A stretch of DNA of 64,000 nt from the NCBI GenBank assembly GCA_016125185.1, contig WGMG01000001.1, positions 496,001 through 560,000 of the forward strand, given 5' to 3'. The notes under the pieces are model-generated. The model had not been told where the DNA came from and ran no database searches. It saw only the letters and a program-made list of their open reading frames with translations. Positions 1-64,000 of the stretch are shown here, piece after piece. The position numbers and the translations under genes are program-made. Positions within the stretch are counted from its first letter, which is position 1, and every line of letters starts with the position of its first letter. The stretch comes from Armatimonadota bacterium. Its GTDB lineage: Bacteria; Armatimonadota; Fimbriimonadia; Fimbriimonadales; Fimbriimonadaceae.

Positions 1-87
1 ACGTGGGTTCTAGTTTCACTCCTGGTCGTCGCGGTGGCCGCCAATCTTTTTGAGCGGTCGCACCGCAGCGCCCTCGAACCGGCCTAA
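1..87 (+). CDS. C-terminal fragment of a membrane protein (5' end outside window)
   Basis: Frame 1 is open from the first base to a TAA at 85-87 and encodes the last 28 residues of a protein. They read as a hydrophobic transmembrane helix (a WVLVSLLVVAVAANLF core) followed by a short basic, polar tail, so the C-terminus is probably cytoplasmic. The stop overlaps the stop of the convergent sensor-kinase gene by two bases. Too little remains to name a family. It does not look like an outer-membrane TolC-type factor, so the RND pump downstream has no visible outer-membrane partner here. Confidence 0.5.
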   Translation, partial: TWVLVSLLVVAVAANLFERSHRSALEPA

Positions 88-1649
88 CCCTTGGGTAGAG
101 TGACCTTGATCCGGGTTCCTCTGCCCACTTCGCTTTCGACTCCGATTGCGCCGTGGTGAGCACGGACGATTGCCTCGCAAATCGCCAGTCCCAGTCCGCT
201 GCCGCCGGTCTCCGAGCTTCTCGATTCATCGATGCGATAGAACCGTTCGAACAAGTGGGGCAGATGGCTTGCGGCGATGCCCTTCCCTCGATCAACGACT
301 TCGATCACGACAGTTTCGCGATCTTCTCGAACGAAAACTTCAACGGGCGTTTTGCTCTCCGAATGCACGAGGGCGTTACCAACAAGATTGATCACAACGC
401 GCCCAATCTGCTCGGCTTGTCCGTTGGCGAAAATGGGAGATTGGGGCACGTTCAGTTCCACTCGATCCTTTGCGTTCGGGACCGACCGGATCGCTTCGGT
501 CACCGCCTCGCACAGATCAAAAGATGCGGGCGCTTCATTGAGTTTTCCGGCATCGGCCCGCGCAAGAAGCAGCAGATCGCGAACGATGGAGGTCATTTGA
601 TCGGCGGCAAAGTCGATATCGCTCACTAGGGTTCGGTGGTCGTCGGAGAGGTTATCGCCGAGCATAATTCCCGTGTTGGCCTTCACGATCGTCAGTGGGG
701 TCTTCAGTTCGTGCGAGGCGTCGGCGGTAAAGCGGCGCTGCTGCTCCACGGTGCGCCGTAGCGCGTCGGCCGTGTCGGTCTGCTGGCGATAAAGCGACTC
801 CAATCGTCCCAGCATCCGGTTCAATGTCTCCGCCAACGAGGCAAATTCGTCTCGACCCAAGACCGCCAGACGCTCGCCAAAGCCCATCCCTTCGATGCGA
901 ACCGCGTCTTGGTTAAGTTGACCAAGCGGCTGAAGGAATTTCGAGACTAACACCAGGGTCGCAAGCCCACCAAGGAGGATGCCAACCGGAATGCCCACCA
1001 CGATCAAGAGCCATCGGAGGTTCTGCAAGGCCGCCAGAGCCGAGCCGATGGGCGCGGCAACCTGCACAACCTCGTTGATCTTCCCCTGCCTGTAGGTCGG
1101 TGCGCTATAGACTCGGACGGGCTCGCCGTTGCGCAAGACGGTTGTGAATCCCGGTTTCCCTTTGGCCGCCATCTCAAAGCCGATGGGATCGTAAACGTCA
1201 TTCTTGTGCTCTTCGAACGAGGCAACGGCGAAGTTGATCGGTGCGGCCCACTCCTCGTTGGACTTCGAGTGGGAGGTCAGCATCTGATCGGGAGGCCCGC
1301 TGTTGCCTGAAGAACCGTTCTTGCCTGGTGGCCCTCCATTGGGCGGACCATCGCTAGCGAATGGTCCACCGTCATCGGGTGGCGGGCCGTCGAAAGAGGG
1401 TCCCTTATCGTTGGATTGTCTTGGTGATGAGGAATTGCCCGGCCCGCGACCATCGGGCGGCAGAACCGACGAAGCAAAATGGGCTCCGCGCCGCTTCAGG
1501 TCATTCTCGATATTACTGAGCAGGGCGTGACGGAAGAGTTGGTCGGCGACGATCCCGAACGCTAGCAGAAGCGCCATGATGACGAGCATCGATGTCGCCA
1601 AAAGGCGAACCCGCACCGAATGCAGGCGGCTTCGGTCAGAGGTCATCAT
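84..1649 (-). CDS. Two-component sensor histidine kinase (CusS/EnvZ-like architecture)
   Basis: 521 aa membrane kinase. Visible order: transmembrane helix about 14-36; an extracytoplasmic sensor loop about 40-212; second transmembrane helix about 213-236; HAMP about 237-290; HisKA with phospho-acceptor His313 in FTADASHELKTPL; HATPase_c with N-box Asn421/Asn425, DRGKGI near 453 and GGSGLGLAI at 482-490. The sensor loop holds an unusual Pro/Gly/Asp/Asn-rich stretch (about 62-122). The start overlaps the end of the upstream response-regulator gene by 14 nt, so the two are translationally coupled. Its position opposite a heavy-metal RND efflux operon suggests periplasmic metal sensing. The family call is firm; the ligand is inference. 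Confidence 0.93.
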   Translation of the reverse strand: MMTSDRSRLHSVRVRLLATSMLVIMALLLAFGIVADQLFRHALLSNIENDLKRRGAHFASSVLPPDGRGPGNSSSPRQSNDKGPSFDGPPPDDGGPFASDGPPNGGPPGKNGSSGNSGPPDQMLTSHSKSNEEWAAPINFAVASFEEHKNDVYDPIGFEMAAKGKPGFTTVLRNGEPVRVYSAPTYRQGKINEVVQVAAPIGSALAALQNLRWLLIVVGIPVGILLGGLATLVLVSKFLQPLGQLNQDAVRIEGMGFGERLAVLGRDEFASLAETLNRMLGRLESLYRQQTDTADALRRTVEQQRRFTADASHELKTPLTIVKANTGIMLGDNLSDDHRTLVSDIDFAADQMTSIVRDLLLLARADAGKLNEAPASFDLCEAVTEAIRSVPNAKDRVELNVPQSPIFANGQAEQIGRVVINLVGNALVHSESKTPVEVFVREDRETVVIEVVDRGKGIAASHLPHLFERFYRIDESRSSETGGSGLGLAICEAIVRAHHGAIGVESEVGRGTRIKVTLPKG

Positions 1650-2313
1650 CCACTCGCATCACGTAACCATAGCCCACGACCGTATGGATGAGAGGCTTCT
1701 CGAACCCTGCGTCAACCTTCTGCCTCAGCTTTCGGATGAAGGCGTCGACAATGTTCGACGAACCCAGGTCATTTCCCCAAATCCGCGAAGTGATCACATC
1801 TCGCGTCAGTGTGCGACCTTCGTTGACTGCTAACGCTTCGAGCAAGTCGTACTCGCGCGGCGTTAAAGCGATGACCTGCCCAGCTCGATCCACAGTGCGC
1901 GTTGTCCGGTCTATCGAGAGATCACCGACGGTCAGTAACGATCCCTTTTGAATTTTGTCGCGCCGGTACAAAGCCTCGATTCGGGCCAAAAGCTCTGCGT
2001 TATTGAATGGCTTTGGCAGGTAGTCGTCCGCGCCAAGCTTCAACCCCTTGATGCGATGCTCGACCTCTCCCATCGCGCTCAGCATCAGCACGGGCAGATT
2101 GACGCGTTGGGACCTTAGGTCCGAGACGATCTGAAATCCGCTCTTGCCCGGAAGCATCACGTCCAGCAACATCAAATCGAACGATTCGGCCCGTGCCATC
2201 TCGTACGCCTCGATGCCATGCGCCGCCCACGAAACCACATGCCCAGCATCGGTGAGGATGCGAGTAAGAGCCGACGCCAACCGCTTTTCGTCTTCCACGA
2301 CGAGGATCTTCAT
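1636..2313 (-). CDS. OmpR/PhoB-family response regulator (CusR/CopR-like)
   Basis: 225 aa from the ATG at 2313; the frame stays open upstream, but the receiver domain begins exactly at MKILVVEDE. Receiver domain about 1-115 with acidic residues Glu7/Asp8, phospho-acceptor Asp51 (LLDVMLPG) and the conserved Lys in LPKPF. A winged-helix Trans_reg_C domain (about 125-222) contains TPREYDLLEAL and ends VVGYGYVMRVDDDL. It is the first gene of the regulator-kinase pair. The divergent metal-efflux operon is the obvious target, and two CGTTCAT half-sites one helical turn apart lie between the two transcription units. Confidence 0.93.
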   Translation of the reverse strand: MKILVVEDEKRLASALTRILTDAGHVVSWAAHGIEAYEMARAESFDLMLLDVMLPGKSGFQIVSDLRSQRVNLPVLMLSAMGEVEHRIKGLKLGADDYLPKPFNNAELLARIEALYRRDKIQKGSLLTVGDLSIDRTTRTVDRAGQVIALTPREYDLLEALAVNEGRTLTRDVITSRIWGNDLGSSNIVDAFIRKLRQKVDAGFEKPLIHTVVGYGYVMRVDDDL

Positions 2314-2382
2314 GGACGTTTGCGCGCATGTTACCACCGACCGATGACGGACGTCTGGCATTCGGCTCCCGGACTTGAAACA

Positions 2383-2400
2383 CGTTCATCTGGCGTTCAT
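2383..2400. promoter_or_regulatory. Tandem CGTTCAT direct repeat, putative response-regulator operator
   Basis: CGTTCAT at 2383-2389 is repeated at 2394-2400, start-to-start 11 bp, about one helical turn. It sits in the 139-bp gap between the response regulator and the metal-efflux operon. OmpR-family regulators typically bind tandem direct half-sites of this spacing. A related TCTGGCATTC at 2354-2363 matches TCTGGCGTTC at 2389-2398 with one change. Binding is inferred. Confidence 0.5.
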
Positions 2401-2452
2401 TTGCGTACTTTCCAGGAACTTTTGCCGATGGCTTGCCATAATACAGAACTAG

Positions 2453-2830
2453 ATGGTCAAATTGGCCAAGCTGACGCGCGTGATCCTGGCGGTTTTGGTG
2501 GTCCTCACCCAAACCGGGCTTGTTCGCGTTTGCGTGAGTGCCTGCCAGACGGCCATGAAGCCCGGCATGTCCTGCTGCAAAGTGGACGCCAACGGGCATT
2601 CGAAGTGCAAGTGCCCCAAGGCAGTGAGCCGAGATACGTCGGCTCAGGCGATCGTCGCCAAGACTGATCTGCCTACCGCCCAACCGCTGGTCGCCGTGCT
2701 TCCTTCCCTCGTCGATTGGTCCTGCCCGACTCTTGGGCTCAAGCCAACCGAGGTCGTTGACCACAATCATGGTCCGCCTGATGACCCGCCGATTTTCTGT
2801 CGGCTCGGTCGCGCGCCTCCAGTCTGCTGA
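2453..2830 (+). CDS. Small secreted Cys-rich protein heading the metal-efflux operon
   Basis: 125 aa with a Sec-type hydrophobic segment (about 9-26) ending near VCVSAC, then a Cys/Lys-rich stretch (SCCK, CKCP motifs) and a proline-rich C-terminus (DDPPIFCRLGRAPPVC). I know no named domain. It starts 140 bp from the divergent response regulator, just after the CGTTCAT repeat, and precedes a YHS lipoprotein and the RND genes. An extracytoplasmic metal-handling or sensing accessory is a reasonable inference. The ATG at 2453 lacks a strong Shine-Dalgarno. Confidence 0.7.
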   Translation: MVKLAKLTRVILAVLVVLTQTGLVRVCVSACQTAMKPGMSCCKVDANGHSKCKCPKAVSRDTSAQAIVAKTDLPTAQPLVAVLPSLVDWSCPTLGLKPTEVVDHNHGPPDDPPIFCRLGRAPPVC

Positions 2831-2888
2831 CATCTCTCTGAAGATCGTCGGCCCGCTCGCACCTGCGAGCCTTGACTGGAATACAACC

Positions 2889-3263
2889 ATGAAAAACATC
2901 AAACTCATTTCGCTTTCGTCGTTCGGCCTCGTTGCCGCTATCGCCCTTTCCCTCGCCGGTTGCTCGTCTTCGTCCGAGCCTGCGGCGAACTCCTCGGCCA
3001 CGACTGCGGCTTCCACAACGCCGGATCCTAAGCCTGCCGCCAAGCCAGAAGGCGACATGAAGGCTACGCCTGTCGCTTTCACCAACGACAAGGGAGAACT
3101 TCTGTGCCCAGTCAACGGCGATGTCGTTGCCTCGCCCGATAAGGCCGCTGGATTCCAAGATTACGAAGGCAAGCGCTACTACTTCTGCTGTGCCGGATGC
3201 CCGGATAAGTTCAAGGCGGACCCGGCCAAGTACGCCGACGGCAAGGCTCTGAAGAAACTCTAA
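2889..3263 (+). CDS. YHS-domain-like lipoprotein
   Basis: 124 aa from the ATG at 2889, chosen because it gives a clean lipoprotein signal with lipobox LAGC and lipidated Cys25; the frame is open further upstream. A Ser/Ala/Pro-rich linker (about 26-55) leads to a compact YHS-like domain: LCPVNGDVV, then YEGKRYYFCCAGCPDKF, then PAKYAD. YHS domains occur in metal-efflux proteins and bind metal through the Cys pairs. It sits between the small Cys-rich protein and the RND adaptor, so a surface-tethered metal carrier feeding the pump is likely. Confidence 0.87.
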   Translation: MKNIKLISLSSFGLVAAIALSLAGCSSSSEPAANSSATTAASTTPDPKPAAKPEGDMKATPVAFTNDKGELLCPVNGDVVASPDKAAGFQDYEGKRYYFCCAGCPDKFKADPAKYADGKALKKL

Positions 3264-3285
3264 GCCCAAAACTGCGAGCAGAAGC

Positions 3286-5031
3286 ATGAAACAGGTTCTT
3301 GGTTTCGTGAAGAAGCAGTGGTTTAGCCTGCTTCTTCTCTTGGGCGTCGGTATCGGCGTCTCGTGGGTTGTCCATCACCTTCGGCCACCCGGCGCGATGA
3401 GCGTCGTCGAAGCGCAGGGCATGGACATGACCGCGATGCGCGCGCCGCTTGGCGCGTTCCCCGTCGAGATGGATAAGGTTGCCAGCCGCCTTGTGGGTGG
3501 AAGCTCGGTCTATCCGGCGACGGTGCAGGCGCTGAACGACGAGGATGTCACGGCCCGTGTGGCTGGCCTCGTCGTCGACTTGAAGGTGTACCCGGGTGAC
3601 AAAGTTCAGCCGGGACAGCTTTTGGGGCGCATCGATGCGAAGGAACTCCAGCAGAAGAGCGCGGCAGGATCGCTCGCCGCAACCGCAGCGAACCTCCAGG
3701 CTCGCGCGGCGCAATCGATGGTGAGCCAAGAAACCGCCTCGGTGGCCCGCGTCAAGGCCGAAGCCAAGACCGCCGCTGCCAAGATCGAAGAAGCCAAGGC
3801 CCTGCTTCGCTCGTCCCAATCGCGCCTGGAAGAAGCCAAGAGCGCGGTGGTGAAGAGCGAAGCCGACATCGTCGAGAGCCAGGCCAACCTGACATACGCC
3901 GAAGCCAACGTAAAGCGCAATCAGCCGCTCCTCGATGGCGGAGCGATCTCCCGCCGCGAACTGGAACAATCCGTTCGAGATCGCGATGCTGCGCAGTCGC
4001 GCGTCGATGCCGCCAAGGCTGCCAACCGGCAAGCCAAGGCCGCCGTCTCGACCGCGACGGATTCGGTTCATGCCGCCGAGGCGGCGGTTGCAACCGCCCA
4101 ATCCGATGCTCAGGCCGCCAACGTGGCCGTCAGCGAGGCCAATGCCAAGCTGGAGACGGCCCGCCAACAGGCCACCGCGCAAGGCGCAAGCGCTTCGGCC
4201 ACCGCCGCCGACGCTCAGGCTTCTCAGGACATCGCCTCGTACACCGAGCTTCGGGCTCTGTCGCGTGGCGTCGTCTCGGAGCGCGTCGTCAGCCCCGGCA
4301 CGCCGGTCCAAGCCGGACAGGTCATTCTCCGACTCAAATCAGACGCTAAACTGCGCGTCCAGGCCGACCTGCCTCAGGCGCTCGCCGGTCAGGTGCGCGT
4401 CGGTTCGCCCGCCCGAATTCGGGTCAACGGAAAGGTCTTGGAGACCAAGATTTCGAGCGTGTTCCCGTTCGTCGAGGGCAACTCAAGAACCTTCCGCGTC
4501 GAAGCGTTGGTCGATAACCCTCGCAACGGACTGGACGTCGGAAGCTACGCAGAACTCGAAGTCTTCACCCACGACCAGACGCAGGGTCTTGCCGTCCAGA
4601 ACGAGGCGATCAAGACCGCCAGCGATGGCACTCACTACGTGTGGCTCATCAAAGAGGGCGCGCCGATCCCGGATAAGGAGCGGGAGTACACCTGCACCAT
4701 GCACCCCGAGGTCTCGCACAAAGGGCCGGGTAAATGCCCGATCTGCGACATGCCTTTGGTGCCACGCGACGCCCGGGGAAGCCTGACGGTTGAGCGCCAG
4801 CCGGTTGAAATCGGCGTGAAGGATAACTCCTACACCCAAATCGTCTCGGGTCTGAAAGCAGGTGACGAAGTCACGACCCATGGCGACGCCGAATTGTTCC
4901 CCAAAGCCGCTGTGAGATCGGCCGCTGAAGCCGCCGAACCAACCGAAAAGGAATCTGAAAAGGAGCCCGCAAAGCCCGAACCGGCCATGCCGGAAGATAA
5001 GAAATCCATGCCGCCCATGGAGGGTATGTGA
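3286..5031 (+). CDS. RND efflux periplasmic adaptor (HlyD/CusB type) with heavy-metal-binding domain
   Basis: 581 aa membrane-fusion protein. N-terminal anchor about 11-31; lipoyl-like half-motifs near 75-115; a very long Ala/Lys/Glu/Gln-rich alpha-hairpin (about 120-310); beta-barrel region about 330-440. A short zinc-ribbon-like metal-binding motif follows at about 467-495 with Cys470, His473, Cys484 and Cys487 (CTMHPEV, KCPICDMPL). That motif is typical of adaptors and P-type pumps for Cu/Ag and related metals. The tail is Glu/Lys/Pro/Met-rich. Its TGA overlaps the GTG start of the RND pump gene, showing coupling. Metal identity cannot be read from sequence. Confidence 0.93.
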   Translation: MKQVLGFVKKQWFSLLLLLGVGIGVSWVVHHLRPPGAMSVVEAQGMDMTAMRAPLGAFPVEMDKVASRLVGGSSVYPATVQALNDEDVTARVAGLVVDLKVYPGDKVQPGQLLGRIDAKELQQKSAAGSLAATAANLQARAAQSMVSQETASVARVKAEAKTAAAKIEEAKALLRSSQSRLEEAKSAVVKSEADIVESQANLTYAEANVKRNQPLLDGGAISRRELEQSVRDRDAAQSRVDAAKAANRQAKAAVSTATDSVHAAEAAVATAQSDAQAANVAVSEANAKLETARQQATAQGASASATAADAQASQDIASYTELRALSRGVVSERVVSPGTPVQAGQVILRLKSDAKLRVQADLPQALAGQVRVGSPARIRVNGKVLETKISSVFPFVEGNSRTFRVEALVDNPRNGLDVGSYAELEVFTHDQTQGLAVQNEAIKTASDGTHYVWLIKEGAPIPDKEREYTCTMHPEVSHKGPGKCPICDMPLVPRDARGSLTVERQPVEIGVKDNSYTQIVSGLKAGDEVTTHGDAELFPKAAVRSAAEAAEPTEKESEKEPAKPEPAMPEDKKSMPPMEGM

Positions 5032-8000
5032 ACCAATCCAAGGGTGGGGTCGTTCGTTGGTCGGTGGACCATCCGTACGCGGTGGTGGCCCTCTTCATGG
5101 CCATCATCGTTCTCGGATGGATTTCCATCACCCATCTGATGCCGCGCCGGTTCATGCCCTACGTCGAATCTCCGCTGATCGGCATTGTCACCGAGGCTCC
5201 CGGCCTTTCGTCCGAGGAAATGGAGACCTATTTCAGCTCGCCTATCGAGCAGAAGATGGTTTCGATCCAGGACGTCCGCTACATCCGCTCTGTCAGTCAG
5301 GACGGATTCAGCATGGTCGTGCTTGAGTTTCCCTATGGCCACAATATGCAGCGGGCGTACACCGACGTCCAAGCCATGATGGAGGTCGCCAAGGGTGAAC
5401 TCCCCGCCGAAGATTCCAACCGAACCCCCAGTTTCATCGTCAAAGTCGATCCTCTTAATTTGCCCGTCCTCACATACGCCCTGACCGGTGACGAGAAAAT
5501 GGGCTGGACCAAGGCCCGCCTGCGCGACCTCGCCGACAACCAAATCCTCAACCGCTTTAAGGCCGCCAACCACAACGTCTACACCGTCACCACGTTCGGT
5601 GGGCATCGTCGCCAGGTTCAAATCCTCGCCGATCCCGTCAAGCTGAAGAGCCTCGGCCTCTCCACTCTCGACATTAAGAATACGATCGACCAATACAATG
5701 TTGCCCGCCCCGCAGGGCGCATCACTCAGACCGGCTCTGAACCCATTCTTCGCGTCGATACGCTCGCCAAAAACGCCGACACCATCGCTCACTATCCGCT
5801 GAAAGCCGATGGAACGCGCGTGGTCACCATCGGTGACGTCGCCAAGGTCACCGATACCGAGGTCGAAGAGCGTTCTGGTTACCGATTTATGAACAATGGC
5901 ATGGCGAAAGACGCCTTGGCCATCCAAATTCTGCAAAACCCCGACGCCTCCTCGCCCATCACGATCGACGCGGCCGAGAAAGTCGCCCGCCAACTCGAAA
6001 AGGACTACCCCGGCATCAAGCTAGAGGTCGCCTACAACAACGCCAGCTTCGTCGATATCCTCTTCGAGAACATGACCCACGAGCTGATCACCGCCGTGGT
6101 CCTCACGGGCCTGTTTGTCCTGCTTTTCCTCGGCGAATGGCGCGGAACCCTTATCGCCCTCACCGCGATCCCGACCTCGATGGCGATGACGTTGCTATTC
6201 ATGGCCGCGTTCGGCTTTAGCCTGAATTCTTCGACCCTCATTGGCCTGCTCATCTCCATCGGGCGCCTTGTGGACGATGCGATTATCGACATCCACGCCG
6301 TCGAGCGGCATATGCGGATGGGCAAAGACGTGCGCACCGCTACCATCGACGGCATCACCGAAGTCCGAAAGTCGGTTCTTGCTGGCACCATCGTCTTGGT
6401 TGTCGCCCTTATCCCGCTTCTGGTCTCGGGTGGCATCACGCAGCTCATGTTCGTCGGTCTCTGCTGGCCGATCATTTTCGGCGTGGCCTTCAGCTATGTC
6501 GTTTCGATGACTCTGACCTCGGTTCTCTGCTCGCGCTTCCTGCGGCATCCTGACGAGCGACGGGTCACCTGGTTTAGCCGCCTCATCCTCACCCCGTTCG
6601 ATAACGGTCTGCACCGACTCGAAAAGGGTTACGAAAACCTGATCCGCTGGTTCTTGCACCACCGGTTCGCCAACATGGTCCGCGTCCTTGTCACCGTCAT
6701 GATCGGCTTCGGGTTCTACTATTTCATCGGGAGCGAGATGATGCCTCTTGCCGACGTCGGTCAAGCCTCGGCCCAGCTCGAAATGCAGCCGGGCACCAGC
6801 TTTTCCGCCACCAAAGCCGCCGTCCGCCAGCTTGAAACCATCATGAAGGAAGAAGGGGCCGATAAGGGCTGGATCAAGAAGGCGAGTCTCGAAATCGGCA
6901 ACGAATCGGGTCCCGGCATGCCCCAAGATGTGGCCTACACCGGCTATGGAGTGCGCATGGTCAACGGCGCTTCCGGCATGCTGACCTTTTCCGACAAAGA
7001 CACCGGGCGCCCCGACGTCTGGCGTATTGTCGATCGAATTCAGAGTCGTGCAATGGCCGAGATTCCAGGCATCCGACGGCTGCAGATCAAGGAAATGGGT
7101 AGCGACGTCATGGCGACGTCCCTCGCGCCTGTCGCGTTGGTGCTCTATGGCGACGACCTCAATCAACTCTCCCACCTGGGCGAGGAAGTTCTGGACATCG
7201 CCAAAAAGGAAGTCGTCGACCCGCGCACCAAAAAGCCCGACATCGCCCAACCGTTCCTCACGTGGGAGATGACCAAGCCGACCTACACGCTGGTGGTCGA
7301 CGAAGACAAGGCCGCAGCTCACGGGCTCTCGCCCGCGATGATCTCGCAACAGGCTTACTATGCTCTGCAAGGCGGCCTCACCGAGTCGTTCTATCGCCTA
7401 CCCAACCGCCGACCGATCTCAATCCAGGTCCGCTATCAAGAGGATGCCCGCAATGACATGAGTCGGCTCGACGAGATGTATGTGACCGGCATGAAGGGCG
7501 AGCAGATTCCCTTGCGCGAACTTGTCAGGTTTGAACAGCGCAAGGCCCCGACCCTGATCGAGCACGACCAACTGCGGCGCGCCCTCAACTTCGGCGGCTA
7601 CTACCGAAAGGAAGGTCGGCCCAGCATGGACGTGACCATGGACCTCCAAATGAAGGCCCAAGCGAAGCTGAACTGGCCCCAAGGCTACGGGATCGAGGCG
7701 CGCGGCGACATGACCCAGATGATGGACTCGTTCCGTATCCTTCTCAGTGGTCTTGCCATCGCCCTCGTGCTGATGTACTTCATCCTCGTGGCCCAATTCA
7801 ACGGCTTCCTCCAGCCTTTGCAGATGATGTTCAGTCTGCCGCTGGAGCTTTCCGGTGTGTTCTTCATGTTATGGCTGATGCACCAGGCATTCAGTACCGT
7901 GTCGATCATGGGCGTCATCATCCTGAGCGGCATGGACATCGTGACGGCGATCCTCATGATCGACCTGATCTTGGAGTACCGAAAGTCCGGTGTGCCGAGG

Positions 8001-8279
8001 AATAAAGCGGTCATTCAGGCCAGCCCGCAACGGCTCCGCCCGATCCTGATGACGACGATCATCACCGTTTCGGTCATGGCCCTGATCGGCTTCCATCCCA
8101 AGTCCGGTCTGGATGCCTATCAGCCGATGGGAACCGTCATCGTCGGTGGACTCATCGCGGGAACGATCCTATCGCTGATCGATATTCCGATCATGCACAC
8201 GCTAGTGGATGATCTGATCCGATGGTTGAAGGTGCGAGTTCTGCGTCAAGATCCCAATTCGCTGGAGCCGATCGAATAA
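5028..8279 (+). CDS. RND-superfamily efflux pump, inner-membrane permease (AcrB/CusA fold)
   Basis: 1083 aa, usual size for an RND pump. It starts with GTG at 5028, overlapping the adaptor stop by 4 nt. First helix about 16-36 follows the basic N-terminus, porter domains lie between helices 1-2 and 7-8, and two blocks of membrane helices lie at about 340-515 and 895-1055. The proton-relay motif VDDAII (Val415, Asp416, Asp417) in helix 4 is intact, so the pump is probably functional. Context with the metal-binding adaptor and CusRS-like regulators points to metal export, but some relatives export organics. No outer-membrane channel gene is in the window. The gene ends one base before the convergent trmO stop. 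Confidence 0.94.
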   Translation: MNQSKGGVVRWSVDHPYAVVALFMAIIVLGWISITHLMPRRFMPYVESPLIGIVTEAPGLSSEEMETYFSSPIEQKMVSIQDVRYIRSVSQDGFSMVVLEFPYGHNMQRAYTDVQAMMEVAKGELPAEDSNRTPSFIVKVDPLNLPVLTYALTGDEKMGWTKARLRDLADNQILNRFKAANHNVYTVTTFGGHRRQVQILADPVKLKSLGLSTLDIKNTIDQYNVARPAGRITQTGSEPILRVDTLAKNADTIAHYPLKADGTRVVTIGDVAKVTDTEVEERSGYRFMNNGMAKDALAIQILQNPDASSPITIDAAEKVARQLEKDYPGIKLEVAYNNASFVDILFENMTHELITAVVLTGLFVLLFLGEWRGTLIALTAIPTSMAMTLLFMAAFGFSLNSSTLIGLLISIGRLVDDAIIDIHAVERHMRMGKDVRTATIDGITEVRKSVLAGTIVLVVALIPLLVSGGITQLMFVGLCWPIIFGVAFSYVVSMTLTSVLCSRFLRHPDERRVTWFSRLILTPFDNGLHRLEKGYENLIRWFLHHRFANMVRVLVTVMIGFGFYYFIGSEMMPLADVGQASAQLEMQPGTSFSATKAAVRQLETIMKEEGADKGWIKKASLEIGNESGPGMPQDVAYTGYGVRMVNGASGMLTFSDKDTGRPDVWRIVDRIQSRAMAEIPGIRRLQIKEMGSDVMATSLAPVALVLYGDDLNQLSHLGEEVLDIAKKEVVDPRTKKPDIAQPFLTWEMTKPTYTLVVDEDKAAAHGLSPAMISQQAYYALQGGLTESFYRLPNRRPISIQVRYQEDARNDMSRLDEMYVTGMKGEQIPLRELVRFEQRKAPTLIEHDQLRRALNFGGYYRKEGRPSMDVTMDLQMKAQAKLNWPQGYGIEARGDMTQMMDSFRILLSGLAIALVLMYFILVAQFNGFLQPLQMMFSLPLELSGVFFMLWLMHQAFSTVSIMGVIILSGMDIVTAILMIDLILEYRKSGVPRNKAVIQASPQRLRPILMTTIITVSVMALIGFHPKSGLDAYQPMGTVIVGGLIAGTILSLIDIPIMHTLVDDLIRWLKVRVLRQDPNSLEPIE

Positions 8280-8280
8280 G

Positions 8281-9081
8281 TTAGTCGGTCGGACTCCAGA
8301 CCCGAGAAAATTCGAGTTGGGCATCGCGGTCGGGAATCTTTTCAAACCCGTCCGCGACCAGCGAGGTATCCGAGTACCCCTTGCCGATCGCTTCGATCAC
8401 GACCTCCTGGTTGTGTACCCGAAAGAACAGTCGCCACGGCCCGCACGCCATGCGCCGCCGCCCATCCTTCAGTTGCAAAATGCGTCGGGTGCGGTGCGGG
8501 CTTGGGTCCACCGAGAGCAGTTCGAACGCTCGCTCGGAAAAGTCGATTCCTCTTGCCTCCAGCCAAGCTAGCTGGGCCGTGGCCGGCTCGACGACGGATA
8601 TCGAGTAACGCGGTGCCGCCGCGAGATCGGCTTCCATTGCATCGATCCAACCCATTCGGCTCTCGGGAAAGGCGTCGATGGTGCGAATGTACGGCTTGAT
8701 GTCGAGGATCGGCGTGCCATCGACCAGATCGAGCGGGCCAACCGTCAGGGTCAGGCCATCGACTCCGAGCAGTTGAACGCAGGTCAGGCCAATAGGATTG
8801 GGCCGATGCGGCGCCCGCGTGGCGAACACGCCTCGCCGCACGGCCGCTCCCCGCGGCGGAATCACGCGAGGCCGCCATGTCTGGTTGCGATGGAACCACC
8901 AAACCAGCCAAATCCGCTCGAACCCAGCGAGGTCTTGCAAGGCAAGATCGAACTTGTGCCCTTTCAATAGCTCGATTCGGTTCACCTCGCCCGATTCCGA
9001 ATTCGGCTGGTGTGGCGCGTCGAACTTTAGGGCCATGCCCGTTCGCACGTAGCCGATCGGTTCGCAGGTCAGGCGGTCCAC
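8281..9081 (-). CDS. trmO: tRNA (N6-threonylcarbamoyladenosine37-N6)-methyltransferase TrmO
   Basis: 266 aa from a GTG at 9081; an in-frame TTG at 9099 is the alternative, and the ATG between them is out of frame. The N-terminal TrmO/TsaA beta-barrel has PIGYVRTG, the RGVFATRAPHRPNPIG block that binds S-adenosylmethionine, and LDLVDGTPILDIKPY. A C-terminal TrmO_C-like part contains VDPSPHRTRRI and ends in a beta-hairpin. The family methylates N6 of t6A37 in ANN-decoding tRNAs. The start lies 4 nt after the stop of the BTAD regulator, so it is probably read from that transcript. Confidence 0.9.
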   Translation of the reverse strand: MDRLTCEPIGYVRTGMALKFDAPHQPNSESGEVNRIELLKGHKFDLALQDLAGFERIWLVWWFHRNQTWRPRVIPPRGAAVRRGVFATRAPHRPNPIGLTCVQLLGVDGLTLTVGPLDLVDGTPILDIKPYIRTIDAFPESRMGWIDAMEADLAAAPRYSISVVEPATAQLAWLEARGIDFSERAFELLSVDPSPHRTRRILQLKDGRRRMACGPWRLFFRVHNQEVVIEAIGKGYSDTSLVADGFEKIPDRDAQLEFSRVWSPTD

Positions 9082-9085
9082 GCTT

Positions 9086-12034
9086 TCATTGAAGCACAAC
9101 CGACCGCGTCGCCGCGATGCCGATCTGGGCAATCTCATGCGCGGTTCGGATCGAAGCATCGGTCATGAGCGCTTCGATCTGGTCGCCCGCCACCTGGTCC
9201 CGAACCACTTGGCACGTCCGCCGATACTCCTCCTCATCCGATGGGCTCATCGGCGCGCCCAGCCGCTTGGCCAGCGTCGCTTCCATCGCCATCATCCGCG
9301 CGGCATCGTCGATGCGGCCATCCGACAGGAAGACCGAAACCAGACCGGCGATGCACGACTGCACGCCCAGAATGTCGCCCATCTCGTCGAAGATCGTGAG
9401 GGCGCGGCAGATCAACTCCAGCGGTTCCACGTCCTCGCCCTCCAGCGAGAGAATCTTCGCCAGGTTCGTGCTGGCACGAGCCACGCCCGCCCACTGCCCA
9501 AAGCCGTCATAAATGCGCAGGCTCTCTCGCGCATAGTGCGCCGCCAGGGCCAATCGGCCCTGGAAGCGGGCCCAAATGCTGAGGTTGGAGTACGCCTTGG
9601 CGATACCGTCATAGTTCTGCAATTCGGTCTCGATGCGGAGCGATTCATCGAAGTGCCGCTTAGCGTCCTCGTACTCCTCCAACTCCGAGAGCGCAAAGGC
9701 GAGGTACAAGTGGGCCAGCGAACTGCCCGTGGTATCGCCGCTTGCATCGGAAATCGCGAGGCTTTCCTCAAGGAAATCCTTGGCTGGGAGTTGCTGATTC
9801 CGGCGAATCGACACCGCCCCAAGACCCAGCAGGCTGGACGCGATGCGCCGCTGGTCGCCCACCGTGCGACCCAAGTCGAGCGACTTCGAGAAACCGGTTT
9901 CGGCGGCTTCCAGCGCGGTCCGCAAAAGCTCCACCTGTCCGAGCAACTGGTACGCGGACGCCAGCTTTTCCGGCTGAACTCGGCCTTCGGCCGCCGCCAC
10001 CAACGACTGCAAGCGATCGCGATGCCGGTCAAAAACGCCGTGCGTCTGCCAAAACCAACCGAGATCGACGGCGAGGTCGAGCGCCTCGTCGAACCGCTCG
10101 TGAGCCTCCAACCACTCCAGCGCCGCGATGAGGTTCGGCGTTTCTGACCGAAGTCGGAGGCTCGCCACTGCTCGCTTCGGCCCTTGTGCGTCGTGCGCCG
10201 CTTGCTTGGCAAGGCGGGCATAGTACTCGGCGTGGCGTTCTCCAAGTGATTCGATATCGCCAACTACCGATTGCTCCATGCTGAACCGCCGAACCAGGTC
10301 CAGCATCTCAAATCGCGTCGGTTGGGTTTGCGCCGCTGGCTGGGTGGACCAGATGAGGGCGCGCGCCATCAGACTTCGCAGGATCGCGGGCAAGCCGTCT
10401 TCGCGCAACACGTCTTCCGCCGCATCCAGCGTCCACCCGCCCCGGAAAACCGACAACCGACTCAGTGCCCGCTTGGTCGGTTCCGAAAGCATCGCAAAGC
10501 AGTGGTTGAGCGCGGCGTGGATCGACTGGTGGCGACTTGGCACGTCCGACGCGTGTCCAGACAGCGTCTCCAATCGCTCGGAAACCTCTTGCAGAAGGTC
10601 GTAAACTGAACTCGTCTGAGTCCGTGCCGCCGCAATCTCGATCGCCAGCGGAAAGCCCTCCAGTCGTCGACACAAAACGGCTAGCATCTCGGCCTCGCCC
10701 TCGGTGGGCTGGTAGTTCGGCACAATCGACCGAATCCGGTCGAGAAGCATCTGGAAACTGGGGTTGCCCAGCAGTTCTCGCAAGTCGGCAGTATTCGGCG
10801 GCACCGGAAGCGGGGCAAGGGCATGGACGACCTCGCCGTTCAGCCCAAGGCTCACCTGCGAGGTGGTCAGAACCTGGACGTTCGGACACTGATTGAGAAT
10901 CTGCCGAACGACTTCGACTCCCGTCTCCACAAAGTGCTCGAAGTTATCGAGGATCAGGAGCGTGCTGGACGCATACGAAAGACGCTGAACCAACGACTGA
11001 GCCGGTCCCGGTTCAATTTCGGTCTGGATCACCTCCGCGAGGTTTTCATCGGGGTCGTGGGGAGCCAACTGCACATAGCAGACCTCGGCAAAACGAGGAG
11101 CCGCGTCGAGGCCAACCTGGATGGCCAAACGGGTCTTGCCAACCCCCGGTAAACCCAAAATCGTGATTAATCGCGACCGGTCGGACAGCAGTCCGCGAAT
11201 CGCGTCCAGCGAGTCTTCGCGGCCATAAAACCGGGAAATCGGGCTTGGAACGTTGTGGTTAGAACTAGCTTCGGCATGCGTCACCGCCATCGTCGGAATG
11301 CTTTCGTGAGTCAGATCCTCCACCACCGCCAACATTTCCCGGCTTGGCGCAAGGCCTGATTGCTTTGCCATCTCGGCGTATTCCGCCATGTGCCGCCGGA
11401 TGCCGCCGGTATTACCCGTCAGCCCGTACAGCTTCATCAGCCGGATATGGTGTTCCTCGACGTGCGGCTCCAGCCGGACGAGTTTGCGCTGCCACTCGAT
11501 CGACTCGTCGAGGTCGTTGTTTTGTTCATCCATGGTGGTCAGCTCTTTCAGCGCCCGCACGTACTTTTCCGCCAACACCAACCGCTCGACACGCACCCAC
11601 GTGTCGTTCATGCCCTTCAGCAGTTCGTCCGAATACAACCCTTCGGCTTCGACCAATCGCGCTCGCCGGTCGCCGGGAGACCCAGATTCGTCCAGAACCA
11701 AAGTCAGGAACCGCTCGACATCGACGTCGACCAGGTCCCGCTCGATGGCCACGCAGTTTCGGTCGGTCGTCAGCAAGTCTCGCTCGCCAAACTCCTTTCG
11801 AATCCATGCGATCGCCTGATTCAGACTCGCCCGCGCCGCCACCCGATCCGATTGCGGCCAGAACAGATCGGCAATCACTTCGCGGTACATAAATCGACCC
11901 GAATTCAGAGCCAGGTACGCGAAGAGTTGCGCCGTTTTCTGCGTCTGAAAGGCGTCGATTCTGCGCTCGGGAGACTCGGCGGACAACCCGCCGAACAGCT
12001 TGACCTTCCATCGTTTCGTCTGGTCTGCGCTCAT
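9086..12034 (-). CDS. AfsR/SARP-like regulator: winged helix, BTAD, NB-ARC ATPase, TPR
   Basis: 982 aa from the ATG at 12034. Order: OmpR-type DNA-binding domain about 8-100 (LFGGLSAESPERRIDAFQ, LNQAIAWIRKEFG); bacterial transcriptional activator domain about 105-245; STAND/NB-ARC ATPase about 275-560 with Walker A GLPGVGKTR near 295 and Walker B TLLILDNFEHF near 360; about 400 residues of TPR-like helices to the end. Such proteins integrate a ligand or partner signal through the TPRs and ATP state. No obvious target lies nearby apart from trmO downstream. A candidate -10 TATACT sits about 30 nt upstream of the start. Confidence 0.9.
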   Translation of the reverse strand: MSADQTKRWKVKLFGGLSAESPERRIDAFQTQKTAQLFAYLALNSGRFMYREVIADLFWPQSDRVAARASLNQAIAWIRKEFGERDLLTTDRNCVAIERDLVDVDVERFLTLVLDESGSPGDRRARLVEAEGLYSDELLKGMNDTWVRVERLVLAEKYVRALKELTTMDEQNNDLDESIEWQRKLVRLEPHVEEHHIRLMKLYGLTGNTGGIRRHMAEYAEMAKQSGLAPSREMLAVVEDLTHESIPTMAVTHAEASSNHNVPSPISRFYGREDSLDAIRGLLSDRSRLITILGLPGVGKTRLAIQVGLDAAPRFAEVCYVQLAPHDPDENLAEVIQTEIEPGPAQSLVQRLSYASSTLLILDNFEHFVETGVEVVRQILNQCPNVQVLTTSQVSLGLNGEVVHALAPLPVPPNTADLRELLGNPSFQMLLDRIRSIVPNYQPTEGEAEMLAVLCRRLEGFPLAIEIAAARTQTSSVYDLLQEVSERLETLSGHASDVPSRHQSIHAALNHCFAMLSEPTKRALSRLSVFRGGWTLDAAEDVLREDGLPAILRSLMARALIWSTQPAAQTQPTRFEMLDLVRRFSMEQSVVGDIESLGERHAEYYARLAKQAAHDAQGPKRAVASLRLRSETPNLIAALEWLEAHERFDEALDLAVDLGWFWQTHGVFDRHRDRLQSLVAAAEGRVQPEKLASAYQLLGQVELLRTALEAAETGFSKSLDLGRTVGDQRRIASSLLGLGAVSIRRNQQLPAKDFLEESLAISDASGDTTGSSLAHLYLAFALSELEEYEDAKRHFDESLRIETELQNYDGIAKAYSNLSIWARFQGRLALAAHYARESLRIYDGFGQWAGVARASTNLAKILSLEGEDVEPLELICRALTIFDEMGDILGVQSCIAGLVSVFLSDGRIDDAARMMAMEATLAKRLGAPMSPSDEEEYRRTCQVVRDQVAGDQIEALMTDASIRTAHEIAQIGIAATRSVVLQ

Positions 12035-12118
12035 GGAAAATGCCGATCCCGGTACCGACGCAGTATACGCCGTGCCCGGCCGTCGAACTTTGCCATGAAG
12101 AGCATTGTCAGTCTGCGG

Positions 12119-12158
12119 AAAAAAAGGCCCCCGCCTCCGCAGTAAGGGAGCGGGAGCC
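12119..12158 (-). terminator. Rho-independent terminator of the PEP-CTERM gene
   Basis: On the minus strand a GC-rich hairpin (arms 12146-12158 and 12126-12138, 7-nt loop, 10 of 13 positions complementary plus wobble) is followed by seven U residues (A-run 12119-12125 on the plus strand). It lies 16 nt past the stop of the HAF/PEP-CTERM gene. Confidence 0.7.
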
Positions 12159-12173
12159 AATGTACATGGGGGT

Positions 12174-13325
12174 TTATTGGTTTTTTCGTTTACGAGAAAT
12201 CAGGGCCAGAGCGCCAAGGCCGAGTACTGCGAAGCTGGCAGGTTCGGGAACCGGAACCATCGCGTAAGCGTGGGTTGCTCCGTTATGCACACCCGTGCCA
12301 ACGATCACTCCGGAATCGCTGATGCCCATCGCCGATGACGACGTGTTCGTCAGCAGGTCCCATCCATTGCTGTTGACCAGCAGGTCCGCAAGTCGGTACG
12401 TGTTGGTGCCATCGTATAGGAACGGAATCGCAAAGGCCGAGGAGGCCGTTCCGACCACCCATCCGCTGTCGTTGACGCCCCGGGCCGAACCCTGGCTTGT
12501 ACCGGTCGGGAGAGCGATGGCGCTCATGCCGCCGCCTGCCGTCCAGACGAACGGAAGCGAGTTCGCGCCACCATTCAGCGAGCTCGAACCAACCACGTAG
12601 CCCGCGTTGCTCACGTCGAACGCGATGGCGCTGTTGTGGCCGAAGCTGGTGAGCGAACCAAGCGACGAAGTCGTGCCCGTGCTCATGTCGTAAACCAAGC
12701 CGACGGTGACGGCGGCGTTGTTCGGGTCCCAGCCTTCGCCCACGACCAAACCGGAGTCGTTGACGCCAAACGCGGTGACAAAGTAGCTACCGTTGCTGGT
12801 GGTCGCCGTGATGAACGATCCGGTTCCGCCTTGGTAGATGACCGCTCGCTGGTTGGTACCGCTGTTGGCCGATCCAACCGCGACTTTGTTGTTGTTGACG
12901 TCGTTGGCATCGCCGAGGGTCTGGCCCGACGGAAGCCCGAGTTGCGTGGCCACGCCGTTCTCCCACATAACCGGCAATCGGCTCGAACCGAACGAGGTCG
13001 TTGCGCCCACGCCGACGACCGTTCCGCTATCGTTCACACCGTTTCCAACGCAGTAGTTACGGACTGGCGAGGCAAGATTCGAAAGACCAGAGAGGCCCCC
13101 GCCCTGGGTCCAAGTGTAAGCCTGGGTTTTGCCGGTGCCGAACGAACGTCCGGTTGCGATGCCGCTGGCCGAAATTCGAAAGCCTTGGGAGGCAGAGTCG
13201 GTCGAGTTAACGACTCCGAGGTCGACGATAGTGTACTGAGGTTGATCAGCGACAGCGGTGGCGCCTACGGACAGAACCGCGAGGCCAAGCAGACCCTTCG
13301 CGGAATTCATGGTAATCGATTTCAT
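12174..13325 (-). CDS. HAF-repeat protein with PEP-CTERM sorting signal
   Basis: 383 aa from the ATG at 13325, which has a strong Shine-Dalgarno (AAAGGAG, 4 nt spacing). A Sec signal (about 8-25, ending TAVADQ) is followed by repeated beta units of about 45-50 residues, each with a G-VNDSG-VVG core, the mark of HAF extracellular repeats. The C-terminus has the PEP-CTERM tripartite signal: VPEPAS, a hydrophobic helix, then RKRK. Such proteins are exported and processed by an exosortase; none is in the window. Function is unknown, probably surface or exopolysaccharide-associated. It has its own terminator and a leader of up to 190 bp shared with the divergent DUF3500 gene. Confidence 0.88.
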   Translation of the reverse strand: MKSITMNSAKGLLGLAVLSVGATAVADQPQYTIVDLGVVNSTDSASQGFRISASGIATGRSFGTGKTQAYTWTQGGGLSGLSNLASPVRNYCVGNGVNDSGTVVGVGATTSFGSSRLPVMWENGVATQLGLPSGQTLGDANDVNNNKVAVGSANSGTNQRAVIYQGGTGSFITATTSNGSYFVTAFGVNDSGLVVGEGWDPNNAAVTVGLVYDMSTGTTSSLGSLTSFGHNSAIAFDVSNAGYVVGSSSLNGGANSLPFVWTAGGGMSAIALPTGTSQGSARGVNDSGWVVGTASSAFAIPFLYDGTNTYRLADLLVNSNGWDLLTNTSSSAMGISDSGVIVGTGVHNGATHAYAMVPVPEPASFAVLGLGALALISRKRKNQ

Positions 13326-13504
13326 ATCTTCTCCTTTGCCAGAGCCCCACCGCTGACTGCTGCGTCGCTCTGATGTTGGGCTGAGCCCCCAAACTGTCAT
13401 CCAGTGTAGAGAGGAGAACTCTAAAAAGACTCAAAAATGCCCTGGTAGAAATGCGGGAACAAATTTTCTTGCGATTTTTCTCTGCCGACCAGGTTGCTCT
13501 GGGT

Positions 13505-13510
13505 TAATCT
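13505..13510 (+). promoter_or_regulatory. -10-like TAATCT, 6 nt before ATG (leaderless start)
   Basis: TAATCT is separated from the ATG at 13517 by exactly 6 nt (GGCGAC), so a transcript starting 6-7 nt downstream would begin at the start codon. No Shine-Dalgarno is visible. I see no good -35 box. Confidence 0.45.
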
Positions 13511-13516
13511 GGCGAC

Positions 13517-14515
13517 ATGAGAGCATTGGCGTTTGGAGTGGGGGCCGCGGGGCTGGCCGTGATGGTCGCAGCGATCCAACGTTCCGAGTCACCGGTCGAT
13601 CGATTTCTGAAGTCGCTGACCGCCGATCAGCGGGCTCAGGCGATGAAGTCCTTCGATGATCCGTATCGGACCAATTGGCGATTCGTCCCGGCCTCGCGTG
13701 AAGGTATTCACCTAAAGGATCTCACCCCCGACCAAGCAAAGCTCGCCGCCGATCTGCTCCACTCATCCCTCAGCGACGCGGGCTATAAGAGGGTCGAGAC
13801 GATCAAGGGCTTAGAGAACGTGCTCAAGGAAATGGAGGGCGGAAACCCTGGTCGCGATCAAGGACTCTACACCTTCACCTTCTTCGGTTCGCCGTCGCTA
13901 ACTGCGCCTTGGGGCTGGCGGTACGAGGGTCACCATGTTTCACTGAACTTCACCTACAAGGGCGGTCGTTTGGTGTCATCCACTCCACAGTTCTTCGGCG
14001 CGAACCCGGCCGAAGTCATGTCGGGACCCCAAAAGGGTACGCGCGCGTTGCCCAAAGAGCAAGACCTTGCGTTCGCTTTGCTGGGCTCGCTCAACACCAG
14101 TCAGCTTTCCGACGCCCTGATCGCCACCAGTGCGCCTGGCGAAATCGTGACAAGCAACGCCCGCAAGGTTTCGATTCAAGAAGACAAGGGGCTGCACTAC
14201 GCCGACCTCGATGCCAAGCAGAAACAAGCGCTGTTGAACCTGGTGAAGGTCTACACCGAAAGCCAAACCGGTGAGGAAGCCAAGCGGCGCTGGAACCGCG
14301 TCGAACCAAACACGATCGTGTTCGCGTGGATGGGCTCGACCAAACCCGGCAAGGGCCACTACTACCGAATCCAAGGGTCGAAGTTTCTCATCGAATACGA
14401 TAACACGCAGAACGACGCAAACCACATCCACTCGGTCTGGCGCGACTTCGACGGCGATTTCGGCGAAGACGTCCTCGCGGACCACTACGCCGAGTGGCAT
14501 CACTCGCCTAACTAG
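13517..14515 (+). CDS. Secreted DUF3500 family protein
   Basis: 332 aa with a short N-terminal hydrophobic segment (about 3-20). The rest matches the DUF3500 pattern: SLTADQRAQAMKSFDD near the N-terminus, WRFVP, an FFGSPS-APWGWRYEGHHVSLN block, FFGANPAEV, and a C-terminal region with HIHSVWRDFDGDFG. The His/Trp-rich conserved blocks suggest a possible catalytic or binding site, but no function has been assigned to the family that I know. It is monocistronic, divergent from the PEP-CTERM gene, with a leaderless-type start. Confidence 0.85.
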   Translation: MRALAFGVGAAGLAVMVAAIQRSESPVDRFLKSLTADQRAQAMKSFDDPYRTNWRFVPASREGIHLKDLTPDQAKLAADLLHSSLSDAGYKRVETIKGLENVLKEMEGGNPGRDQGLYTFTFFGSPSLTAPWGWRYEGHHVSLNFTYKGGRLVSSTPQFFGANPAEVMSGPQKGTRALPKEQDLAFALLGSLNTSQLSDALIATSAPGEIVTSNARKVSIQEDKGLHYADLDAKQKQALLNLVKVYTESQTGEEAKRRWNRVEPNTIVFAWMGSTKPGKGHYYRIQGSKFLIEYDNTQNDANHIHSVWRDFDGDFGEDVLADHYAEWHHSPN

Positions 14516-14687
14516 ATGTCACGGTTCGGTACGCATTAGCTTGCAACAAAGCAACTCAGGTCGCGACGAACGCAGGGCTGTAAGCCCGTCTTAGTCCTAG
14601 CCCAGGTCGGAGTTTCGAATAAACGAAGCCCTATTCATCAGCCAAGGCAAAATACCCATGGATCATTTTCCAGAAAGGAATGGTTGA

Positions 14688-15401
14688 ATGGATCAACCGA
14701 TGAAACGGCGAATCCTCTTTGGCCTGTTCCTGGCATTCGCTGGAATCGCCGCCGCGACGGCTTTCTACCTCGAAGGCTGGTGGATTCCCAACTATCCCTC
14801 CGAACGTGATTATCCCGTCCGGGGCATCGACGTGTCACACCACCAAGGAGTGATCAATTGGAACGCCATACCCAAATCGGTGCAATTCGCTTACATCAAG
14901 GCGACCGAAGGTACCGATTACGTCGATCCGAACTTCACCTCAAATTGGAAAGGCAGTGCATTGGTCAACATCCGCCACGGCGCCTACCACTTCTATAGGC
15001 TCGATAAGCCTGGCATGAAGCAAGCGGAAAACTTTCTCAGGTCGGTTCCCAAGGTACCCAATGCGCTTCCACCGGTCATCGACCTCGAACTGGGTGGAAA
15101 CGCTTCCAAACTTCCCGCCCCCGACGACTTTCAGCGCGAGCTTCGAACGTTCATTGAGACCATTAAAACCAGGTATGGCACCGAGCCGATGATCTACACC
15201 GAGCCAACCTTCGAATCCACCTTGCTCCGAGGCTTCCCCATTGTTAGAAGGTGGAAACCCTCCTTCTTCTTGCCCTTAAAACACGATGACCAATGGCAGG
15301 TCTGGCAGTACTCCGAAAGAACTCGCGTAAAGGGAATAAGTGCGACTGTCGATGCAGATGTCTTCAACGGTTCGCAACAAGAGTTCGATGCCTGGCACTG
15401 A
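14688..15401 (+). CDS. GH25 family lysozyme (muramidase), membrane-anchored or secreted
   Basis: 237 aa. An N-terminal basic/hydrophobic segment (about 6-28) acts as signal or anchor, then a single GH25 domain: RGIDVSHHQG with catalytic-type Asp48, AYIKATEGTDYVDPNF, GAYHFYRL, PPVIDLELGG with Asp132 and Glu134, and WQVWQYSERTRVKGI near the end. GH25 enzymes cleave beta-1,4 bonds between MurNAc and GlcNAc in peptidoglycan. An internal ATG at 14700 (MKRRILFG) is an equally good start. It stands alone, so a role in wall turnover or competition cannot be decided. Confidence 0.9.
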   Translation: MDQPMKRRILFGLFLAFAGIAAATAFYLEGWWIPNYPSERDYPVRGIDVSHHQGVINWNAIPKSVQFAYIKATEGTDYVDPNFTSNWKGSALVNIRHGAYHFYRLDKPGMKQAENFLRSVPKVPNALPPVIDLELGGNASKLPAPDDFQRELRTFIETIKTRYGTEPMIYTEPTFESTLLRGFPIVRRWKPSFFLPLKHDDQWQVWQYSERTRVKGISATVDADVFNGSQQEFDAWH

Positions 15402-15497
15402 CAAAAGAAGCCGCTTTGTTCTTCTTCATTTCGTTTTCAGGTCCGACCTGTACGCTAAAGACAACATCCCACAGCCGGTGGCTTGGGAGGTAACGCG

Positions 15498-16301
15498 ATG
15501 AAGATCAAATGTATCACGCTCGGTATGTTGGCAATAGCGCTGACATCTCTTTCGATGGCGCAGGGTGGCCCTCCAGGCGGCGGCCCTCCAGGTGGTTTCC
15601 AAGGCGGTCCCGGCGGACCGATGGGAATGAGGGGCGGCCCCGGCGGCAGCGAAATCGGCCTGCTCACTCGACAAGACGTTCAAGATGACCTGCAGTTGAC
15701 GGCTGAACAGAAAACCAAGGTCGCGGCTCTGGCTAAGAAGTATATGGGCCAGCGCGGCGGCCCTGGTGGCGGAGGACCCGGCGGCGGTGGTCCTGGCGGC
15801 TTTGGCGGACCTCCTCCCGGAGGCGGCGGCCAAGGTGGCCCTCCAGGCGGTGGTGGCGGAGGTGATTTCGATCCCGACGAAATGCGAGCCCAGATGGAAA
15901 AACGACAGGCCGAAGAAAAGAAAGCCGTTGCCGAAATCCTGACTGACGCGCAAGAGAAGCGACTCGCCGAAATCAAGGTTCAGATGCAGGGCAACCAGGC
16001 CGTCATGGACCCCGAGGTTCAGAAGAAGCTCGGCATCACCGACGATCAGAAGGACCAGATTCAGGTCGCCATGGATGACGTCCGCGAGAACATGCCGCGG
16101 CCGGATTTCAGCAGCGGCGAGCGACCCGACCCGCAGCAGATGCAGGCGCAGATGAAGAAAATGCAGGCCCAAATGGACGAAGCCATCGGCAAAGTCCTTA
16201 CCGCCGACCAAAAGGCGAAGCTGAAGGCCCTGGGCGGAAAGCCTTTCAAAAGAGTTGACCCGAAGCCTGGACAGGGCCGACCGGGTGGAGGAGGTGGCTA
16301 A
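15498..16301 (+). CDS. Secreted Gly/Pro-rich protein with four LTxxQ motifs (Spy/CpxP-like)
   Basis: 267 aa from the ATG at 15498 with a good Shine-Dalgarno (GGGAGG). Signal peptide about 1-21 (ends SLSMAQ). Two low-complexity GGPPGG regions (about 22-53 and 85-120) flank a helix. Helical segments carry LTAEQ, LTDAQ, ITDDQ and LTADQ, each followed by a Lys/Glu/Gln-rich stretch. LTxxQ motifs define the Spy/CpxP group of periplasmic chaperones and metal or envelope-stress sensors. The Gly/Pro insertion is unusual for that family. It is monocistronic, closed by a strong terminator. Chaperone function is inference. Confidence 0.75.
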   Translation: MKIKCITLGMLAIALTSLSMAQGGPPGGGPPGGFQGGPGGPMGMRGGPGGSEIGLLTRQDVQDDLQLTAEQKTKVAALAKKYMGQRGGPGGGGPGGGGPGGFGGPPPGGGGQGGPPGGGGGGDFDPDEMRAQMEKRQAEEKKAVAEILTDAQEKRLAEIKVQMQGNQAVMDPEVQKKLGITDDQKDQIQVAMDDVRENMPRPDFSSGERPDPQQMQAQMKKMQAQMDEAIGKVLTADQKAKLKALGGKPFKRVDPKPGQGRPGGGGG

Positions 16302-16339
16302 AGAGTAAAACCGTCGTTCGCTTCAATAAATCCTAAGAG

Positions 16340-16377
16340 AGAAAGAGGATGGTCCATCGGCCATCCTCTTTCTTTTT
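16340..16377 (+). terminator. Strong Rho-independent terminator
   Basis: Perfect 13-bp stem (16340-16352 with 16361-16373), 8-nt loop, then a run of T at 16373-16377. It ends the LTxxQ-protein transcript and lies just before the stop of the convergent fucosidase gene. Confidence 0.9.
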
Positions 16378-16381
16378 GCTC

Positions 16382-18112
16382 CTACCGGACGGGCCGAATC
16401 TTCAGTGCTCGCAGGTTAATCGGGTGCCAGCCATCTGCGATGGCATGCACCGAAATCACGGCTTTGCCGTGCTCCTTCACTTCGATCCGTCGCAACTGCA
16501 CCCGTTCGTACTTCTTGTAGTCCCCGGTGTTCGGCGCAGTGTAGGTCACCTGCTGGTCGCCGTACCCAACGCTGAACTTTGCCCCGCCCACCGAAGCGAC
16601 CTCGGTCGAAACGGTGTAGATGCCAGGCTTGTCGATCACAAACGTCCACTCCAACCAGTCGGAAGGGTTCGTCCAAAATCCAAAGTTCTCTTGGTGAGCG
16701 TCGCCCTCCACCTGAAGCTCAGAGCCATGAATCTCGGCATCGCCTGGAACCAAGTCCAGGGTTCCGTCGATGTTCTGCATCACCTGTGGCTGAACCACCT
16801 GCAACTGGTCGCGAACCTTCAGAACGACGGTCGTCGAATACGGGTTCTGTGGCTCGTCGGGAACCTGAATTTCGACATTCTGCCCGACGTTCGTCGCCTT
16901 TAATCGAGTCCCGCCCACTAGCATCGAAGCCGATGTCACCGGGTTCAACAAGCCCGGAACCACGAGCTTTCCGTCCTTAGGCCAATCAAAAACGTGCAGG
17001 TACAGGGTTGCGCCCCGCCGATCGGCAACCTTGGTGCATCGACCCCACGCCAGCCGCTTAAACGGGCTGGCCGTTGTGGCGTAGATCGCCTTGCTGTTGT
17101 CCTTCATCCAGTCGCCGATGGTCTTCAACCGCTCGATGGACGCCGACGGGAATTGCCCCAGGCTGGTCGGTCCGACGTTCAGCAGGTAGTTTCCACCCTT
17201 CGAAGCGATATCGACCAGGTTGCGAATCAAGGTTTCCGACGACTTCCAGTTGTCGTCGTAGCTCTTATAGCCCCAAGTGTCGTTCATCGTCATGCACGTC
17301 TCCCAGTCGCGTCCCGGGTAGCCGGTCGCCGGGATGTACTGCTCCGGCGTTTCGGTATCGCCCTTGTAGCCGCCCCCTAGTCGGTTGTTGTAGATGATGC
17401 CTGGCTGAAGCTTGAGCAGAGGCAGAAGCTCGTCGGCGTACTCCTTGGTCATGCCAACCGGCGTATCCCACCAAAGGCACGAGACCTTACCGTAATTGGT
17501 CAGAATCTCGCGAACTTGCGGCACCGCTACGTTCTTGATGTACTCGCCCATGTCGCCATCTTGCCCTTTGTCCCAATGTCCACCTGCCGCCGCGCCGCCG
17601 GGATGGTTCCAGTCCTGGGCTTGCGAATAGTAGAAGCCCAGGCGCATGCCGTACTTTTTGCACGCCGCCGCCAACTCGGCCAGCGGGTCACGTTTGAAGG
17701 GCGTTGCGTCGAAGATATTCCAGTCCGAGACTTTCGAGTGGAACATCGCAAATCCGTCATGGTGCTTGGAGGTGATGACGATGTACTTCATCCCCGCATA
17801 CTTGGCCGTCTTCACCCACTCATCGGCGTCGAAGTCGACCGGATTGAACTCTTTGGCGTAGGCTTGATACTCCTTCATCGGAATCTTGCCCGTGTTCATG
17901 ATCCATTCGCCGATGCCACCGATTCGCTTCCCGTTATAGGTACCGGCGGGGACCGAGTAAACACCCCAATGGATGAACATGCCGAACCGCGCCTCGCGGA
18001 ACCATTTCATCCGGGCATCGCGCTGGGCGGGCGTCTCGCCCGCATAAGGATCTGAACTAACCCCTTGCGCGAAAGTTGACGAAAGCAATGCAAAAGTTAA
18101 CAGCGGTGTCAC
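16382..18112 (-). CDS. Secreted alpha-L-fucosidase (GH29) with C-terminal CBM-like domain
   Basis: 576 aa starting with GTG at 18112 (GGTGGGG lies close upstream). Signal peptide about 1-16, then the GH29 barrel: RDARMKWFREARFGMFIHWG, YIVITSKHHDGFAMF, RLGFYYSQAQDWNHPG, VSCLWWDTP (Asp in the usual nucleophile region), WGYKSYDDNWKS and GGNYLLNVGPTS. After about residue 440 a beta-rich module (WTNPSDWLEWTF, GIYTVSTEVAS) resembles carbohydrate-binding modules. It would release L-fucose from glycans outside the cytoplasm. The 44-bp gap to the divergent DinB-like gene must hold both promoters. Confidence 0.92.
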   Translation of the reverse strand: MTPLLTFALLSSTFAQGVSSDPYAGETPAQRDARMKWFREARFGMFIHWGVYSVPAGTYNGKRIGGIGEWIMNTGKIPMKEYQAYAKEFNPVDFDADEWVKTAKYAGMKYIVITSKHHDGFAMFHSKVSDWNIFDATPFKRDPLAELAAACKKYGMRLGFYYSQAQDWNHPGGAAAGGHWDKGQDGDMGEYIKNVAVPQVREILTNYGKVSCLWWDTPVGMTKEYADELLPLLKLQPGIIYNNRLGGGYKGDTETPEQYIPATGYPGRDWETCMTMNDTWGYKSYDDNWKSSETLIRNLVDIASKGGNYLLNVGPTSLGQFPSASIERLKTIGDWMKDNSKAIYATTASPFKRLAWGRCTKVADRRGATLYLHVFDWPKDGKLVVPGLLNPVTSASMLVGGTRLKATNVGQNVEIQVPDEPQNPYSTTVVLKVRDQLQVVQPQVMQNIDGTLDLVPGDAEIHGSELQVEGDAHQENFGFWTNPSDWLEWTFVIDKPGIYTVSTEVASVGGAKFSVGYGDQQVTYTAPNTGDYKKYERVQLRRIEVKEHGKAVISVHAIADGWHPINLRALKIRPVR

Positions 18113-18155
18113 AACCCCACCCTACCTCGTAAAATTACCGAGGTATACCAACGCG

Positions 18156-18608
18156 GTGAATAATCCGTATTTGATTCACGGCCTTACGGTGGGGCCGATA
18201 ACGGTTCGCCGCTTAGTCGAGGCGATCGGTGTGGAGCAGGCGGATGTGCTCGCCGACCCCGAGCGCTTCACCCTCCGCGAAGCCGTCGCCCACCTGGCTG
18301 ATTGGGAGAAAATCGACCTCGATCGCATCCGGCAGGCCATCGCCCAGCCCGGCTCGACTCTGCAGCCTTACGACGAAAGCCAACGCGCGATCGACGAAAA
18401 CTACGCCGAAGCTGATATCCTTTCCCATCTCGACCTTTACGCCAGCCGCCGCGCCGAGACCATCGCCTTCCTCCAATCGCTCACGGAGGACCAGTGGAAA
18501 GCCGTCGCCTTTCATCCCGAAAAAGGGAGCCTCACGGTGTACGACCAAGCCAACCTGATCCTCGGTCACGACACTTACCATGTCGAGCACCTAACTCAGT
18601 TTCTTTAG
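18156..18608 (+). CDS. DinB-like four-helix-bundle protein
   Basis: 150 aa starting with GTG at 18156, preceded by GAGGT 11 nt upstream. The DinB/YfiT-like fold is suggested by the metal-ligand pattern: a His in LREAVAHLADWE and HDTYHVEH near the C-terminus, with a helical RRAETIAFLQSLTEDQW between. Members bind a divalent metal, and some act as thiol-dependent transferases; the reaction here is unknown. The gene overlaps the convergent membrane-protein gene by 18 bp. Confidence 0.85.
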   Translation: MNNPYLIHGLTVGPITVRRLVEAIGVEQADVLADPERFTLREAVAHLADWEKIDLDRIRQAIAQPGSTLQPYDESQRAIDENYAEADILSHLDLYASRRAETIAFLQSLTEDQWKAVAFHPEKGSLTVYDQANLILGHDTYHVEHLTQFL

Positions 18609-19373
18609 GGTGCCCGCTTCCATCGCGCCTGCCGCCTGCAAGGCTAACAACAGGGCTGCCGCAACGACGGTCGCGCCAAGGTGATACATGCCCGAGGCGC
18701 TTGGTACGATCAAAGGCTCGAGGGCCAGGGCTACAAAATAGGTCGCCAAAGCAACCGAATTCTCACGGTAGGCGAAAACGAAGACGGCCGCGAGGGCGAT
18801 CACATGACCATTCACTAAGCTCATGAGCGATAAGGGCGAAAGACGAAAAACCGCTCCTCCCATTAGCACCGCAACCAAGGCGGCAGGCAAGGACTGAAGC
18901 ATCAGGATTTGGGCAAATCCTCGGCCTCGATTCGGCTGGCTGCCCACCAAAACGCAAACGGCCCCCACAACCAGGGAGATCGCTATCATGACCAGTGCGT
19001 CAGACGTTTGCGACTGGCCCATTCGCGCGAACACGGCGGCCACTCGAGGGCTGTCATGAGAGTGCTGGACTCGACTAGCGACAAACACCATGACAATCGG
19101 AATCATGCCGACGACAAGCGATGGCCCCGGAGACTTTCCTTTGATCGATTCCCCAATCCTTCGCCACGTCAGACCGTCACTCCAAAAAAATGGAATCAGG
19201 GCCGTAACTCCAATGATCATCAACTCGATCAGGCCAATGTTGAGAGCCCAGAACGAGGATCGATATTCCGATATTGGGACCGCCTGCCAGACGATGATCG
19301 GGCTGAAAATCGCGATCAGGGTGACAAATACGAGTAGCCAAGACTGCTTCCGGATTGTCAGGCTATCGTCCAC
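18591..19373 (-). CDS. Multi-pass membrane protein, paralogue of the one at 20.6-21.4 kb
   Basis: 260 aa from a GTG at 19373; the frame is open further upstream, but that part is basic, Pro-rich and not membrane-like, and no Shine-Dalgarno marks either start. About seven hydrophobic helices. A cytoplasmic motif LIPFFWSDGLTWRRI after helix 2 matches ILPLVWRHGLTYKRI in the membrane protein two genes upstream, which makes the two distant paralogues. No domain recognised. It lies downstream of a BNR-repeat protein on the same strand, separated by about 150 bp of untranslated DNA. Confidence 0.65.
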   Translation of the reverse strand: MDDSLTIRKQSWLLVFVTLIAIFSPIIVWQAVPISEYRSSFWALNIGLIELMIIGVTALIPFFWSDGLTWRRIGESIKGKSPGPSLVVGMIPIVMVFVASRVQHSHDSPRVAAVFARMGQSQTSDALVMIAISLVVGAVCVLVGSQPNRGRGFAQILMLQSLPAALVAVLMGGAVFRLSPLSLMSLVNGHVIALAAVFVFAYRENSVALATYFVALALEPLIVPSASGMYHLGATVVAAALLLALQAAGAMEAGTLKKLS

Positions 19374-19525
19374 AAGGCCATTGTAACACCCTTGCGGTGG
19401 AGGGGGCACAGACCCTTTGGGAGTGCGAAAACCTGTTTTCGCTTTGGTCTGCGAAGCCTGCTTCGCCGAGGGATGAGGGGTGTTCTTTTGAATCTGGAAG
19501 CGGAGATGCTCAGGGTTCAAAAAAC

Positions 19526-20575
19526 CTAAAGCCGAACCGCCCGAATCCCGTCGTTGTTCCATGCGGCAATCACCACACGATGATTCGGCGAAGAAACAAC
19601 CACCGGGTCTGTGCCCTTGGCATCCAAAACGGTCGGCTTACCCTTCGGCGCCAAGCTCAAAATGCCTCCCTTACCGACCCAAACCGTGTATAGCCCGCTA
19701 GGACCCCAGGCGCCCCAGGGCTGTCGTCCATCGCCGATCAAAGCCTCCTTACCCTTCGGCAGGCAGGAAAAAACCTGATCCTTGCGCCGCCAAACCGTGT
19801 CCACACCGCCACTGCTGTCCGGCACCACCATCCCGCCATCCATCGGACAAGCGTCGAGTTGCCAACTCTCGCCTCCCAACTTGATCGGAGCCGGAATGTC
19901 GTAGCTCGAACCCAGGGTCGAGGTCAAATACATGTCTCGATTGCCGTCCAGCGAGTTACGAAACATGACCCAGAGCTTGCCGCTAGAGTCGTAGGCCAGC
20001 GACGGGTGACAACATTCGCAGATCGATCCGCCCGGAGATTGGTACACCAGCCGATTCCGGCTCCAGGTCTCGCCATGATCCTTGGAGGTCGATAAGTACA
20101 GCTTCGTACCCTTTGAGCGCAAATCCAGCCAGGCGCAAGCCAGAGTTCCATCGGGGCCAACCGCCATCGCGTGCAGGCCCTCTCGCGCGGCCCCTGCCAC
20201 ATCGTCTACCCTCGTCGGCATCGACCAAGTGATCCCGCCGTCGTCCGAACGAAACGCCACCAAGTCGCCATCCTGACCACCGCCCTGTCGACCGTAAACC
20301 GCTGAAATCGTGATGTGATCGCCGTACGCGGCGATGCGTGGTCCACGCCTCATTCCAAGCGAAAGTCGGCCATCGTTCGCAACCAGGATCGGGCGTGAAA
20401 ACGTGGTGCCACGATTGGTCGAGTAGGCGCAGTAGATGGCATCTCCCCGCCCAAAAACGGCAAAGACGTGGCCGTTGTCCTCCACCGCAAGTTGAACCTC
20501 CCGAAAGTTCGGATCGGTGGCGATCGAGACCACTTTGACCTTCTGAAAAGCGAGGATGGCTAACAGGGTCGTCAT
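19526..20575 (-). CDS. BNR/Asp-box repeat protein (sialidase-like beta-propeller)
   Basis: 349 aa with a short N-terminal hydrophobic stretch (MTTLLAILAF) that may export it. Asp-boxes SDDGGITWS and SKDHGETWS and the spacing of strands indicate a six-bladed sialidase-type propeller. FRNSLDGNRDMYLTST and CPMDGGM are further conserved-looking blocks. The Arg triad of true sialidases is not obvious, so enzymatic activity is uncertain. A paired Cys stretch (SICECCHPS) near residue 190 is unusual. A TATACT box 5 nt upstream of the ATG suggests a leaderless start although another gene ends only 32 bp earlier. Confidence 0.82.
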   Translation of the reverse strand: MTTLLAILAFQKVKVVSIATDPNFREVQLAVEDNGHVFAVFGRGDAIYCAYSTNRGTTFSRPILVANDGRLSLGMRRGPRIAAYGDHITISAVYGRQGGGQDGDLVAFRSDDGGITWSMPTRVDDVAGAAREGLHAMAVGPDGTLACAWLDLRSKGTKLYLSTSKDHGETWSRNRLVYQSPGGSICECCHPSLAYDSSGKLWVMFRNSLDGNRDMYLTSTLGSSYDIPAPIKLGGESWQLDACPMDGGMVVPDSSGGVDTVWRRKDQVFSCLPKGKEALIGDGRQPWGAWGPSGLYTVWVGKGGILSLAPKGKPTVLDAKGTDPVVVSSPNHRVVIAAWNNDGIRAVRL

Positions 20576-20580
20576 GCCTC

Positions 20581-20586
20581 AGTATA
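20581..20586 (-). promoter_or_regulatory. -10-like TATACT, 5 nt before ATG (leaderless start)
   Basis: Minus-strand TATACT lies 5 nt upstream of the ATG at 20575. Initiation at the usual distance would place the 5' end at the start codon of the BNR-repeat gene. No -35 match found. Confidence 0.45.
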
Positions 20587-20607
20587 GTCCGGGACGACGG
20601 AAGTAGG

Positions 20608-21414
20608 TTAGGAGCTAGCTGGCTCGGGCGATGTCTTGTTCTGGCTAGCCTCCGACTTCCATTGAAAGTACACCGCTCCTGCGATGACTGCCAAAGCAAG
20701 AGCCTCGGGAAGCAGAAACTCTTGAGTCGTCAAGTTAAAGAAGCGCTTAGCGTAAATCGACACAAGATAGAGGAAAAATGGTAGGAGAGACCGCGTCGAA
20801 AGCAGGATCATCGCGCAATTTGTCGCTAGGCTCAATGCTGATGCCTCAAGCAAAGTAATAAGTAATTGAAATTGGTCATCTGCGCCCGTATATGCGAACG
20901 TACCGTAAGCGGTGTGATAGTTCAAAGGAATTGACGAGATTACGGCTACCAAGATGAGAGTGACAATGGCTCTTGCCTTGCTACTCTGGCTCGCAATAGC
21001 GATCGGAACCATGAGAGCAAAAAGTGGAAACACAAAGTATAGGAATATCAGAAAAGGACTCTGCGTCATGGGGTGCCAAAGCGGTAGTTCAGGGTGGGAG
21101 CCCGAGCCGAATTGGTTGGCAACCATGATGAAGCCGATTGGCACCAAGCCAAACCAGGCGTAGCGCGTCGGCGTGCGGAGCTGAGAAAAGATGCGCTTGT
21201 ATGTCAGGCCATGCCGCCAGACTAAAGGGAGGATCGCGGCAAGGATCGTAGGCACAAACTGGAGGTAGCTCAAGACGCCCATTAAGGCATCGTATTTTTC
21301 GGTCCGGCCCAAACTTCTGGCCATAACCGAAACGCCGATGTACCATAGACTCGAAATAGCGATGAGAATTCCCAGAGTAGCCGACTGCCTCCTCTCGTAA
21401 TGCCCATCCGTCAT
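20608..21414 (-). CDS. Multi-pass membrane protein, paralogue of the one at 18.6-19.4 kb
   Basis: 268 aa from the ATG at 21414, supported by a Shine-Dalgarno GAGGCG; in-frame codons upstream do not look like protein. Six to eight hydrophobic helices, with LVWRHGLTYKRIF after the second hairpin as in the paralogue downstream. The C-terminus is hydrophilic (WKSEASQNKTSPEPASS). Codon use is more A+T-rich than in the genes around it, which may reflect later arrival. I cannot name the family. Confidence 0.7.
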   Translation of the reverse strand: MTDGHYERRQSATLGILIAISSLWYIGVSVMARSLGRTEKYDALMGVLSYLQFVPTILAAILPLVWRHGLTYKRIFSQLRTPTRYAWFGLVPIGFIMVANQFGSGSHPELPLWHPMTQSPFLIFLYFVFPLFALMVPIAIASQSSKARAIVTLILVAVISSIPLNYHTAYGTFAYTGADDQFQLLITLLEASALSLATNCAMILLSTRSLLPFFLYLVSIYAKRFFNLTTQEFLLPEALALAVIAGAVYFQWKSEASQNKTSPEPASS

Positions 21415-21535
21415 CGCCTCTAAGTTCACAACGCTATTCTTACATAGCTTTCGGAGAATGGTGGGACACAAAATCCTTATCCATCGTTATATCGAGCGAA
21501 TGACCGCTCTGTGCTCTGAATCCTGAATGATTGAG

Positions 21536-21541
21536 TAATCT
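21536..21541 (+). promoter_or_regulatory. -10-like TAATCT, 5 nt before ATG (leaderless start)
   Basis: TAATCT followed by AGGCC and the ATG at 21547, the same arrangement as upstream of the DUF3500 gene. No separate Shine-Dalgarno at usable spacing. Confidence 0.4.
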
Positions 21542-21546
21542 AGGCC

Positions 21547-22881
21547 ATGCTCTCGATCCTCGCCGTTGCCGCGATTCTCGCGCCCCAAGACGCTAACAAG
21601 ACCGTCATCGACAGTCTGCGCAATAAGGGCCTTTCCGAACTCGGCGCATACTCGATGCTCGACGAGCTCACTTCCAAAATCGGCGCTCGAGTCAGCGGCT
21701 CGCCCGAGGCGGCCAGAGCTGTCATCTGGGTCGGCGATAAGCTGAAATCCATCGGCGCAACCAACGTCAGCCAGATCGCCTGCATGGTCCCCCATTGGAC
21801 GCGTGGCAAAGGCGAATACGCCACCATGGCCGAACATTGGAAACTCTCGATCTGCTCACTGGGTGGCAGTGTTCCAACCCCCCACGCAGGCGTCGAAGGC
21901 GAAGTGGTCGAGGTTCACTCTCTCAAGGAAGCCGAAGCCCTCGGCGCAAAGGCGAAAGGCAAAATCGTTTTCTACAACCGAGGTTTCGATCCCACCCTCC
22001 CCAACACCTTCGCGGCCTATGGCGGCGCCGTCGACCAGCGAACCTCCGGCGCAACAGTCGCCGCCAAGAACGGAGCCGTTGCCGTCCTCGTCCGCTCGAT
22101 GACTCTCGCCAAAGACGACGCTCCCCATACCGGTGCCATGCGCTACGGCGATGGACCCCAGATTCCCGCCGCCGCCCTTGGCATCCAATCCGCCGACAAA
22201 CTGAGCGAAGCCATCAAGCACGGTCCGGTCAAAGTCAAGCTCGTCCTCAACTGCAAAACCCTCCCCGACGAGCCGTCCGCTAACGTGATCGGAGAGATCA
22301 AAGGCTCCCAATATCCCGACGAAGTCATCGCCATGGGCGGGCACCTCGATAGCTGGGACCTTGGGCGAGGCGCTCACGACGACGGCGCTGGTGTCACCCA
22401 AGCGATGGAAGCCCTACGCCTGATCAAGGAGCTTGGACTCAGGCCCAAGCGCACCATCCGTGTCGTGGCGTGGATGAACGAGGAGAACGGCGGTCGCGGC
22501 GCAAAGGCGTACGCCGACTACGCCGCCAAAGCGACCGAGAAGCACTTTGCCGCGATGGAATCCGACTCCGGTGGCTTCATGCCCCGCGCGTTCGGCGTCT
22601 CGGAAGACAAACTATCCAAGGTCGCCGACTGGCTCCCATATCTCAGCGACTTCGGAATCGAGCGATTCGTCGCCGGTGGTGGAGACGCCGACAATGGCCC
22701 GCTGGCCGCCGTTGGCGCTGTACTCTTCGCCCTCCACCCCGAGAACCAACGCTACTTCGACTACCACCACTCCCGTAACGACACCATCGACAAAGTGAAC
22801 CCGCGCGAACTCGAAATGGGCGCTCTCTCGATGGCCTCCCTCGCGTGGCTCATCTCCGAAGACGGCGATCGGTTGAAGTAG
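21547..22881 (+). CDS. Secreted M28-family zinc metallopeptidase with PA-like insert
   Basis: 444 aa. Short signal-like N-terminus (MLSILAVAAILA). A protease-associated-like segment spans about 100-215 (GKIVFYNRGF, NGAVAVLVRS). The co-catalytic metal site is complete: His266 in GGHLDSWD, the Asp of HDDGAG (279), Glu pair in WMNEENGG (about 312), Asp in ESDSGG, and His in FDYHHSRNDT. M28 enzymes of this layout are aminopeptidases or glutamate carboxypeptidases cleaving N- or C-terminal residues from peptides. It is monocistronic and convergent with the GH130 gene, with no bases between the two stops. Confidence 0.92.
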   Translation: MLSILAVAAILAPQDANKTVIDSLRNKGLSELGAYSMLDELTSKIGARVSGSPEAARAVIWVGDKLKSIGATNVSQIACMVPHWTRGKGEYATMAEHWKLSICSLGGSVPTPHAGVEGEVVEVHSLKEAEALGAKAKGKIVFYNRGFDPTLPNTFAAYGGAVDQRTSGATVAAKNGAVAVLVRSMTLAKDDAPHTGAMRYGDGPQIPAAALGIQSADKLSEAIKHGPVKVKLVLNCKTLPDEPSANVIGEIKGSQYPDEVIAMGGHLDSWDLGRGAHDDGAGVTQAMEALRLIKELGLRPKRTIRVVAWMNEENGGRGAKAYADYAAKATEKHFAAMESDSGGFMPRAFGVSEDKLSKVADWLPYLSDFGIERFVAGGGDADNGPLAAVGAVLFALHPENQRYFDYHHSRNDTIDKVNPRELEMGALSMASLAWLISEDGDRLK

Positions 22882-23889
22882 TCAGTACATCGGCTTGGAA
22901 TCGAGATGATCGGTGATCTCGGCTGGCTGTCCCGCCATGCCGACGTAGGTAGATCCATGCTCTTCGAGCCAATCGAAGAGGTCCGATATATGCGTCGTCG
23001 CAAGGGCGATGCAGGTGTCGGCTGCTCCATAGTACAGATTAAGAGTGTCGCCGTCCTCGCCGAGTGTATAGCCGCAGGGGAACACCACGCGCCCCACATC
23101 GCCATGAAGCTCGTACGGCTGCTCCGGGCCAAAGAGCCAAGAGTCGCCGCGAAGCTTGCAGATGTTTGGATGCTCGAGGTCGAACAGCGCTAACCCTACT
23201 CGATAGAGGACGCCAGCTCCGTTGAATCGAACACCGTGGTAAAACACGAGCCAGCCCTTATCGGTTTCGATGGGTGGACAAGCGAGGCCAATGCGGTTCG
23301 CATCCCACCAGGCACCTCGCCTCGCGGGAAGCAAAATCTCGTGCGAACCCCAGTTGGTGAGGTCAGGCGATCGAGCAAGCCAAATTCCCGCTGGGCCATC
23401 GGAGATGGGACGATGGAGGAGAACGTAGTTCCCGTCAAAGCTGCGCGGGAAAAGGGCGGCGTTCTTGTCTTCCGGCTGCATGATCAGGCCGCCGTATTCA
23501 AAAGATTCGAAGTCCTTGGTCCAGGCGATGGCCACGCCGGGGCCGCTACGGGTGTAAGCCGTATAGGTGATGAAGTAAAGGTCATGCTCTGGCATGAACA
23601 CGATCCTCGGATCCTCCAATCCCCAAAGTTCTTCTGGTCGCTTGTCCGGGTCGGGGTACAAGGTCGGCTCGGGGGCAATCTCCCAGCCGTCGATGCCATT
23701 CTTCGACTTGGCCACGACTAGATGCGAAATGCCGCGGAAGTCCTCGGCGCGGCACAAAAGAAGGGTCGTTCCGTCTTTGAGAGTCGTCGCGGCAGGATTG
23801 AACACCGTGTGGACAGGATAGGGCCAATCGCGCGCCGTCAAAATCGGGTTCTTCTCGCAACGTTCGACAAGACTAAAACGTGATGCCAT
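22882..23889 (-). CDS. GH130 family glycoside phosphorylase/hydrolase
   Basis: 335 aa, single five-bladed propeller domain. Visible GH130 blocks: NPILTARDWPYPVHTVFNPAAT, LLCRAEDFRGISH, WGLEDPRIVF (catalytic-type Glu-Asp), PEDKNAALFPR, RRGAWWDANRIGLACPPI, GWLVFYHGV and YYGAADTCIALAT. GH130 enzymes act on beta-mannosides, usually by phosphorolysis to mannose-1-phosphate; some hydrolyse. The start ATG overlaps the stop of the glycosyltransferase gene (TAATG), so the two products are made together and probably act on the same mannoside. Substrate cannot be read from sequence. Confidence 0.92.
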   Translation of the reverse strand: MASRFSLVERCEKNPILTARDWPYPVHTVFNPAATTLKDGTTLLLCRAEDFRGISHLVVAKSKNGIDGWEIAPEPTLYPDPDKRPEELWGLEDPRIVFMPEHDLYFITYTAYTRSGPGVAIAWTKDFESFEYGGLIMQPEDKNAALFPRSFDGNYVLLHRPISDGPAGIWLARSPDLTNWGSHEILLPARRGAWWDANRIGLACPPIETDKGWLVFYHGVRFNGAGVLYRVGLALFDLEHPNICKLRGDSWLFGPEQPYELHGDVGRVVFPCGYTLGEDGDTLNLYYGAADTCIALATTHISDLFDWLEEHGSTYVGMAGQPAEITDHLDSKPMY

Positions 23890-26156
23890 TACATCAGCCT
23901 CACAGTGGCGGGATCAAGTTGGGCGATGGGTTGATGAATTCCAGCCAGTTTCATCTCCTCGCAGGCCGTAAGGTAGGCCAGTGTGGACTCCGCACCCTGA
24001 TTCAGATTGACCGAACTGGGCTGCAAGCCGTCATAGCAAGCGCCGGTCTGTTGATCGCAAAGAGGAATTCCCAGACGGTTCTCCCCAAAAAACCAGTCGA
24101 AACACTTCCAGGCGCGATTGCGCCAGATTTCGTCTCTCGTGGCTCGAAAGGCAGCTAGACAGGCCGATATCATGCTTCCTACCTCAACCGGCTGCTGGTC
24201 GAACTCCGGTCGCTCTCCGTCCCGTTGGTAGACCTGGTCGCACCCGATAGGATCAAAGAATGTGCCGCCATCCTGTATGTTCCAAAGCCATTCGAGGCTC
24301 TCGATCGCATCGTCTTGCATCTGCCGGAGCCCAAGGATTCGGCTGGCGGCCAGATAGCCATTGGCTAGGGTCGCGTTGCAATAGCTCAGGTAGGGTTCAA
24401 ACCACGGCCAGTCTCGCCTGTAATGCTCCTTTCGACTGTTGGAGAGCCGCTCAGCTCCCGTTTCTGCGAGGAGTTGTAGATTGGAAGTGAATTCTTCTCG
24501 ACCGAAAAGCTGCTCGATTCCGAGCAAGCCAAAGGCGAGCGACCGCGGGCTAAGCCAAGATTCCATCGATGAAACGGTCTCCCCAAATAGCTTCATCGCG
24601 CACTCCCGATGGCTGCGTTGACTACATCGAGCGGCGAAACCAGCTAGGCACCAGAGGGCTCGACCTTGGCTGTCCTCCGAACCCTCCTGCTCGACCCATT
24701 GAGACTCGTACGAAAAGAAGTTTCGAAACTTTCCGGTCTGTGGACTCAGTGCGTAAGCAACGAACGCCAAATAGGTGCACGCGAGATCGGCGAGACCGAT
24801 TGGCGGCAGATCGTTAGCCTCGACGATGAGTCCCGTAAGAAGTAGGGCCCGGCAGTTATCGTCGAGGCAGTAGCCTTCGGAGTACCGCGGCACCGAGAAA
24901 TAGGCGTGTTGAATCAGGCCGGTGTCATCGGTCATCCGCCGCAGGTGGATCAGACTTAGTTCGGGAATGGTTTCCTTAATCATCGGAGTCATGTCTCTGA
25001 TCCGCCGGACGGGTCTTGGCTGTGGCACCTCGATTTTGTCGAGAATGGTGTGGTACTTCGCTCCCACGGCCGGCCAATGCATCGAACGTCCAAAGGCGAG
25101 CGCCCTCTGTTGGATTTCAATTCGCCTTTCGTCGTTGCAAATGAGATCGGAAATGGCTTCCGCAATAGCCTCCGAGTTCTCCCAGGGAATGAGGATGCCC
25201 CTTCCCTCGGACAATATCTCCTCGGCATACCAATAGGGCGTCGAAACGATCGCCTTTCCGGCCGTCAAAGCGTAGGCTAGCGTGCCCGACGTAATTTGCT
25301 CGCGCCTTGTATAAGGAGTCACATAGATATCGGCTCGACGTAAGTAGTCAATCAATTCGCCGTGTGTTAGAAAACGATCGACGAATTCCACTGCGTGACC
25401 AATTTCCAGTTCATCGACCAGGCTGTGCAAGCCACGTCGATAGGCTTCGCCTTGTTGAGCCTTGACTTGCGGATGGGTGGCACCAACAATGAGATATCGA
25501 GTCTTTGGCGATCGGCGCAGGATGTCAGGCATTGCTCGAATCACGTGCTCGATGCCTTTGTCCGGCGAAAGCAGCCCGAAGGTCATCAGGCAGGGCTCTT
25601 CCAGGGTCGGGGAAAGAGCCTCAGTGGCTTCCGGTGCGCCGTGGTGGATCATGGCAATCTTTTGTTTGTCTACACCGTAGACTTCCGCAAGCATTTGGAT
25701 CGCTCGCTTGCTCATCACGACAAGCTTGGCGGCACGGCGAACCAGAGACTGCATAACGATCCTTTGTTCGCTGGTTGGGCTGTCCAAGACCGTATGAAGA
25801 GTCACCACGATTGGCTTTTCGACTCCGTCCAACGCGTCTAGTAAGTAACTTCCTGCCGGCCCCCCGTAAATTCCGAACTCATGTTGAACGCATATTTTGT
25901 CAACTTCGCTTGAGCCAAGGTAGCTCGCTGCTTTGCAGTAATCACCCTGCTCATGTTTCCGAATTGTCTGAAAAACCTCGGGAGGAAACCCCACTGGATT
26001 TGCGCCGTCGTCAACGGCCAGTACCTTAAGTCGGACGTCGCTGCGCTGAGGCTCCATTGCGTCGAATAGGTTCTTCGCGAAGGTCGAAATTCCACACTGA
26101 ATGGGCACATAGTTGCTCAGAAAGGCAATTGTTTGTTGAGTAGGACATTTAATCAT
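23889..26156 (-). CDS. Two-domain protein: GT4 glycosyltransferase plus helical C-terminal domain
   Basis: 755 aa from the ATG at 26156, backed by GGAAG 5 nt upstream; an in-frame TTG at 26168 is possible. Residues about 8-365 form a GT-B GT4 enzyme: FLSNYVPIQCGISTFAKNL, HEFGIYGG, LMTFGLLSPDKGIEHVIRA, RADIYVTPYTRREQITSGTLAYALTAGKAIVSTPYW. Residues about 385-755 are helical with repeated W-x-LxG and Y-x-S patterns (GRALWCLAGFAA, YLSYCNATLANGYLAASRI) like an (alpha/alpha)6 toroid seen in sugar-processing enzymes; I cannot assign an activity. Coupled to GH130, it likely makes a mannoside that the partner turns over. Confidence 0.85.
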   Translation of the reverse strand: MIKCPTQQTIAFLSNYVPIQCGISTFAKNLFDAMEPQRSDVRLKVLAVDDGANPVGFPPEVFQTIRKHEQGDYCKAASYLGSSEVDKICVQHEFGIYGGPAGSYLLDALDGVEKPIVVTLHTVLDSPTSEQRIVMQSLVRRAAKLVVMSKRAIQMLAEVYGVDKQKIAMIHHGAPEATEALSPTLEEPCLMTFGLLSPDKGIEHVIRAMPDILRRSPKTRYLIVGATHPQVKAQQGEAYRRGLHSLVDELEIGHAVEFVDRFLTHGELIDYLRRADIYVTPYTRREQITSGTLAYALTAGKAIVSTPYWYAEEILSEGRGILIPWENSEAIAEAISDLICNDERRIEIQQRALAFGRSMHWPAVGAKYHTILDKIEVPQPRPVRRIRDMTPMIKETIPELSLIHLRRMTDDTGLIQHAYFSVPRYSEGYCLDDNCRALLLTGLIVEANDLPPIGLADLACTYLAFVAYALSPQTGKFRNFFSYESQWVEQEGSEDSQGRALWCLAGFAARCSQRSHRECAMKLFGETVSSMESWLSPRSLAFGLLGIEQLFGREEFTSNLQLLAETGAERLSNSRKEHYRRDWPWFEPYLSYCNATLANGYLAASRILGLRQMQDDAIESLEWLWNIQDGGTFFDPIGCDQVYQRDGERPEFDQQPVEVGSMISACLAAFRATRDEIWRNRAWKCFDWFFGENRLGIPLCDQQTGACYDGLQPSSVNLNQGAESTLAYLTACEEMKLAGIHQPIAQLDPATVRLM

Positions 26157-26382
26157 CGTGACTTCCAATCAGGTGCCTTCGCGGCGTGGTCCGTACCCTT
26201 GAGGACGTCCTTCAGTGTGGAGAGATCACTTCTCTAGGTCTTGGGCCCGACCTTACAGGCTGTGAAGAGCTAGGTCCAAAGGAGCTTGATTCCGTAGCTG
26301 GAAGACCTCTTCGTTGGTCCCAATGGACCCATTTTTCAGAATGCCACAACGGGGGGCAAGTCGAAGACGCCCTGAATAGTAC

Positions 26383-26398
26383 GGACGATCAATCGTCC
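26383..26398. repeat. Short perfect inverted repeat upstream of the ferritin-like gene
   Basis: GGACGAT (26383-26389), 2-nt spacer, ATCGTCC (26392-26398), ending just before the AGGAG Shine-Dalgarno (26399-26403). It could be an operator or a small hairpin affecting translation. The other roughly 225 bp between the two divergent genes show no feature I can support. Confidence 0.4.
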
Positions 26399-26411
26399 AG
26401 GAGACCTTGAA

Positions 26412-26921
26412 ATGCATGCGATTCAAGACATGAATTCCCTTTACGTAGAGAGCATTCGGGACCTCTACAACGCCGAAAACCAACTCGTGCGCGCCCTTCC
26501 AAAGATGGAGGATGCCGCAACCGACCCCCACCTGAAAGAAGGTTTCCGCAACCATCTGCACGAAACCCGAAATCAAATGACAAGGCTCGAATCGATCTGT
26601 CGCGACCTTGGCGTCCGTCCGGGAGGTCACGTTTGTCGGGCAATGGACGGGCTAATCCGAGAATGTGACGAACTCATCGACACCGTCACCGAGCCTTCGG
26701 TCCTTGACGCCGGTCTCGTGGGTGCGGCCCAGAAGGTCGAACACTACGAAATATCTGGCTATGGAACCGCGCGCGAGTTCGCTCGCCTCCTCGGTTACAA
26801 CGAGCATATTGGCATGCTCCAAGAGACCCTCGACGAGGAATCGTCAACCGACTCGAAGCTAACCCAGATCGCCGAAAACTATGTCAATCGGCAGGCGGCA
26901 ACGACCGCCGGATCGCGTTAG
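26412..26921 (+). CDS. YciE/YciF-family (DUF892) ferritin-like protein
   Basis: 169 aa, typical length. ATG at 26412 with AGGAG 8 nt upstream. Four-helix ferritin-like pattern: YVESIRDLYNAENQLVRALPKM with Glu ligands, then HLHETRNQMTRLESICRDLG, a helix with ECDELIDTV, and GAAQKVEHYEISGYGTAREFARLLG. Family members bind iron and are induced by osmotic, oxidative or general stress. It is divergent from the GT4-GH130 pair. Convergent with the A+T-rich cassette, separated by a GC-rich hairpin. Confidence 0.92.
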   Translation: MHAIQDMNSLYVESIRDLYNAENQLVRALPKMEDAATDPHLKEGFRNHLHETRNQMTRLESICRDLGVRPGGHVCRAMDGLIRECDELIDTVTEPSVLDAGLVGAAQKVEHYEISGYGTAREFARLLGYNEHIGMLQETLDEESSTDSKLTQIAENYVNRQAATTAGSR

Positions 26922-26933
26922 CCTCAACCCCCC

Positions 26934-26956
26934 GAGCCCCGTTTGCCCCGGGGCTC
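26934..26956. terminator. GC-rich hairpin between convergent genes
   Basis: Perfect 8-bp stem GAGCCCCG (26934-26941) / CGGGGCTC (26949-26956) with a 7-nt loop, 12 bp past the ferritin-like stop. There is no U-run on either side, so it is at most a weak or factor-dependent bidirectional terminator. Confidence 0.45.
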
Positions 26957-26988
26957 ACCCAGATCACATTAGACGCAACGATAATAAT

Positions 26989-27585
26989 CTATCGGTGCCG
27001 CTTCATTTTGTCCACCCTTCCTTGGGCCCAGCTAGACACATCCTCAATGGAGACAAACTGATCGTCTTTGCCCAACGCCATACCTTTAACGCCCATTTCA
27101 CTTAGATCGTGCGCCATCGCTGGAGCCATTTGCGCGAGCCGAATCGTGACATCGTATTTTGAGACACCTTGTGCACCCAATCCAGCTTTGTGCATGATCA
27201 TGGTATGAAGCCACGGGGATAGGACCTTTTTATGAGTCATCTGATCGTCAAGGCATGTACCCAAAAAGCGGCGTGTTTGGGCTGGGGCCGAATAAGTGAA
27301 CGCCGCTACTGAAAGGGAGGGCGAAGTATCAGCGCCTTCAGACGATATGCCAACGAGGTGTGTCTGATCCCCCAAAAAATAGGAGCGAACTCTTAGGATA
27401 TTTGACGTGTCAATGCCAGATTGCAATTGCTCTTCTCGAGGAATCGTTGAAAGAACCTTCGAAGGATCATTAGAGAATAATCGGTCACCAATATCACTGC
27501 TCAAGCTTGGCTTATGACGGATCAGGACAACGAGTAGTGAGATAACCGATAGAGATGCAATTGAAATGATGAGAGTTCGTTTCAT
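26989..27585 (-). CDS. Membrane-anchored protein of unknown function, last gene of the A+T-rich cassette
   Basis: 198 aa from the ATG at 27585, chosen because the protein then begins with a basic residue pair and a single hydrophobic anchor (about 4-22); the open frame upstream is implausible Arg-rich sequence. The remainder is predicted extracytoplasmic, with a lone Cys (FLGTCLDD), and ends in a helical Lys/Arg tail. No recognisable domain. It lies 44 bp downstream of the 8-Cys peptide gene on the same strand. Base composition is clearly more A+T-rich than flanking genes. Confidence 0.65.
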   Translation of the reverse strand: MKRTLIISIASLSVISLLVVLIRHKPSLSSDIGDRLFSNDPSKVLSTIPREEQLQSGIDTSNILRVRSYFLGDQTHLVGISSEGADTSPSLSVAAFTYSAPAQTRRFLGTCLDDQMTHKKVLSPWLHTMIMHKAGLGAQGVSKYDVTIRLAQMAPAMAHDLSEMGVKGMALGKDDQFVSIEDVSSWAQGRVDKMKRHR

Positions 27586-27629
27586 GATAGGGCTTGAAGG
27601 TCCACCAAAATTGGCGGACCGATGATGCG

Positions 27630-27956
27630 TTAGTAGCAACCTGCGCCTGAATCGCAGTTGTAACCGACGTAGGGTCCCCACGAAAGGGCATAGTTTCGGT
27701 ACCTTCCTGTGCCACCGGCGGCACATTGCCATTCTTCTACCGAATAGTCGGCACACGATGTAGTTGACGAATTTTCGGAACAACACTCGGGATCAATGGT
27801 CTTGATCTTTGTGCCGTAAACGCTACAGGCCAAGAGAGCTTGGCAGTTGTTATAGTTGTGGCCAGCAACAATAGGGGCCGAGATATAGGGGGCCGCCATA
27901 GCATATCCCGCCAATAATCCCCCCACAATCGATAGGATTAGATGTTTCTTTTTCAT
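27630..27956 (-). CDS. Small secreted 8-Cys protein
   Basis: 108 aa. Canonical Sec signal (KKK, hydrophobic core, AMA cleavage site about residue 21) and a mature part of about 87 residues with eight Cys (in NNC, LLAC, PECC, TSC, WQC, YNC and GAGCY), an even number consistent with four disulfides. It also contains many Tyr/Gly and no transmembrane helix. I know no family for it. It sits between a pseudopilin and a membrane-anchored unknown, two genes after a thioredoxin-like protein that could serve its disulfides. Confidence 0.7.
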   Translation of the reverse strand: MKKKHLILSIVGGLLAGYAMAAPYISAPIVAGHNYNNCQALLACSVYGTKIKTIDPECCSENSSTTSCADYSVEEWQCAAGGTGRYRNYALSWGPYVGYNCDSGAGCY

Positions 27957-27977
27957 GTTGGTACTAATTTTGGGGCA

Positions 27978-28535
27978 TTACTCACCCCAAAAGCGAGGAG
28001 TATTTGGGTTGCCTGTGTTGATCTTTGTCAGAAGGCTACCACCTAAGGAAACCGCTAGGCCACGATGCATAGCGTATATATCATTGGTTTCGGTTCCAGG
28101 GAAATCGCAGTTCGTGTCGTAAACTAGCGGAATATTCTGTCCGAGATTCTGTAGTCCTTTCAACCAAGTATCTTCGTCATAGGGTCGGTATGTAAGCCAC
28201 CAAACCGTCGGGACTCCATCATGAATCCTCTCTCCGCAAGGGCTGTTCTTGCTTGAAGGAGGCAGAGAACGGACTGCGAAGTCAAGGGAATTAGTTGCGG
28301 ACAAACACGGCAACCCCATTTGGCAAGGCATTCCTTCGGTCACGGAAGCATCTTGGTCAGCCTGGTAAAGCGAAATAGCAATATAGTGTTGATGAAGATT
28401 TTGTCCGGCCGCACTTACTTTTGAACTGATCATAGCTGACTTGAAGACCGGATATGAAATAGCAGAAATTACGGATACGATGCTTAAGCATACGAGTAGC
28501 TCTACGAGAGTCATCCCCTTGTGGATAAGTCTCAT
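27978..28535 (-). CDS. Type II/IV pseudopilin-like protein with prepilin leader
   Basis: 185 aa. Leader MRLIHKG, processing site Gly7, Met8 at +1 and the conserved Glu at +5 (GMTLVELL), then a 20-residue hydrophobic helix: a standard prepilin peptidase substrate. The globular part has four Cys (PCQMGLPC, SPCGE, TNCDF), so two disulfides are possible. ATG 28535 overlaps the stop of the thioredoxin-like gene (ATGA), which couples their translation. No other secretion or pilus-assembly gene is nearby, so it relies on machinery elsewhere. Confidence 0.85.
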   Translation of the reverse strand: MRLIHKGMTLVELLVCLSIVSVISAISYPVFKSAMISSKVSAAGQNLHQHYIAISLYQADQDASVTEGMPCQMGLPCLSATNSLDFAVRSLPPSSKNSPCGERIHDGVPTVWWLTYRPYDEDTWLKGLQNLGQNIPLVYDTNCDFPGTETNDIYAMHRGLAVSLGGSLLTKINTGNPNTPRFWGE

Positions 28536-29062
28536 TTTGATCCTCCAAAACCATTTATGGGAATAGCACCTATCAGATGTTCTGTAACGATACCCTTGGA
28601 ATTCACTAAAAACAGTTGTGGCGACGCGAAAAGTAGATTGGGTGTATTGCTTGCGTCTGAGGCAAAATATGAAGGTGTAATATCGGCCTTAGCGAAGTCA
28701 CGAAATGAAGACAAGTCAATACTGGAAGGAGCCAAGAGAAGTTTCGCGTAGCCATATTCTCTGGATACTTTCGACAAATGATGAAGGTCAACTTTGTTGC
28801 AAGCTGAGCAACCTGTTGAGTAAAGAATAGCCAAACCATTACTTTGTTTCAAAAGGTCTTGCATCTGAGGGGACAATGAAAGCCGCTTGTTGACGATGTT
28901 TGGCATCTTTGTAGCTAACGCCGGAGTGGATATACATTGGTCGGTGTTACATCCGCTCCATACACGTCGAGAAATAAGCGCCCCAATGGGCAGAAGCGAT
29001 ACAAATGCAATAATACAGATAACCCCAAGTGCATCGGAAAAGCCTCGACTCTCGTACTTCAT
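28532..29062 (-). CDS. Membrane-anchored thioredoxin-like protein (CxxC), first gene of cassette
   Basis: 176 aa from the ATG at 29062; a GTG at 29110 is in frame but would lie upstream of the likely transcription start. One helix (about 11-31) anchors an extracytoplasmic domain. Cys38 and Cys43 follow the membrane, then a thioredoxin-like core with STGCSACNK (Cys85, Cys88) and a plausible cis-Pro in FASPQLFLVNSKG. Such proteins exchange disulfides with, or reduce, exported proteins. The downstream pseudopilin (4 Cys) and peptide (8 Cys) are natural partners; that is inference. Confidence 0.8.
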   Translation of the reverse strand: MKYESRGFSDALGVICIIAFVSLLPIGALISRRVWSGCNTDQCISTPALATKMPNIVNKRLSLSPQMQDLLKQSNGLAILYSTGCSACNKVDLHHLSKVSREYGYAKLLLAPSSIDLSSFRDFAKADITPSYFASDASNTPNLLFASPQLFLVNSKGIVTEHLIGAIPINGFGGSK

Positions 29063-29068
29063 GACGTC

Positions 29069-29108
29069 ATTATACAATGATGGATACAAAAGTGGTGATA
29101 TTTGTATC
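29069..29108 (-). promoter_or_regulatory. Promoter/operator of the A+T-rich cassette: consensus -10 and 8-10-8 inverted repeat
   Basis: Minus-strand TATAAT (29074-29069) stands 6 nt before the ATG at 29062, so transcription would start at the start codon. Immediately upstream a perfect inverted repeat GATACAAA / TTTGTATC (29083-29090 and 29101-29108, 10-bp spacer) covers the -35 region, where no -35 consensus is seen. A repressor or activator site is likely. Confidence 0.6.
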
Positions 29109-29289
29109 ACATCCTATGAAAAACTTGATGCAATTATGAATTCAGGCCGAAATGCCGGTCATCAAACATAATAATGGGACAATGCTTTAGAGAAATCACG
29201 TTAAGGAATTAGCCTCAGCCTTATACTGATTTTCGAAGAAGTGGTGCGAGTGTGGGCGATGGGTCGTTTGGTAAATTGTCAGGCGATGA

Positions 29290-30231
29290 TTAGAGTCGCG
29301 CCTTTAATTGGCCCACCAGCGTTGGCTCTTGTTCGATGCTCTTCGTCGCCTGGATCGCTTGCAGGCAAGCCAGAAGCAGAACGAGTCCGACCCATTGCCC
29401 GATCTGAAGCGTCGAAGGACTGCTGATCAGCCCCAAAACAAGAGCGGTGACCGGAAAGGCTAGCTCGGCCAAGGCGGCTAAGGACGCCGGTGTTCGCTTA
29501 AGGCCCAAATAATACAGTGTCATCCCCAACGCGTCGGGCAGGAGGACGATCAGCGCGATCGGCCACAAACCGTCCACCGAGACATGCGCCCCTGCCGGGG
29601 CCGGAACCCCGAAGTTCGCCAGCACGAGGAACGGCAATGCGATGATGAATCGCCAGCCCGCCATGACCGGCGGAGAAAGGTCCTTGATCGCGGCTCGGCC
29701 GACGACCGTACAGGTCCCCCAGATCGTCGCCGCGCCAAGTGCAAGCAAAATCGAAGCAAGCTGAGGCGACTCAAACGCCGATTCAATCCCGGCAAACCCA
29801 AATGCCAGCAGGTACGTCGCCACCAAAGCCAAGACAAACAGAGGCCAAAACAACGGCTTGCGCTTCTCCTTCAGCGCCACTCCCGCCAGCGCGACGGCCA
29901 CGACTGGTTGCACCTTCTGAAGCAGGATCGTCAGGAGTGGCGATCCCAAACGGTACGCCTCGGTCAGCATGATGGTGGCGAGCGCCGAGCCGAAGACGGC
30001 AATGAAAAGGATTCCAAGCCAATTCTTGAACGAGAGCCCCGTCCATTCTGCCCTTCTTAGAGCGAGAAACGGGATGAAGATGATGGCCAGAGCAAGGTGC
30101 TCGAAGAGGACGATCTGGATCGAAGAGATTCCCGCCGCATGCGCCTTCGGCCGCAAGACCAAATCCGACGCCCACAACATGGCCGCCAGCGAGACGAGCG
30201 GCCACCCAGTTCGTCTCGCATCGGAATCCAT
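29290..30231 (-). CDS. EamA/DMT-superfamily transporter
   Basis: 313 aa from the ATG at 30231 (MDSDARRTG); a TTG three codons upstream (30240) is also possible. Ten hydrophobic helices in two similar halves, each with the EamA pattern (a YRLGSPLLTILLQKVQPVVAV block in the first, FPVTALVLGLISSPS in the second). DMT transporters of this type export or import small metabolites; the substrate is unknown. CATAAT lies 8 nt upstream of the ATG. The 227 bp between this gene's stop and the start of the A+T-rich cassette hold only the cassette promoter. Confidence 0.88.
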   Translation of the reverse strand: MDSDARRTGWPLVSLAAMLWASDLVLRPKAHAAGISSIQIVLFEHLALAIIFIPFLALRRAEWTGLSFKNWLGILFIAVFGSALATIMLTEAYRLGSPLLTILLQKVQPVVAVALAGVALKEKRKPLFWPLFVLALVATYLLAFGFAGIESAFESPQLASILLALGAATIWGTCTVVGRAAIKDLSPPVMAGWRFIIALPFLVLANFGVPAPAGAHVSVDGLWPIALIVLLPDALGMTLYYLGLKRTPASLAALAELAFPVTALVLGLISSPSTLQIGQWVGLVLLLACLQAIQATKSIEQEPTLVGQLKARL

Positions 30232-30278
30232 CTTCTTCAATTATGAATCAGGACCTATCGTGAGGGGCAGAGTAAAGA

Positions 30279-30743
30279 TCAAACCCGCCGATAGATCGCT
30301 TCGACCGCCCATTCTCTCTGCCCCGACGGTTCGATATTCACCATCCGTAGAACCAAATTCCCGTCCTCCGAAGTCAACTCGATCTCCCACCCGAATGGCT
30401 CCGAATCCTCCCAAGTGTAGTGCCCAAGGCACGTGACCTTGGCGTCCGAAACCATGCCCGTTAGGTGCAGAACGCTCGAATTCTGGTGCCAAGAATCGCT
30501 CCATCCCATCGACGCCGTCCCCTTCTCCCCGTCGCAGGTGAGAAGAATGAACCCGCTCTGCGCCTCGCCTTCATATGTCCACGAATAGTCGATCTTGGCG
30601 TAAGCCTCGCTCGTTCCCAACGTCAATTCCAGCGTGGACTCGCAAGACAGCAATCGCGGATTCTCTGGTGGCCACGGCAGATTCAATCGCGACGAACCGT
30701 TCCACATTCCCACCAACGGCTGAACAAAACTTGGAAGCGACAT
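30279..30743 (-). CDS. DUF1579-like beta-barrel protein
   Basis: 154 aa, cytoplasmic. N-terminal LVGMWNGSSRLNLPWPPE and the later strands TLELTLG, AKIDYSWTYEGEAQSGFILL and EDGNLVLRMVN follow the DUF1579 pattern, a lipocalin-like barrel of unknown function. A TATAGT box 6 nt upstream of the ATG makes this a leaderless-type gene. It is divergent from the ECF sigma factor. Confidence 0.75.
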   Translation of the reverse strand: MSLPSFVQPLVGMWNGSSRLNLPWPPENPRLLSCESTLELTLGTSEAYAKIDYSWTYEGEAQSGFILLTCDGEKGTASMGWSDSWHQNSSVLHLTGMVSDAKVTCLGHYTWEDSEPFGWEIELTSEDGNLVLRMVNIEPSGQREWAVEAIYRRV

Positions 30744-30749
30744 GTCAGC

Positions 30750-30755
30750 ACTATA
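30750..30755 (-). promoter_or_regulatory. -10-like TATAGT, 6 nt before ATG (leaderless start)
   Basis: Minus-strand TATAGT is followed by GCTGAC and the ATG at 30743, the same geometry as at 13505 and 29069. No Shine-Dalgarno. Confidence 0.5.
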
Positions 30756-30814
30756 CTCCGACCCCAGTTGCTGCCTCCAAACATCGGCAAGATTTAACTC
30801 AAGCCGGGGGTATC

Positions 30815-31324
30815 TTGTCGATTGTGGATTCCACGCGGTTCGAGAAACTGGTGAATGAGCACAAGGACGCCGTCTACCGGCAGATGGTACGCGTCTGCAA
30901 CCACCGCGAAGACGCTGAAGACGCTCTCGCGACTGCTCTCATGCAGGCGTTTCGAGCTTACGACAAGCTCGAATCCGATGAAGCATTCCGAACCTGGCTC
31001 GCCACCATCGGCCGACGCGTCTGCTCACGAATGCGCTCTCATTCTGGCATCCAAACCGCCTTCGAATACGCCGAGGAGCACGACTTGGTCGCTGACAATA
31101 AGTCCGAATTCGAGCTCGCCGTCCTCAAAGGGTGCGTGAAGGACGCCGTCAACGAACTCCCCGAGATCTACAAGGACATCTACCAAAAGTGCGAGATTGA
31201 GGAAAAAACCGTTATTGAAGCCGCCGAGGAACTGGGAATCACCCACAACGCCGCCAAATCCCGCCTGCTAAGGGCCCGGGTCATCGTTCGCGAGAAGCTC
31301 GACCAGTCCGTCTGCGCCGCCTGA
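30815..31324 (+). CDS. ECF-type RNA polymerase sigma factor
   Basis: 169 aa if translation starts at the TTG at 30815, with GGGGG just upstream; a GTG at 30824 is the alternative. The open frame before that overlaps the divergent DUF1579 gene and is not protein-like. Region 2: FEKLVNEHKDAVYRQMVRVCNHREDAEDALATALMQAFRAYDKL. Region 4: LPEIYKDIYQKCEIEEKTVIEAAEELGITHNAAKSRLLRARVIVREKL, a sigma-70 region 4 helix-turn-helix. No anti-sigma gene is adjacent. The sulfur cassette begins 34 bp downstream and may share the transcript. Confidence 0.88.
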   Translation: MSIVDSTRFEKLVNEHKDAVYRQMVRVCNHREDAEDALATALMQAFRAYDKLESDEAFRTWLATIGRRVCSRMRSHSGIQTAFEYAEEHDLVADNKSEFELAVLKGCVKDAVNELPEIYKDIYQKCEIEEKTVIEAAEELGITHNAAKSRLLRARVIVREKLDQSVCAA

Positions 31325-31358
31325 ATCGAAACCGACGAAACACGTCTCTTATCCAATA

Positions 31359-32144
31359 ATGGGTTGGCTCGCAACACTTTTCATGGGATTCGTTCTCGGT
31401 CTCCTCGGCGGAGGCGGAGGAATCCTCACCGTACCAATTCTCGTCGGCTTTTTCGGCCTTACCGCCACTGAAGCGACCGGCAGTTCGCTCTTCGTGGTCG
31501 GCCTCACCAGCACCATCGGCGCGGGCATGGGCGTCGCCAAAAAGCAGACCGAAGTCGGACCCGCCATTCTCCTCGCGATTCCGTCGATGATCGGCGCGTT
31601 AGCGTCCCGGCGGTTCCTGGTGCCCATGATTCCCAATCCCATCCTGGGTGTCACCAAAGATCAATTTCTGCTCGGCGCGTTCTCGGTCCTCATGATCGTC
31701 GTGGGTATCCGCATGTTCATGAAGAAGAAGGAAGGTCACGAGCCCAAACACAACCCGATCCTCGTGGTCATCTACGGTCTGATGATCGGCGTCCTCAGCG
31801 GCACGCTAGGCGCAGGTGGCGGCTTCCTCATCCTGCCCGTCCTCACCCTCCTGCTGGGTGTCGAAATGGAAAAAGCCATCCCAACCTCGCTCCTTGTCAT
31901 CTGCATCCAGTCTCTCGGTGGCTTTTTGGGCGAACTCGGCAAGCCCATCGATTGGAAGCTCCTGCTGTCCATCGCGTTCGTCGCGCTCTTCGGTATGGGC
32001 ATCGGCCTCACGCTTCGCGAGCGCGCCCCGCGCAAGACCCTCCAGCTTGCCTTCGCCTACATGGTTTTCGCCGTCGCGGCCTGGATGATCTTTCGCACGG
32101 TTTCCATGAATCATTCCCCCGCCGGAGTGGCTCTCCATAGGTAA
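31359..32144 (+). CDS. TauE/SafE-family sulfite/sulfonate exporter-like permease
   Basis: 261 aa, eight hydrophobic helices in two related halves. MGFVLGLLGGGGGILTVPILV and SGTLGAGGGFLILPVLTLLLG are the duplicated Gly-rich motifs of TauE/SafE. The family moves organosulfur or sulfur oxyanions such as sulfite, thiosulfate or sulfoacetate. Followed with overlapping stop/start (TAATG) by a rhodanese and then a persulfide dioxygenase, it most likely exports sulfite or thiosulfate made in sulfide detoxification. Confidence 0.9.
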   Translation: MGWLATLFMGFVLGLLGGGGGILTVPILVGFFGLTATEATGSSLFVVGLTSTIGAGMGVAKKQTEVGPAILLAIPSMIGALASRRFLVPMIPNPILGVTKDQFLLGAFSVLMIVVGIRMFMKKKEGHEPKHNPILVVIYGLMIGVLSGTLGAGGGFLILPVLTLLLGVEMEKAIPTSLLVICIQSLGGFLGELGKPIDWKLLLSIAFVALFGMGIGLTLRERAPRKTLQLAFAYMVFAVAAWMIFRTVSMNHSPAGVALHR

Positions 32145-32695
32145 TGATGAACAAATCCATCAACGTAAAGGAGCTTAACGACATGATTCAAAGTCGAGAG
32201 CCGATTCAACTCGTCGATGTCCGATCGCCGGGAGAATATGCCTCGGGCCACGTGCCCCACGCGATCAACATTCCGTTGGAACAGTTGGAGGCTCGCTTCG
32301 GCGACTTCACCACCGGCCAGGTCGCCGTGCTGTGCCAAAGTGGCCGACGGGCGGGAATGGCTTGCGAAATCCTTGAGAGCCACCACGATGGACTTCTGCT
32401 CGTCGAAGGCGGAACTCAGGCCTGGATGGATGCCGGCCTTCCGACCGTCTGCTCGGTTTCGAACAAGTGGTCGTTGGAGCGTCAAGTCCGCCTTGGCGCG
32501 GGCCTCATGGTCCTCGTCGGCACCATTCTCGCAACCCTCGGCTACTCCGCGTGGATCTATCTCGCGATGTTCGTTGGCGCCGGCCTCACCTTCGCTGGCC
32601 TCACCAACATTTGCGGAATGGCTCTGCTTCTGGCAAAACTGCCATGGAATCGTCCCTCGCGAAAGCCCCTACAACCCACCCAAAAGTCATACTAA
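32144..32695 (+). CDS. Rhodanese with C-terminal DUF2892 membrane domain
   Basis: 183 aa. Rhodanese domain about 5-105 with active-site loop AVLCQSGRRAGMA (catalytic Cys present) and EGGTQAWMDAGLP. A DUF2892 membrane part (about 108-170) follows, with SLERQVRLGAG, two helices, and FAGLTNICGMALLLAKLPWN. Rhodaneses transfer sulfane sulfur between persulfide donors and acceptors such as sulfite or cyanide; this one is membrane-tethered. The start codon overlaps the exporter stop; a second ATG follows directly. Confidence 0.92.
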   Translation: MMNKSINVKELNDMIQSREPIQLVDVRSPGEYASGHVPHAINIPLEQLEARFGDFTTGQVAVLCQSGRRAGMACEILESHHDGLLLVEGGTQAWMDAGLPTVCSVSNKWSLERQVRLGAGLMVLVGTILATLGYSAWIYLAMFVGAGLTFAGLTNICGMALLLAKLPWNRPSRKPLQPTQKSY

Positions 32696-32710
32696 CAACA
32701 AAAGGACACC

Positions 32711-34081
32711 ATGATTATTCGAAATTTCTACGATGAAAAGCTGGCCCAGGCGAGTTATCTGGTCGGCTGTGCGGCGACCGGCGAAGCGATCGTGATCGAC
32801 CCGCTCCGCGACATCGAGCAATATATCGCGATGGCTAATGCGCAGAACCTGCGCATCACTGCCGTCACCGAAACGCATATCCACGCCGACTTTCTCTCCG
32901 GCACCCGCGAACTCTCGGCCGCGACTGGCGCAACCATGTACCTCAGCGACGAAGGCGACGACCTCTGGAAGTACGCCTTTGCCGACGACCCCAAGGCAGT
33001 CCTCATGAAGGATGGCTTTGTCATCAAAGTCGGCAATCTGACCCTGAAGGCCATCCATACGCCCGGTCATACCCCGGAGCACATGTCCTATCTCCTCACC
33101 GACCATCCGGCGGGCGAGACGCCGCACTCTTTCTTCACCGGCGACTTCGTCTTCATCGGCGATGTCGGACGTCCCGACCTCCTTGAGCGAGCCGCGAACT
33201 TCGTGGGCACCATGGAGAAGGGCGCACGGGTCCTATACGGTTCGTTGCAAAAGATCAAAGACCTGCCCGACTCCCTGCTGGTTTGGCCCGCCCACGGTGC
33301 CGGATCGGCGTGCGGAAAGTCGCTTGGTGGCAGTCCGGTTTCCTCGCTCGGCTACGAGCGAAAGACCAACTGGGCCTTCCAAATCAATAGCGAAGAGAAG
33401 TTCGTCGACGAAGTCCTCAGCGGCCAGCCCGAGCCTCCTTACTACTTCAAAGAGATGAAGCGGCTCAACAAGATCGGCCCGACTGTCCTCGGCTCCATGC
33501 CGAACGTACCCGCCAAGCAGGTCGCCGAAGGTCCACTCATCGACGTACGCAGCGCGGCTACCGTGCGCGGCAACTACTACCAAGGTTCCCTCGCCATCCC
33601 CAGCGGCAAAGGCCTCACCAACTGGGCCGGTTGGTTGCTCAAGTACGACGAACCGGTCACGCTGATTGCCGATTCCCAAGCGCAAGCTAACCAAGCTGCC
33701 CGCGACATGGCCACGATCGGCCTCGACGTTGTCGCCGGATGGATCGACCCAGTCGATCTCGATGCGTCGAAGTTTGCGCCGTTCGAAGAAACCACTTGCC
33801 AATCGCTCGATGGAACCGAAATCGTGCTCGACGTCCGCGGCATCAACGAGTGGCGCAACGGCCACGTCAACAGTTCAATGCACATTCCGCTTGGCTACCT
33901 TCGCGAGCGGCTGAACGAGTTGCCGCGCGATCGCAAGATCGTCGTCCACTGTGCCTCTGGCGGACGCTCGCCCATCGGCGTCTCTATCCTCAAGCAGGCC
34001 GGGTTCGAGCATGTCGCCGAAATCGCCGGTGGCATCACCGATATCACGCTCCGCTGTCCCACGTCCGTGGTTACCGCGTAG
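32711..34081 (+). CDS. Persulfide dioxygenase-like MBL protein fused to two rhodanese domains
   Basis: 456 aa, Shine-Dalgarno AAGGA. MBL fold about 1-240: ETHIHADFLSG with metal ligands His56, His58 and Asp60, HTPGHTPEHMSYLL, and FTGDFVFIGDVGRPDLL, the ETHE1/BlhR type that oxidises glutathione persulfide or similar to sulfite. Two rhodanese domains follow. The first (about 260-355) has LIADSQAQANQAA where the active-site Cys loop should be, so it is catalytically dead. The second (about 365-450) has VVHCASGGRSPIG with Cys. With the exporter and rhodanese it forms a sulfide/persulfide oxidation unit. Confidence 0.92.
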   Translation: MIIRNFYDEKLAQASYLVGCAATGEAIVIDPLRDIEQYIAMANAQNLRITAVTETHIHADFLSGTRELSAATGATMYLSDEGDDLWKYAFADDPKAVLMKDGFVIKVGNLTLKAIHTPGHTPEHMSYLLTDHPAGETPHSFFTGDFVFIGDVGRPDLLERAANFVGTMEKGARVLYGSLQKIKDLPDSLLVWPAHGAGSACGKSLGGSPVSSLGYERKTNWAFQINSEEKFVDEVLSGQPEPPYYFKEMKRLNKIGPTVLGSMPNVPAKQVAEGPLIDVRSAATVRGNYYQGSLAIPSGKGLTNWAGWLLKYDEPVTLIADSQAQANQAARDMATIGLDVVAGWIDPVDLDASKFAPFEETTCQSLDGTEIVLDVRGINEWRNGHVNSSMHIPLGYLRERLNELPRDRKIVVHCASGGRSPIGVSILKQAGFEHVAEIAGGITDITLRCPTSVVTA

Positions 34082-34104
34082 CGCTCCTCGGAACCTCTCC
34101 AAAA

Positions 34105-34134
34105 GGGCCGGATAACCTCCGGCCCTCCCTTTTT
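34105..34134 (+). terminator. Rho-independent terminator of the sulfur operon
   Basis: Perfect 8-bp GC stem GGGCCGGA (34105-34112) / TCCGGCCC (34118-34125), 5-nt loop, then TCCC and five T residues. It lies 24 bp after the persulfide dioxygenase stop. Confidence 0.85.
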
Positions 34135-34241
34135 GTCGCATTTGGGACCTTGGTCCATTTCCGAACGCCCACTGCGTGTATCGGCGTGGAAGGTATTGTC
34201 GCCCACCAAAAGTCGGCGGCAATTTGCAAAGGAGAGTTCAA

Positions 34242-34406
34242 ATGCTACATTACGCAGTCGTGTTTTTCATCATCGCGGTCATCGCGGCGATCTTCGGCTT
34301 TGGCGGCATCGCCGGTGCTGCGACCTCCATGGCGCAGCTTCTATTCGTGATCTTCTTGATCGGATTCGTGATCTCGCTTCTTCTCGGCCGACGCCGAACC
34401 ATCTAA
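34242..34406 (+). CDS. DUF1328 small membrane protein (YtjA-like)
   Basis: 54 aa from the ATG at 34242 with a strong Shine-Dalgarno (AAAGGAG). Two hydrophobic helices ([24 protein letters not shown] is the conserved family start, written here as [16 protein letters not shown] then FGFGGIAG) and a basic end GRRRTI. The family is widespread, of unknown function and often stress-related. It is separately transcribed, downstream of the sulfur-operon terminator. Confidence 0.85.
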
Positions 34407-34424
34407 GTGGTGCAACCCTACTTA

Positions 34425-34485
34425 CCCTCTCCTAATTTTCATCAGGAAATTGGGAGAGGGTGGCTCCTGACTTAAGTCAGGAGCC
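34425..34485. repeat. Two adjacent intergenic hairpins, second a perfect 24-bp palindrome
   Basis: First hairpin: CCCTCTCCTAATTT (34425-34438) with AAATTGGGAGAGGG (34447-34460), one wobble. Second: perfect palindrome from GGCTCCTGACTT (34462) to AAGTCAGGAGCC (34485). They lie between DUF1328 and purE and resemble the CCTCTCC...GGAGAGG palindromes at 44.77 and 45.08 kb. There is no U-run, so they look like members of a dispersed palindromic repeat rather than a plain terminator. Confidence 0.65.
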
Positions 34486-34561
34486 GGGTGAGGGTTATCC
34501 GCTAGAGCCCAAGGGATCCCCATGATTTTTCGGACACCTCGTAGGTTAAACTCACATCCAT

Positions 34562-35047
34562 ATGAAAGTTGGCGTGATCATGGGAAGCAAGAGCGACTGG
34601 CCGACCATGGTCGCCGCCGTCGAAATCCTCGACGAGTTCGGCATTGAGAACGAATCAGAGGTCGTTTCCGCCCACCGCACGCCCGAGCGCATGGTCGAAT
34701 ACGCCAAAACCGCTCGTGACCGAGGCATCTCGGTCATCATCGCCGGTGCGGGCGGCGCGGCCCACCTTCCTGGCATGATCGCCAGTCTCACCACGCTCCC
34801 CGTCATCGGCGTTCCCGTGCAGTCCAAAGCCCTCAGCGGCGTGGACTCCCTCTACTCCATCGTCCAAATGCCCGCCGGAATCCCCGTCGCGACCGTCGCC
34901 ATCGGCAACGCCAAAAACGCCGGACTCCTCGCCATCCAAATCCTGGGCGCGACCGACCCCAAAATCGCCGAAAAGCTCGAAAAGTATCGCGAGGACCTGA
35001 AGTCAGACGTCCATCAAATGAACCAAGAACTCAAAGGTGAGATATGA
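34562..35047 (+). CDS. purE: N5-carboxyaminoimidazole ribonucleotide mutase PurE
   Basis: 161 aa, normal size for class I Pur[15 protein letters not shown] (phosphate/ribose site), [11 protein letters not shown] with the catalytic His, [14 protein letters not shown] and [22 protein letters not shown] are all present. It converts N5-CAIR to CAIR in de novo purine synthesis. No purK is adjacent; purC lies in a separate operon near 52 kb. The stop overlaps the start of an esterase gene (ATGA), an unusual partner. Confidence 0.96.
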
Positions 35048-36051
35048 TCGCAACGTTAGCCATCGCCCTCTGCCAACCCCAACTCGCCAACTATCGCCTG
35101 ATCGGCCGCTTTTGGCCAGAAGACGGAAGCTACACCTGCGAGTGGCCCGGCTCGGCTGTGCAATTTGCCACGGAATCCTCGAAAGTAACGGTTCATCTAA
35201 AGGCTTCGACCCCGAACGACCGTTGGCAGGTCCAGGTCGACGGCAAGCCCACCGAGGTTCTCAAACTCGACCCCAAGCTGGAGGACTACACGATCAATCT
35301 CCCCTCGTCGTCCAAGCATCTGGTAACCCTCGTCCGCCGCACCGAGTGCTTCTCGGGCGAGACCACTTGGAAGGGCGTCGATAACAACAACGTTCCCGCC
35401 CCGCACGGCCCAAGTCGTAAGATCGAGATCATAGGCGACTCAATTTCCGCTGGCTACGGCGTTGATGGCAAGAACCACGACGAACATTACAGTTTCGACA
35501 CCGCCAATGCCTACCTCGCCTATGGCTGGGTAGCGGCCCGCATGGTCAAAGCCGACTGCACCATTGTCGCCTGGTCTGGCCGCAAAATGTGGCCAGACAA
35601 TACCATTCCGTCCATCTACGACTACGTCTTGCCCAACGCCAAGAAGGGCATGACCGACCACCCCGACGACACCTCGACTCAAGCCGTTTTGATCAATTTG
35701 GCTACCAACGACTTTGGCCCAGGCATCCCCGACAAGACTAAATGGTGTGGCGCTTATGTCGATTTCACGCGCAAGGTCCGCTCTCGCTTCCCCAAGGCGC
35801 ACATCTACCTCGCTACCGGAAGCATGATGACCGACACTTGGCCACCCAACGCCAAACACCTGACGACGCTTAAGGAATACCTCGACTCGATCAAAGCGAC
35901 GCTCAATGACTCCAAGGTGCACCGAATCGATTTCGATCCCCAAAATGAACAAGTCGACGGCATCGGCGCTGACTGGCATCCGAACCAAAACACCCAAAGA
36001 AAGATGGGTGAACGCTTCGCCGCCGCGCTGAAGAAAGACTTGGGCTGGTAG
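35044..36051 (+). CDS. SGNH/GDSL esterase, CE2-like (carbohydrate deacetylase type)
   Basis: 335 aa with a very short signal-like N-terminus. Residues about 20-120 are a beta-sandwich ([32 protein letters not shown]) like the N-terminal domain of CE2 esterases. The SGNH core follows: [11 protein letters not shown] with nucleophile Ser133, [12 protein letters not shown], and GADWHPN with the Asp-x-His dyad near 311-313. CE2 enzymes remove acetyl groups from xylan or other glycans. Its start overlaps the purE stop by 4 nt, so it is co-translated with a purine gene although no functional link is evident. Confidence 0.88.
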
Positions 36052-36176
36052 GGCAAACTCCGCAACCCAATCCCAAATTCCGACCCACCAAGATGCCCCG
36101 TGAGGGTCCGAGTAATCCCTTGCTTGAGGCGAGAAGCTCGACTAGCGCTACATTCCCATCTCACATCTCCGATCTG
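36052..36176. other. Intergenic DNA before the tandem repeat
   Basis: 125 bp after the esterase stop without an open frame of protein-like character or a convincing terminator. It leads directly into the tandem repeat at 36177. Confidence 0.4.
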
Positions 36177-36619
36177 CCGACAAACAAGGATGCCCCTTGG
36201 GGAAGGGCCCGGTGAGGAACGAACCGGGGCATTGCCTTAAGCCAGAGCCTCAAGCCGAAACCCTCAAACTCGAATCCAAAAACCTAATCCTCTACTTCGC
36301 CCGAGGCTCAACTCAATACGCCGACAAACAAGGATGCCCCTTGGAGAAGGGGCCGGTGAACAACGTGAACCGGGGGATAGCCTTAGGCCGGAGCCTCAAG
36401 CCTAAATCCCGAAGCCCGAACCCTAAAACCCATTTCTCTACTTCGCCCGAGGCTCAACTCAATACGCCGACAAACAAGGATGCCCCTTGGAGAAGGGAGG
36501 GTCCACGGAGTGGAGGGTGAACAACGTGAACCGGGGGATAGCCTTAAGCCGGAGCCTCAAGCCGAAACCCTCAAACTCGAATCCAAAAACCTAATCCTCT
36601 ACTTCGCCCGAGGCTCAAC
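36177..36619. repeat. Three tandem imperfect repeats (144, 146 and 153 bp) running into the S9 peptidase gene
   Basis: Units begin CCGACAAACAAGGATGCCCC at 36177, 36321 and 36467. Shared blocks include GAACCGGGG, TTGCCTTAAGCCAGAGCC or close variants, CAAGCCGAAACC and TACTTCGCCCGAGGCTCAAC. Units 1 and 3 are closest; unit 2 is more diverged and unit 3 has a short insertion. The last unit overlaps the final 21 bases of the S9 peptidase gene, so all three units carry a copy of that gene's 3' end. No ORF in it looks real. Confidence 0.85.
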
Positions 36620-39091
36620 ACCCAACAAATTCTTCACCATAAAGTCCCAGAACCGCCGCCGCGCATACGGGCTTCCGACCGCCCCGTGCCCGTTGTTCAT
36701 CACCGGCACGAACTCGAAGTCCTTGCCTGCCTTCTCCAACGCATCGATGACCTGATACGTGCTCGCCGGATCAACGTTCGTATCTTCCTCGCCAACCATC
36801 ATCAACAATTTGCCTGTCAGGTTCTTCGCCAGCGTCCGGCCCGACTGCGCTTCGTATTCCGGCCCGATCGGCCAGCCCATCCACTGCTCGTTCCACCACA
36901 GCTTGTCCATCCGGTTGTCGTAGCATCCGCAGTCTGTCATCGCCGCCTTGTAAAATTCGCCGTGCGTCAGTATCGCGTCCAGCGCATTCTGGCCACCCGC
37001 CGACGTCCCATAGATGCCAACTCGGGTTAGATCCATCTGCGTCCACTTCTTTGCCGCCGCCTGCATCCACAGAATTCGGTCCGGCAGTCCCGCGTCCACC
37101 AGGTTCTTATAACAAACATCATGGAAGGCTTTACCGCGGTTATTGGTTCCCATTCCGTCTATGCGAACCACGATGAATCCCAGCTCGGCAACTGCCATTC
37201 CACCGGCGTACGTGTGGAACGTTTTCGGCACGAACGAGCCTTGCGGACCCGCGTAGATGTCCTCAATCACCGGATATTTCTTGCTCGGATCGAAGTTTGT
37301 CGGAAGGTACACGAGCCCCCAGATATCCGTCTTGCCGTCTCGCGCCTTCGCCACAAACCGTTGAGGAATCTTAAAGCCCGCCTTTGTCAGCGCTGAAATA
37401 TCAGCCTGCTCGACATCGACCAATTTCTTGCCTGTCGAGGCATCTCGAACCTCAAAGGTCGGTGCCAGATCGACCCGCGAATACGTGTCGAAAATCACCC
37501 GATGATCTGGCGAAAACTCGACCGAGTGCGTCCCATCCGCCGCCGTCAAACGCACAAATCCCGTTCCGTCGAAGTTCACTCGGCAGAAGTGCAGATGATA
37601 GGGGTCCTCGCCCGCCGTCTGCCCGCTCGCCATGAACCAAATCACCTTCTTGTCGGTGTCCACCTCCACCACTTGCCGCATCACCCAATCGCCCTTCGTA
37701 ATCGGCGTCGTGGTTCCGCTATCCAGATCGGCCATGTACAGTTGGCTCCAGCCCGATCGTTCGCTTTGCCAGATCGCATGGTGATGGTCTGGTAGGATTT
37801 GGTAAAAGGTCTTGTTCGTCCAGTCGATGAACGTCTTGGCTTCTTCCGTCGCTAAAGCCCGTGCCTTGCCTGATGCCGCATTGACCCCCACAAGCCGCAT
37901 CACTTGGTGTCCACGTTGGTTGTACCGAAACACGAACTCGTCGTTCGTCAGCCAATCCTCGCCGTCCACGTCGTACGGATTGTTGTACAGATCCTCGGCG
38001 ACCGGCGTCAGCTTGGCTGCCGCCACATCCAAAATCCGAAGGTGCGGTTTCGCCATCCGGTCGCCCGGCTTCAGATACTGCTGAGTCATCAGCCGAGGCT
38101 GAAATTGGTCCTTCGGCGTCGTCACCACGATGTTCAGCGGGTGAGACTCCTCCGGCTCGGTTTGGTAAAGAGCCGCATGCTTCGAGTCCGGCGACCACCA
38201 AACCCGTCCGCCGTACGCATTCGACTTGCTTCCGTCGGTCGAAAGCGGCTTCTCCTCGTTCGAGTCGGCATTCACCAGGTACGCGTTACTGTCCCGAAAC
38301 ACGACTCGCCACTTGCCGTCCGGCGACTCCCCACCTCGCTGTCGGCGCGGCGTAAACGGCACGCGCTTTCCGTCCAAAATCGCAACTCCCGCCTTTGCCT
38401 CCGCTCCGTAAATCGCCAATCGCGTGCCGTCCGGTTTCGAAACCAACCACAGGTGGCCCACAAACGTATTGCTTTCCCAGTCTCCGCCCGCCTCTAGCCG
38501 CTTGTACTCAACCGCGCGTCCTTCCGACAGCCACGAGATCACCAAGGTCTCATTCGACTGGTTCAAGAATCGAATCGAAGTCTGATCCCCGCCCCCATCG
38601 ATGCGTGGCGGTTGCTCCGGCGGATACGCCTTCAACCCGCCCGCTTTGATGTCCAGCGGCGCCTCCTTAAACTCGTACGTCTTCAGGTCGATTTGGTAGG
38701 TCTTCTGCCCAATCTGGACATCAAGCTTGTTCATATCGGGCGAAAAGTCGAGCCGTGTGAACGGCAGTTGGTCCGCCGCGACCGTCCGACCCGTGATCTT
38801 CGAAACCACCCCCGCCACTTTCGCATGGTCGAAAGCCGGAGCCTTTTTGCCCGAGAGCGGATCGACGAGCAGGAACGTCTTCCCACCCCCTTCCTCCTGG
38901 CGAACATACCAAAACTTGCTGGTATTGCCTATCCAAGTCGGCGAAATCCTCTCGTTTCGAACCAATCCCCGGAACTGCTCGCGAAAGCCGTTCGCCCGGT
39001 CATAGTCCGCCTGCGTCCCCTGGCCAAGCGCGAGGGACGACCCCAACAAAAATACGGGCATCGTTAAAAGGATCAAGCTTGAACGATTCAT
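36599..39091 (-). CDS. Secreted S9 family (dipeptidyl peptidase IV-like) serine peptidase
   Basis: 830 aa from the ATG at 39091, giving signal peptide MNRSSLILLTMPVFLLGS; an ATG three codons earlier (39100) is equally possible. DPPIV_N beta-propeller about 80-540 (FSPDMNKLDVQIG, WRVVFRDSNAYLVN, WWSPDSKHAALYQTEPEE). The alpha/beta hydrolase domain about 570-828 has VGIYGTSAGGQNALDA with nucleophile Ser (G-T-S-A-G), MMVGEEDTNVDP (Asp) and NNGHGAVG (His). It cleaves dipeptides or oligopeptides outside the cytoplasm. Its last codons lie inside the 36.2-36.6 kb tandem repeat. Confidence 0.93.
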   Translation of the reverse strand: MNRSSLILLTMPVFLLGSSLALGQGTQADYDRANGFREQFRGLVRNERISPTWIGNTSKFWYVRQEEGGGKTFLLVDPLSGKKAPAFDHAKVAGVVSKITGRTVAADQLPFTRLDFSPDMNKLDVQIGQKTYQIDLKTYEFKEAPLDIKAGGLKAYPPEQPPRIDGGGDQTSIRFLNQSNETLVISWLSEGRAVEYKRLEAGGDWESNTFVGHLWLVSKPDGTRLAIYGAEAKAGVAILDGKRVPFTPRRQRGGESPDGKWRVVFRDSNAYLVNADSNEEKPLSTDGSKSNAYGGRVWWSPDSKHAALYQTEPEESHPLNIVVTTPKDQFQPRLMTQQYLKPGDRMAKPHLRILDVAAAKLTPVAEDLYNNPYDVDGEDWLTNDEFVFRYNQRGHQVMRLVGVNAASGKARALATEEAKTFIDWTNKTFYQILPDHHHAIWQSERSGWSQLYMADLDSGTTTPITKGDWVMRQVVEVDTDKKVIWFMASGQTAGEDPYHLHFCRVNFDGTGFVRLTAADGTHSVEFSPDHRVIFDTYSRVDLAPTFEVRDASTGKKLVDVEQADISALTKAGFKIPQRFVAKARDGKTDIWGLVYLPTNFDPSKKYPVIEDIYAGPQGSFVPKTFHTYAGGMAVAELGFIVVRIDGMGTNNRGKAFHDVCYKNLVDAGLPDRILWMQAAAKKWTQMDLTRVGIYGTSAGGQNALDAILTHGEFYKAAMTDCGCYDNRMDKLWWNEQWMGWPIGPEYEAQSGRTLAKNLTGKLLMMVGEEDTNVDPASTYQVIDALEKAGKDFEFVPVMNNGHGAVGSPYARRRFWDFMVKNLLGVEPRAK

Positions 39092-39244
39092 GAATCCCAT
39101 TACACCACAGCCACTTTCTCTCTGGCTACGCAGAGCCCTATTTCTAATGGCCTTCGCGGGTATGCTCAACTCAAACAACGGATTCCGTCTGATCAGCCCG
39201 AGCACCCATCCTAGTGGTCAGAGGGTTTCCGGTCGAAGGAACCA

Positions 39245-41965
39245 ATGATTAACAGTTTCGATACGAAGAAAACGCTCGAATCCGGCGGCAAATCCTACAC
39301 CTACTATTCGCTCAAAGCCCTCGAAATGAAGGGCTTTCGTATTAGTAGGCTTCCGTACTCCCTTCGAATCCTGCTCGAAAACCTCCTCCGATCGGAAGAC
39401 AACAAGTCCGTCTTTAGGCAGGACATCGAGGCAATGGCCTCTTGGAACGCCAAGGCCGAACCCAGCAAAGAGATTTCCTTCACTCCCGCGCGGGTCATCC
39501 TCCAGGACTTTACCGGCGTCCCCTGCGTGGTCGATCTCGCCGCCATGCGCGATGCCATGTCCAACCTCGGCGGTGATCCCAAAAAGATCAACCCGCTCCA
39601 GCCGGTCGAGCTGGTCATCGACCACTCCGTACAGGTCGACGCCTATGGTGCCGAGGCCGCCTTGCTCATCAATCGGGACCTTGAGTTCGAACGTAACCAA
39701 GAGCGATACGAATTCCTCAAGTGGGGCCAAAAGGCGCTGGCCAACTTCCGCGTCGTCCCGCCCAACACTGGCATCGTCCACCAGGTCAACCTCGAAAACC
39801 TGGCCCGCGTAACCTTTGTCAATCCCGAAAACGTCGCCTACCCGGATACCCTCGTCGGCACCGATAGCCACACCACCATGATCAACGGCCTGGGCGTCCT
39901 CGGCTGGGGTGTCGGCGGAATCGAGGCCGAAGCCGCCATGCTCGGCCAGCCCGTCACCATGCTCATCCCGCAGGTCATCGGCTTCAAGCTCACCGGCAAG
40001 CTTTCCGAGGGCGCAACCGCCACCGACCTCGTTCTGACCGTCACCGAAATGCTCCGCAAGAAGGGCGTCGTCGGTAAGTTCGTTGAGTACTTCGGCCCGG
40101 GCCTCGCCTCCATGCCGCTCGCCGACCGCGCCACCATCGCCAACATGGCCCCCGAATACGGCGCAACCTGTGGCATCTTCCCGGTCGACGCCGAATCGCT
40201 CCGCTACATGCGCCTCACCGGCCGTACCGAAGAGCAGATCACCCTCACCGAGGCTTACTACAAGGCGCAGGGCCTCTTCTGGGAGCCTGGTCAAGCCGAC
40301 CCCGAGTTCACCGACGTCCTCGAACTTGACCTCGGATCCGTTCAGCCGAGCGTCGCTGGTCCGAAGCGTCCGCAGGATCGCCTCCTCCTCAACCAGATTC
40401 GAGACAACTTCAACACGACTTTCAAGGATCAACTCGCCCCCGAGCCGGCCAAGAGCTTTGCTGGTGGTGTCGCCGTCCTCGAAGCCCCGACGGAGACCGA
40501 GAAGAAGGCGAACGCCGCCGTGGATGACGTCCACAACGGCGCGGTCGTCCTCGCCGCCATCACGTCGTGTACCAACACCTCCAACCCGTCCGTGCTCCTC
40601 GCCGCCGGTTTGGTTGCCAAGAAGGCGGTCGAGAAGGGCTTAATGACGAAGCCATGGGTGAAGACTTCGCTCGCTCCGGGTTCGCGCGTCGCGGGTGACA
40701 TCTACACTCAGGCGGGCCTCATGCCTTACATGGAAGCCCTCAACTTCTTTATCGTCGGCTACGGCTGTACGACCTGTATTGGCAACTCCGGCCCGCTTCC
40801 TGCCGCCATCAGCAAGAAGGTCAACGACGATAATCTCGTCGTTTGCTCCGTCCTCTCCGGCAACCGAAACTTCGAGGGCCGCATCGGACCGGACATCAAA
40901 GCCAACTATCTGATGTCGCCCCCGCTCGTCGTTGCCTACGCCCTTGCGGGAACCGTCAACATCGACCTCTACAATGATCCGCTCGGTAACGACAAGGATG
41001 GCAACCCGGTCTTCCTCAAAGACATCTGGCCGACGCAAGCCGAAGTCGCCGAGGCTGTCGCTGGAGCCGTCAATACCGGCCTCTTCGACCGCCACTATGC
41101 CGACGTCTTCAAGGGCGACGAAAAGTGGCAAGCAATCAGCGTCACCGGAGCCGACCGGTTTAGCTGGGACGAAGCCTCGACCTACATCAAAAACCCGCCC
41201 TACTTCGAAGGCATGTCCGCCGAAGCGCCAACCACCGTCCCCGACCTCCACGAAATGAAGGTTATCGCCCTCCTCGGCGACTCGGTGACCACCGACCACA
41301 TCTCACCGGCCGGTTCGATCAAGGCCAACTCCCCCGGCGGTCAGTTCCTGATCGATCGCGGCGTCGATCCCAAGATGTTCAACAGCTACGGCTCCCGTCG
41401 AGGCAACGATGACGTCATGGTTCGTGGCACTTTCGCCAATATCCGTCTCCGCAACCAGCTCGCACCTGGCACTGAGGGTGGCTACACGACCTATCTTCCG
41501 ACCGGCGAAGTCGAGTTCATCTACGATGCCGCTATGAAGTACAAAGCGTCGGGCACGCCGCTCCTCGTCATCGCAGGCAAGGAATACGGAACCGGTTCCA
41601 GCCGTGACTGGGCAGCCAAAGGCACCTTCATGCTCGGCATCAAGGCCGTCCTCGCCGAGTCCTTCGAGCGCATCCACCGCTCCAACCTCGTCGGCATGGG
41701 CGTCCTGCCGCTGGAGTTCACCGATGGCCAAAGCGCCGCCAGCCTCGGCCTCGACGGTCACGAGACTTACGACCTCGAAAACCTCGCTCAATCCGTCGCT
41801 AGCGAGTTCAAAGATGGCAAAACCCTCACCCTCAAGGCGACCAGCAAAGATGGCTCCACAAAGAGCATTAAGGTCAAGGTTCGCATCGATACGCCGCAGG
41901 AAGTTCAGTACTATGTCAATGGTGGAATCCTGCAGTTTGTCCTCCGCCAACTGCTGAACAGCTAA
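39245..41965 (+). CDS. acnA: Aconitate hydratase AcnA
   Basis: 906 aa, typical for AcnA/IRP-type aconitase. Shine-Dalgarno GAAGGA. [4Fe-4S] ligands Cys442 (SCTNTSNPS), Cys508 and Cys511 ([11 protein letters not shown]) are present, as are [47 protein letters not shown] and [16 protein letters not shown] with the active-site Ser/Arg. It interconverts citrate and isocitrate in the TCA cycle. Monocistronic with its own terminator. Confidence 0.97.
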
Positions 41966-41971
41966 CAAGAA

Positions 41972-42002
41972 GGGACGTCCGAGCCAATCGGGCGCCCCTT
42001 TT
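41972..42002 (+). terminator. Rho-independent terminator of acnA
   Basis: GGGACGTCCG (41972-41981) pairs with CGGGCGCCCC (41989-41998) with one mismatch and one wobble, 7-nt loop, followed by four T residues. It begins 6 bp after the acnA stop. Confidence 0.65.
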
Positions 42003-42069
42003 ACTAAATTCTTGTTCCCCTTAAACCCTCAAAGGTTCTAAAATCAAAGTTCTAGCGAGGTTTAGTGGG

Positions 42070-42537
42070 ATGAACTACTTTGTAATTGGAAACGACGGGC
42101 AGAAGTACGGACCTGCCGACATAGCGACCCTGAATCAATGGGCGCAGGAAGGTCGACTCACTCCGACCACCATGCTTGAGGATGCCGCCACCGGCCAGCA
42201 GACCATGGCATCCCAGATGCCTGGAATCAGTTTTCCGGTCGCCGCGCCCGGAGCGCCGTCCTATGGCCCAACCTATCAAGCTGGCAACTTCACGCCTGGC
42301 GGCATGATGGACGATGGCAGCGGCGACATCACGAAGGTCTGGATTTTCTCGGTACTCGCCATCATCCCTTGTTGTCCCCTTATCTTCGGTATTCTCGCCA
42401 TCGTTTTTGCCAGTAATGCTCAAAAGAAAGGGCACCCTCAGGGCCAGACGGCCATGATCATTGCGGTGGTTGCGCTAATAGTCGGTATTGGCATAACTAC
42501 CGGAGTTAATCTGTTCGGTTTTCGCGGTTTCCGGTAA
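42070..42537 (+). CDS. GYF-like (DUF4339) domain membrane protein, copy 1 of 3
   Basis: 155 aa. N-terminal GYF_2-like domain about 1-50: YFVIGNDGQKYGPADIATLNQWAQEGRL. A Pro/Gly/Ala-rich linker (about 55-85) leads to two hydrophobic helices (about 95-120, 128-150) with ILAIIPCCPLIFGILAIVFA between, like DUF4190. Such proteins present a peptide-binding GYF-like domain on the cytoplasmic face of the membrane; no function is established. First of three tandem homologues. Confidence 0.82.
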   Translation: MNYFVIGNDGQKYGPADIATLNQWAQEGRLTPTTMLEDAATGQQTMASQMPGISFPVAAPGAPSYGPTYQAGNFTPGGMMDDGSGDITKVWIFSVLAIIPCCPLIFGILAIVFASNAQKKGHPQGQTAMIIAVVALIVGIGITTGVNLFGFRGFR

Positions 42538-42609
42538 GGTGTTTGTGCCCTCTCTGAATGATCGAATGGCTAAGAGGGGGAAATTCCTTTATCAAGAATC
42601 TCAAGGCAA

Positions 42610-43104
42610 ATGCAGTACTACCTAGTCGACCCATCTGGACAAAGATATGGCCCTGCCGACTTGGCAACCCTTAACCAATGGGCTCAGACCAATAGGTTGC
42701 TTCCCACGTCTATCCTTATCCATGCCGCAACGGGCCAGCAAGTCGCGGCATCCCAAGTCCCAGGTCTGTACTTTCCGATGCAGGGTGGCAATCCAGGCCC
42801 ACATCAGCCATATCAAACCTACCCTCGCGCCGATGTTGCATCGGCTGGGCAGGGCGAACTGACTGCCGCGTGGGTCCTTGGCGGAATAGGCCTTCCCATA
42901 TCGCTCTTCTTCGGTCTTTGTTGCCCTATCATATCGGCCCTGAACGTCTTTTCAATTCTCGGAATCATTCTCGCCCACCGTTCCAAGCAACTAGGCAATT
43001 TGAGAACGTCAGGTGCGATGTGGCTTTCGATCGTGGGAGTCGCAATTGGTCCAATTGCGACCGTAGTGATCCTCGCCTTAGCGGCCGCCACACCAAACAA
43101 TTAG
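42610..43104 (+). CDS. GYF-like (DUF4339) domain membrane protein, copy 2 of 3
   Basis: 164 aa. Same layout as its neighbours: YYLVDPSGQRYGPADLATLNQWAQTNRLLP, a PTSILIHAATGQQVAASQVPGL block nearly identical to copy 1, a Pro-rich linker, then two or three hydrophobic helices with GLCCPIISALNVFSILGIILA. Shine-Dalgarno AAGG close to the ATG. It ends 3 bp before copy 3. Sequence divergence between copies is greatest in the linker and last helix. Confidence 0.82.
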   Translation: MQYYLVDPSGQRYGPADLATLNQWAQTNRLLPTSILIHAATGQQVAASQVPGLYFPMQGGNPGPHQPYQTYPRADVASAGQGELTAAWVLGGIGLPISLFFGLCCPIISALNVFSILGIILAHRSKQLGNLRTSGAMWLSIVGVAIGPIATVVILALAAATPNN

Positions 43105-43107
43105 CCA

Positions 43108-43566
43108 ATGCAATTCTACGTCGTCGACGAATCCGGACAACGATACGGTCCTGCCGACTTCATGACACTGAACCAGTGGGCCCAACAGGGGCGCATCCTT
43201 CCCCACACCGTCCTCGAAGAAGTCGGAACCGGTCGCCAAACAACCGCCGCTCAACTCCAGGGCCTTACTATCCCCAACGAAAACGCCTACCGGTCGCCCT
43301 ACCAAACCAGCCCTAACGTCTACCCCCGCATCGTCGAATCCCAAGCCGACAAGCTGGCTGGATGGGCCAAAGCCCTCGGAATTTGCGGGCTACTATGCTG
43401 CCCCATCTTTTCGGTCATCGGAATCTTCGTCGGCATTGCCGCCCATACCCAGGGTTCAACCAAGGCCCGGGGACCCATCATCCTCTGCGTCGTCACCCTT
43501 CTCATTTCCATCCTCGGTTTTGTGCTTTACCAAGTAGCCGTCCAAAGCCTGATGAATTCCATGTAG
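43108..43566 (+). CDS. GYF-like (DUF4339) domain membrane protein, copy 3 of 3
   Basis: 152 aa. FYVVDESGQRYGPADFMTLNQWAQQGRILP, then VLEEVGTGRQTTAAQLQGL, a short linker, and hydrophobic helices with GICGLLCCPIFSVIGIFVGIAA. The PCC/LCCP motif at the start of the first helix is kept in all three copies. Only three bases separate it from copy 2, so the two are certainly co-transcribed. The repeat array probably arose by tandem duplication. Confidence 0.82.
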   Translation: MQFYVVDESGQRYGPADFMTLNQWAQQGRILPHTVLEEVGTGRQTTAAQLQGLTIPNENAYRSPYQTSPNVYPRIVESQADKLAGWAKALGICGLLCCPIFSVIGIFVGIAAHTQGSTKARGPIILCVVTLLISILGFVLYQVAVQSLMNSM

Positions 43567-43643
43567 CCGATCCGTCACGAACGCAATTCGATCATTACTT
43601 TAGTCAAACCCGAATCGGCTTCAATCCGGTTAAATAACCGTAT

Positions 43644-44717
43644 ATGTTTCTTCCTCTGACGTTAGGGGCCATCCTTTCTGCGCCAATTCAGCACCAACAG
43701 ATCTCTCCCGGCAAGCCGATGAGCCAGTGGCCGATTTCCAAAGTCGTTCCCCTCAACCCACAGGAAAAGCACTTCAAGAAGCTCGTCCAGCTCACGTTTG
43801 GCGGTCAAAACGCCGAAGCCTATTGGAGCCTCGACGGCAAAAAGCTCACTTACCAAACCCTTCAGCCCGAGTATCCCGACGAGCAAATCTTCACGATGAA
43901 CATCGACGGAAGTCACAAAAAGCTCATCTCGACCGGCAAGGGCCGCTGCACCTGTAGCTACTTCTCGCCCGACGGTCGCTACGTCTATTTCAGCTCCACC
44001 CACGAAAAGAACGAGGGCCCGCAAAAAGCCGTAGACCACAGCAAAGGCTACGTCTGGATGGTCAATCCTGACTTCAACATGTACCGCCGCAATCTCCGCA
44101 CTAACAAGCTGGAGACCGTCTACCAAACCGACGGCTACGTCGCCGAAACCACCATCGACCCCAAGGGCAAATACCTCACGTTCACGAGCGACAAGGACGG
44201 AGACCTCGAAATCTACCGCTCCGATATGAACGGCAAAAACGTCAAGCGCCTCACCTATCACCCCGGCTACGACGGCGGACCTTTCGTGAGTTGGGACGGC
44301 AAAAAGATCGTCTACCGCCGCGACGTCATCTCAACCCCCGACGAGCTCGCCGACTATCAATCGCTCCTCAAAGACCATCTCGTCCGCCCCACCAAGTTGG
44401 AAATCTGGATCATGACCGCGGACGGCAAATACAACCACCAAGTCACCAACCTTGGCGGCGCATCCTTCGCCCCGTTCCTCATGCCCGATGGCAAGCGAAT
44501 CATATTCTGCTCAAACTTCGAAGACCCCAAGGGACGCGAGTTCGATCTCTACATGATCAACACCGACGGCACCCACCTGGAGCGAGTGACCTACACCGGC
44601 GATTTCGACGGCTTCCCGATGCTCACCAAAGATGGCAAGAAATTGGTCTTCTGCTCGAACCGATACGGCTCAGTCCCCCACGAAACCAACATCTTCGTCG
44701 CCGACTGGAAAGACTGA
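43644..44717 (+). CDS. Secreted PD40/TolB-like beta-propeller protein
   Basis: 357 aa with a short signal-like N-terminus. Repeated blades with the WD40-like PD40 signature: AEAYWSLDGKKLTYQT, CSYFSPDGRYVYFSS, TIDPKGKYLTFTSDKDGDLEIYR, GGPFVSWDGKKIVYRR, APFLMPDGKRIIFCSNFED and FPMLTKDGKKLVFCSNR. There is no attached peptidase domain, so it is a propeller-only protein likely acting in binding. CTCSY and HHQ-like residues are scattered, without a catalytic pattern. Monocistronic. Confidence 0.87.
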   Translation: MFLPLTLGAILSAPIQHQQISPGKPMSQWPISKVVPLNPQEKHFKKLVQLTFGGQNAEAYWSLDGKKLTYQTLQPEYPDEQIFTMNIDGSHKKLISTGKGRCTCSYFSPDGRYVYFSSTHEKNEGPQKAVDHSKGYVWMVNPDFNMYRRNLRTNKLETVYQTDGYVAETTIDPKGKYLTFTSDKDGDLEIYRSDMNGKNVKRLTYHPGYDGGPFVSWDGKKIVYRRDVISTPDELADYQSLLKDHLVRPTKLEIWIMTADGKYNHQVTNLGGASFAPFLMPDGKRIIFCSNFEDPKGREFDLYMINTDGTHLERVTYTGDFDGFPMLTKDGKKLVFCSNRYGSVPHETNIFVADWKD

Positions 44718-45162
44718 AGGTTAATGACGTCGAAAGACCGATCCCAAAGGGATTGAGACCTAATTTCCTCTCCTCCTAGGAGAGGACGTTGCCGCGACGA
44801 AGGAGCTTGTCGTTGGACCCCGCCGAAGGGAATTAGAGCAAAGCGGAGCCGGGGCACCAGGTGCGGTAGAGAATGAAGATGCTCCACCATCGCACTCAAA
44901 TCGACCAAATCATAGTGACGTCCAAAGACCGATCCCGGAGGGTCGCAGACCATAGCCCGGGGTGCTTGCCACCCCGGGAAAGTCCCGTAACAAGAAAGAG
45001 TCCAAGGAGTCCCGAGAATCGGGACGACCAAAAACCCCTGGCCATAGGGCCTAAAACTTTGAGCAACGACAAACCCAATTTCCTCTCCTCCTAGGAGAGG
45101 ACCTTCGCGCGACGATAGGAGCTAGCGAAGAGGTGAGGTAGGGAGCACTTCGCTCTCCAAGC
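44718..45162. repeat. Palindrome-rich intergenic region of 445 bp
   Basis: No gene. Two related stretches: TGACGTCGAAAGACCGATCC.. at 44725-44745 recurs at 44916-44936 with one change, and the palindrome TCCTCTCCT-CCT-AGGAGAGGA occurs at 44766-44786 and again at 45081-45101 with flanking AATT. Other hairpins: CCCGGGGTG/CACCCCGGG at 44956-44978 and GTCCCGA/TCGGGAC at 45009-45025; the latter recurs at 57185-57201. These look like dispersed REP-type sequences. Confidence 0.7.
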
Positions 45163-47022
45163 TCAATTACGAACCCCAATCGCCTTTAACGCCTCGACAA
45201 TCTGCGCCCGCGCCGCCTCCGGCAAGGTCTTCATCGTGTAGCTTGCCTTCGGCTTCGCCGGAACATCCAATTCGGTCTCATACTCCTTCTCCCCCAACCG
45301 GAAAACCGCCGTCAGCGTATGCTTCTCCTCCATCTGAAACGTCTGGCTTTCTTTCAGCGAACCGTCCTTCAGCCGCCCCGCCACCTCCAAATAACCGACC
45401 GGATCCGAGTCCCCATCCAGATAGTAGATGTACTGATCCTCCTGTCGCGCCCCAATCGAAATGCCCTCAATCCCGTTCGGCATGCTCAGCCGCGCCGGAC
45501 AAGCAGCCGGGTCGGGCAAATTCAGCGGGCTCAACTGGTTCAGGGCGCCAGACCAAACCAAGTCAGCAAGGTACTTCTGAGACCGTTCGGGCAGGCTCGC
45601 CGATGGAATCCAACCGCCTTTCAGGCAATAGTCCAACTGCTCCTTCGACAGTGGCCCGAGAACCGCCGTTGGCGAGCCGTAATCGAACCCATTCGGAATG
45701 TACGCCTCGTTCGGAACCCCATACGCAAATACCGACGCATAGTAGTAGATGTCGATCTGATGCAGTTTCGCGAGGAGCGTGTCGTGATCACTGGCCGCGC
45801 TCGACCGTGCCAAATCCTGCACTAGCTGTCGATCCAGCCGCCAAGTCCGGTTTTCCAGGGGATTCTTCGGTCGCCCCAAAACCCATCCGTCCTCATCCAC
45901 CCGCGTCATGCCAATTGGTGCCGCATCGTCCCCCACTTTCACCACAAAGTTCGCTGGCCGGTAGAGCGCCTTGTCTTCCTCCAAACTCACCAGCAGCGGC
46001 TTCGAAACCGAATGCGCAAAGTCTATCCAGCACGGCCCCTCCACAATGCCAAGAGGGTCGGTCGTCACCGCGTTCTCCATCACCTTCGCTCCTTCCAAAA
46101 ACAGAGGCGACTTCCGCAATCCCACCAACTGGTCCTCCTCAAAGGTTCGAATCAATCGCGCCCGAAACTGAAGCCGATCCTGCAATTCCTTCGACAACGG
46201 AAACGCCTCCCCCTCGATTTTCAGGTTCAACAAAGCAAAGAATCCGCCCAGCGCTCCCCCAACCGACTCCCAGTTTTTGTCGAAATAGACCGCATTCAGG
46301 CACGGCACGTCTACCAGTCTCGTGAATGAAAAGACGACATGCTCCGTCCGCTGCGTATCCGTAGCTTGCATCGATCGCGAAAGCTCGACTTCACGCTGGA
46401 ACTGCTCCAATGGTCCGGAGAGGTCAATCTTAAGCGGAATCTGACCCGGCAAGCCGTTCACCGCATACTCGCTATAGTCGGGTGCCAACCCATCAAACGA
46501 AAACATCGAAGGCTTCAAAAGCGAAGCCAGATTCTCCACAAATCGGTAATCCGGTGACCGCATCCGCAACTCCCTCCGCCGCGCCGAACTCCAAACACCT
46601 TCGCCCGTCCTCCGATGAGAGTCCTTGAAGTCCTGCCAGTACTGCTCGGCCTCGCCCGCCGTCCACTCCGCTTTGGGTGCCTTCGCCTTCAGCCCGTCCA
46701 GCTCCATCTGGATGATGGTCTGCCGCGCCTGCCGGTTCCAGTCCTTCTCCTCTTGCTGTTGCTTGCCCGATTGCCCCAGCCACCATCCATCCTCCTTATG
46801 GCTCCATTCGGCATGGAGAACCGTGGCCAACCGAGCCTTAACCGCCTCAACCGACTGGTTCGAAAACGATGCCGCCAGCACCTCGTTCTTCAAAAAAGGT
46901 GGACAATGAAACTCCTCCCCTGCCTGCCGGGAAAGCTCTTTCAGAAACAACTCTAAACGCACACCTGGATTTTCGATGGTAATTGTTGAACCCACCAGTG
47001 CGAAAATTGCTAGTCCGACCAC
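45163..47022 (-). CDS. Unrecognised exported protein with STN-like N-terminus, paralogue A
   Basis: 619 aa from the GTG at 47022, which lies 6 nt after a TAGAAT box; another GTG two codons upstream (47028) is possible. Signal-like helix about 1-14. Residues about 18-85 (RLELFLKELSRQAGEEFHC, FLKNEVLAASF, SVEAVKARLATVL, GWWLGQS) resemble the short STN/secretin N-domain. The long middle and C-terminal parts match no family I know, but share blocks with paralogue B downstream of which it lies, for example VEGPCWIDFAHSVSKPLLVS and DEDGWVLGRPKNPLENR. Codon use is GC-rich, unlike paralogue B. Confidence 0.72.
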   Translation of the reverse strand: MVGLAIFALVGSTITIENPGVRLELFLKELSRQAGEEFHCPPFLKNEVLAASFSNQSVEAVKARLATVLHAEWSHKEDGWWLGQSGKQQQEEKDWNRQARQTIIQMELDGLKAKAPKAEWTAGEAEQYWQDFKDSHRRTGEGVWSSARRRELRMRSPDYRFVENLASLLKPSMFSFDGLAPDYSEYAVNGLPGQIPLKIDLSGPLEQFQREVELSRSMQATDTQRTEHVVFSFTRLVDVPCLNAVYFDKNWESVGGALGGFFALLNLKIEGEAFPLSKELQDRLQFRARLIRTFEEDQLVGLRKSPLFLEGAKVMENAVTTDPLGIVEGPCWIDFAHSVSKPLLVSLEEDKALYRPANFVVKVGDDAAPIGMTRVDEDGWVLGRPKNPLENRTWRLDRQLVQDLARSSAASDHDTLLAKLHQIDIYYYASVFAYGVPNEAYIPNGFDYGSPTAVLGPLSKEQLDYCLKGGWIPSASLPERSQKYLADLVWSGALNQLSPLNLPDPAACPARLSMPNGIEGISIGARQEDQYIYYLDGDSDPVGYLEVAGRLKDGSLKESQTFQMEEKHTLTAVFRLGEKEYETELDVPAKPKASYTMKTLPEAARAQIVEALKAIGVRN

Positions 47023-47028
47023 AGGCAC

Positions 47029-47034
47029 ATTCTA
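47029..47034 (-). promoter_or_regulatory. -10-like TAGAAT, 6 nt before GTG (leaderless start)
   Basis: Minus-strand TAGAAT, then GTGCCT and the GTG at 47022. It supports the shorter of two in-frame GTG starts. It lies in the 42-bp gap between the two paralogues, so paralogue A may have its own promoter. Confidence 0.45.
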
Positions 47035-47064
47035 CGACGGCAAGATCAAACCACCAATAGGGAG

Positions 47065-48951
47065 CTAGTTAGAATTGCCACCGCCCCTTCGCTTGATCTC
47101 TTCCAAGACCATGTTCTTGAGGTTCTGCGGTAACGACTTCCAAGAGTACTCCGTCGAACCGATGGTTGGCGGGTCGGTGTAGATTTGTTCGTCGGTCCCC
47201 TTTCCACTAAAGAAGGTCAGATGAAGAACTCTCCAAGTGCCTGCCTTCACAAAAGGCACATTCAAATCGGACTTGTCTTCCAACATTTCTTGGACCAGTC
47301 GTGCGATCGCCCGGATGTCCATTTGTTGCCCTTGACCGCTAGCAGTGTCAAGCACAACAAAAGCTGGCTCCTTCGCCCATTGTGCCTGGTAATACATGCC
47401 CGCGAGTCCATGAGGAAAGAATAGTGGTGACCAATTCTGAGCATAACCCTTCTCGTCGCCGACAGGTAGTAGAGATTCTCGATATGCCATATGCAGATAC
47501 TTTAGAGCGTCGTTTGGTAGTGAGCTTACAGGCAGAACTCCAGAGATGGGGTTTGGACGGACTTCGGCCTTCCATGCCGACCAAAAGGCCGCAGTCGACC
47601 AGAGATCTGTCGTCGCTGTGAAGTCGTACTTAGCCAGGTCCGTCCCCAAGGGAGTGCTCCCATAAATTGTAAAGTCTTGCCTAACCTCGACTGCGTCCAG
47701 TTGTTGTTCGATTGTTGGTGAGGTGTTTCCTTCGAAATCTGCCAAGACCTGAATCTTAGATCGATCGAAGCGGCTGAATCGATTGTACAAGGGGTCAACT
47801 GGACGTCCGAGAACCCAGCCGTCTCGGTCACACCGCACCATTCCCGGACAAACTTCGGATTGCTTGAGCGTTGGTACGTAGAGTCCAATGGTCGTATTGG
47901 AGCCCAAGTCTTCGAGGCTGGCCAGCACCGGCTGATGGACGCTCTTTGCAAAATCCAACCAGCATGGCCCGACCAGCAGAGATAAGGGGTCGATGGTCAC
48001 AGCGTGCCGGAGAACCTGGCGCGCCTTCTTGAGGCTTTGCTCCACCTCGGGTGGCCCCTTGCTTTCTTGCCAAGGCGACTTTCTGAGGGTAACCATTTTC
48101 TTGGTTTGGTCCGATATTTGAAAGTCCTCGCCGACGGCTTGAGTTCGCCTGCGGAGGACGGCAGTTGTCCAGAATCGCTGAAAATCACCCTTTCCGTTGT
48201 AAAGAGCTACATCGATGCGAGGGAAGGGTTGGTTCGAACTAGTTAAGTTGAGGAATACTCCGTCATCCCACATATCAAACGTAGCGCCAGACTGGACGAA
48301 GAACGAAAGTGCTTCTTCTCGCTTAAATTGATCTAGCAGAGGAAGAAACTTGTCGCCTAAGTTGATTGTTTGCGGTTGGTTACCAACTGAATAGATATTG
48401 AAGTCAAGACCGAGAGAGTCTAGAGGAAATGTAGAGGGCTCCAGTTGCGAAAGAATGGCCATGCTGAGACGGGCTTGAGGTCCTAGATTCACAATTCGGA
48501 AGGTACTTCCTTTGGGGAGCGTCCCCTTCTTCCGACGTTCACTCTCGACAACTTTCTGACGGTCAAAATCTTCGGCGTCTGCGGTGGTCCACTCTTTAGT
48601 CGGGGCCGCTTTCTTAACCGCGTCAAGGAGAGTTTGAAGATTGCGACGTCGCAACTCTCGGTGCCCCCGCACCTCACTTTTCTTCTGCTCGTCGGTTTGG
48701 CTGAGCCACCATGTTTCGCCCTTCTTTTCCCAAGTAGCGTTGAGCACGAAGGCCAACTGTGACTTGACCGTCTCCAAAGGCTGATCCTCAAAGGCGGCGA
48801 CGATCACCTCATTCTTCAGGATCACAGGACAAGCAAAATCTTGTCCCGAGACCCGCGAGAGGTCTCGCAGAAACAATTCCAACCGCTCGCCCGGTGTTTG
48901 GAAGCTAACCACGTTCTGAAAGAATCCGGCCAGAAGCAGAGCCGTCAACAT
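47065..48951 (-). CDS. Unrecognised exported protein with STN-like N-terminus, paralogue B
   Basis: 628 aa from the ATG at 48951. Signal-like helix about 1-14; STN-like region RLELFLRDLSRVSGQDFACP, ILKNEVIVAAF, LETVKSQLAFVLNATW, TWWLSQTDEQ. Shared with paralogue A: a domain start FPLDSLGLDFNIYSVGNQP, LRKSPW, LLVGPCWLDFAKSVHQPVLA and RDGWVLGRPVDPLYNR. Unlike A, its codon use is closer to A+T-balanced. No catalytic motif is evident. Both probably act in the periplasm or at the outer membrane; the function is unknown. Confidence 0.72.
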   Translation of the reverse strand: MLTALLLAGFFQNVVSFQTPGERLELFLRDLSRVSGQDFACPVILKNEVIVAAFEDQPLETVKSQLAFVLNATWEKKGETWWLSQTDEQKKSEVRGHRELRRRNLQTLLDAVKKAAPTKEWTTADAEDFDRQKVVESERRKKGTLPKGSTFRIVNLGPQARLSMAILSQLEPSTFPLDSLGLDFNIYSVGNQPQTINLGDKFLPLLDQFKREEALSFFVQSGATFDMWDDGVFLNLTSSNQPFPRIDVALYNGKGDFQRFWTTAVLRRRTQAVGEDFQISDQTKKMVTLRKSPWQESKGPPEVEQSLKKARQVLRHAVTIDPLSLLVGPCWLDFAKSVHQPVLASLEDLGSNTTIGLYVPTLKQSEVCPGMVRCDRDGWVLGRPVDPLYNRFSRFDRSKIQVLADFEGNTSPTIEQQLDAVEVRQDFTIYGSTPLGTDLAKYDFTATTDLWSTAAFWSAWKAEVRPNPISGVLPVSSLPNDALKYLHMAYRESLLPVGDEKGYAQNWSPLFFPHGLAGMYYQAQWAKEPAFVVLDTASGQGQQMDIRAIARLVQEMLEDKSDLNVPFVKAGTWRVLHLTFFSGKGTDEQIYTDPPTIGSTEYSWKSLPQNLKNMVLEEIKRRGGGNSN

Positions 48952-48959
48952 CTATCAGC

Positions 48960-48965
48960 ATTGTA
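48960..48965 (-). promoter_or_regulatory. -10-like TACAAT, 8 nt before ATG
   Basis: Minus-strand TACAAT followed by 8 nt and the ATG at 48951; the predicted 5' leader would be 0-2 nt. No Shine-Dalgarno is visible. Confidence 0.4.
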
Positions 48966-48985
48966 CGGAAAAGGTGCCGTTTTGG

Positions 48986-49717
48986 TTAAAGGAAAAGCCC
49001 GCCGTCCACCGTCAGGCACTGACCAGTGACGTACGCCGCATCCGCCGAGGCCAGAAATAGCACGGCCGGTGCGATGTCTTCCGGCTTGCCCAGTCGCCCT
49101 GCCGGAGCCTTTTTCACAACCTCGTCGCGAAACTCTTCAGGGAGTGCTTCCGTCATATCGCTCTCGATAAATCCGGGCGCAACCGCATTGCACGTGATCC
49201 CTCGCGAGCCCAATTCCTTCGCCACCGACATCGTGATCCCCAACAGGCCCGCCTTCGAGGCCGAATAGTTCACCTGCCCCGCCCCGCCGTGCAATCCGAT
49301 CACACTCGTGATGTTCACGATGCGCCCATATCGCGCCTTCATCATCGGCTTAGCCACGGTCTTGATGCAGTTGAAAGCGCCCTTCAGGTTGACGTCCACA
49401 ACTCGATCCCAGTCTTCCTCTTTCATGCGAAGCATCAGCGTGTCCCGCGTAATTCCCGCATTGTTAACCAACACGCTCGGCGTCCCCAGGTCCGCGATCA
49501 CGGCCTCAAACAAAGCCTCCACCGACTCGACCGAACTCACGTCGCAGGCATATCCCTTTGCCCCGCCGCCGATCTCCACCGCCGTCGCGCTCGCCCCGTT
49601 CTCGGTCGTCGCCACGCAAGCAACCTTCGCCCCCTCGGCCGCAAACGCGGCGGCGAGAGCCTTCCCAATCCCCCGACTGGCTCCGGTAACGACAACGACT
49701 TGATCCTGAAAACGCAT
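48986..49717 (-). CDS. fabG: 3-oxoacyl-[acyl-carrier-protein] reductase FabG
   Basis: 243 aa classical short-chain dehydrogenase. NADP-binding TGASRGIG (11-18), NNAG (85-88), catalytic Ser138, Tyr151 and Lys155 (YSASK), and the FabG-type ending DVAYVTGQCLTVDGGLFL-like (here DAAYVTGQCLTVDGG). The ADVNLKGAFN-like NLKGAFNCIK helix is conserved. It reduces 3-oxoacyl-ACP in fatty-acid elongation. It stands apart from other fab genes, so a role in another SDR reaction cannot be excluded. A TAACAT box 8 nt upstream suggests a leaderless start. Confidence 0.9.
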   Translation of the reverse strand: MRFQDQVVVVTGASRGIGKALAAAFAAEGAKVACVATTENGASATAVEIGGGAKGYACDVSSVESVEALFEAVIADLGTPSVLVNNAGITRDTLMLRMKEEDWDRVVDVNLKGAFNCIKTVAKPMMKARYGRIVNITSVIGLHGGAGQVNYSASKAGLLGITMSVAKELGSRGITCNAVAPGFIESDMTEALPEEFRDEVVKKAPAGRLGKPEDIAPAVLFLASADAAYVTGQCLTVDGGLFL

Positions 49718-49725
49718 CAGGGAAA

Positions 49726-49731
49726 ATGTTA
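49726..49731 (-). promoter_or_regulatory. -10-like TAACAT, 8 nt before ATG
   Basis: Minus-strand TAACAT followed by 8 nt and the fabG ATG at 49717. A weaker member of the leaderless-type set. Confidence 0.35.
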
Positions 49732-49775
49732 CCGTTTCCTCGCCAACCGAACGACGTTGAAGTCATTGATGCGGG

Positions 49776-50111
49776 CTAAGACTTTTCGTCAGGAATGACA
49801 TAGCTCTTCCCGTCCAAAACCCCGGCTTCAAAAAGCTCCAGTACTGCCGGAATTAGCACGACTAGCTGTTCGATAACTGTGAAGAGAGGAACAAGGGTGA
49901 CAACCGCAAGTTTTCGTTTCGCGATATTCTGCTGAAATCGAAGGTTCTTGTCGACCGTCAAGAAAACAGCGAATTGTCCGTCTTCTGCGGCACTCAATAA
50001 CTTGCCGTTGGTTAAATCTTCCCAACCAAGCTCTTTTGTATGAAGCACCTCATGACCAGGCAGGTGATTCTTGAGACGGATGTCAACGCAATGATCAAGA
50101 AGAATTCGCAT
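49776..50111 (-). CDS. DUF5615 PIN-like protein (putative toxin)
   Basis: 111 aa. Begins MRILLDHCVDIRLKNHLPGHEV, with the acidic DxC-D pattern of DUF5615 PIN-like proteins, followed by ELGWEDLTNGKLLSAAEDGQFAVFLTVDKNL with further conserved acidic residues (TVDKNL). PIN-like folds cleave RNA. The start codon touches the stop of the preceding DUF433 gene, the usual antitoxin-toxin order. Toxicity is inferred from family and pairing. Confidence 0.85.
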   Translation of the reverse strand: MRILLDHCVDIRLKNHLPGHEVLHTKELGWEDLTNGKLLSAAEDGQFAVFLTVDKNLRFQQNIAKRKLAVVTLVPLFTVIEQLVVLIPAVLELFEAGVLDGKSYVIPDEKS

Positions 50112-50353
50112 CAGCTAGCGAGTTTTAAGCCCAAAATCTGTCGAAGCTGATTCTGTTCATACTTGAGAACAGCCTCAGCTTGTTCGCGGGTGACCCCCGG
50201 ATAGCCTTCAAGAAAGAATTCGATCGTGTGATGACAAATCAATGCGTCGAGGAGAGCTTCCACCGGCACCCTTGTTCCGACAAAGCGAACCGCCCCACTT
50301 AAAGTGTCGGGGCTACTGGTCAGAATGTCCTGCAGTTCGGAAGGAATTTCCAT
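50111..50353 (-). CDS. DUF433 protein (putative antitoxin)
   Basis: 80 aa. VRFVGTRVPVEALLDALICHHTIEFFLEGYPGVTREQAEAVLKY contains the DUF433 winged-helix signature (GTRxPVxxLxDxL, FL-GYPGVTxEQ). DUF433 proteins are DNA-binding antitoxins for DUF5615 partners. It shares one base with the following gene's start (stop TGA/ATG overlap at 50111), consistent with coupled expression. Confidence 0.88.
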   Translation of the reverse strand: MEIPSELQDILTSSPDTLSGAVRFVGTRVPVEALLDALICHHTIEFFLEGYPGVTREQAEAVLKYEQNQLRQILGLKLAS

Positions 50354-50667
50354 TGCTCTATGGATGATTGTACGTCAACCAAGCTTTTATTACGTACCGG
50401 AGCCAAATCGTGTCCCAAATCTAAAGCCTGAGCCAAACCAATCTCGCAATGGGTAGAGGCTGATTTGGGGGATGCGAGCGTCCCGCTCGCAAAATCTAAG
50501 AGTCAAAGGGCAACGTTCACCTGCAACAGGTATAGCCTAGAGTCCCTTCCTCCCCGGGGAGGAAGGGTGCAGGGATGGAGGGGAAAGCGAGTCCCTTGGC
50601 CGACAAGGCTTAGCCACAACAGACTCGAATTCGCTCTCTTCATAGGGATGGAGGGGACAAAATAACC
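50354..50667. repeat. Intergenic DNA of 314 bp with two palindromes
   Basis: No gene. GCGAGCG-TCC-CGCTCGC at 50474-50490 and a perfect 24-bp palindrome CCCTTCCTCCCC/GGGGAGGAAGGG at 50544-50567, followed by GGGATGGAGGGGA, which recurs as GGGATGGAGGGGA at about 50646-50658. These resemble the other intergenic palindromes and probably belong to the same dispersed class. Confidence 0.6.
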
Positions 50668-51924
50668 CTACAACATCCCGACAACTGCATCCGCATACCG
50701 CTCGCTCGCGCCCACATTCGCCGCCACCAGCGCCTTCGCCGCCGAAGACATCCGCTCTCGCCGCGAAGAATCCTCCAACAACTCTCGAATCGACGAAGCC
50801 AGCGAAGCCGCGTCCGCACAAACCACCGACGCCCCCGCCTGAACCGACGCCGCCGAGACGTCCCGAAAATTGAACATGTTCGGCCCGTGCAGCACCGGCT
50901 TACCCATCGCCAGGGGCTGAATCAGGTTTTGCCCCCCAAGCCGATCAAATCCCCCGCCGATCACCACTACGTCCGCAATTGAATAAACCGAGCCCAACTC
51001 GCCAAACGTGTCCAGCACCAGATACTCGCCCGTCTCGCCTTTCGACCGTTGCCCGACCCGCACCTCCGAGGATCGAGAACGCACCAGGTTCACAATCCGC
51101 TCCGCTGTCTCCACGTGTCGCGGCGCGTGTACAAACACCACATCCTTCAACTCGAAGAATGCAGAAACCACCAACTCCTCCTCCATCTCCGATCGCGTCG
51201 ATCCCACCACCACGACTGGCTTGCCCGCCTCGATCCCCAGCTTCTCCCGCCAGTCATCCGTCACCGACGTCACGACGTTCGCTGCTTCGTCAAACTTCGT
51301 GTTCCCAAACACCTCGACCCTCGAAGCCCCGAGCGACTCAAACCGCTCGGCGTCCACCGCCGACTGCACCAGGCAGCGATCGACATCCTTAAACAGTGCC
51401 CGATAGAACGGCTTTACCCGCACCGAATTCCGATACGCGCGGTCGCTCATCCGCCCGTTCACCACCAATACCTTCGCGTCGAACACCTTCGCCGCCCACA
51501 AAAAGTTCATCCACAGCTCGGTCTCCATGATCACAACCACCGATGGTCGCACCCGTTGCATCGCCCGCAGAGTGAACTTCGGAACGTCGATCGGCATGTA
51601 AACCACGTAGTCGAACGGCGGCATCTCCATGTCCTTCGCCGTCTGGTACCCGCTGCTCGTCGTCACGCTCAGCACGATCTCGCAATTTGGCGCCAGCCGA
51701 CGAAGCTCTCGCAAAAACGGCCGCGCTGCCACCACCTCGCCCACCGATACCGCATGAACCCAGATTCGTTCCTTGTCCTTGGGCTTGGCCGGAATCGCAT
51801 CCGTATAGTTCCCGCTGCGCTCGCGCCAGTTCGGCGCTTCCTTCCGCCGCCGCGCCCGAAGCAACATCCACGGAACCCAAATCGGGCTCAGCAAGGTGAG
51901 AACGAGGTTGTAAAGGATGAACAT
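50668..51924 (-). CDS. waaA: 3-deoxy-D-manno-octulosonic acid transferase WaaA (KdtA)
   Basis: 418 aa from the ATG at 51924, overlapping the purC stop (TGATG); the open frame upstream lies inside purC. N-terminal membrane helix LYNLVLTLLSPIWVPWMLL, then GT30 features: IWVHAVSVGEVVAARPFL, SVTTSSGYQTAK, YMPIDVPKFTLRAMQRVRPSVVVIMETELWMNFL, NGRMSDRAYRN, GNTKFDEA and GGGFDRLGGQNLIQPLAMGKPVLHGPNMFNF in part. It adds Kdo to lipid A precursor, which indicates a lipopolysaccharide-bearing outer membrane. Last gene of a four-gene operon. Confidence 0.94.
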   Translation of the reverse strand: MFILYNLVLTLLSPIWVPWMLLRARRRKEAPNWRERSGNYTDAIPAKPKDKERIWVHAVSVGEVVAARPFLRELRRLAPNCEIVLSVTTSSGYQTAKDMEMPPFDYVVYMPIDVPKFTLRAMQRVRPSVVVIMETELWMNFLWAAKVFDAKVLVVNGRMSDRAYRNSVRVKPFYRALFKDVDRCLVQSAVDAERFESLGASRVEVFGNTKFDEAANVVTSVTDDWREKLGIEAGKPVVVVGSTRSEMEEELVVSAFFELKDVVFVHAPRHVETAERIVNLVRSRSSEVRVGQRSKGETGEYLVLDTFGELGSVYSIADVVVIGGGFDRLGGQNLIQPLAMGKPVLHGPNMFNFRDVSAASVQAGASVVCADAASLASSIRELLEDSSRRERMSSAAKALVAANVGASERYADAVVGML

Positions 51925-52820
51925 CAGGCCAAATCCGGCTCTTTTCCGACGATCTTCACAAACGCCTCGACGTACTTCTCGCGCGTCTTCGAGACCACGC
52001 CCGCAGGCAAAAGCGGTCCGGGCGGAGTTTTGTCCCAACCCGACGTCTCCAAATAGTCCCGCACAAACTGCTTGTCAAAGCTTGGCTGGCTCTTGCCCGG
52101 GCTGTAAAGCGAGGAATCCCAATACCGCGAGCTATCCGGCGTGAGCGCCTCGTCGATCAAAATGATTCCCTCTTCCGACTCCCCAAACTCAAACTTCGTA
52201 TCCGCCAAAATCAAGCCCTTCGATGCCGCGTGCGCCGCCGCCGCCGCGTAAAGCTGAAGCGTCCAATCTCGCAGGAGGTTCGCCACCTCCGAGCCCAACA
52301 GGTCCACCACTTTCTGAAAACTGATGTTTTCGTCGTGTCCCTCTTCCGCCTTCGTCGCGGGCGAAAAAATCGGCTCGGGCAACCGCGAGGAGTCCAGCAG
52401 ACCTTCTTCCAAGTGGAACCCATGAATGTTCCCGCCCTGCGCCTTGTACTCCTTAAACAGCGACCCGCACAGGTAACCCCGCGCCACGCATTCAACCGGG
52501 ATCGTCCGCGCCTTCTTCGCCACCATCGACCGCCCGTTCAGGGCAAAAACGGGCGAAGGTAGTCGGCTTTGGATATCCGCCGACGCAATCGAAATCATAT
52601 GGTTCGGGCAAATATCGTGCAGTTTTTCGAACCAGAACGCGCTCATCTGGTTGAGAATGCACCCCTTCTGCGGAATCCCGTTCTCCATCACCGCGTCGAA
52701 CGCCGAAATTCGGTCCGTCGCCACGATCAGAACCTCCGATCCAAGGTCATAAACGTCTCGGACCTTTCCGGTGCGCGGAGCCGCCAAGCCAGGCACCGAT
52801 GAATGAAGAAGTTCCTGCAT
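51924..52820 (-). CDS. purC: Phosphoribosylaminoimidazole-succinocarboxamide synthase PurC
   Basis: 298 aa, the longer type. RTGKVRDVYDLGSEVLIVATDRISAFD, the nucleotide-binding start; CILNQMSAFWFEKL; RSMVAKKARTIPVECVARGYLCGS; LADTKFEFGESEEGIILIDEALTPDSSRYWD (metal and CAIR contacts). It joins CAIR and aspartate, using the product of PurE. Shine-Dalgarno AGGG, 4 bp after coaD, and one base overlap with waaA, so it is co-expressed with CoA and Kdo steps. Confidence 0.96.
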   Translation of the reverse strand: MQELLHSSVPGLAAPRTGKVRDVYDLGSEVLIVATDRISAFDAVMENGIPQKGCILNQMSAFWFEKLHDICPNHMISIASADIQSRLPSPVFALNGRSMVAKKARTIPVECVARGYLCGSLFKEYKAQGGNIHGFHLEEGLLDSSRLPEPIFSPATKAEEGHDENISFQKVVDLLGSEVANLLRDWTLQLYAAAAAHAASKGLILADTKFEFGESEEGIILIDEALTPDSSRYWDSSLYSPGKSQPSFDKQFVRDYLETSGWDKTPPGPLLPAGVVSKTREKYVEAFVKIVGKEPDLA

Positions 52821-52824
52821 ATCC

Positions 52825-53322
52825 CTAAAGCTTACTTCCCGACCTCTTCGCCGCCATCTCCAGAACAGGCAAAACCGGCCCCGGTACCAAAACGCTCACG
52901 TCGCCACCGAGTTTCGCCACCTCGCGTACGACCGAAGAACTCAGATAGCTATATTCCCACCGCGTCATCAGGAACACCGAATCCACCTCGGGATTCAGCT
53001 TTCGATTGACCATTGCGATCTGAAATTCATACTCAAAATCCGCCACCGCCCGTAGGCCGCGTACGATCGACTTCGCCCCCTTTGCCTTCGCAAAGTCCAC
53101 CAACAACCCCTCGAAGGCTTCGACCGTCACGTTCTTGTATGGCTGCGAGATCTCCTCCAGCACCGACACCCGCTCCTCAATGGTCAAAAGCGGCTCCTTT
53201 GACGAGTTCTTGCCCACCGCCACAATCACATGGTCGAACAGAGCATGAGCCCGCTCGATCAGGTCGGCATGACCAAAGGTGGGCGGATCAAAGGTGCCCG
53301 GATAGATCGCGACGAGTTTCAT
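52825..53322 (-). CDS. coaD: Phosphopantetheine adenylyltransferase CoaD
   Basis: 165 aa, usual length. YPGTFDPPTFGHADLIERA holds the nucleotidyl-transferase TxGH motif (Thr15, Gly17, His18); RGLRAVADFEYEFQIAMVN and the ISSTxVR-like LSSSVVREVA motif are present. It makes dephospho-CoA from pantetheine phosphate and ATP. Its ATG overlaps the stop of the upstream binding-protein gene (ATGA). Confidence 0.97.
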   Translation of the reverse strand: MKLVAIYPGTFDPPTFGHADLIERAHALFDHVIVAVGKNSSKEPLLTIEERVSVLEEISQPYKNVTVEAFEGLLVDFAKAKGAKSIVRGLRAVADFEYEFQIAMVNRKLNPEVDSVFLMTRWEYSYLSSSVVREVAKLGGDVSVLVPGPVLPVLEMAAKRSGSKL

Positions 53323-54902
53323 TTCAGCGTGACTTTATTGTGAGGCAAAGAGCCGATCAAACTATAGCGCAACCCGTGTACTCTCGGCGAAACTAGCACT
53401 CCGTCGACCCCAAAATACAGCGGTACTCGCGGCACTTCCTGCAACATCAGGCTCTCCGCCTGCAGATAAAGCGACTCTCGTTTGGCCGGGTCGCGCTCCA
53501 CGTCCGCCGCCGCACACAGCTTGTCGAACTGGGGATTGCTCCAAAAGTCATAGTTCGCCGGCGCACCCGTCGTCAGCAACATGCTCAAAAAGTTCTGCGG
53601 GTCGAGGTAGTCGCCGTACCACGAAAGGAACACGCACCCAAGTTCGCCGCGGTTCCGCGCCTTCAAGAGTGCGCCCCACTCCAGCGCCCGAGGCTTCGCT
53701 GTTAAGCCGAGGTTCTGCTTCAAGTCGTTAGCGACCTGCTCGGCAATGAACTTGGCATCCGTGTTGTCCGCCCGAATCGTGAGTTCAAAAGGTGGAATCG
53801 CCGATCCCGTCTTATACGGGGACATCGCCAATTCCTTCTTTGCCGCGTCCACATCAAACGGCAATGGACCCTCGCTCGGCTTGCCATCCAAAATCCCTTC
53901 GGGTAACCATCGCGTCGCCAGCGGCACGCCCTTCAAAATCTCGTCCGCGATCCGCTTTCGGTCGATCGCCATCATGATCGCTCGGCGCACATGCCGATCT
54001 CGAAACGGCGCAAACGCCTTCTCGCCTAACAGCAGGTAGAACACGGCTGGCCGCTTGATCATCTGGAACTGGTCCTTAAACTTCGGGTCGTCTTGAACCT
54101 TCTTCCAGTCCTGCTTCTCCAGCGTCACCATGTCGCTCTGGTGGTCTTCGTACATGATTAGCCGCGTCGATGGGTCCTTTACGATGTTCCGGTCGATCCC
54201 GTCGATCTGCGCCTTGTCGCCGTAATAGTCGTCGAACCGCTTCATCTGCAGACGCTGGTCCGGCTGGTAGCTGGAAATCAGGAACGGTCCGGTCCCGATC
54301 GCTTGCTTCACGTCCGCCACTTCTTTTCGCCCTAACGACGAGGGGAGAATGTCGCAACACGGGTAAGTCAGCTTGCCCAAAAAGTACGGTCGCGGTTTGT
54401 CAATCCGAACCTCGACCGTATGTTCGTCGAGGACTTTCACGCCCGTTAAGTCGTCCGTTTTGCCCGCCGCAAAATCCTTGGCTCCAACGATGTCCCCGAG
54501 GTACGTATCCGCGATCGGAGAGTTCACGTCGCGGCACAGCGACCGCTCCCAAGAAGCTTTGACGTCCTTGGCCGTCACCGGCGAACCGTCGTGAAACTTC
54601 GCCTGTCGAACCGTGAACGTGTACGTCGTCCCATCTTCCGAAACCTTCCAGTCCGAAGCCAAAACCCCGACGATCTTGTTATTTTCGTCGTAGTTCACCA
54701 GCGGCTCGTACACGTTGTTCAGCACGTCCATCGTGTCGATGTCCTGAACCTTGGCTGGGTCGAGCGTCGTCGGGTTATTGCTCAGGCAGTAGCGGAGGAT
54801 GTTCTCCGATCCGGCGGTCTTCCGTTCCGAGAACCCGGGGCCGGACCCGCACCCCCAAAGACTCAATACGAGGCCCAAGCCAATTAGCCACCGGGATTTC
54901 AT
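53319..54902 (-). CDS. Oligopeptide-type ABC transporter solute-binding lipoprotein (SBP_bac_5)
   Basis: 527 aa from the ATG at 54902, which gives a lipoprotein signal with lipidated Cys18 (LSLWGC); ATGs at 54911 and 54929 are in frame. Family 5 features: LRYCLSNNPTTLDPAKVQDIDTM, VYEPLVNYD, YTFTVRQAKFHDGSPVTAKDVKASWER, VRRAIMMAIDRKRIADEIL and WLPEGI. It would bind peptides or similar solutes outside the inner membrane. No permease or ATPase genes are adjacent; it instead heads an operon with coaD, purC and waaA, so its partners lie elsewhere. Confidence 0.9.
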   Translation of the reverse strand: MKSRWLIGLGLVLSLWGCGSGPGFSERKTAGSENILRYCLSNNPTTLDPAKVQDIDTMDVLNNVYEPLVNYDENNKIVGVLASDWKVSEDGTTYTFTVRQAKFHDGSPVTAKDVKASWERSLCRDVNSPIADTYLGDIVGAKDFAAGKTDDLTGVKVLDEHTVEVRIDKPRPYFLGKLTYPCCDILPSSLGRKEVADVKQAIGTGPFLISSYQPDQRLQMKRFDDYYGDKAQIDGIDRNIVKDPSTRLIMYEDHQSDMVTLEKQDWKKVQDDPKFKDQFQMIKRPAVFYLLLGEKAFAPFRDRHVRRAIMMAIDRKRIADEILKGVPLATRWLPEGILDGKPSEGPLPFDVDAAKKELAMSPYKTGSAIPPFELTIRADNTDAKFIAEQVANDLKQNLGLTAKPRALEWGALLKARNRGELGCVFLSWYGDYLDPQNFLSMLLTTGAPANYDFWSNPQFDKLCAAADVERDPAKRESLYLQAESLMLQEVPRVPLYFGVDGVLVSPRVHGLRYSLIGSLPHNKVTLK

Positions 54903-54941
54903 GCTTAACATTTTGACGAATCTCGCCATAATGAAACTTAC

Positions 54942-55400
54942 ATGGTCCGCTCGCTTGCACTCTTGATCGGCCTATCTGTGGCCGGATTTGCCTCCGCCGA
55001 CATCGTCGGTCCATGGCAGGGCATCGCCGTCCTCGGCCCCAGCAACGTCGCCCAATCTCTGGATAGCGAAGGCCAGGTCAAACTGCAGATCAGCAAGGCG
55101 TTCCTCAAGTCTCTCAGCTATCAGTTCGTGTTCAAAAACGACAAATCGTTTGCGAGCACGACGAAGGGTGAAGACATCGCTCCCCGAGCCGGAAAAGGCA
55201 AGTGGCAGATGGTCGGCAACGCGGTCACCGTCACGTTCACCGAGGAAAACGGCACCAAACAGGATCGAACCCTCAAAGGGACCGTCACTCCCGATGGCAA
55301 GAAGATCGTCTTCGTGGTCGATGGCAAAGCCGGAATGCCCGCCACCAAACTGATCTTTAAGAAGATCGAACCCGTTGCGGCGCAAAGCACTGGACGTTAA
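54942..55400 (+). CDS. Small secreted beta-rich protein, related to the one at 56.2 kb
   Basis: 152 aa. Signal peptide about 1-19 (LIGLSVAGFASA). The mature part is predicted strands: VGPWQGIAVL, KGKWQMVGNAVTVTFTEENG, LKGTVTPDGKKIVFVV and TKLIFKKIEP. The last blocks match the protein at 56180 (KWTLKGDTITLSNL, ITGKVSKDGKTLSFSL, SLTFKKA), so the two are paralogues of a lipocalin-like type. No named family. CATAAT lies 9 nt before the ATG. Its 3' end overlaps the convergent DUF2071 gene by 44 bp. Confidence 0.75.
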   Translation: MVRSLALLIGLSVAGFASADIVGPWQGIAVLGPSNVAQSLDSEGQVKLQISKAFLKSLSYQFVFKNDKSFASTTKGEDIAPRAGKGKWQMVGNAVTVTFTEENGTKQDRTLKGTVTPDGKKIVFVVDGKAGMPATKLIFKKIEPVAAQSTGR

Positions 55401-56136
55401 GCGTCTTCGCCACCAAAACGCTCGAAAAATCCAGCGTCCCAAACTGCGGCTCCAGTCCCGCAATCTCAAGGTTATCGACCGCGCCATCGGCAACCATGTA
55501 AGGCTCGTGGTGAACCTGCGCCGTGGTCAAAGCCTCCCCGCCCGAATACAGCCGGTATCGCTCCACTAGCCAAAACTCAAACGTCTCCGGCGTCGCCTCG
55601 CGCCACTCGCCCGTCCGCCTCGCCTCCACGGCATAGCTTTGTAGCTCCGACATCGAAAAAGGTAGGTTTGGCAAAAGCTGAAACCCCCTCCGACGCCCTT
55701 CATACCGGTACGCATCTCCTGACATCGAGGCGTGAAAATACGGCAATCGGAACGCCAATCGCGCAAACAAGCACGCCAAATACCGCGCCGCCTCCAGCGA
55801 AAAGAACCACACGCCCGGTCCGTGCTCAGGGTGTGTCACATACGTTCGCAAGTTCGTCTCGTGAAAGGCGCTCAGCCAGGGTATGGCTGGAAACCACGGC
55901 GGCCGGATGCTCGACATCGAAAACGGCACGAAACCCAGCCATGCCGACCCATCGAATTCCTCCACCGTCAACGACGACGGCACCAAAGCCTGGAGCCGCT
56001 CCACCGGCACCCGCGCGTGCAGAAACACCAGGTCGTGCCAGGTCTGAAGCATCGCTGGACGTTCGTTCGGATGCTCCCGATTAAGAAGCAAACCGGCCCA
56101 ATCCGCCGAACCTCCTAGCCGCGACTTTTCCTGCAT
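55357..56136 (-). CDS. DUF2071 (YqjF-like) protein
   Basis: 259 aa. Family features: QTWHDLVFLHARVPVERLQALVPSSLTVEEFDGSAWLGFVPFSM, LRTYVTHPEHGPGVWFFSLEA, YRYEGRRRGF-type strand, WLVERYRLYSG and VHHEPY. The start is inferred as the first ATG at 56136; an internal ATG before LQTWHDLVF is plausible because family members usually begin there. No biochemical role is known to me. It lies between the two related secreted proteins, on the other strand. Confidence 0.87.
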   Translation of the reverse strand: MQEKSRLGGSADWAGLLLNREHPNERPAMLQTWHDLVFLHARVPVERLQALVPSSLTVEEFDGSAWLGFVPFSMSSIRPPWFPAIPWLSAFHETNLRTYVTHPEHGPGVWFFSLEAARYLACLFARLAFRLPYFHASMSGDAYRYEGRRRGFQLLPNLPFSMSELQSYAVEARRTGEWREATPETFEFWLVERYRLYSGGEALTTAQVHHEPYMVADGAVDNLEIAGLEPQFGTLDFSSVLVAKTLNVQCFAPQRVRSS

Positions 56137-56179
56137 CCTTATGTCATCCTCAGTCGTACCCGAAGGTATCTACGTTCCT

Positions 56180-56674
56180 ATGAAAAGAATTCTCATCAGT
56201 CTGCCGATCCTTGCCCTGTCGATGGCCGCACTTGCCGTCGACGTCACCGGCAAATACAATGGCAAGCTCAGCATCGACGCCACTGCTATGAAGAAGGGCA
56301 TGGTCTCGAAGGCCGCTAAAGGCACCGATGCCGAGAAGAAGCAGGCTCAGCAAATCGTAACCGCCATCGATCAGCAGGTCAAGGCCGCCAACGCCTCTGT
56401 CCTCAAGCTCGAACTCAAAAAAGGCGGCACCCTCACCTTGGTCCAAACCATTGCCGGCAAAACCGAGACCGACAGCGGAAAGTGGACCCTCAAAGGCGAT
56501 ACGATCACCCTCAGTAACCTGACGTCCAAAGGCGGCGGCCCCAAGACCATCACGGGCAAGGTTTCCAAAGACGGCAAAACCCTCTCCTTCAGCCTCGATG
56601 AGGAAATGAAGAAGCAAGGTGCCGCGATGGGCGCACCAGCCCCAACCGGCTCCCTCACCTTCAAGAAAGCCTAG
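56180..56674 (+). CDS. Small secreted beta-rich protein, related to the one at 54.9 kb
   Basis: 164 aa from the ATG at 56180, with Shine-Dalgarno GAAGG and a good signal peptide (RILISLPILALSMAALA). The mature part starts VDVTGKYNGKLSID, has a Lys/Ala/Gln-rich helix (about 45-80), then strands GGTLTLVQTIAGKTETDSGKW shortened here as LTLVQTIAGKTETDSGKW, TITLSNLTSKGG and ITGKVSKDGKTLSFSL. It is paralogous to the product at 54942 in its C-terminal half. Function unknown. Confidence 0.78.
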   Translation: MKRILISLPILALSMAALAVDVTGKYNGKLSIDATAMKKGMVSKAAKGTDAEKKQAQQIVTAIDQQVKAANASVLKLELKKGGTLTLVQTIAGKTETDSGKWTLKGDTITLSNLTSKGGGPKTITGKVSKDGKTLSFSLDEEMKKQGAAMGAPAPTGSLTFKKA

Positions 56675-57256
56675 GCGTACGCTCAAGGAAATTCAGCCCA
56701 TTGGGGGCACAGGCGTCTCGCCTGTGTAAGTGCTTTCTTCTCCTAATTTGAGGCACCACAAAGGATCCTCAAATCGTGGATGGGGTGAGGTCCAAGACAA
56801 AAGTAGGACCCAGAACCTGCACTACGACCTGCCTTCGCATGAACCGCAAATGAGGTTCGGAATCGGGGCGAAGCCACTGGGAGGGTGGGCATCCTGCCCA
56901 CCAAGAAAGATCAAGAGAGTTCATCTCTATTGGGGCATAGGCGTCACTTGTGGAAGGGTGTCTCCAGACGAGTGTCAGGGGACGGGTGAGGGCCAAGGCA
57001 AAGTTCGGACCCAGAACTTGCACTTCGACCTACTGTTGCAGGAACCGAGCTCCTAAAGCAGGCAAACGCCTTCATTTTCCGACTGACATAGGACTGTAAG
57101 CCCGTTCTAACTTAGCCAAGTCCTGCGAGCCGAGAATCGGCTCGCAGGACTGGGTTAGAACCCGTAACCGCAAAAGTCCTAGGAGTCCCGACAATCGGGA
57201 CGACTCGGGCGAAGCCCTTCCACAGGCTCGCCCGAATGAGGACCATTTTCGCCACT
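56675..57256. repeat. Intergenic DNA of 582 bp, rich in hairpins
   Basis: No gene. CACAGGCG-TCT-CGCCTGTG at 56708-56726; GGTGGGC/GCCCACC at 56884-56902; a direct repeat of GTCCAAGACAAAAGTAGGAC-like text (about 56790 and 56992, AAGTTCGGACCCAGAACTTGCACT versus AAGTAGGACCCAGAACCTGCACT in shorter pieces); the large inverted repeat at 57104-57161; and GTCCCGA/TCGGGAC at 57185-57201. All are typical of dispersed intergenic repeats. Confidence 0.6.
57104..57161. repeat. Long two-part inverted repeat
   Basis: A perfect 15-bp inner stem (57119-57133 with 57137-57151, 3-nt loop) is flanked by an outer 8-bp pair GTTCTAAC (57104-57111) / GTTAGAAC (57154-57161). Just upstream, CTGTAAGCCCGT (57094-57105) is shared with 14578-14589 in another intergenic stretch. 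There is no U-run on the strand ending the GH109-like gene, so simple termination is doubtful. Confidence 0.7.
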
Positions 57257-58633
57257 CTACGCGTTCGACATATTGTCGAGCGGAGCGCGAGTCTTCCACT
57301 CTCCTCTCGTAAAGTCCGGGAAGTCCATCGACCGACCCCGGTTCGCCACCGATGCTTCGCTCAGCGGACCAACCACCGACCACGCGCAACCGTCATAAAC
57401 GTCCTGATCCAGCGGCAGCCCGTTGCGGTAGCAATAAATGATCCGCCACAGCATCAAGAAGTCCATGCCGCCGTGTCCGCCATTCTTCTTGGCCTCCTGA
57501 CCCATGCGCACAAAAAGCGGATGCTCGTGCTGTTCGTACCACGGCTGAAGGTCGCCGCCTTCCTTCCACTCCTCCACGCCGTCGCCGACGTGCGCCTCAA
57601 AGCCCGTCCGGTCGGGGTACCCACCCCACGCGCCCTTCGTGCCCTGCAAAAAGTTCAATCGCGAATACGGCCGTGGCAACTGCTCGTCCCACTGAACCAT
57701 GATCGTTCGCCCCTTCTTGGTCTTGATCACGCTCGTGTTCATGTCGCCGCACTTGAACTTCAGCGACCTCCGCTCGTGTCCCTCGGGGAACTTCGCCTGT
57801 GCATAAATCTCTCGGCTAAGCGGCATCGACCCGATCGACACCATATAGTCGAACGCATCGCCCCGATTGATGTCCATGTACTGCGCGATCGGCCCCAGTC
57901 CGTGCGTCGGATACAAATTCCCGTTCCGCTTAACGTAATGGTACGTTCGCCACGACCCCGTCCCGTGCTCGATCTCAAACATCTGGCTCCGAAGATCGTG
58001 AATGTATGCCCCCTCTCCATGGATCAAGTCGCCAAACACGCCCTTTCGCACCATGTTCAGCACCAACAGCTCCTCGCGGCCGTAGCACACGTTCTCCATC
58101 ATCATGCAGTTCCGCTGAGTCCGTTCTGCCGTGTCCACCAGCTTCCAGCAGTCCTCCAGCGTGTACGCAATGGGAACTTCGCAACAAACGTGCTTGCCCG
58201 AGTTCATCGTATCGACCGCCATCCGAACGTGCTCTTCCCACGGCGTCGCAATGAACACCACGTCGATGTCCTTGCGCTCCAGCATCCTCTTGTAGTCGTC
58301 TTTATCCTTGCCAAAAGCCAGCGGCGTCGGACGGCCATGCTTCACCACGTTGTCCACGCTTCGCTGAAGCGTCGGCAAATGGTCGTCGCAGATCGCGATG
58401 ATGTCGACCCCGTCGATGTTGCACAGTTGGCTGACGTGGCCCGAACCCCGAGCCCCCACGCCAATGAACGCCACGCGAACTCGCTCCATTGGCGGAACAA
58501 CCAGTCCCGCCACCGACTTGGAGCCCTTCGGTCGTGCCCGTTGGCTCGTCATCGAACCCATTCCCAAAACGTTGGTGGCCGCCAAACTTGCACCCGTTGC
58601 ACCGGCGGCGAGCAGAAAATCGCGTCGCTTCAC
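57257..58633 (-). CDS. Gfo/Idh/MocA-fold protein, GH109-like, with Tat signal
   Basis: 458 aa starting with GTG at 58633, next to GAGGGG. Twin-arginine signal (RR at 3-4, FLLAAGATGASLAA). NAD-binding Rossmann domain with FIGVGARGSGHVSQL, ICDDHLPTL, FIATPWEEHVRMA and GKHVCCEVP. The C-terminal sheet has NGNLYPTHGLGPIAQYMDIN, GHERRSLKFKCGD and NGGHGGMDFLMLWR. These match GH109, whose characterised members are NAD-dependent alpha-N-acetylgalactosaminidases; many homologues act on other glycans. Divergent from the rhamnose-type transport operon with 96 bp between them. Confidence 0.87.
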   Translation of the reverse strand: MKRRDFLLAAGATGASLAATNVLGMGSMTSQRARPKGSKSVAGLVVPPMERVRVAFIGVGARGSGHVSQLCNIDGVDIIAICDDHLPTLQRSVDNVVKHGRPTPLAFGKDKDDYKRMLERKDIDVVFIATPWEEHVRMAVDTMNSGKHVCCEVPIAYTLEDCWKLVDTAERTQRNCMMMENVCYGREELLVLNMVRKGVFGDLIHGEGAYIHDLRSQMFEIEHGTGSWRTYHYVKRNGNLYPTHGLGPIAQYMDINRGDAFDYMVSIGSMPLSREIYAQAKFPEGHERRSLKFKCGDMNTSVIKTKKGRTIMVQWDEQLPRPYSRLNFLQGTKGAWGGYPDRTGFEAHVGDGVEEWKEGGDLQPWYEQHEHPLFVRMGQEAKKNGGHGGMDFLMLWRIIYCYRNGLPLDQDVYDGCAWSVVGPLSEASVANRGRSMDFPDFTRGEWKTRAPLDNMSNA

Positions 58634-58687
58634 CCCCTCATTTTGACCACATTCAGTCCTTTAGGTTCAACTGACACGCGAAACGAT

Positions 58688-58727
58688 TTTCCAATCCGGG
58701 CTGCACTGGTAAGATGTCAAACGTTTG
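58688..58727 (+). promoter_or_regulatory. Promoter and LacI-type operator of the rha operon
   Basis: Sigma-70-like TTTCCA (58688-58693), 16-bp spacer, TAAGAT (58710-58715). A perfect palindrome CAAACGTTTG (58718-58727) lies at the expected transcription start, 3 nt before the GTG codon at 58730. Its AAACGTTT core with central CG is the pattern bound by LacI/PurR-family repressors. Regulator gene not in the window. Confidence 0.5.
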
Positions 58728-58729
58728 CC

Positions 58730-60232
58730 GTGACGGACTCGCCGCTGACTCCCCTCATCAGAACCGAAAAGCTCGACGTCGTCTTGGGCGGTGTCCCTAT
58801 CTTGACCGGCATCGATTTCGACATCCTTCCCGGTGAAGTCCACGCTATCACGGGCGAAAATGGCGCGGGTAAATCCACCCTTGCGAAAGTCATCGCCGGC
58901 ATCTATCAGCCAGCGGGAGGAAGCCTCTTCCTCGACGGCCAAATGATCTCCATCAAGTCCCCTGGCGACGCCATCCACCGCGGCATCGCTCTCATCCACC
59001 AAGAACCGCTGATCTTCCCCGACCTCGACGTCGCCTCCAACATCTTCGTCGGACGCCTCCCCAAGAAAGGTCCCATCGCCGACCACGCCGAGGCCGCCCG
59101 TCGCACCAACGAAATCTTGACCGAACTCGGCGCGAACTTCGACGCCAAAGCCGAAGTCGGTCGCCTCTCCATCGCCCAACAGCAGATGGTCGAGCTCGCC
59201 ACCGCCATGTCCGAAGACGCCCGCGTCTGGATTTTCGACGAAACCACCGCCTCTCTCACGCCCAAGGAGGTCGCCGAACTCTTCAAAATCATCCGCAGGT
59301 TGAAGGAAAAAGGCTGTGCCATCGCCATCGTCACCCACCACCTCAACCAGGTCTTCGAAATCGCCGACCGCATCACCGTGCTCCGCGATGGCCGCAAGGT
59401 TGCCGAGAAGCAAACCGCCGAAGTTGACCACCGCCAACTCGTCAACCTCATGGTCGGTCGCGACATCTCCCACGAGCGCATGCCGCGCTCGAACCAGCCG
59501 CTTCCCGACCCCTACCTTGTCCTCCAAGACCTCACCGGCCCCGGCTACCACAACGTCTCGCTGAACGTTCGCCGAACCGAAATCGTCGGTATCGCCGGCC
59601 TCGTCGGCGCGGGACGAACCGAGGTCGCCCGCTCGCTCTTCGGCATCACCCACGCCACCGATGGGGCAATTCTCGTCGATGGCCAAACTGTCCGCGTCGC
59701 CAACCCCTGCCACGCCCAAAGCATCGGTTTCGCGCTCGTCCCCGAAGACCGCCAAAAGCACGCCCTCTTCCCCGACCTCAGCATCCAATTCAATACCTCG
59801 GCCAACATCTTGCGCCAATCCTCCAAAGCCGGTTGGATCAATTCCAAAGCCACCAAAACCAAGTCGCTGGCCATCCTCGAATCCTTCCGCACCGTCTTCA
59901 AACACCTCGAACAGCCCATCCGCCAACTCTCCGGCGGCAACCAGCAAAAGACCATCATCGGCCGTTGGCTCCTCGCTGAACCCGACTTTCTCATCCTCGA
60001 TGAGCCCACCCGCGGCGTCGATGTCGGCGCTCGCCGAGAAGTCCACCAGTTCCTGCGCGACCAAGCCGAATCCGGCAAGGCCGTTCTCGTCATCTCCAGC
60101 GATCTCCCCGAGCTTCTCACCCTCACCGACCGCATCTACGTGATGCGCCAGGGCACCATCGTCGGCGAGGTCCAAACCGAAAGCGCCACCGAGGAATCGC
60201 TGATGGCCCTCGCCTTCGGAGGGGCCGCATGA
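58730..60232 (+). CDS. rhaT: Sugar ABC transporter ATPase, rhamnose type (RhaT)
   Basis: 500 aa from GTG 58730; the long open frame upstream is antisense to the GH109-like gene. Two fused ABC domains, as in RbsA/MglA-type importers. First: Walker A GENGAGKST (42-50), signature region LSIAQQQMVELA, Walker B VWIFDETTASL. Second: degenerate Walker A GLVGAGRTE near 288, LSGGNQQKTIIGRWL, LILDEPTRGVDVG. It powers monosaccharide uptake. Sequence style and the rhamnulose aldolase at the operon's end support L-rhamnose as substrate. Confidence 0.9.
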   Translation: MTDSPLTPLIRTEKLDVVLGGVPILTGIDFDILPGEVHAITGENGAGKSTLAKVIAGIYQPAGGSLFLDGQMISIKSPGDAIHRGIALIHQEPLIFPDLDVASNIFVGRLPKKGPIADHAEAARRTNEILTELGANFDAKAEVGRLSIAQQQMVELATAMSEDARVWIFDETTASLTPKEVAELFKIIRRLKEKGCAIAIVTHHLNQVFEIADRITVLRDGRKVAEKQTAEVDHRQLVNLMVGRDISHERMPRSNQPLPDPYLVLQDLTGPGYHNVSLNVRRTEIVGIAGLVGAGRTEVARSLFGITHATDGAILVDGQTVRVANPCHAQSIGFALVPEDRQKHALFPDLSIQFNTSANILRQSSKAGWINSKATKTKSLAILESFRTVFKHLEQPIRQLSGGNQQKTIIGRWLLAEPDFLILDEPTRGVDVGARREVHQFLRDQAESGKAVLVISSDLPELLTLTDRIYVMRQGTIVGEVQTESATEESLMALAFGGAA

Positions 60233-61182
60233 AGCGCGAATTCGGGCTCGTCATCGTCCTCATCGTCCTCTTCGGCGTCTGTCACTGGGCCCAGCCCCGC
60301 TTCACCGACCCGCGAAACCTCAACAGCATCCTCCTCTGGATGCCCCTCCTCCTTGTCGCCGCCGTCGGACAATTTCCTGTCATCGTCGCTCGCGGCATCG
60401 ACATCTCCATCGGCTCCATCCTCGGACTCTCTGCGATCTCGGTCGGCGTCCTCCTGAAGTCCAATCCCCACCTACCAGTGCCTGCGCTCTTCGTCATTGG
60501 AGCCCTGGTCGGTCTGCTTCTCGGTTGCCTCAACGGCCTCGTCATCGCCTTCGGTAAGGTGCCCGCCGTTGTCGCCACCATCGGCACCCTCACTGCCTTT
60601 CGCGGACTGACGTTTGTCCTCAGTCAAGGCGAGCAGGTCAACTCGACCGCCGTCCCCGACTCGCTTACCAAGCTCGCCAGCAAAGGCATCGACATCGGCC
60701 AGGTCACCCTCTCGTGGCTCCTCGTCATCGGCCTCCTCGTCGCCGCCATCGCCTGGTTCGCCGCCCGATACCTCCAGTTCTATCGCGACATCTTCGCCTA
60801 CGGAAGCAACCCCGATGCCGCCTACCTTCGCGGCATCTCGCCCAAGACCGTTCAAATGATCGGCTACGGCGCGTCCGGTCTCCTCTCCGGCGTCGCGGGC
60901 ACGATGTACCTTGCCCGATTTGGCACCGCCAATCCCGGCTCGGTCGGCTCCGGTTTCGAACTCATCGTCATCGCCGCCGTCGCCATCGGCGGGGTCAAAA
61001 TCACCGGTGGCTCCGGCTCCATCCCCGGCGTCATTCTCGGCTGTCTCCTCCTTGCCTCCATCAATGTCGCCCTTGTCGTCCTCGGCATCGACGCCAACTG
61101 GCAAACCCTCGTCTACGGCGCGACCATCCTCATCGCTCTCATCATCGACACCCTTTCGAACCGGAGGCGAGCCCTCGCATGA
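60229..61182 (+). CDS. rhaP: Sugar ABC transporter permease, rhamnose type (RhaP)
   Basis: 317 aa with about eight to ten helices. BPD_transp_2 features: LVAAVGQFPVIVARGIDISIGSILGLSAI, LLLGCLNGLVIAFGKVPAVVATIGTL, YGSNPDAAYLRGIS and the C-terminal GGVKITGGSGSIPGVILGCLLL. Start overlaps the ATPase stop (ATGA), and its own stop overlaps the next permease start. It forms a heterodimeric channel with the next gene. Confidence 0.9.
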   Translation: MKREFGLVIVLIVLFGVCHWAQPRFTDPRNLNSILLWMPLLLVAAVGQFPVIVARGIDISIGSILGLSAISVGVLLKSNPHLPVPALFVIGALVGLLLGCLNGLVIAFGKVPAVVATIGTLTAFRGLTFVLSQGEQVNSTAVPDSLTKLASKGIDIGQVTLSWLLVIGLLVAAIAWFAARYLQFYRDIFAYGSNPDAAYLRGISPKTVQMIGYGASGLLSGVAGTMYLARFGTANPGSVGSGFELIVIAAVAIGGVKITGGSGSIPGVILGCLLLASINVALVVLGIDANWQTLVYGATILIALIIDTLSNRRRALA

Positions 61183-62135
61183 AGCGCCCCGAGTGGATTC
61201 CCGCCATCCTCACCATCGCTGTGGTCGTGTTCTTCGCCGCGATCTCGCCCGACTTCCGCGATTTCCGCTACCTGCTTTCCAACACGTCCCTCTACGCCGA
61301 AACCGGCCTCCTCGCCATCGGCATGACCCTCATCATCATCTCGGGCAACATCGATCTCTCTGTCGGCTCGTCCGTCGTGCTCACCGCCTGCCTGGTCGCC
61401 AAATTCTCGTCCGAGGGCACTCCGCTACCGGTCTCCGTCCTCTTTGCCCTTATCATCGGCACCCTGCTCGGCACCATCAACGGCCTGCTGATCACCCTCG
61501 CAAAGCTCCCATCCTTCCTCGTCACCCTCGCCACCATGGCTCTCTTCCGCGGCGCAGCCGAGGCAATCATGGGTCCCGCCAGTGCCAAAGTCCCCCACGC
61601 ACTCAAAGGAATCGATCGGCCCGATCTCTTCGGCCTGCCCTACCCTCTGCTCATCTTCCTCGTCGTGCTCGCCATCGTCGGCATCGTCCTCCATCGAATG
61701 ATCCTCGGTCGATGGCTCTTTGGCATTGGCACCAACGCCGAGGCCGCCCGCTACACCGGATTCCCGGTCAACAAGGCCACCATTTCCGCTTTCGCCATCA
61801 CCGGGCTCCTCGTCGGTATCGCCGCCCTCATCCTCGATTCCCGCCTCGGCGTCGCCCGCAACGACCTCGCGAAAGGCTACGAACTCGAAGCAATCACCAT
61901 CGTTGTCGCGGGAGGAACCGCCATCTCCGGCGGCAAAGGCACGATGCTTGGTACCCTTTTGTCCTGGCTCCTGCTCTACTTCACCAAGACCGGCATGGGC
62001 GTCAACAACGTCAAGCCCGAATATCAGCTCACTATCGTGGGCCTCATTCTCGTCCTTTCCGTCTTCGCTCAGAACGTTGCCGCCAGTTTTTCGAACACAC
62101 GACAACCCAAACCAACTAAAATTCAGACAGGTTAA
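61179..62135 (+). CDS. rhaQ: Sugar ABC transporter permease, rhamnose type (RhaQ)
   Basis: 318 aa from the ATG at 61179, which overlaps the previous stop by 4 nt; the frame is open upstream only as a shadow of rhaP. Helical membrane protein homologous to RhaP: GLLAIGMTLIIISGNIDLSVGSSVVL, LLGTINGLLITLAKLPSFLVTL, FGIGTNAEAARYTG, TIVVAGGTAISGGKGTMLGTLL. It pairs with RhaP. Confidence 0.9.
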   Translation: MKRPEWIPAILTIAVVVFFAAISPDFRDFRYLLSNTSLYAETGLLAIGMTLIIISGNIDLSVGSSVVLTACLVAKFSSEGTPLPVSVLFALIIGTLLGTINGLLITLAKLPSFLVTLATMALFRGAAEAIMGPASAKVPHALKGIDRPDLFGLPYPLLIFLVVLAIVGIVLHRMILGRWLFGIGTNAEAARYTGFPVNKATISAFAITGLLVGIAALILDSRLGVARNDLAKGYELEAITIVVAGGTAISGGKGTMLGTLLSWLLLYFTKTGMGVNNVKPEYQLTIVGLILVLSVFAQNVAASFSNTRQPKPTKIQTG

Positions 62136-62141
62136 TCAAAG

Positions 62142-63218
62142 ATGATCCGTATTGCTCCCAATTTCATCCTAGCCGCCTCGGTTTTGGCCGCCCTCTTCGT
62201 CGCCGGCTGTAACGGTGGCTCCTCGACCGAGTCTTCGTCTGCCTCAACCAGCACCAGCGGTGGTGGAGGATCGAAGTTGAAAGTGGTCTTTATTCCCAAG
62301 GATGCCGCCAACCCCTACTTCAAGCAGGTTGATGCCGGTCTCCAAGACGCCGCAAAAGAATTCGGCTTTGACTATCAACAGCAGGGCCCCGCGACCGCCG
62401 ACGCAACTTCCCAGCTAACCATTATCAAAGACCAGATTCAGCGCCACGTTGACGTCATCGTGCTCTCTGCCAACAGCCCAGATGCTCTCAACGAAGCCCT
62501 CGACGATGCCCGCGCGAAAGGCATTGTCGTAGTCACCGTCGACGCCGACCTGACCGGCAATGAGTCCCACCGCGACGTCGGCATTCTCCCCACTTCTCCC
62601 GAAAAGATTGGTCAAGGTCAGGTCGAACTCCTCGGCAAGGAGATGAACTACCAAGGCGATTTCGCCATCCTCAGCGCCACCACCGATGCCCCGAACCAGA
62701 ACGCCTGGATCGCCATCATGAAGAAGACCCTCGAGGATCCCAAGTACGCCAAGATGAAGCTCGTTGACACCGTTTACGGCAACGACGAAGCCCAAAAGTC
62801 ATCCACCGAAATGGAAGGTCTGCTCACCAAGTACCCGAACCTCAAAGGCGTCGTCTCTCCCACCTCGGTCGGCTTCGCCGCCGCCGCCCAAGTCCTCGAA
62901 AACTCGGGCATGTATCCGGGCGGGGCCAAGGCTGTTAACGGTGGCATTTACCTAACGGGCCTTAGTACGCCAAATCAGCTAAAGAAATTTGTCCAAAATG
63001 GGACCATCACCGCCTTCCAGCTTTGGCAACCCAAGGACATGGGCTACCTTGCTGGCTACCTCGGTACCGCCGCCAAAGAAAAGAAGATCGAACTCAAGTT
63101 CGGCGCGGAAGTAACCGGACCCAAGGGCGACAAACTCAAGCTCGACGACAAGGGTGTCGTTTTCGCCGGTGACCTTCTCACCTTCGACAAATCCAACATC
63201 GACAAATACGACTACTGA
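62142..63218 (+). CDS. rhaS: Rhamnose-type ABC transporter substrate-binding lipoprotein (RhaS)
   Basis: 358 aa. Lipoprotein signal with Cys23 (LFVAGC), a Ser/Gly linker, then a Peripla_BP_4 fold: VVFIPKDAANPYFKQVDAGLQDAAKEFGF, DQIQRHVDVIVLSANSPDAL, VVTVDADLTGNESHRDVGI, NLKGVVSPTSVGFAAAAQVL, TAFQLWQPKDMGYLAGYLG. It captures the sugar for RhaTPQ. The stop overlaps the aldolase start (TGATG). Confidence 0.9.
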   Translation: MIRIAPNFILAASVLAALFVAGCNGGSSTESSSASTSTSGGGGSKLKVVFIPKDAANPYFKQVDAGLQDAAKEFGFDYQQQGPATADATSQLTIIKDQIQRHVDVIVLSANSPDALNEALDDARAKGIVVVTVDADLTGNESHRDVGILPTSPEKIGQGQVELLGKEMNYQGDFAILSATTDAPNQNAWIAIMKKTLEDPKYAKMKLVDTVYGNDEAQKSSTEMEGLLTKYPNLKGVVSPTSVGFAAAAQVLENSGMYPGGAKAVNGGIYLTGLSTPNQLKKFVQNGTITAFQLWQPKDMGYLAGYLGTAAKEKKIELKFGAEVTGPKGDKLKLDDKGVVFAGDLLTFDKSNIDKYDY

Positions 63219-64000
63219 TGCCAAATCCGAACTCGATCATCGCCAGCCTTTGGGATGCCTCCGCGGCTCCCACCGACCCGCTCGACCTCCTGGTCTATGC
63301 GTCCAACCTGCTAGGTTCCGACCCCCGAATCACCAACTTTGGGGGCGGCAACACCTCGTCCAAGGTGACCGCAACCGACCCGCTGACGGGTGAACCGGTC
63401 GAGGTTCTATGGGTCAAAGGCTCCGGCGGTGACCTCGGTTCGGCTAAGCGCGGCAACTTCGCCTCGCTCTACCAGTCGTCCGTCCTGCGGCTCGAACAGA
63501 TCGTGAAGGATCGCGGACTCCACGAGGACGATGTCGTCGGCCTCTACCGCCACTGCATTTTCGACCTCAACCCCTCGGCCCCGTCCATCGATACACCGCT
63601 CCATGCGTTCGTGCCCTACGCCGCCGTATCCCACATGCACTCCGATTCGGTCATCGCGATCGCCGCATCCGAGAACTGCGAGGATCTGACGAAGCAAGCC
63701 TTCGGAGGCGAAATGGGCTTCCTGCCGTGGAAGCGCCCGGGCTTCGACCTCGGTCTCATGCTGCGCGACGTCATCGCCTCCAACCCCGGCATCAAAGGCG
63801 CGATGATGCAGTCCCACGGCTTCATCTGCTGGGCCGACACGTGGCAGGAGTGCTACGAACTCACCCTCAAATTCATCAACCAGGCCACCGAGTTCATCGA
63901 GAAAAACACCAAGAACGCGACGCCCTTCGGCCAGCTTGGCTCTCCGACCACTGACGTCCAACTCTCCGACCTGCTTCCGATTCTCCGCGGAAAGGTCGCA
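63218..64000 (+). CDS. Rhamnulose-1-phosphate aldolase, N-terminal part (probably aldolase/dehydrogenase fusion, cut by window end)
   Basis: The ATG at 63218 overlaps the rhaS stop; 261 codons are visible and the frame stays open at the edge. Class II aldolase/adducin domain: DPRITNFGGGNTSSKV (phosphate/dihydroxyacetone-phosphate loop), WVKGSGGDL, HAFVPYAAVSHMHSDSVIAIAA with the His-x-His metal ligands, and MMQSHGFICWADT. The opening SLWDASAAPTDPLDLLVYASNLLG is typical of long bifunctional rhamnulose-1-phosphate aldolase/lactaldehyde dehydrogenase proteins. It splits rhamnulose-1-phosphate to lactaldehyde and dihydroxyacetone phosphate. The fusion is inferred because the C-terminus is missing. 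Confidence 0.88.
   Translation, partial: MPNPNSIIASLWDASAAPTDPLDLLVYASNLLGSDPRITNFGGGNTSSKVTATDPLTGEPVEVLWVKGSGGDLGSAKRGNFASLYQSSVLRLEQIVKDRGLHEDDVVGLYRHCIFDLNPSAPSIDTPLHAFVPYAAVSHMHSDSVIAIAASENCEDLTKQAFGGEMGFLPWKRPGFDLGLMLRDVIASNPGIKGAMMQSHGFICWADTWQECYELTLKFINQATEFIEKNTKNATPFGQLGSPTTDVQLSDLLPILRGKVA

Follow-up and report, generated by a model that had tools for sequence, protein, structure and literature searches.

Four adjacent genes in a 64,000-nucleotide stretch of an Armatimonadota chromosome (hereafter the window, taken from the 4.5-Mb genome G000) constitute a genuine conserved cassette. The genome is probably a member of Fimbriimonadaceae, the label borne by related loci in a public collection. 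The four genes encode a membrane-tethered CxxC protein, a prepilin, a secreted peptide rich in cysteine and a protein of about 200 residues that is anchored in the membrane, and the order and strand of the genes are kept in about 100 loci from dozens of genomes. This arrangement lies well beyond chance, since it recurs across so many genomes and is essentially absent around control genes. The system is multi-copy and found across much of Armatimonadota, at unrelated chromosomal places.

Organization of the cassette

In the window, the four genes were delineated as follows:

28532..29062, minus strand: predicted membrane-anchored thioredoxin-like protein (TlpA/ResA/StoA-like, one transmembrane segment, CSAC), the first gene of the cassette (open reading frame call)
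27978..28535, minus strand: prepilin/pseudopilin of a distinct subfamily of ~185 amino acids (PF07963 and TIGR02532 above cut-off; alignment)
27630..27956, minus strand: secreted peptide of 108 amino acids, a Sec-type signal followed by eight cysteines (homologues; alignment)
26989..27585, minus strand: membrane-anchored protein of 198 amino acids from an unnamed family, possibly NTF2-like (profile; synteny with the prepilin)

The whole cassette thus spans 26989-29062, reading from the CxxC gene through the prepilin and the peptide to the anchored protein. An ATGA overlap joins the CxxC gene to the prepilin gene, which is separated from the peptide gene by 21 bp, and a further gap of 44 bp precedes the fourth gene. 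The open reading frame of the CxxC protein extends up to a GTG at 29110, the likelier start being the ATG at 29062 (MKYESRG), and the fourth protein starts with MKRTLIISI; a longer open reading frame of 265 amino acids begins in another frame within the peptide gene. Promoter and terminator scans yielded nothing usable. All four products bear features predicted to direct them to the inner membrane or the periplasm.

The initial annotation had described four same-strand genes with coupled or short spacing, and all four open reading frames are indeed present on the minus strand. Its account of the products was borne out as well: the CxxC protein combines one transmembrane segment with a CSAC motif; the prepilin, said to carry four cysteines, has four outside the membrane segment and one more inside it; eight cysteines follow the Sec-type signal of the peptide; and the anchored last protein, held to be of no known family, matches neither a Pfam nor an NCBIfam family.

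Several neighbouring genes may be mentioned here. An EamA gene adjoins the cassette, and just past its end, on the opposite strand (26412-26921), lies an open reading frame of 169 amino acids that resembles YciE/DUF892 ferritin-like proteins. Further away, at 31359-34081, a TSUP-like permease, a rhodanese-domain protein and a metallo-hydrolase/rhodanese fusion are predicted consecutively, a row that resembles a sulfide/persulfide detoxification operon.

Recurrence and linkage across Armatimonadota

A search with the peptide alone detected homologues in three further genomes from the genus (G007, G012 with two, and G025; E 1e-22 to 5e-7), each in a locus with the same four-gene order, one of which loses the front of the cassette at a contig end. 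In G007 the cassette lies at about 4785800-4787840 of contig C1 (L014, 5799-7839). Single-sequence searches with the CxxC protein or the fourth protein gave only chance-level matches within the family; the relatives were revealed by synteny around the peptide matches and then confirmed by profiles, so that on single-sequence searches alone the co-occurrence would look refuted. A search with a three-sequence subset of the prepilins recovered four cassette loci and otherwise generic prepilins. Through the prepilin search the window genome was found to hold three cassettes, the two further ones at L062 and L063.

Profiles were used to collect 96 distinct full-length prepilins of the subfamily from Armatimonadota genomes, and linkage was counted over those with enough flanking DNA (91-94 of the 96). 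The fourth gene lies downstream of the prepilin in 91/93 cases and is its nearly obligate partner. A cysteine-rich secreted peptide is encoded in 67/93 cassettes, a figure that misses at least one case (L078), the CxxC gene stands upstream in 62/94, and all four genes occur together in 51/91. When the same tests were applied to 89 control genes beside cassettes, they returned no fourth gene, no CxxC gene and one peptide-like open reading frame, which does not have eight cysteines. Adjacency in other genomes was the refutation test set by the initial annotation itself, and its proposal that the four genes belong together passed it.

The family of the window (f1) and its sister family (f2) contain strong full-length relatives of the prepilin; elsewhere in the phylum, what most genomes share is just the generic prepilin helix. 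A profile of the fourth protein (E <= 1e-6) matched 81/291 Armatimonadota genomes, namely 54/85 in f1, 6/8 in f2 and scattered genomes elsewhere, with nine matches in G030. Besides Fimbriimonadaceae and its sister family, at least four families have complete or near-complete cassettes; those in f12, f13, f14 and f19 were confirmed by inspection and encode very different peptides with 11-16 cysteines. The fourth-protein profile had no match in eleven genomes of other phyla, a sample too small to establish restriction to the phylum. Phage and plasmid collections yielded no match.

Variants of the arrangement were also observed. Tandem arrays at L065 (G030:C28:1-6000), L064 (G019:C77), L066 (G009:C10), L147 (G151:C6) and L144 (G046:C15) consist of two or three cassettes side by side, or of several prepilins with one anchored protein. 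At L067/L110, L072 and L075 the CxxC protein, prepilin and fourth protein are encoded without a peptide gene between the last two. Among 20 fourth-gene loci without a listed prepilin, about half have a prepilin nearby and several are cut by contig ends; about five copies (L225, L226, L229, L230, L235) look solitary and are possibly solitary or degraded cassettes.

Composition, apparent mobility and selection

Over 27000-29499 the GC content is 0.44-0.49, compared to 0.52-0.62 in the surroundings, and third-position GC is likewise low, at 0.40, 0.46, 0.53 and 0.48 for the four genes against a mean of 0.706 (sd 0.062, minimum 0.55) for the 34 other long open reading frames of the window. The segment had been described as richer in A+T than both sides, and this description holds. 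The same tendency extends to the other loci, where cassette GC is below flank GC in 69/77 (means 0.543 and 0.583; Wilcoxon p 3e-11). Loci have flanking genes in common only within small groups of orthologous sites, the largest non-cassette group comprising 6 loci, and no mobile element was found. Composition and unrelated flanks fit the suggested transfer as a unit, and the cassette appears to be inherited and spread in this way, untied to place.

All four genes are under purifying selection, with dN/dS of 0.05-0.19 in three close pairs for every component that could be computed, the peptide included. All four are coding, the peptide gene and the last gene included.

The four protein families

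To judge from profile searches, the prepilin and the thioredoxin-like protein represent familiar types; neither the peptide nor the fourth protein has a match among named families.

The CxxC motif is invariant in 22 aligned relatives of the first protein, and a profile of this family matched the structures of StoA (3erw, E 3.7e-5) and ResA (E 0.002). With its CxxC motif, its thioredoxin fold family and its predicted membrane tether the protein can be regarded as TlpA/ResA-like. It differs from the TlpA/ResA/StoA oxidoreductases in being highly diverged, the window protein staying below the Pfam cut-off for Redoxin (11.7-12.1 bits against 26.6; E 0.17-0.22), and in its linkage to a prepilin and a cysteine-rich peptide, whereas theirs is to cytochrome or spore functions. 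TrbB, a disulfide isomerase for the pilus/secretion apparatus of F-type conjugation systems (PMC11315126), offers a further parallel as a thiol-disulfide protein with a dedicated role whose gene sits next to pilus genes. The similarity to it is weak (TIGR02738, 16.5 bits against a cut-off of 132; E 0.005), the cassette has no conjugation genes, and where those systems have an F pilin it has a type IV filament prepilin.

The window prepilin exceeds the cut-offs of PF07963 (27.4 against 21.2 bits) and TIGR02532 (28 against 16.3). Its class III leader, its E5, which is invariant in 32 aligned sequences, and its hydrophobic N-terminal helix identify it, as far as sequence features allow, as a type IV filament prepilin. 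These features are shared with the pseudopilins of type II secretion systems and type IV filaments (GspG-like, TIGR02532), and the GspG model weakly matches all 32 members of the subfamily. However, the C-terminal domain is distinct, the conserved motifs being YG..MGLP, SPCG, NC and a C-terminal G...WW; the gene sits apart from secretion genes, within a small cassette, and the window prepilin reaches only 13-19 bits with the GspG/H/I/J and ComGC-GF equivalogs, whose cut-offs are 44-89. The Verru_Chthon cassettes (TIGR02596, TIGR02599) are likewise lineage-specific and multigene and contain prepilin-like proteins, to which weak N-terminal matches exist, but the window prepilin is far below their cut-offs and the match is confined to the generic prepilin helix. 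We know of no peptide or thioredoxin partner in the Verru_Chthon pseudopilin cassettes.

In alignments of the peptide mainly the cysteine positions are conserved, and mature peptides have a median identity of 21%. The number of cysteines in the mature peptide is even in 60/71 cassettes (binomial p 3e-9 against even odds), as expected if cysteines pair in disulfides. An AlphaFold model built with few homologues had a pLDDT of 35 and was unusable. None of 27 peptides matched an NCBIfam model, NVEALA included, and comparison to Pfam gave weak, chance-level matches of single members (best E 0.004); matches to CD59-like and necrosis-inducing proteins were rejected as chance. NVEALA-type exported peptides of Bacteroidota are small, contain cysteines and are encoded beside TlpA-like proteins. 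The cassette peptides resemble them in all these respects and differ in matching no NCBIfam peptide model and in the presence of a prepilin and an anchored partner, neither of which, to our knowledge, is found at NVEALA loci.

Relatives of the fourth protein share a single N-terminal membrane segment, a GD...L...E...YGL stretch and a closing LE..G..G, at a median identity of 16%; there is no cytoplasmic signalling domain. Searches of Pfam and NCBIfam returned no family beyond chance level. A weak AlphaFold model obtained with few homologues (pLDDT 61) predicts helices followed by four strands, and Foldseek retrieved with it many NTF2-like/SnoaL chains, none of them significant (best E 0.12); the profile matched a de novo NTF2 with an E of 0.19. 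From this succession of helices and strands, and from the type of chain retrieved, the fourth protein may be NTF2-like. A match to part of the VIM metallo-beta-lactamase (best Z 6.4 in VIA-align) was rejected, as it is below the stated noise level of VIA-align.

Association between the components

Among cassettes with a peptide, 53-55 of 67 also carry the CxxC gene, compared to 7 of 24 among those without, an association with an odds ratio of 9-11 and a Fisher p of 5e-6 to 2.5e-5 when loci are treated as independent. Because the loci are related, the test was repeated on the tree, on which the peptide state changes about 20 times and the CxxC gene follows in 5 versus 0 independent pairs (p 0.06), a result of the same direction that is not significant. 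The prepilins contain about equally many cysteines with and without a peptide (2.4 and 2.2), which argues that the CxxC gene tracks the peptide and not the prepilin. More probably, then, the CxxC protein serves the former. The dedicated oxidoreductase of the initial annotation is thus supported by the co-occurrence of its gene with that of the peptide (Fisher p about 1e-5), but not at significance once phylogeny is taken into account.

In 53 complete cassettes the distances of all component pairs correlate. The strongest correlations (rho 0.24-0.28) link the CxxC protein with the fourth protein, the prepilin with the CxxC protein (0.27) and the prepilin with the fourth protein (0.24). Those of the peptide are weak (0.10-0.17, with 0.10 to the prepilin and the fourth protein), and this test has little power for sequences that are short and hypervariable.

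Proposed mechanism and alternative explanations

We tentatively propose, with a little less than even confidence, that the cassette is a self-contained module making an extracytoplasmic disulfide-rich peptide that is handed to a pseudopilus for export or display. All four products would reach the inner membrane or the periplasm. The membrane-tethered CxxC protein would oxidise or isomerise the disulfides of the peptide, a role suggested by its fold family, the even number of cysteines and the association of the two genes. General type IV filament machinery of the cell, encoded outside the cassette, would process the prepilin and assemble it, and the prepilin would act as a dedicated pseudopilus subunit, exporting or displaying the folded peptide. 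Anchored in the inner membrane and possibly offering an NTF2-like pocket, the fourth protein may be dedicated to the prepilin as its partner in assembly or holding, since it is the prepilin, not the peptide, to which it is almost obligately linked. Where the peptide and CxxC genes are missing, the cassette would represent a bare core of prepilin and partner. Peptides without a detected CxxC gene (12-14/67), CxxC genes without a peptide (7/24), the weak distance correlations of the peptide and the tree-based association that misses significance count against such a module.

The main rival is contact-dependent antagonism or self-recognition, in which the peptide is an effector presented by the pseudopilus and the fourth protein an immunity protein or self-receptor. 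It would account for the extreme divergence of the fourth protein and the mature peptides, the presence of several distinct cassettes in one genome (the window genome has three, and G030 nine fourth-gene matches), the patchy occurrence with unrelated flanks and the solitary copies of the fourth gene. Yet the fourth gene is kept without the peptide (91/93 versus 67/93), which links it with the prepilin and not with the putative effector and counts against the simplest form, with the fourth gene as immunity to the peptide. Comparison with known toxins, immunity proteins and defence genes revealed no similarity, the four window proteins having no match among the PADLOC anti-phage defence models, and the peptide, with its low dN/dS, is not the fastest-changing gene in close pairs. 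Altogether we consider this explanation unlikely. Much the same can be said, with marginally greater credence, of a purely structural pilus or adhesin module, the other serious rival, in which the peptide is a minor subunit or cap folded by the CxxC protein, the fourth protein an assembly factor, and the diversity of cassettes a form of surface variation. The invariant core of prepilin and fourth gene, to which peptide and CxxC gene are jointly optional, and the tandem occurrence of two or three prepilins or cassettes at L065, L064, L147 and L144 speak for it, but the peptide lacks a prepilin motif and carries a signal peptide of the ordinary type.

Signalling, with the peptide as a disulfide-stabilised signal, the fourth protein as receptor or carrier and the pseudopilus as exporter, appears quite improbable. 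A small, secreted, hypervariable peptide is indeed encoded beside a membrane-anchored extracytoplasmic protein, but the latter occurs without the peptide and, with its one N-terminal membrane segment, has no signalling domain in the cytoplasm, and no regulator is linked to the cassette. That four unrelated small genes are neighbours by chance could have been argued from the single-sequence searches, in which the CxxC and fourth proteins had no convincing homologue in the family; it is refuted by the recurrence of these four genes, identically ordered, at about 100 loci, against near zero around controls, and deserves practically no credence.

On a broader scale, the cassettes may be phylum-wide, multi-copy, pseudopilus-coupled peptide systems for cell-cell antagonism or recognition, in which a cassette-encoded oxidoreductase would mature hypervariable disulfide-rich peptides and a cassette-encoded filament subunit would deploy them, and which include two protein families without relatives among named families. 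This extension is doubtful. Of the overall reading in the initial annotation, the conserved, adjacent and coding unit, a composition and flanks that fit movement and a CxxC gene that tracks the peptide have stood; the joint function, with a fibre that would carry or release the peptide, is a part that we infer. The multi-copy occurrence across the phylum and the nearly obligate core of prepilin and fourth protein go beyond that annotation.

Significance for Armatimonadota

Armatimonadota are a little-studied phylum whose genomes contain dozens of prepilin genes of obscure purpose. For Fimbriimonas ginsengisoli, the passages found of the genome paper list PilB, C, D, Q and M and 79 pseudopilin genes, suggest attachment as the role of the latter and do not mention the cassette (PMC4072686). 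A literature search, in a scope outside which most subscription journals fall, found nothing on such a cassette. The cassette offers a testable role for one conserved prepilin subfamily, which it connects with an oxidoreductase, an anchored protein of an unnamed family and secreted peptides rich in disulfides. If the proposed peptide-making module is real, it would provide a compact, pseudopilus-linked route to make and deploy folded peptides that are hypervariable, which would matter to research on secretion, surface biology and peptide discovery. F. ginsengisoli is cultivated and appears to carry one copy of the cassette (G007), which makes the system testable.
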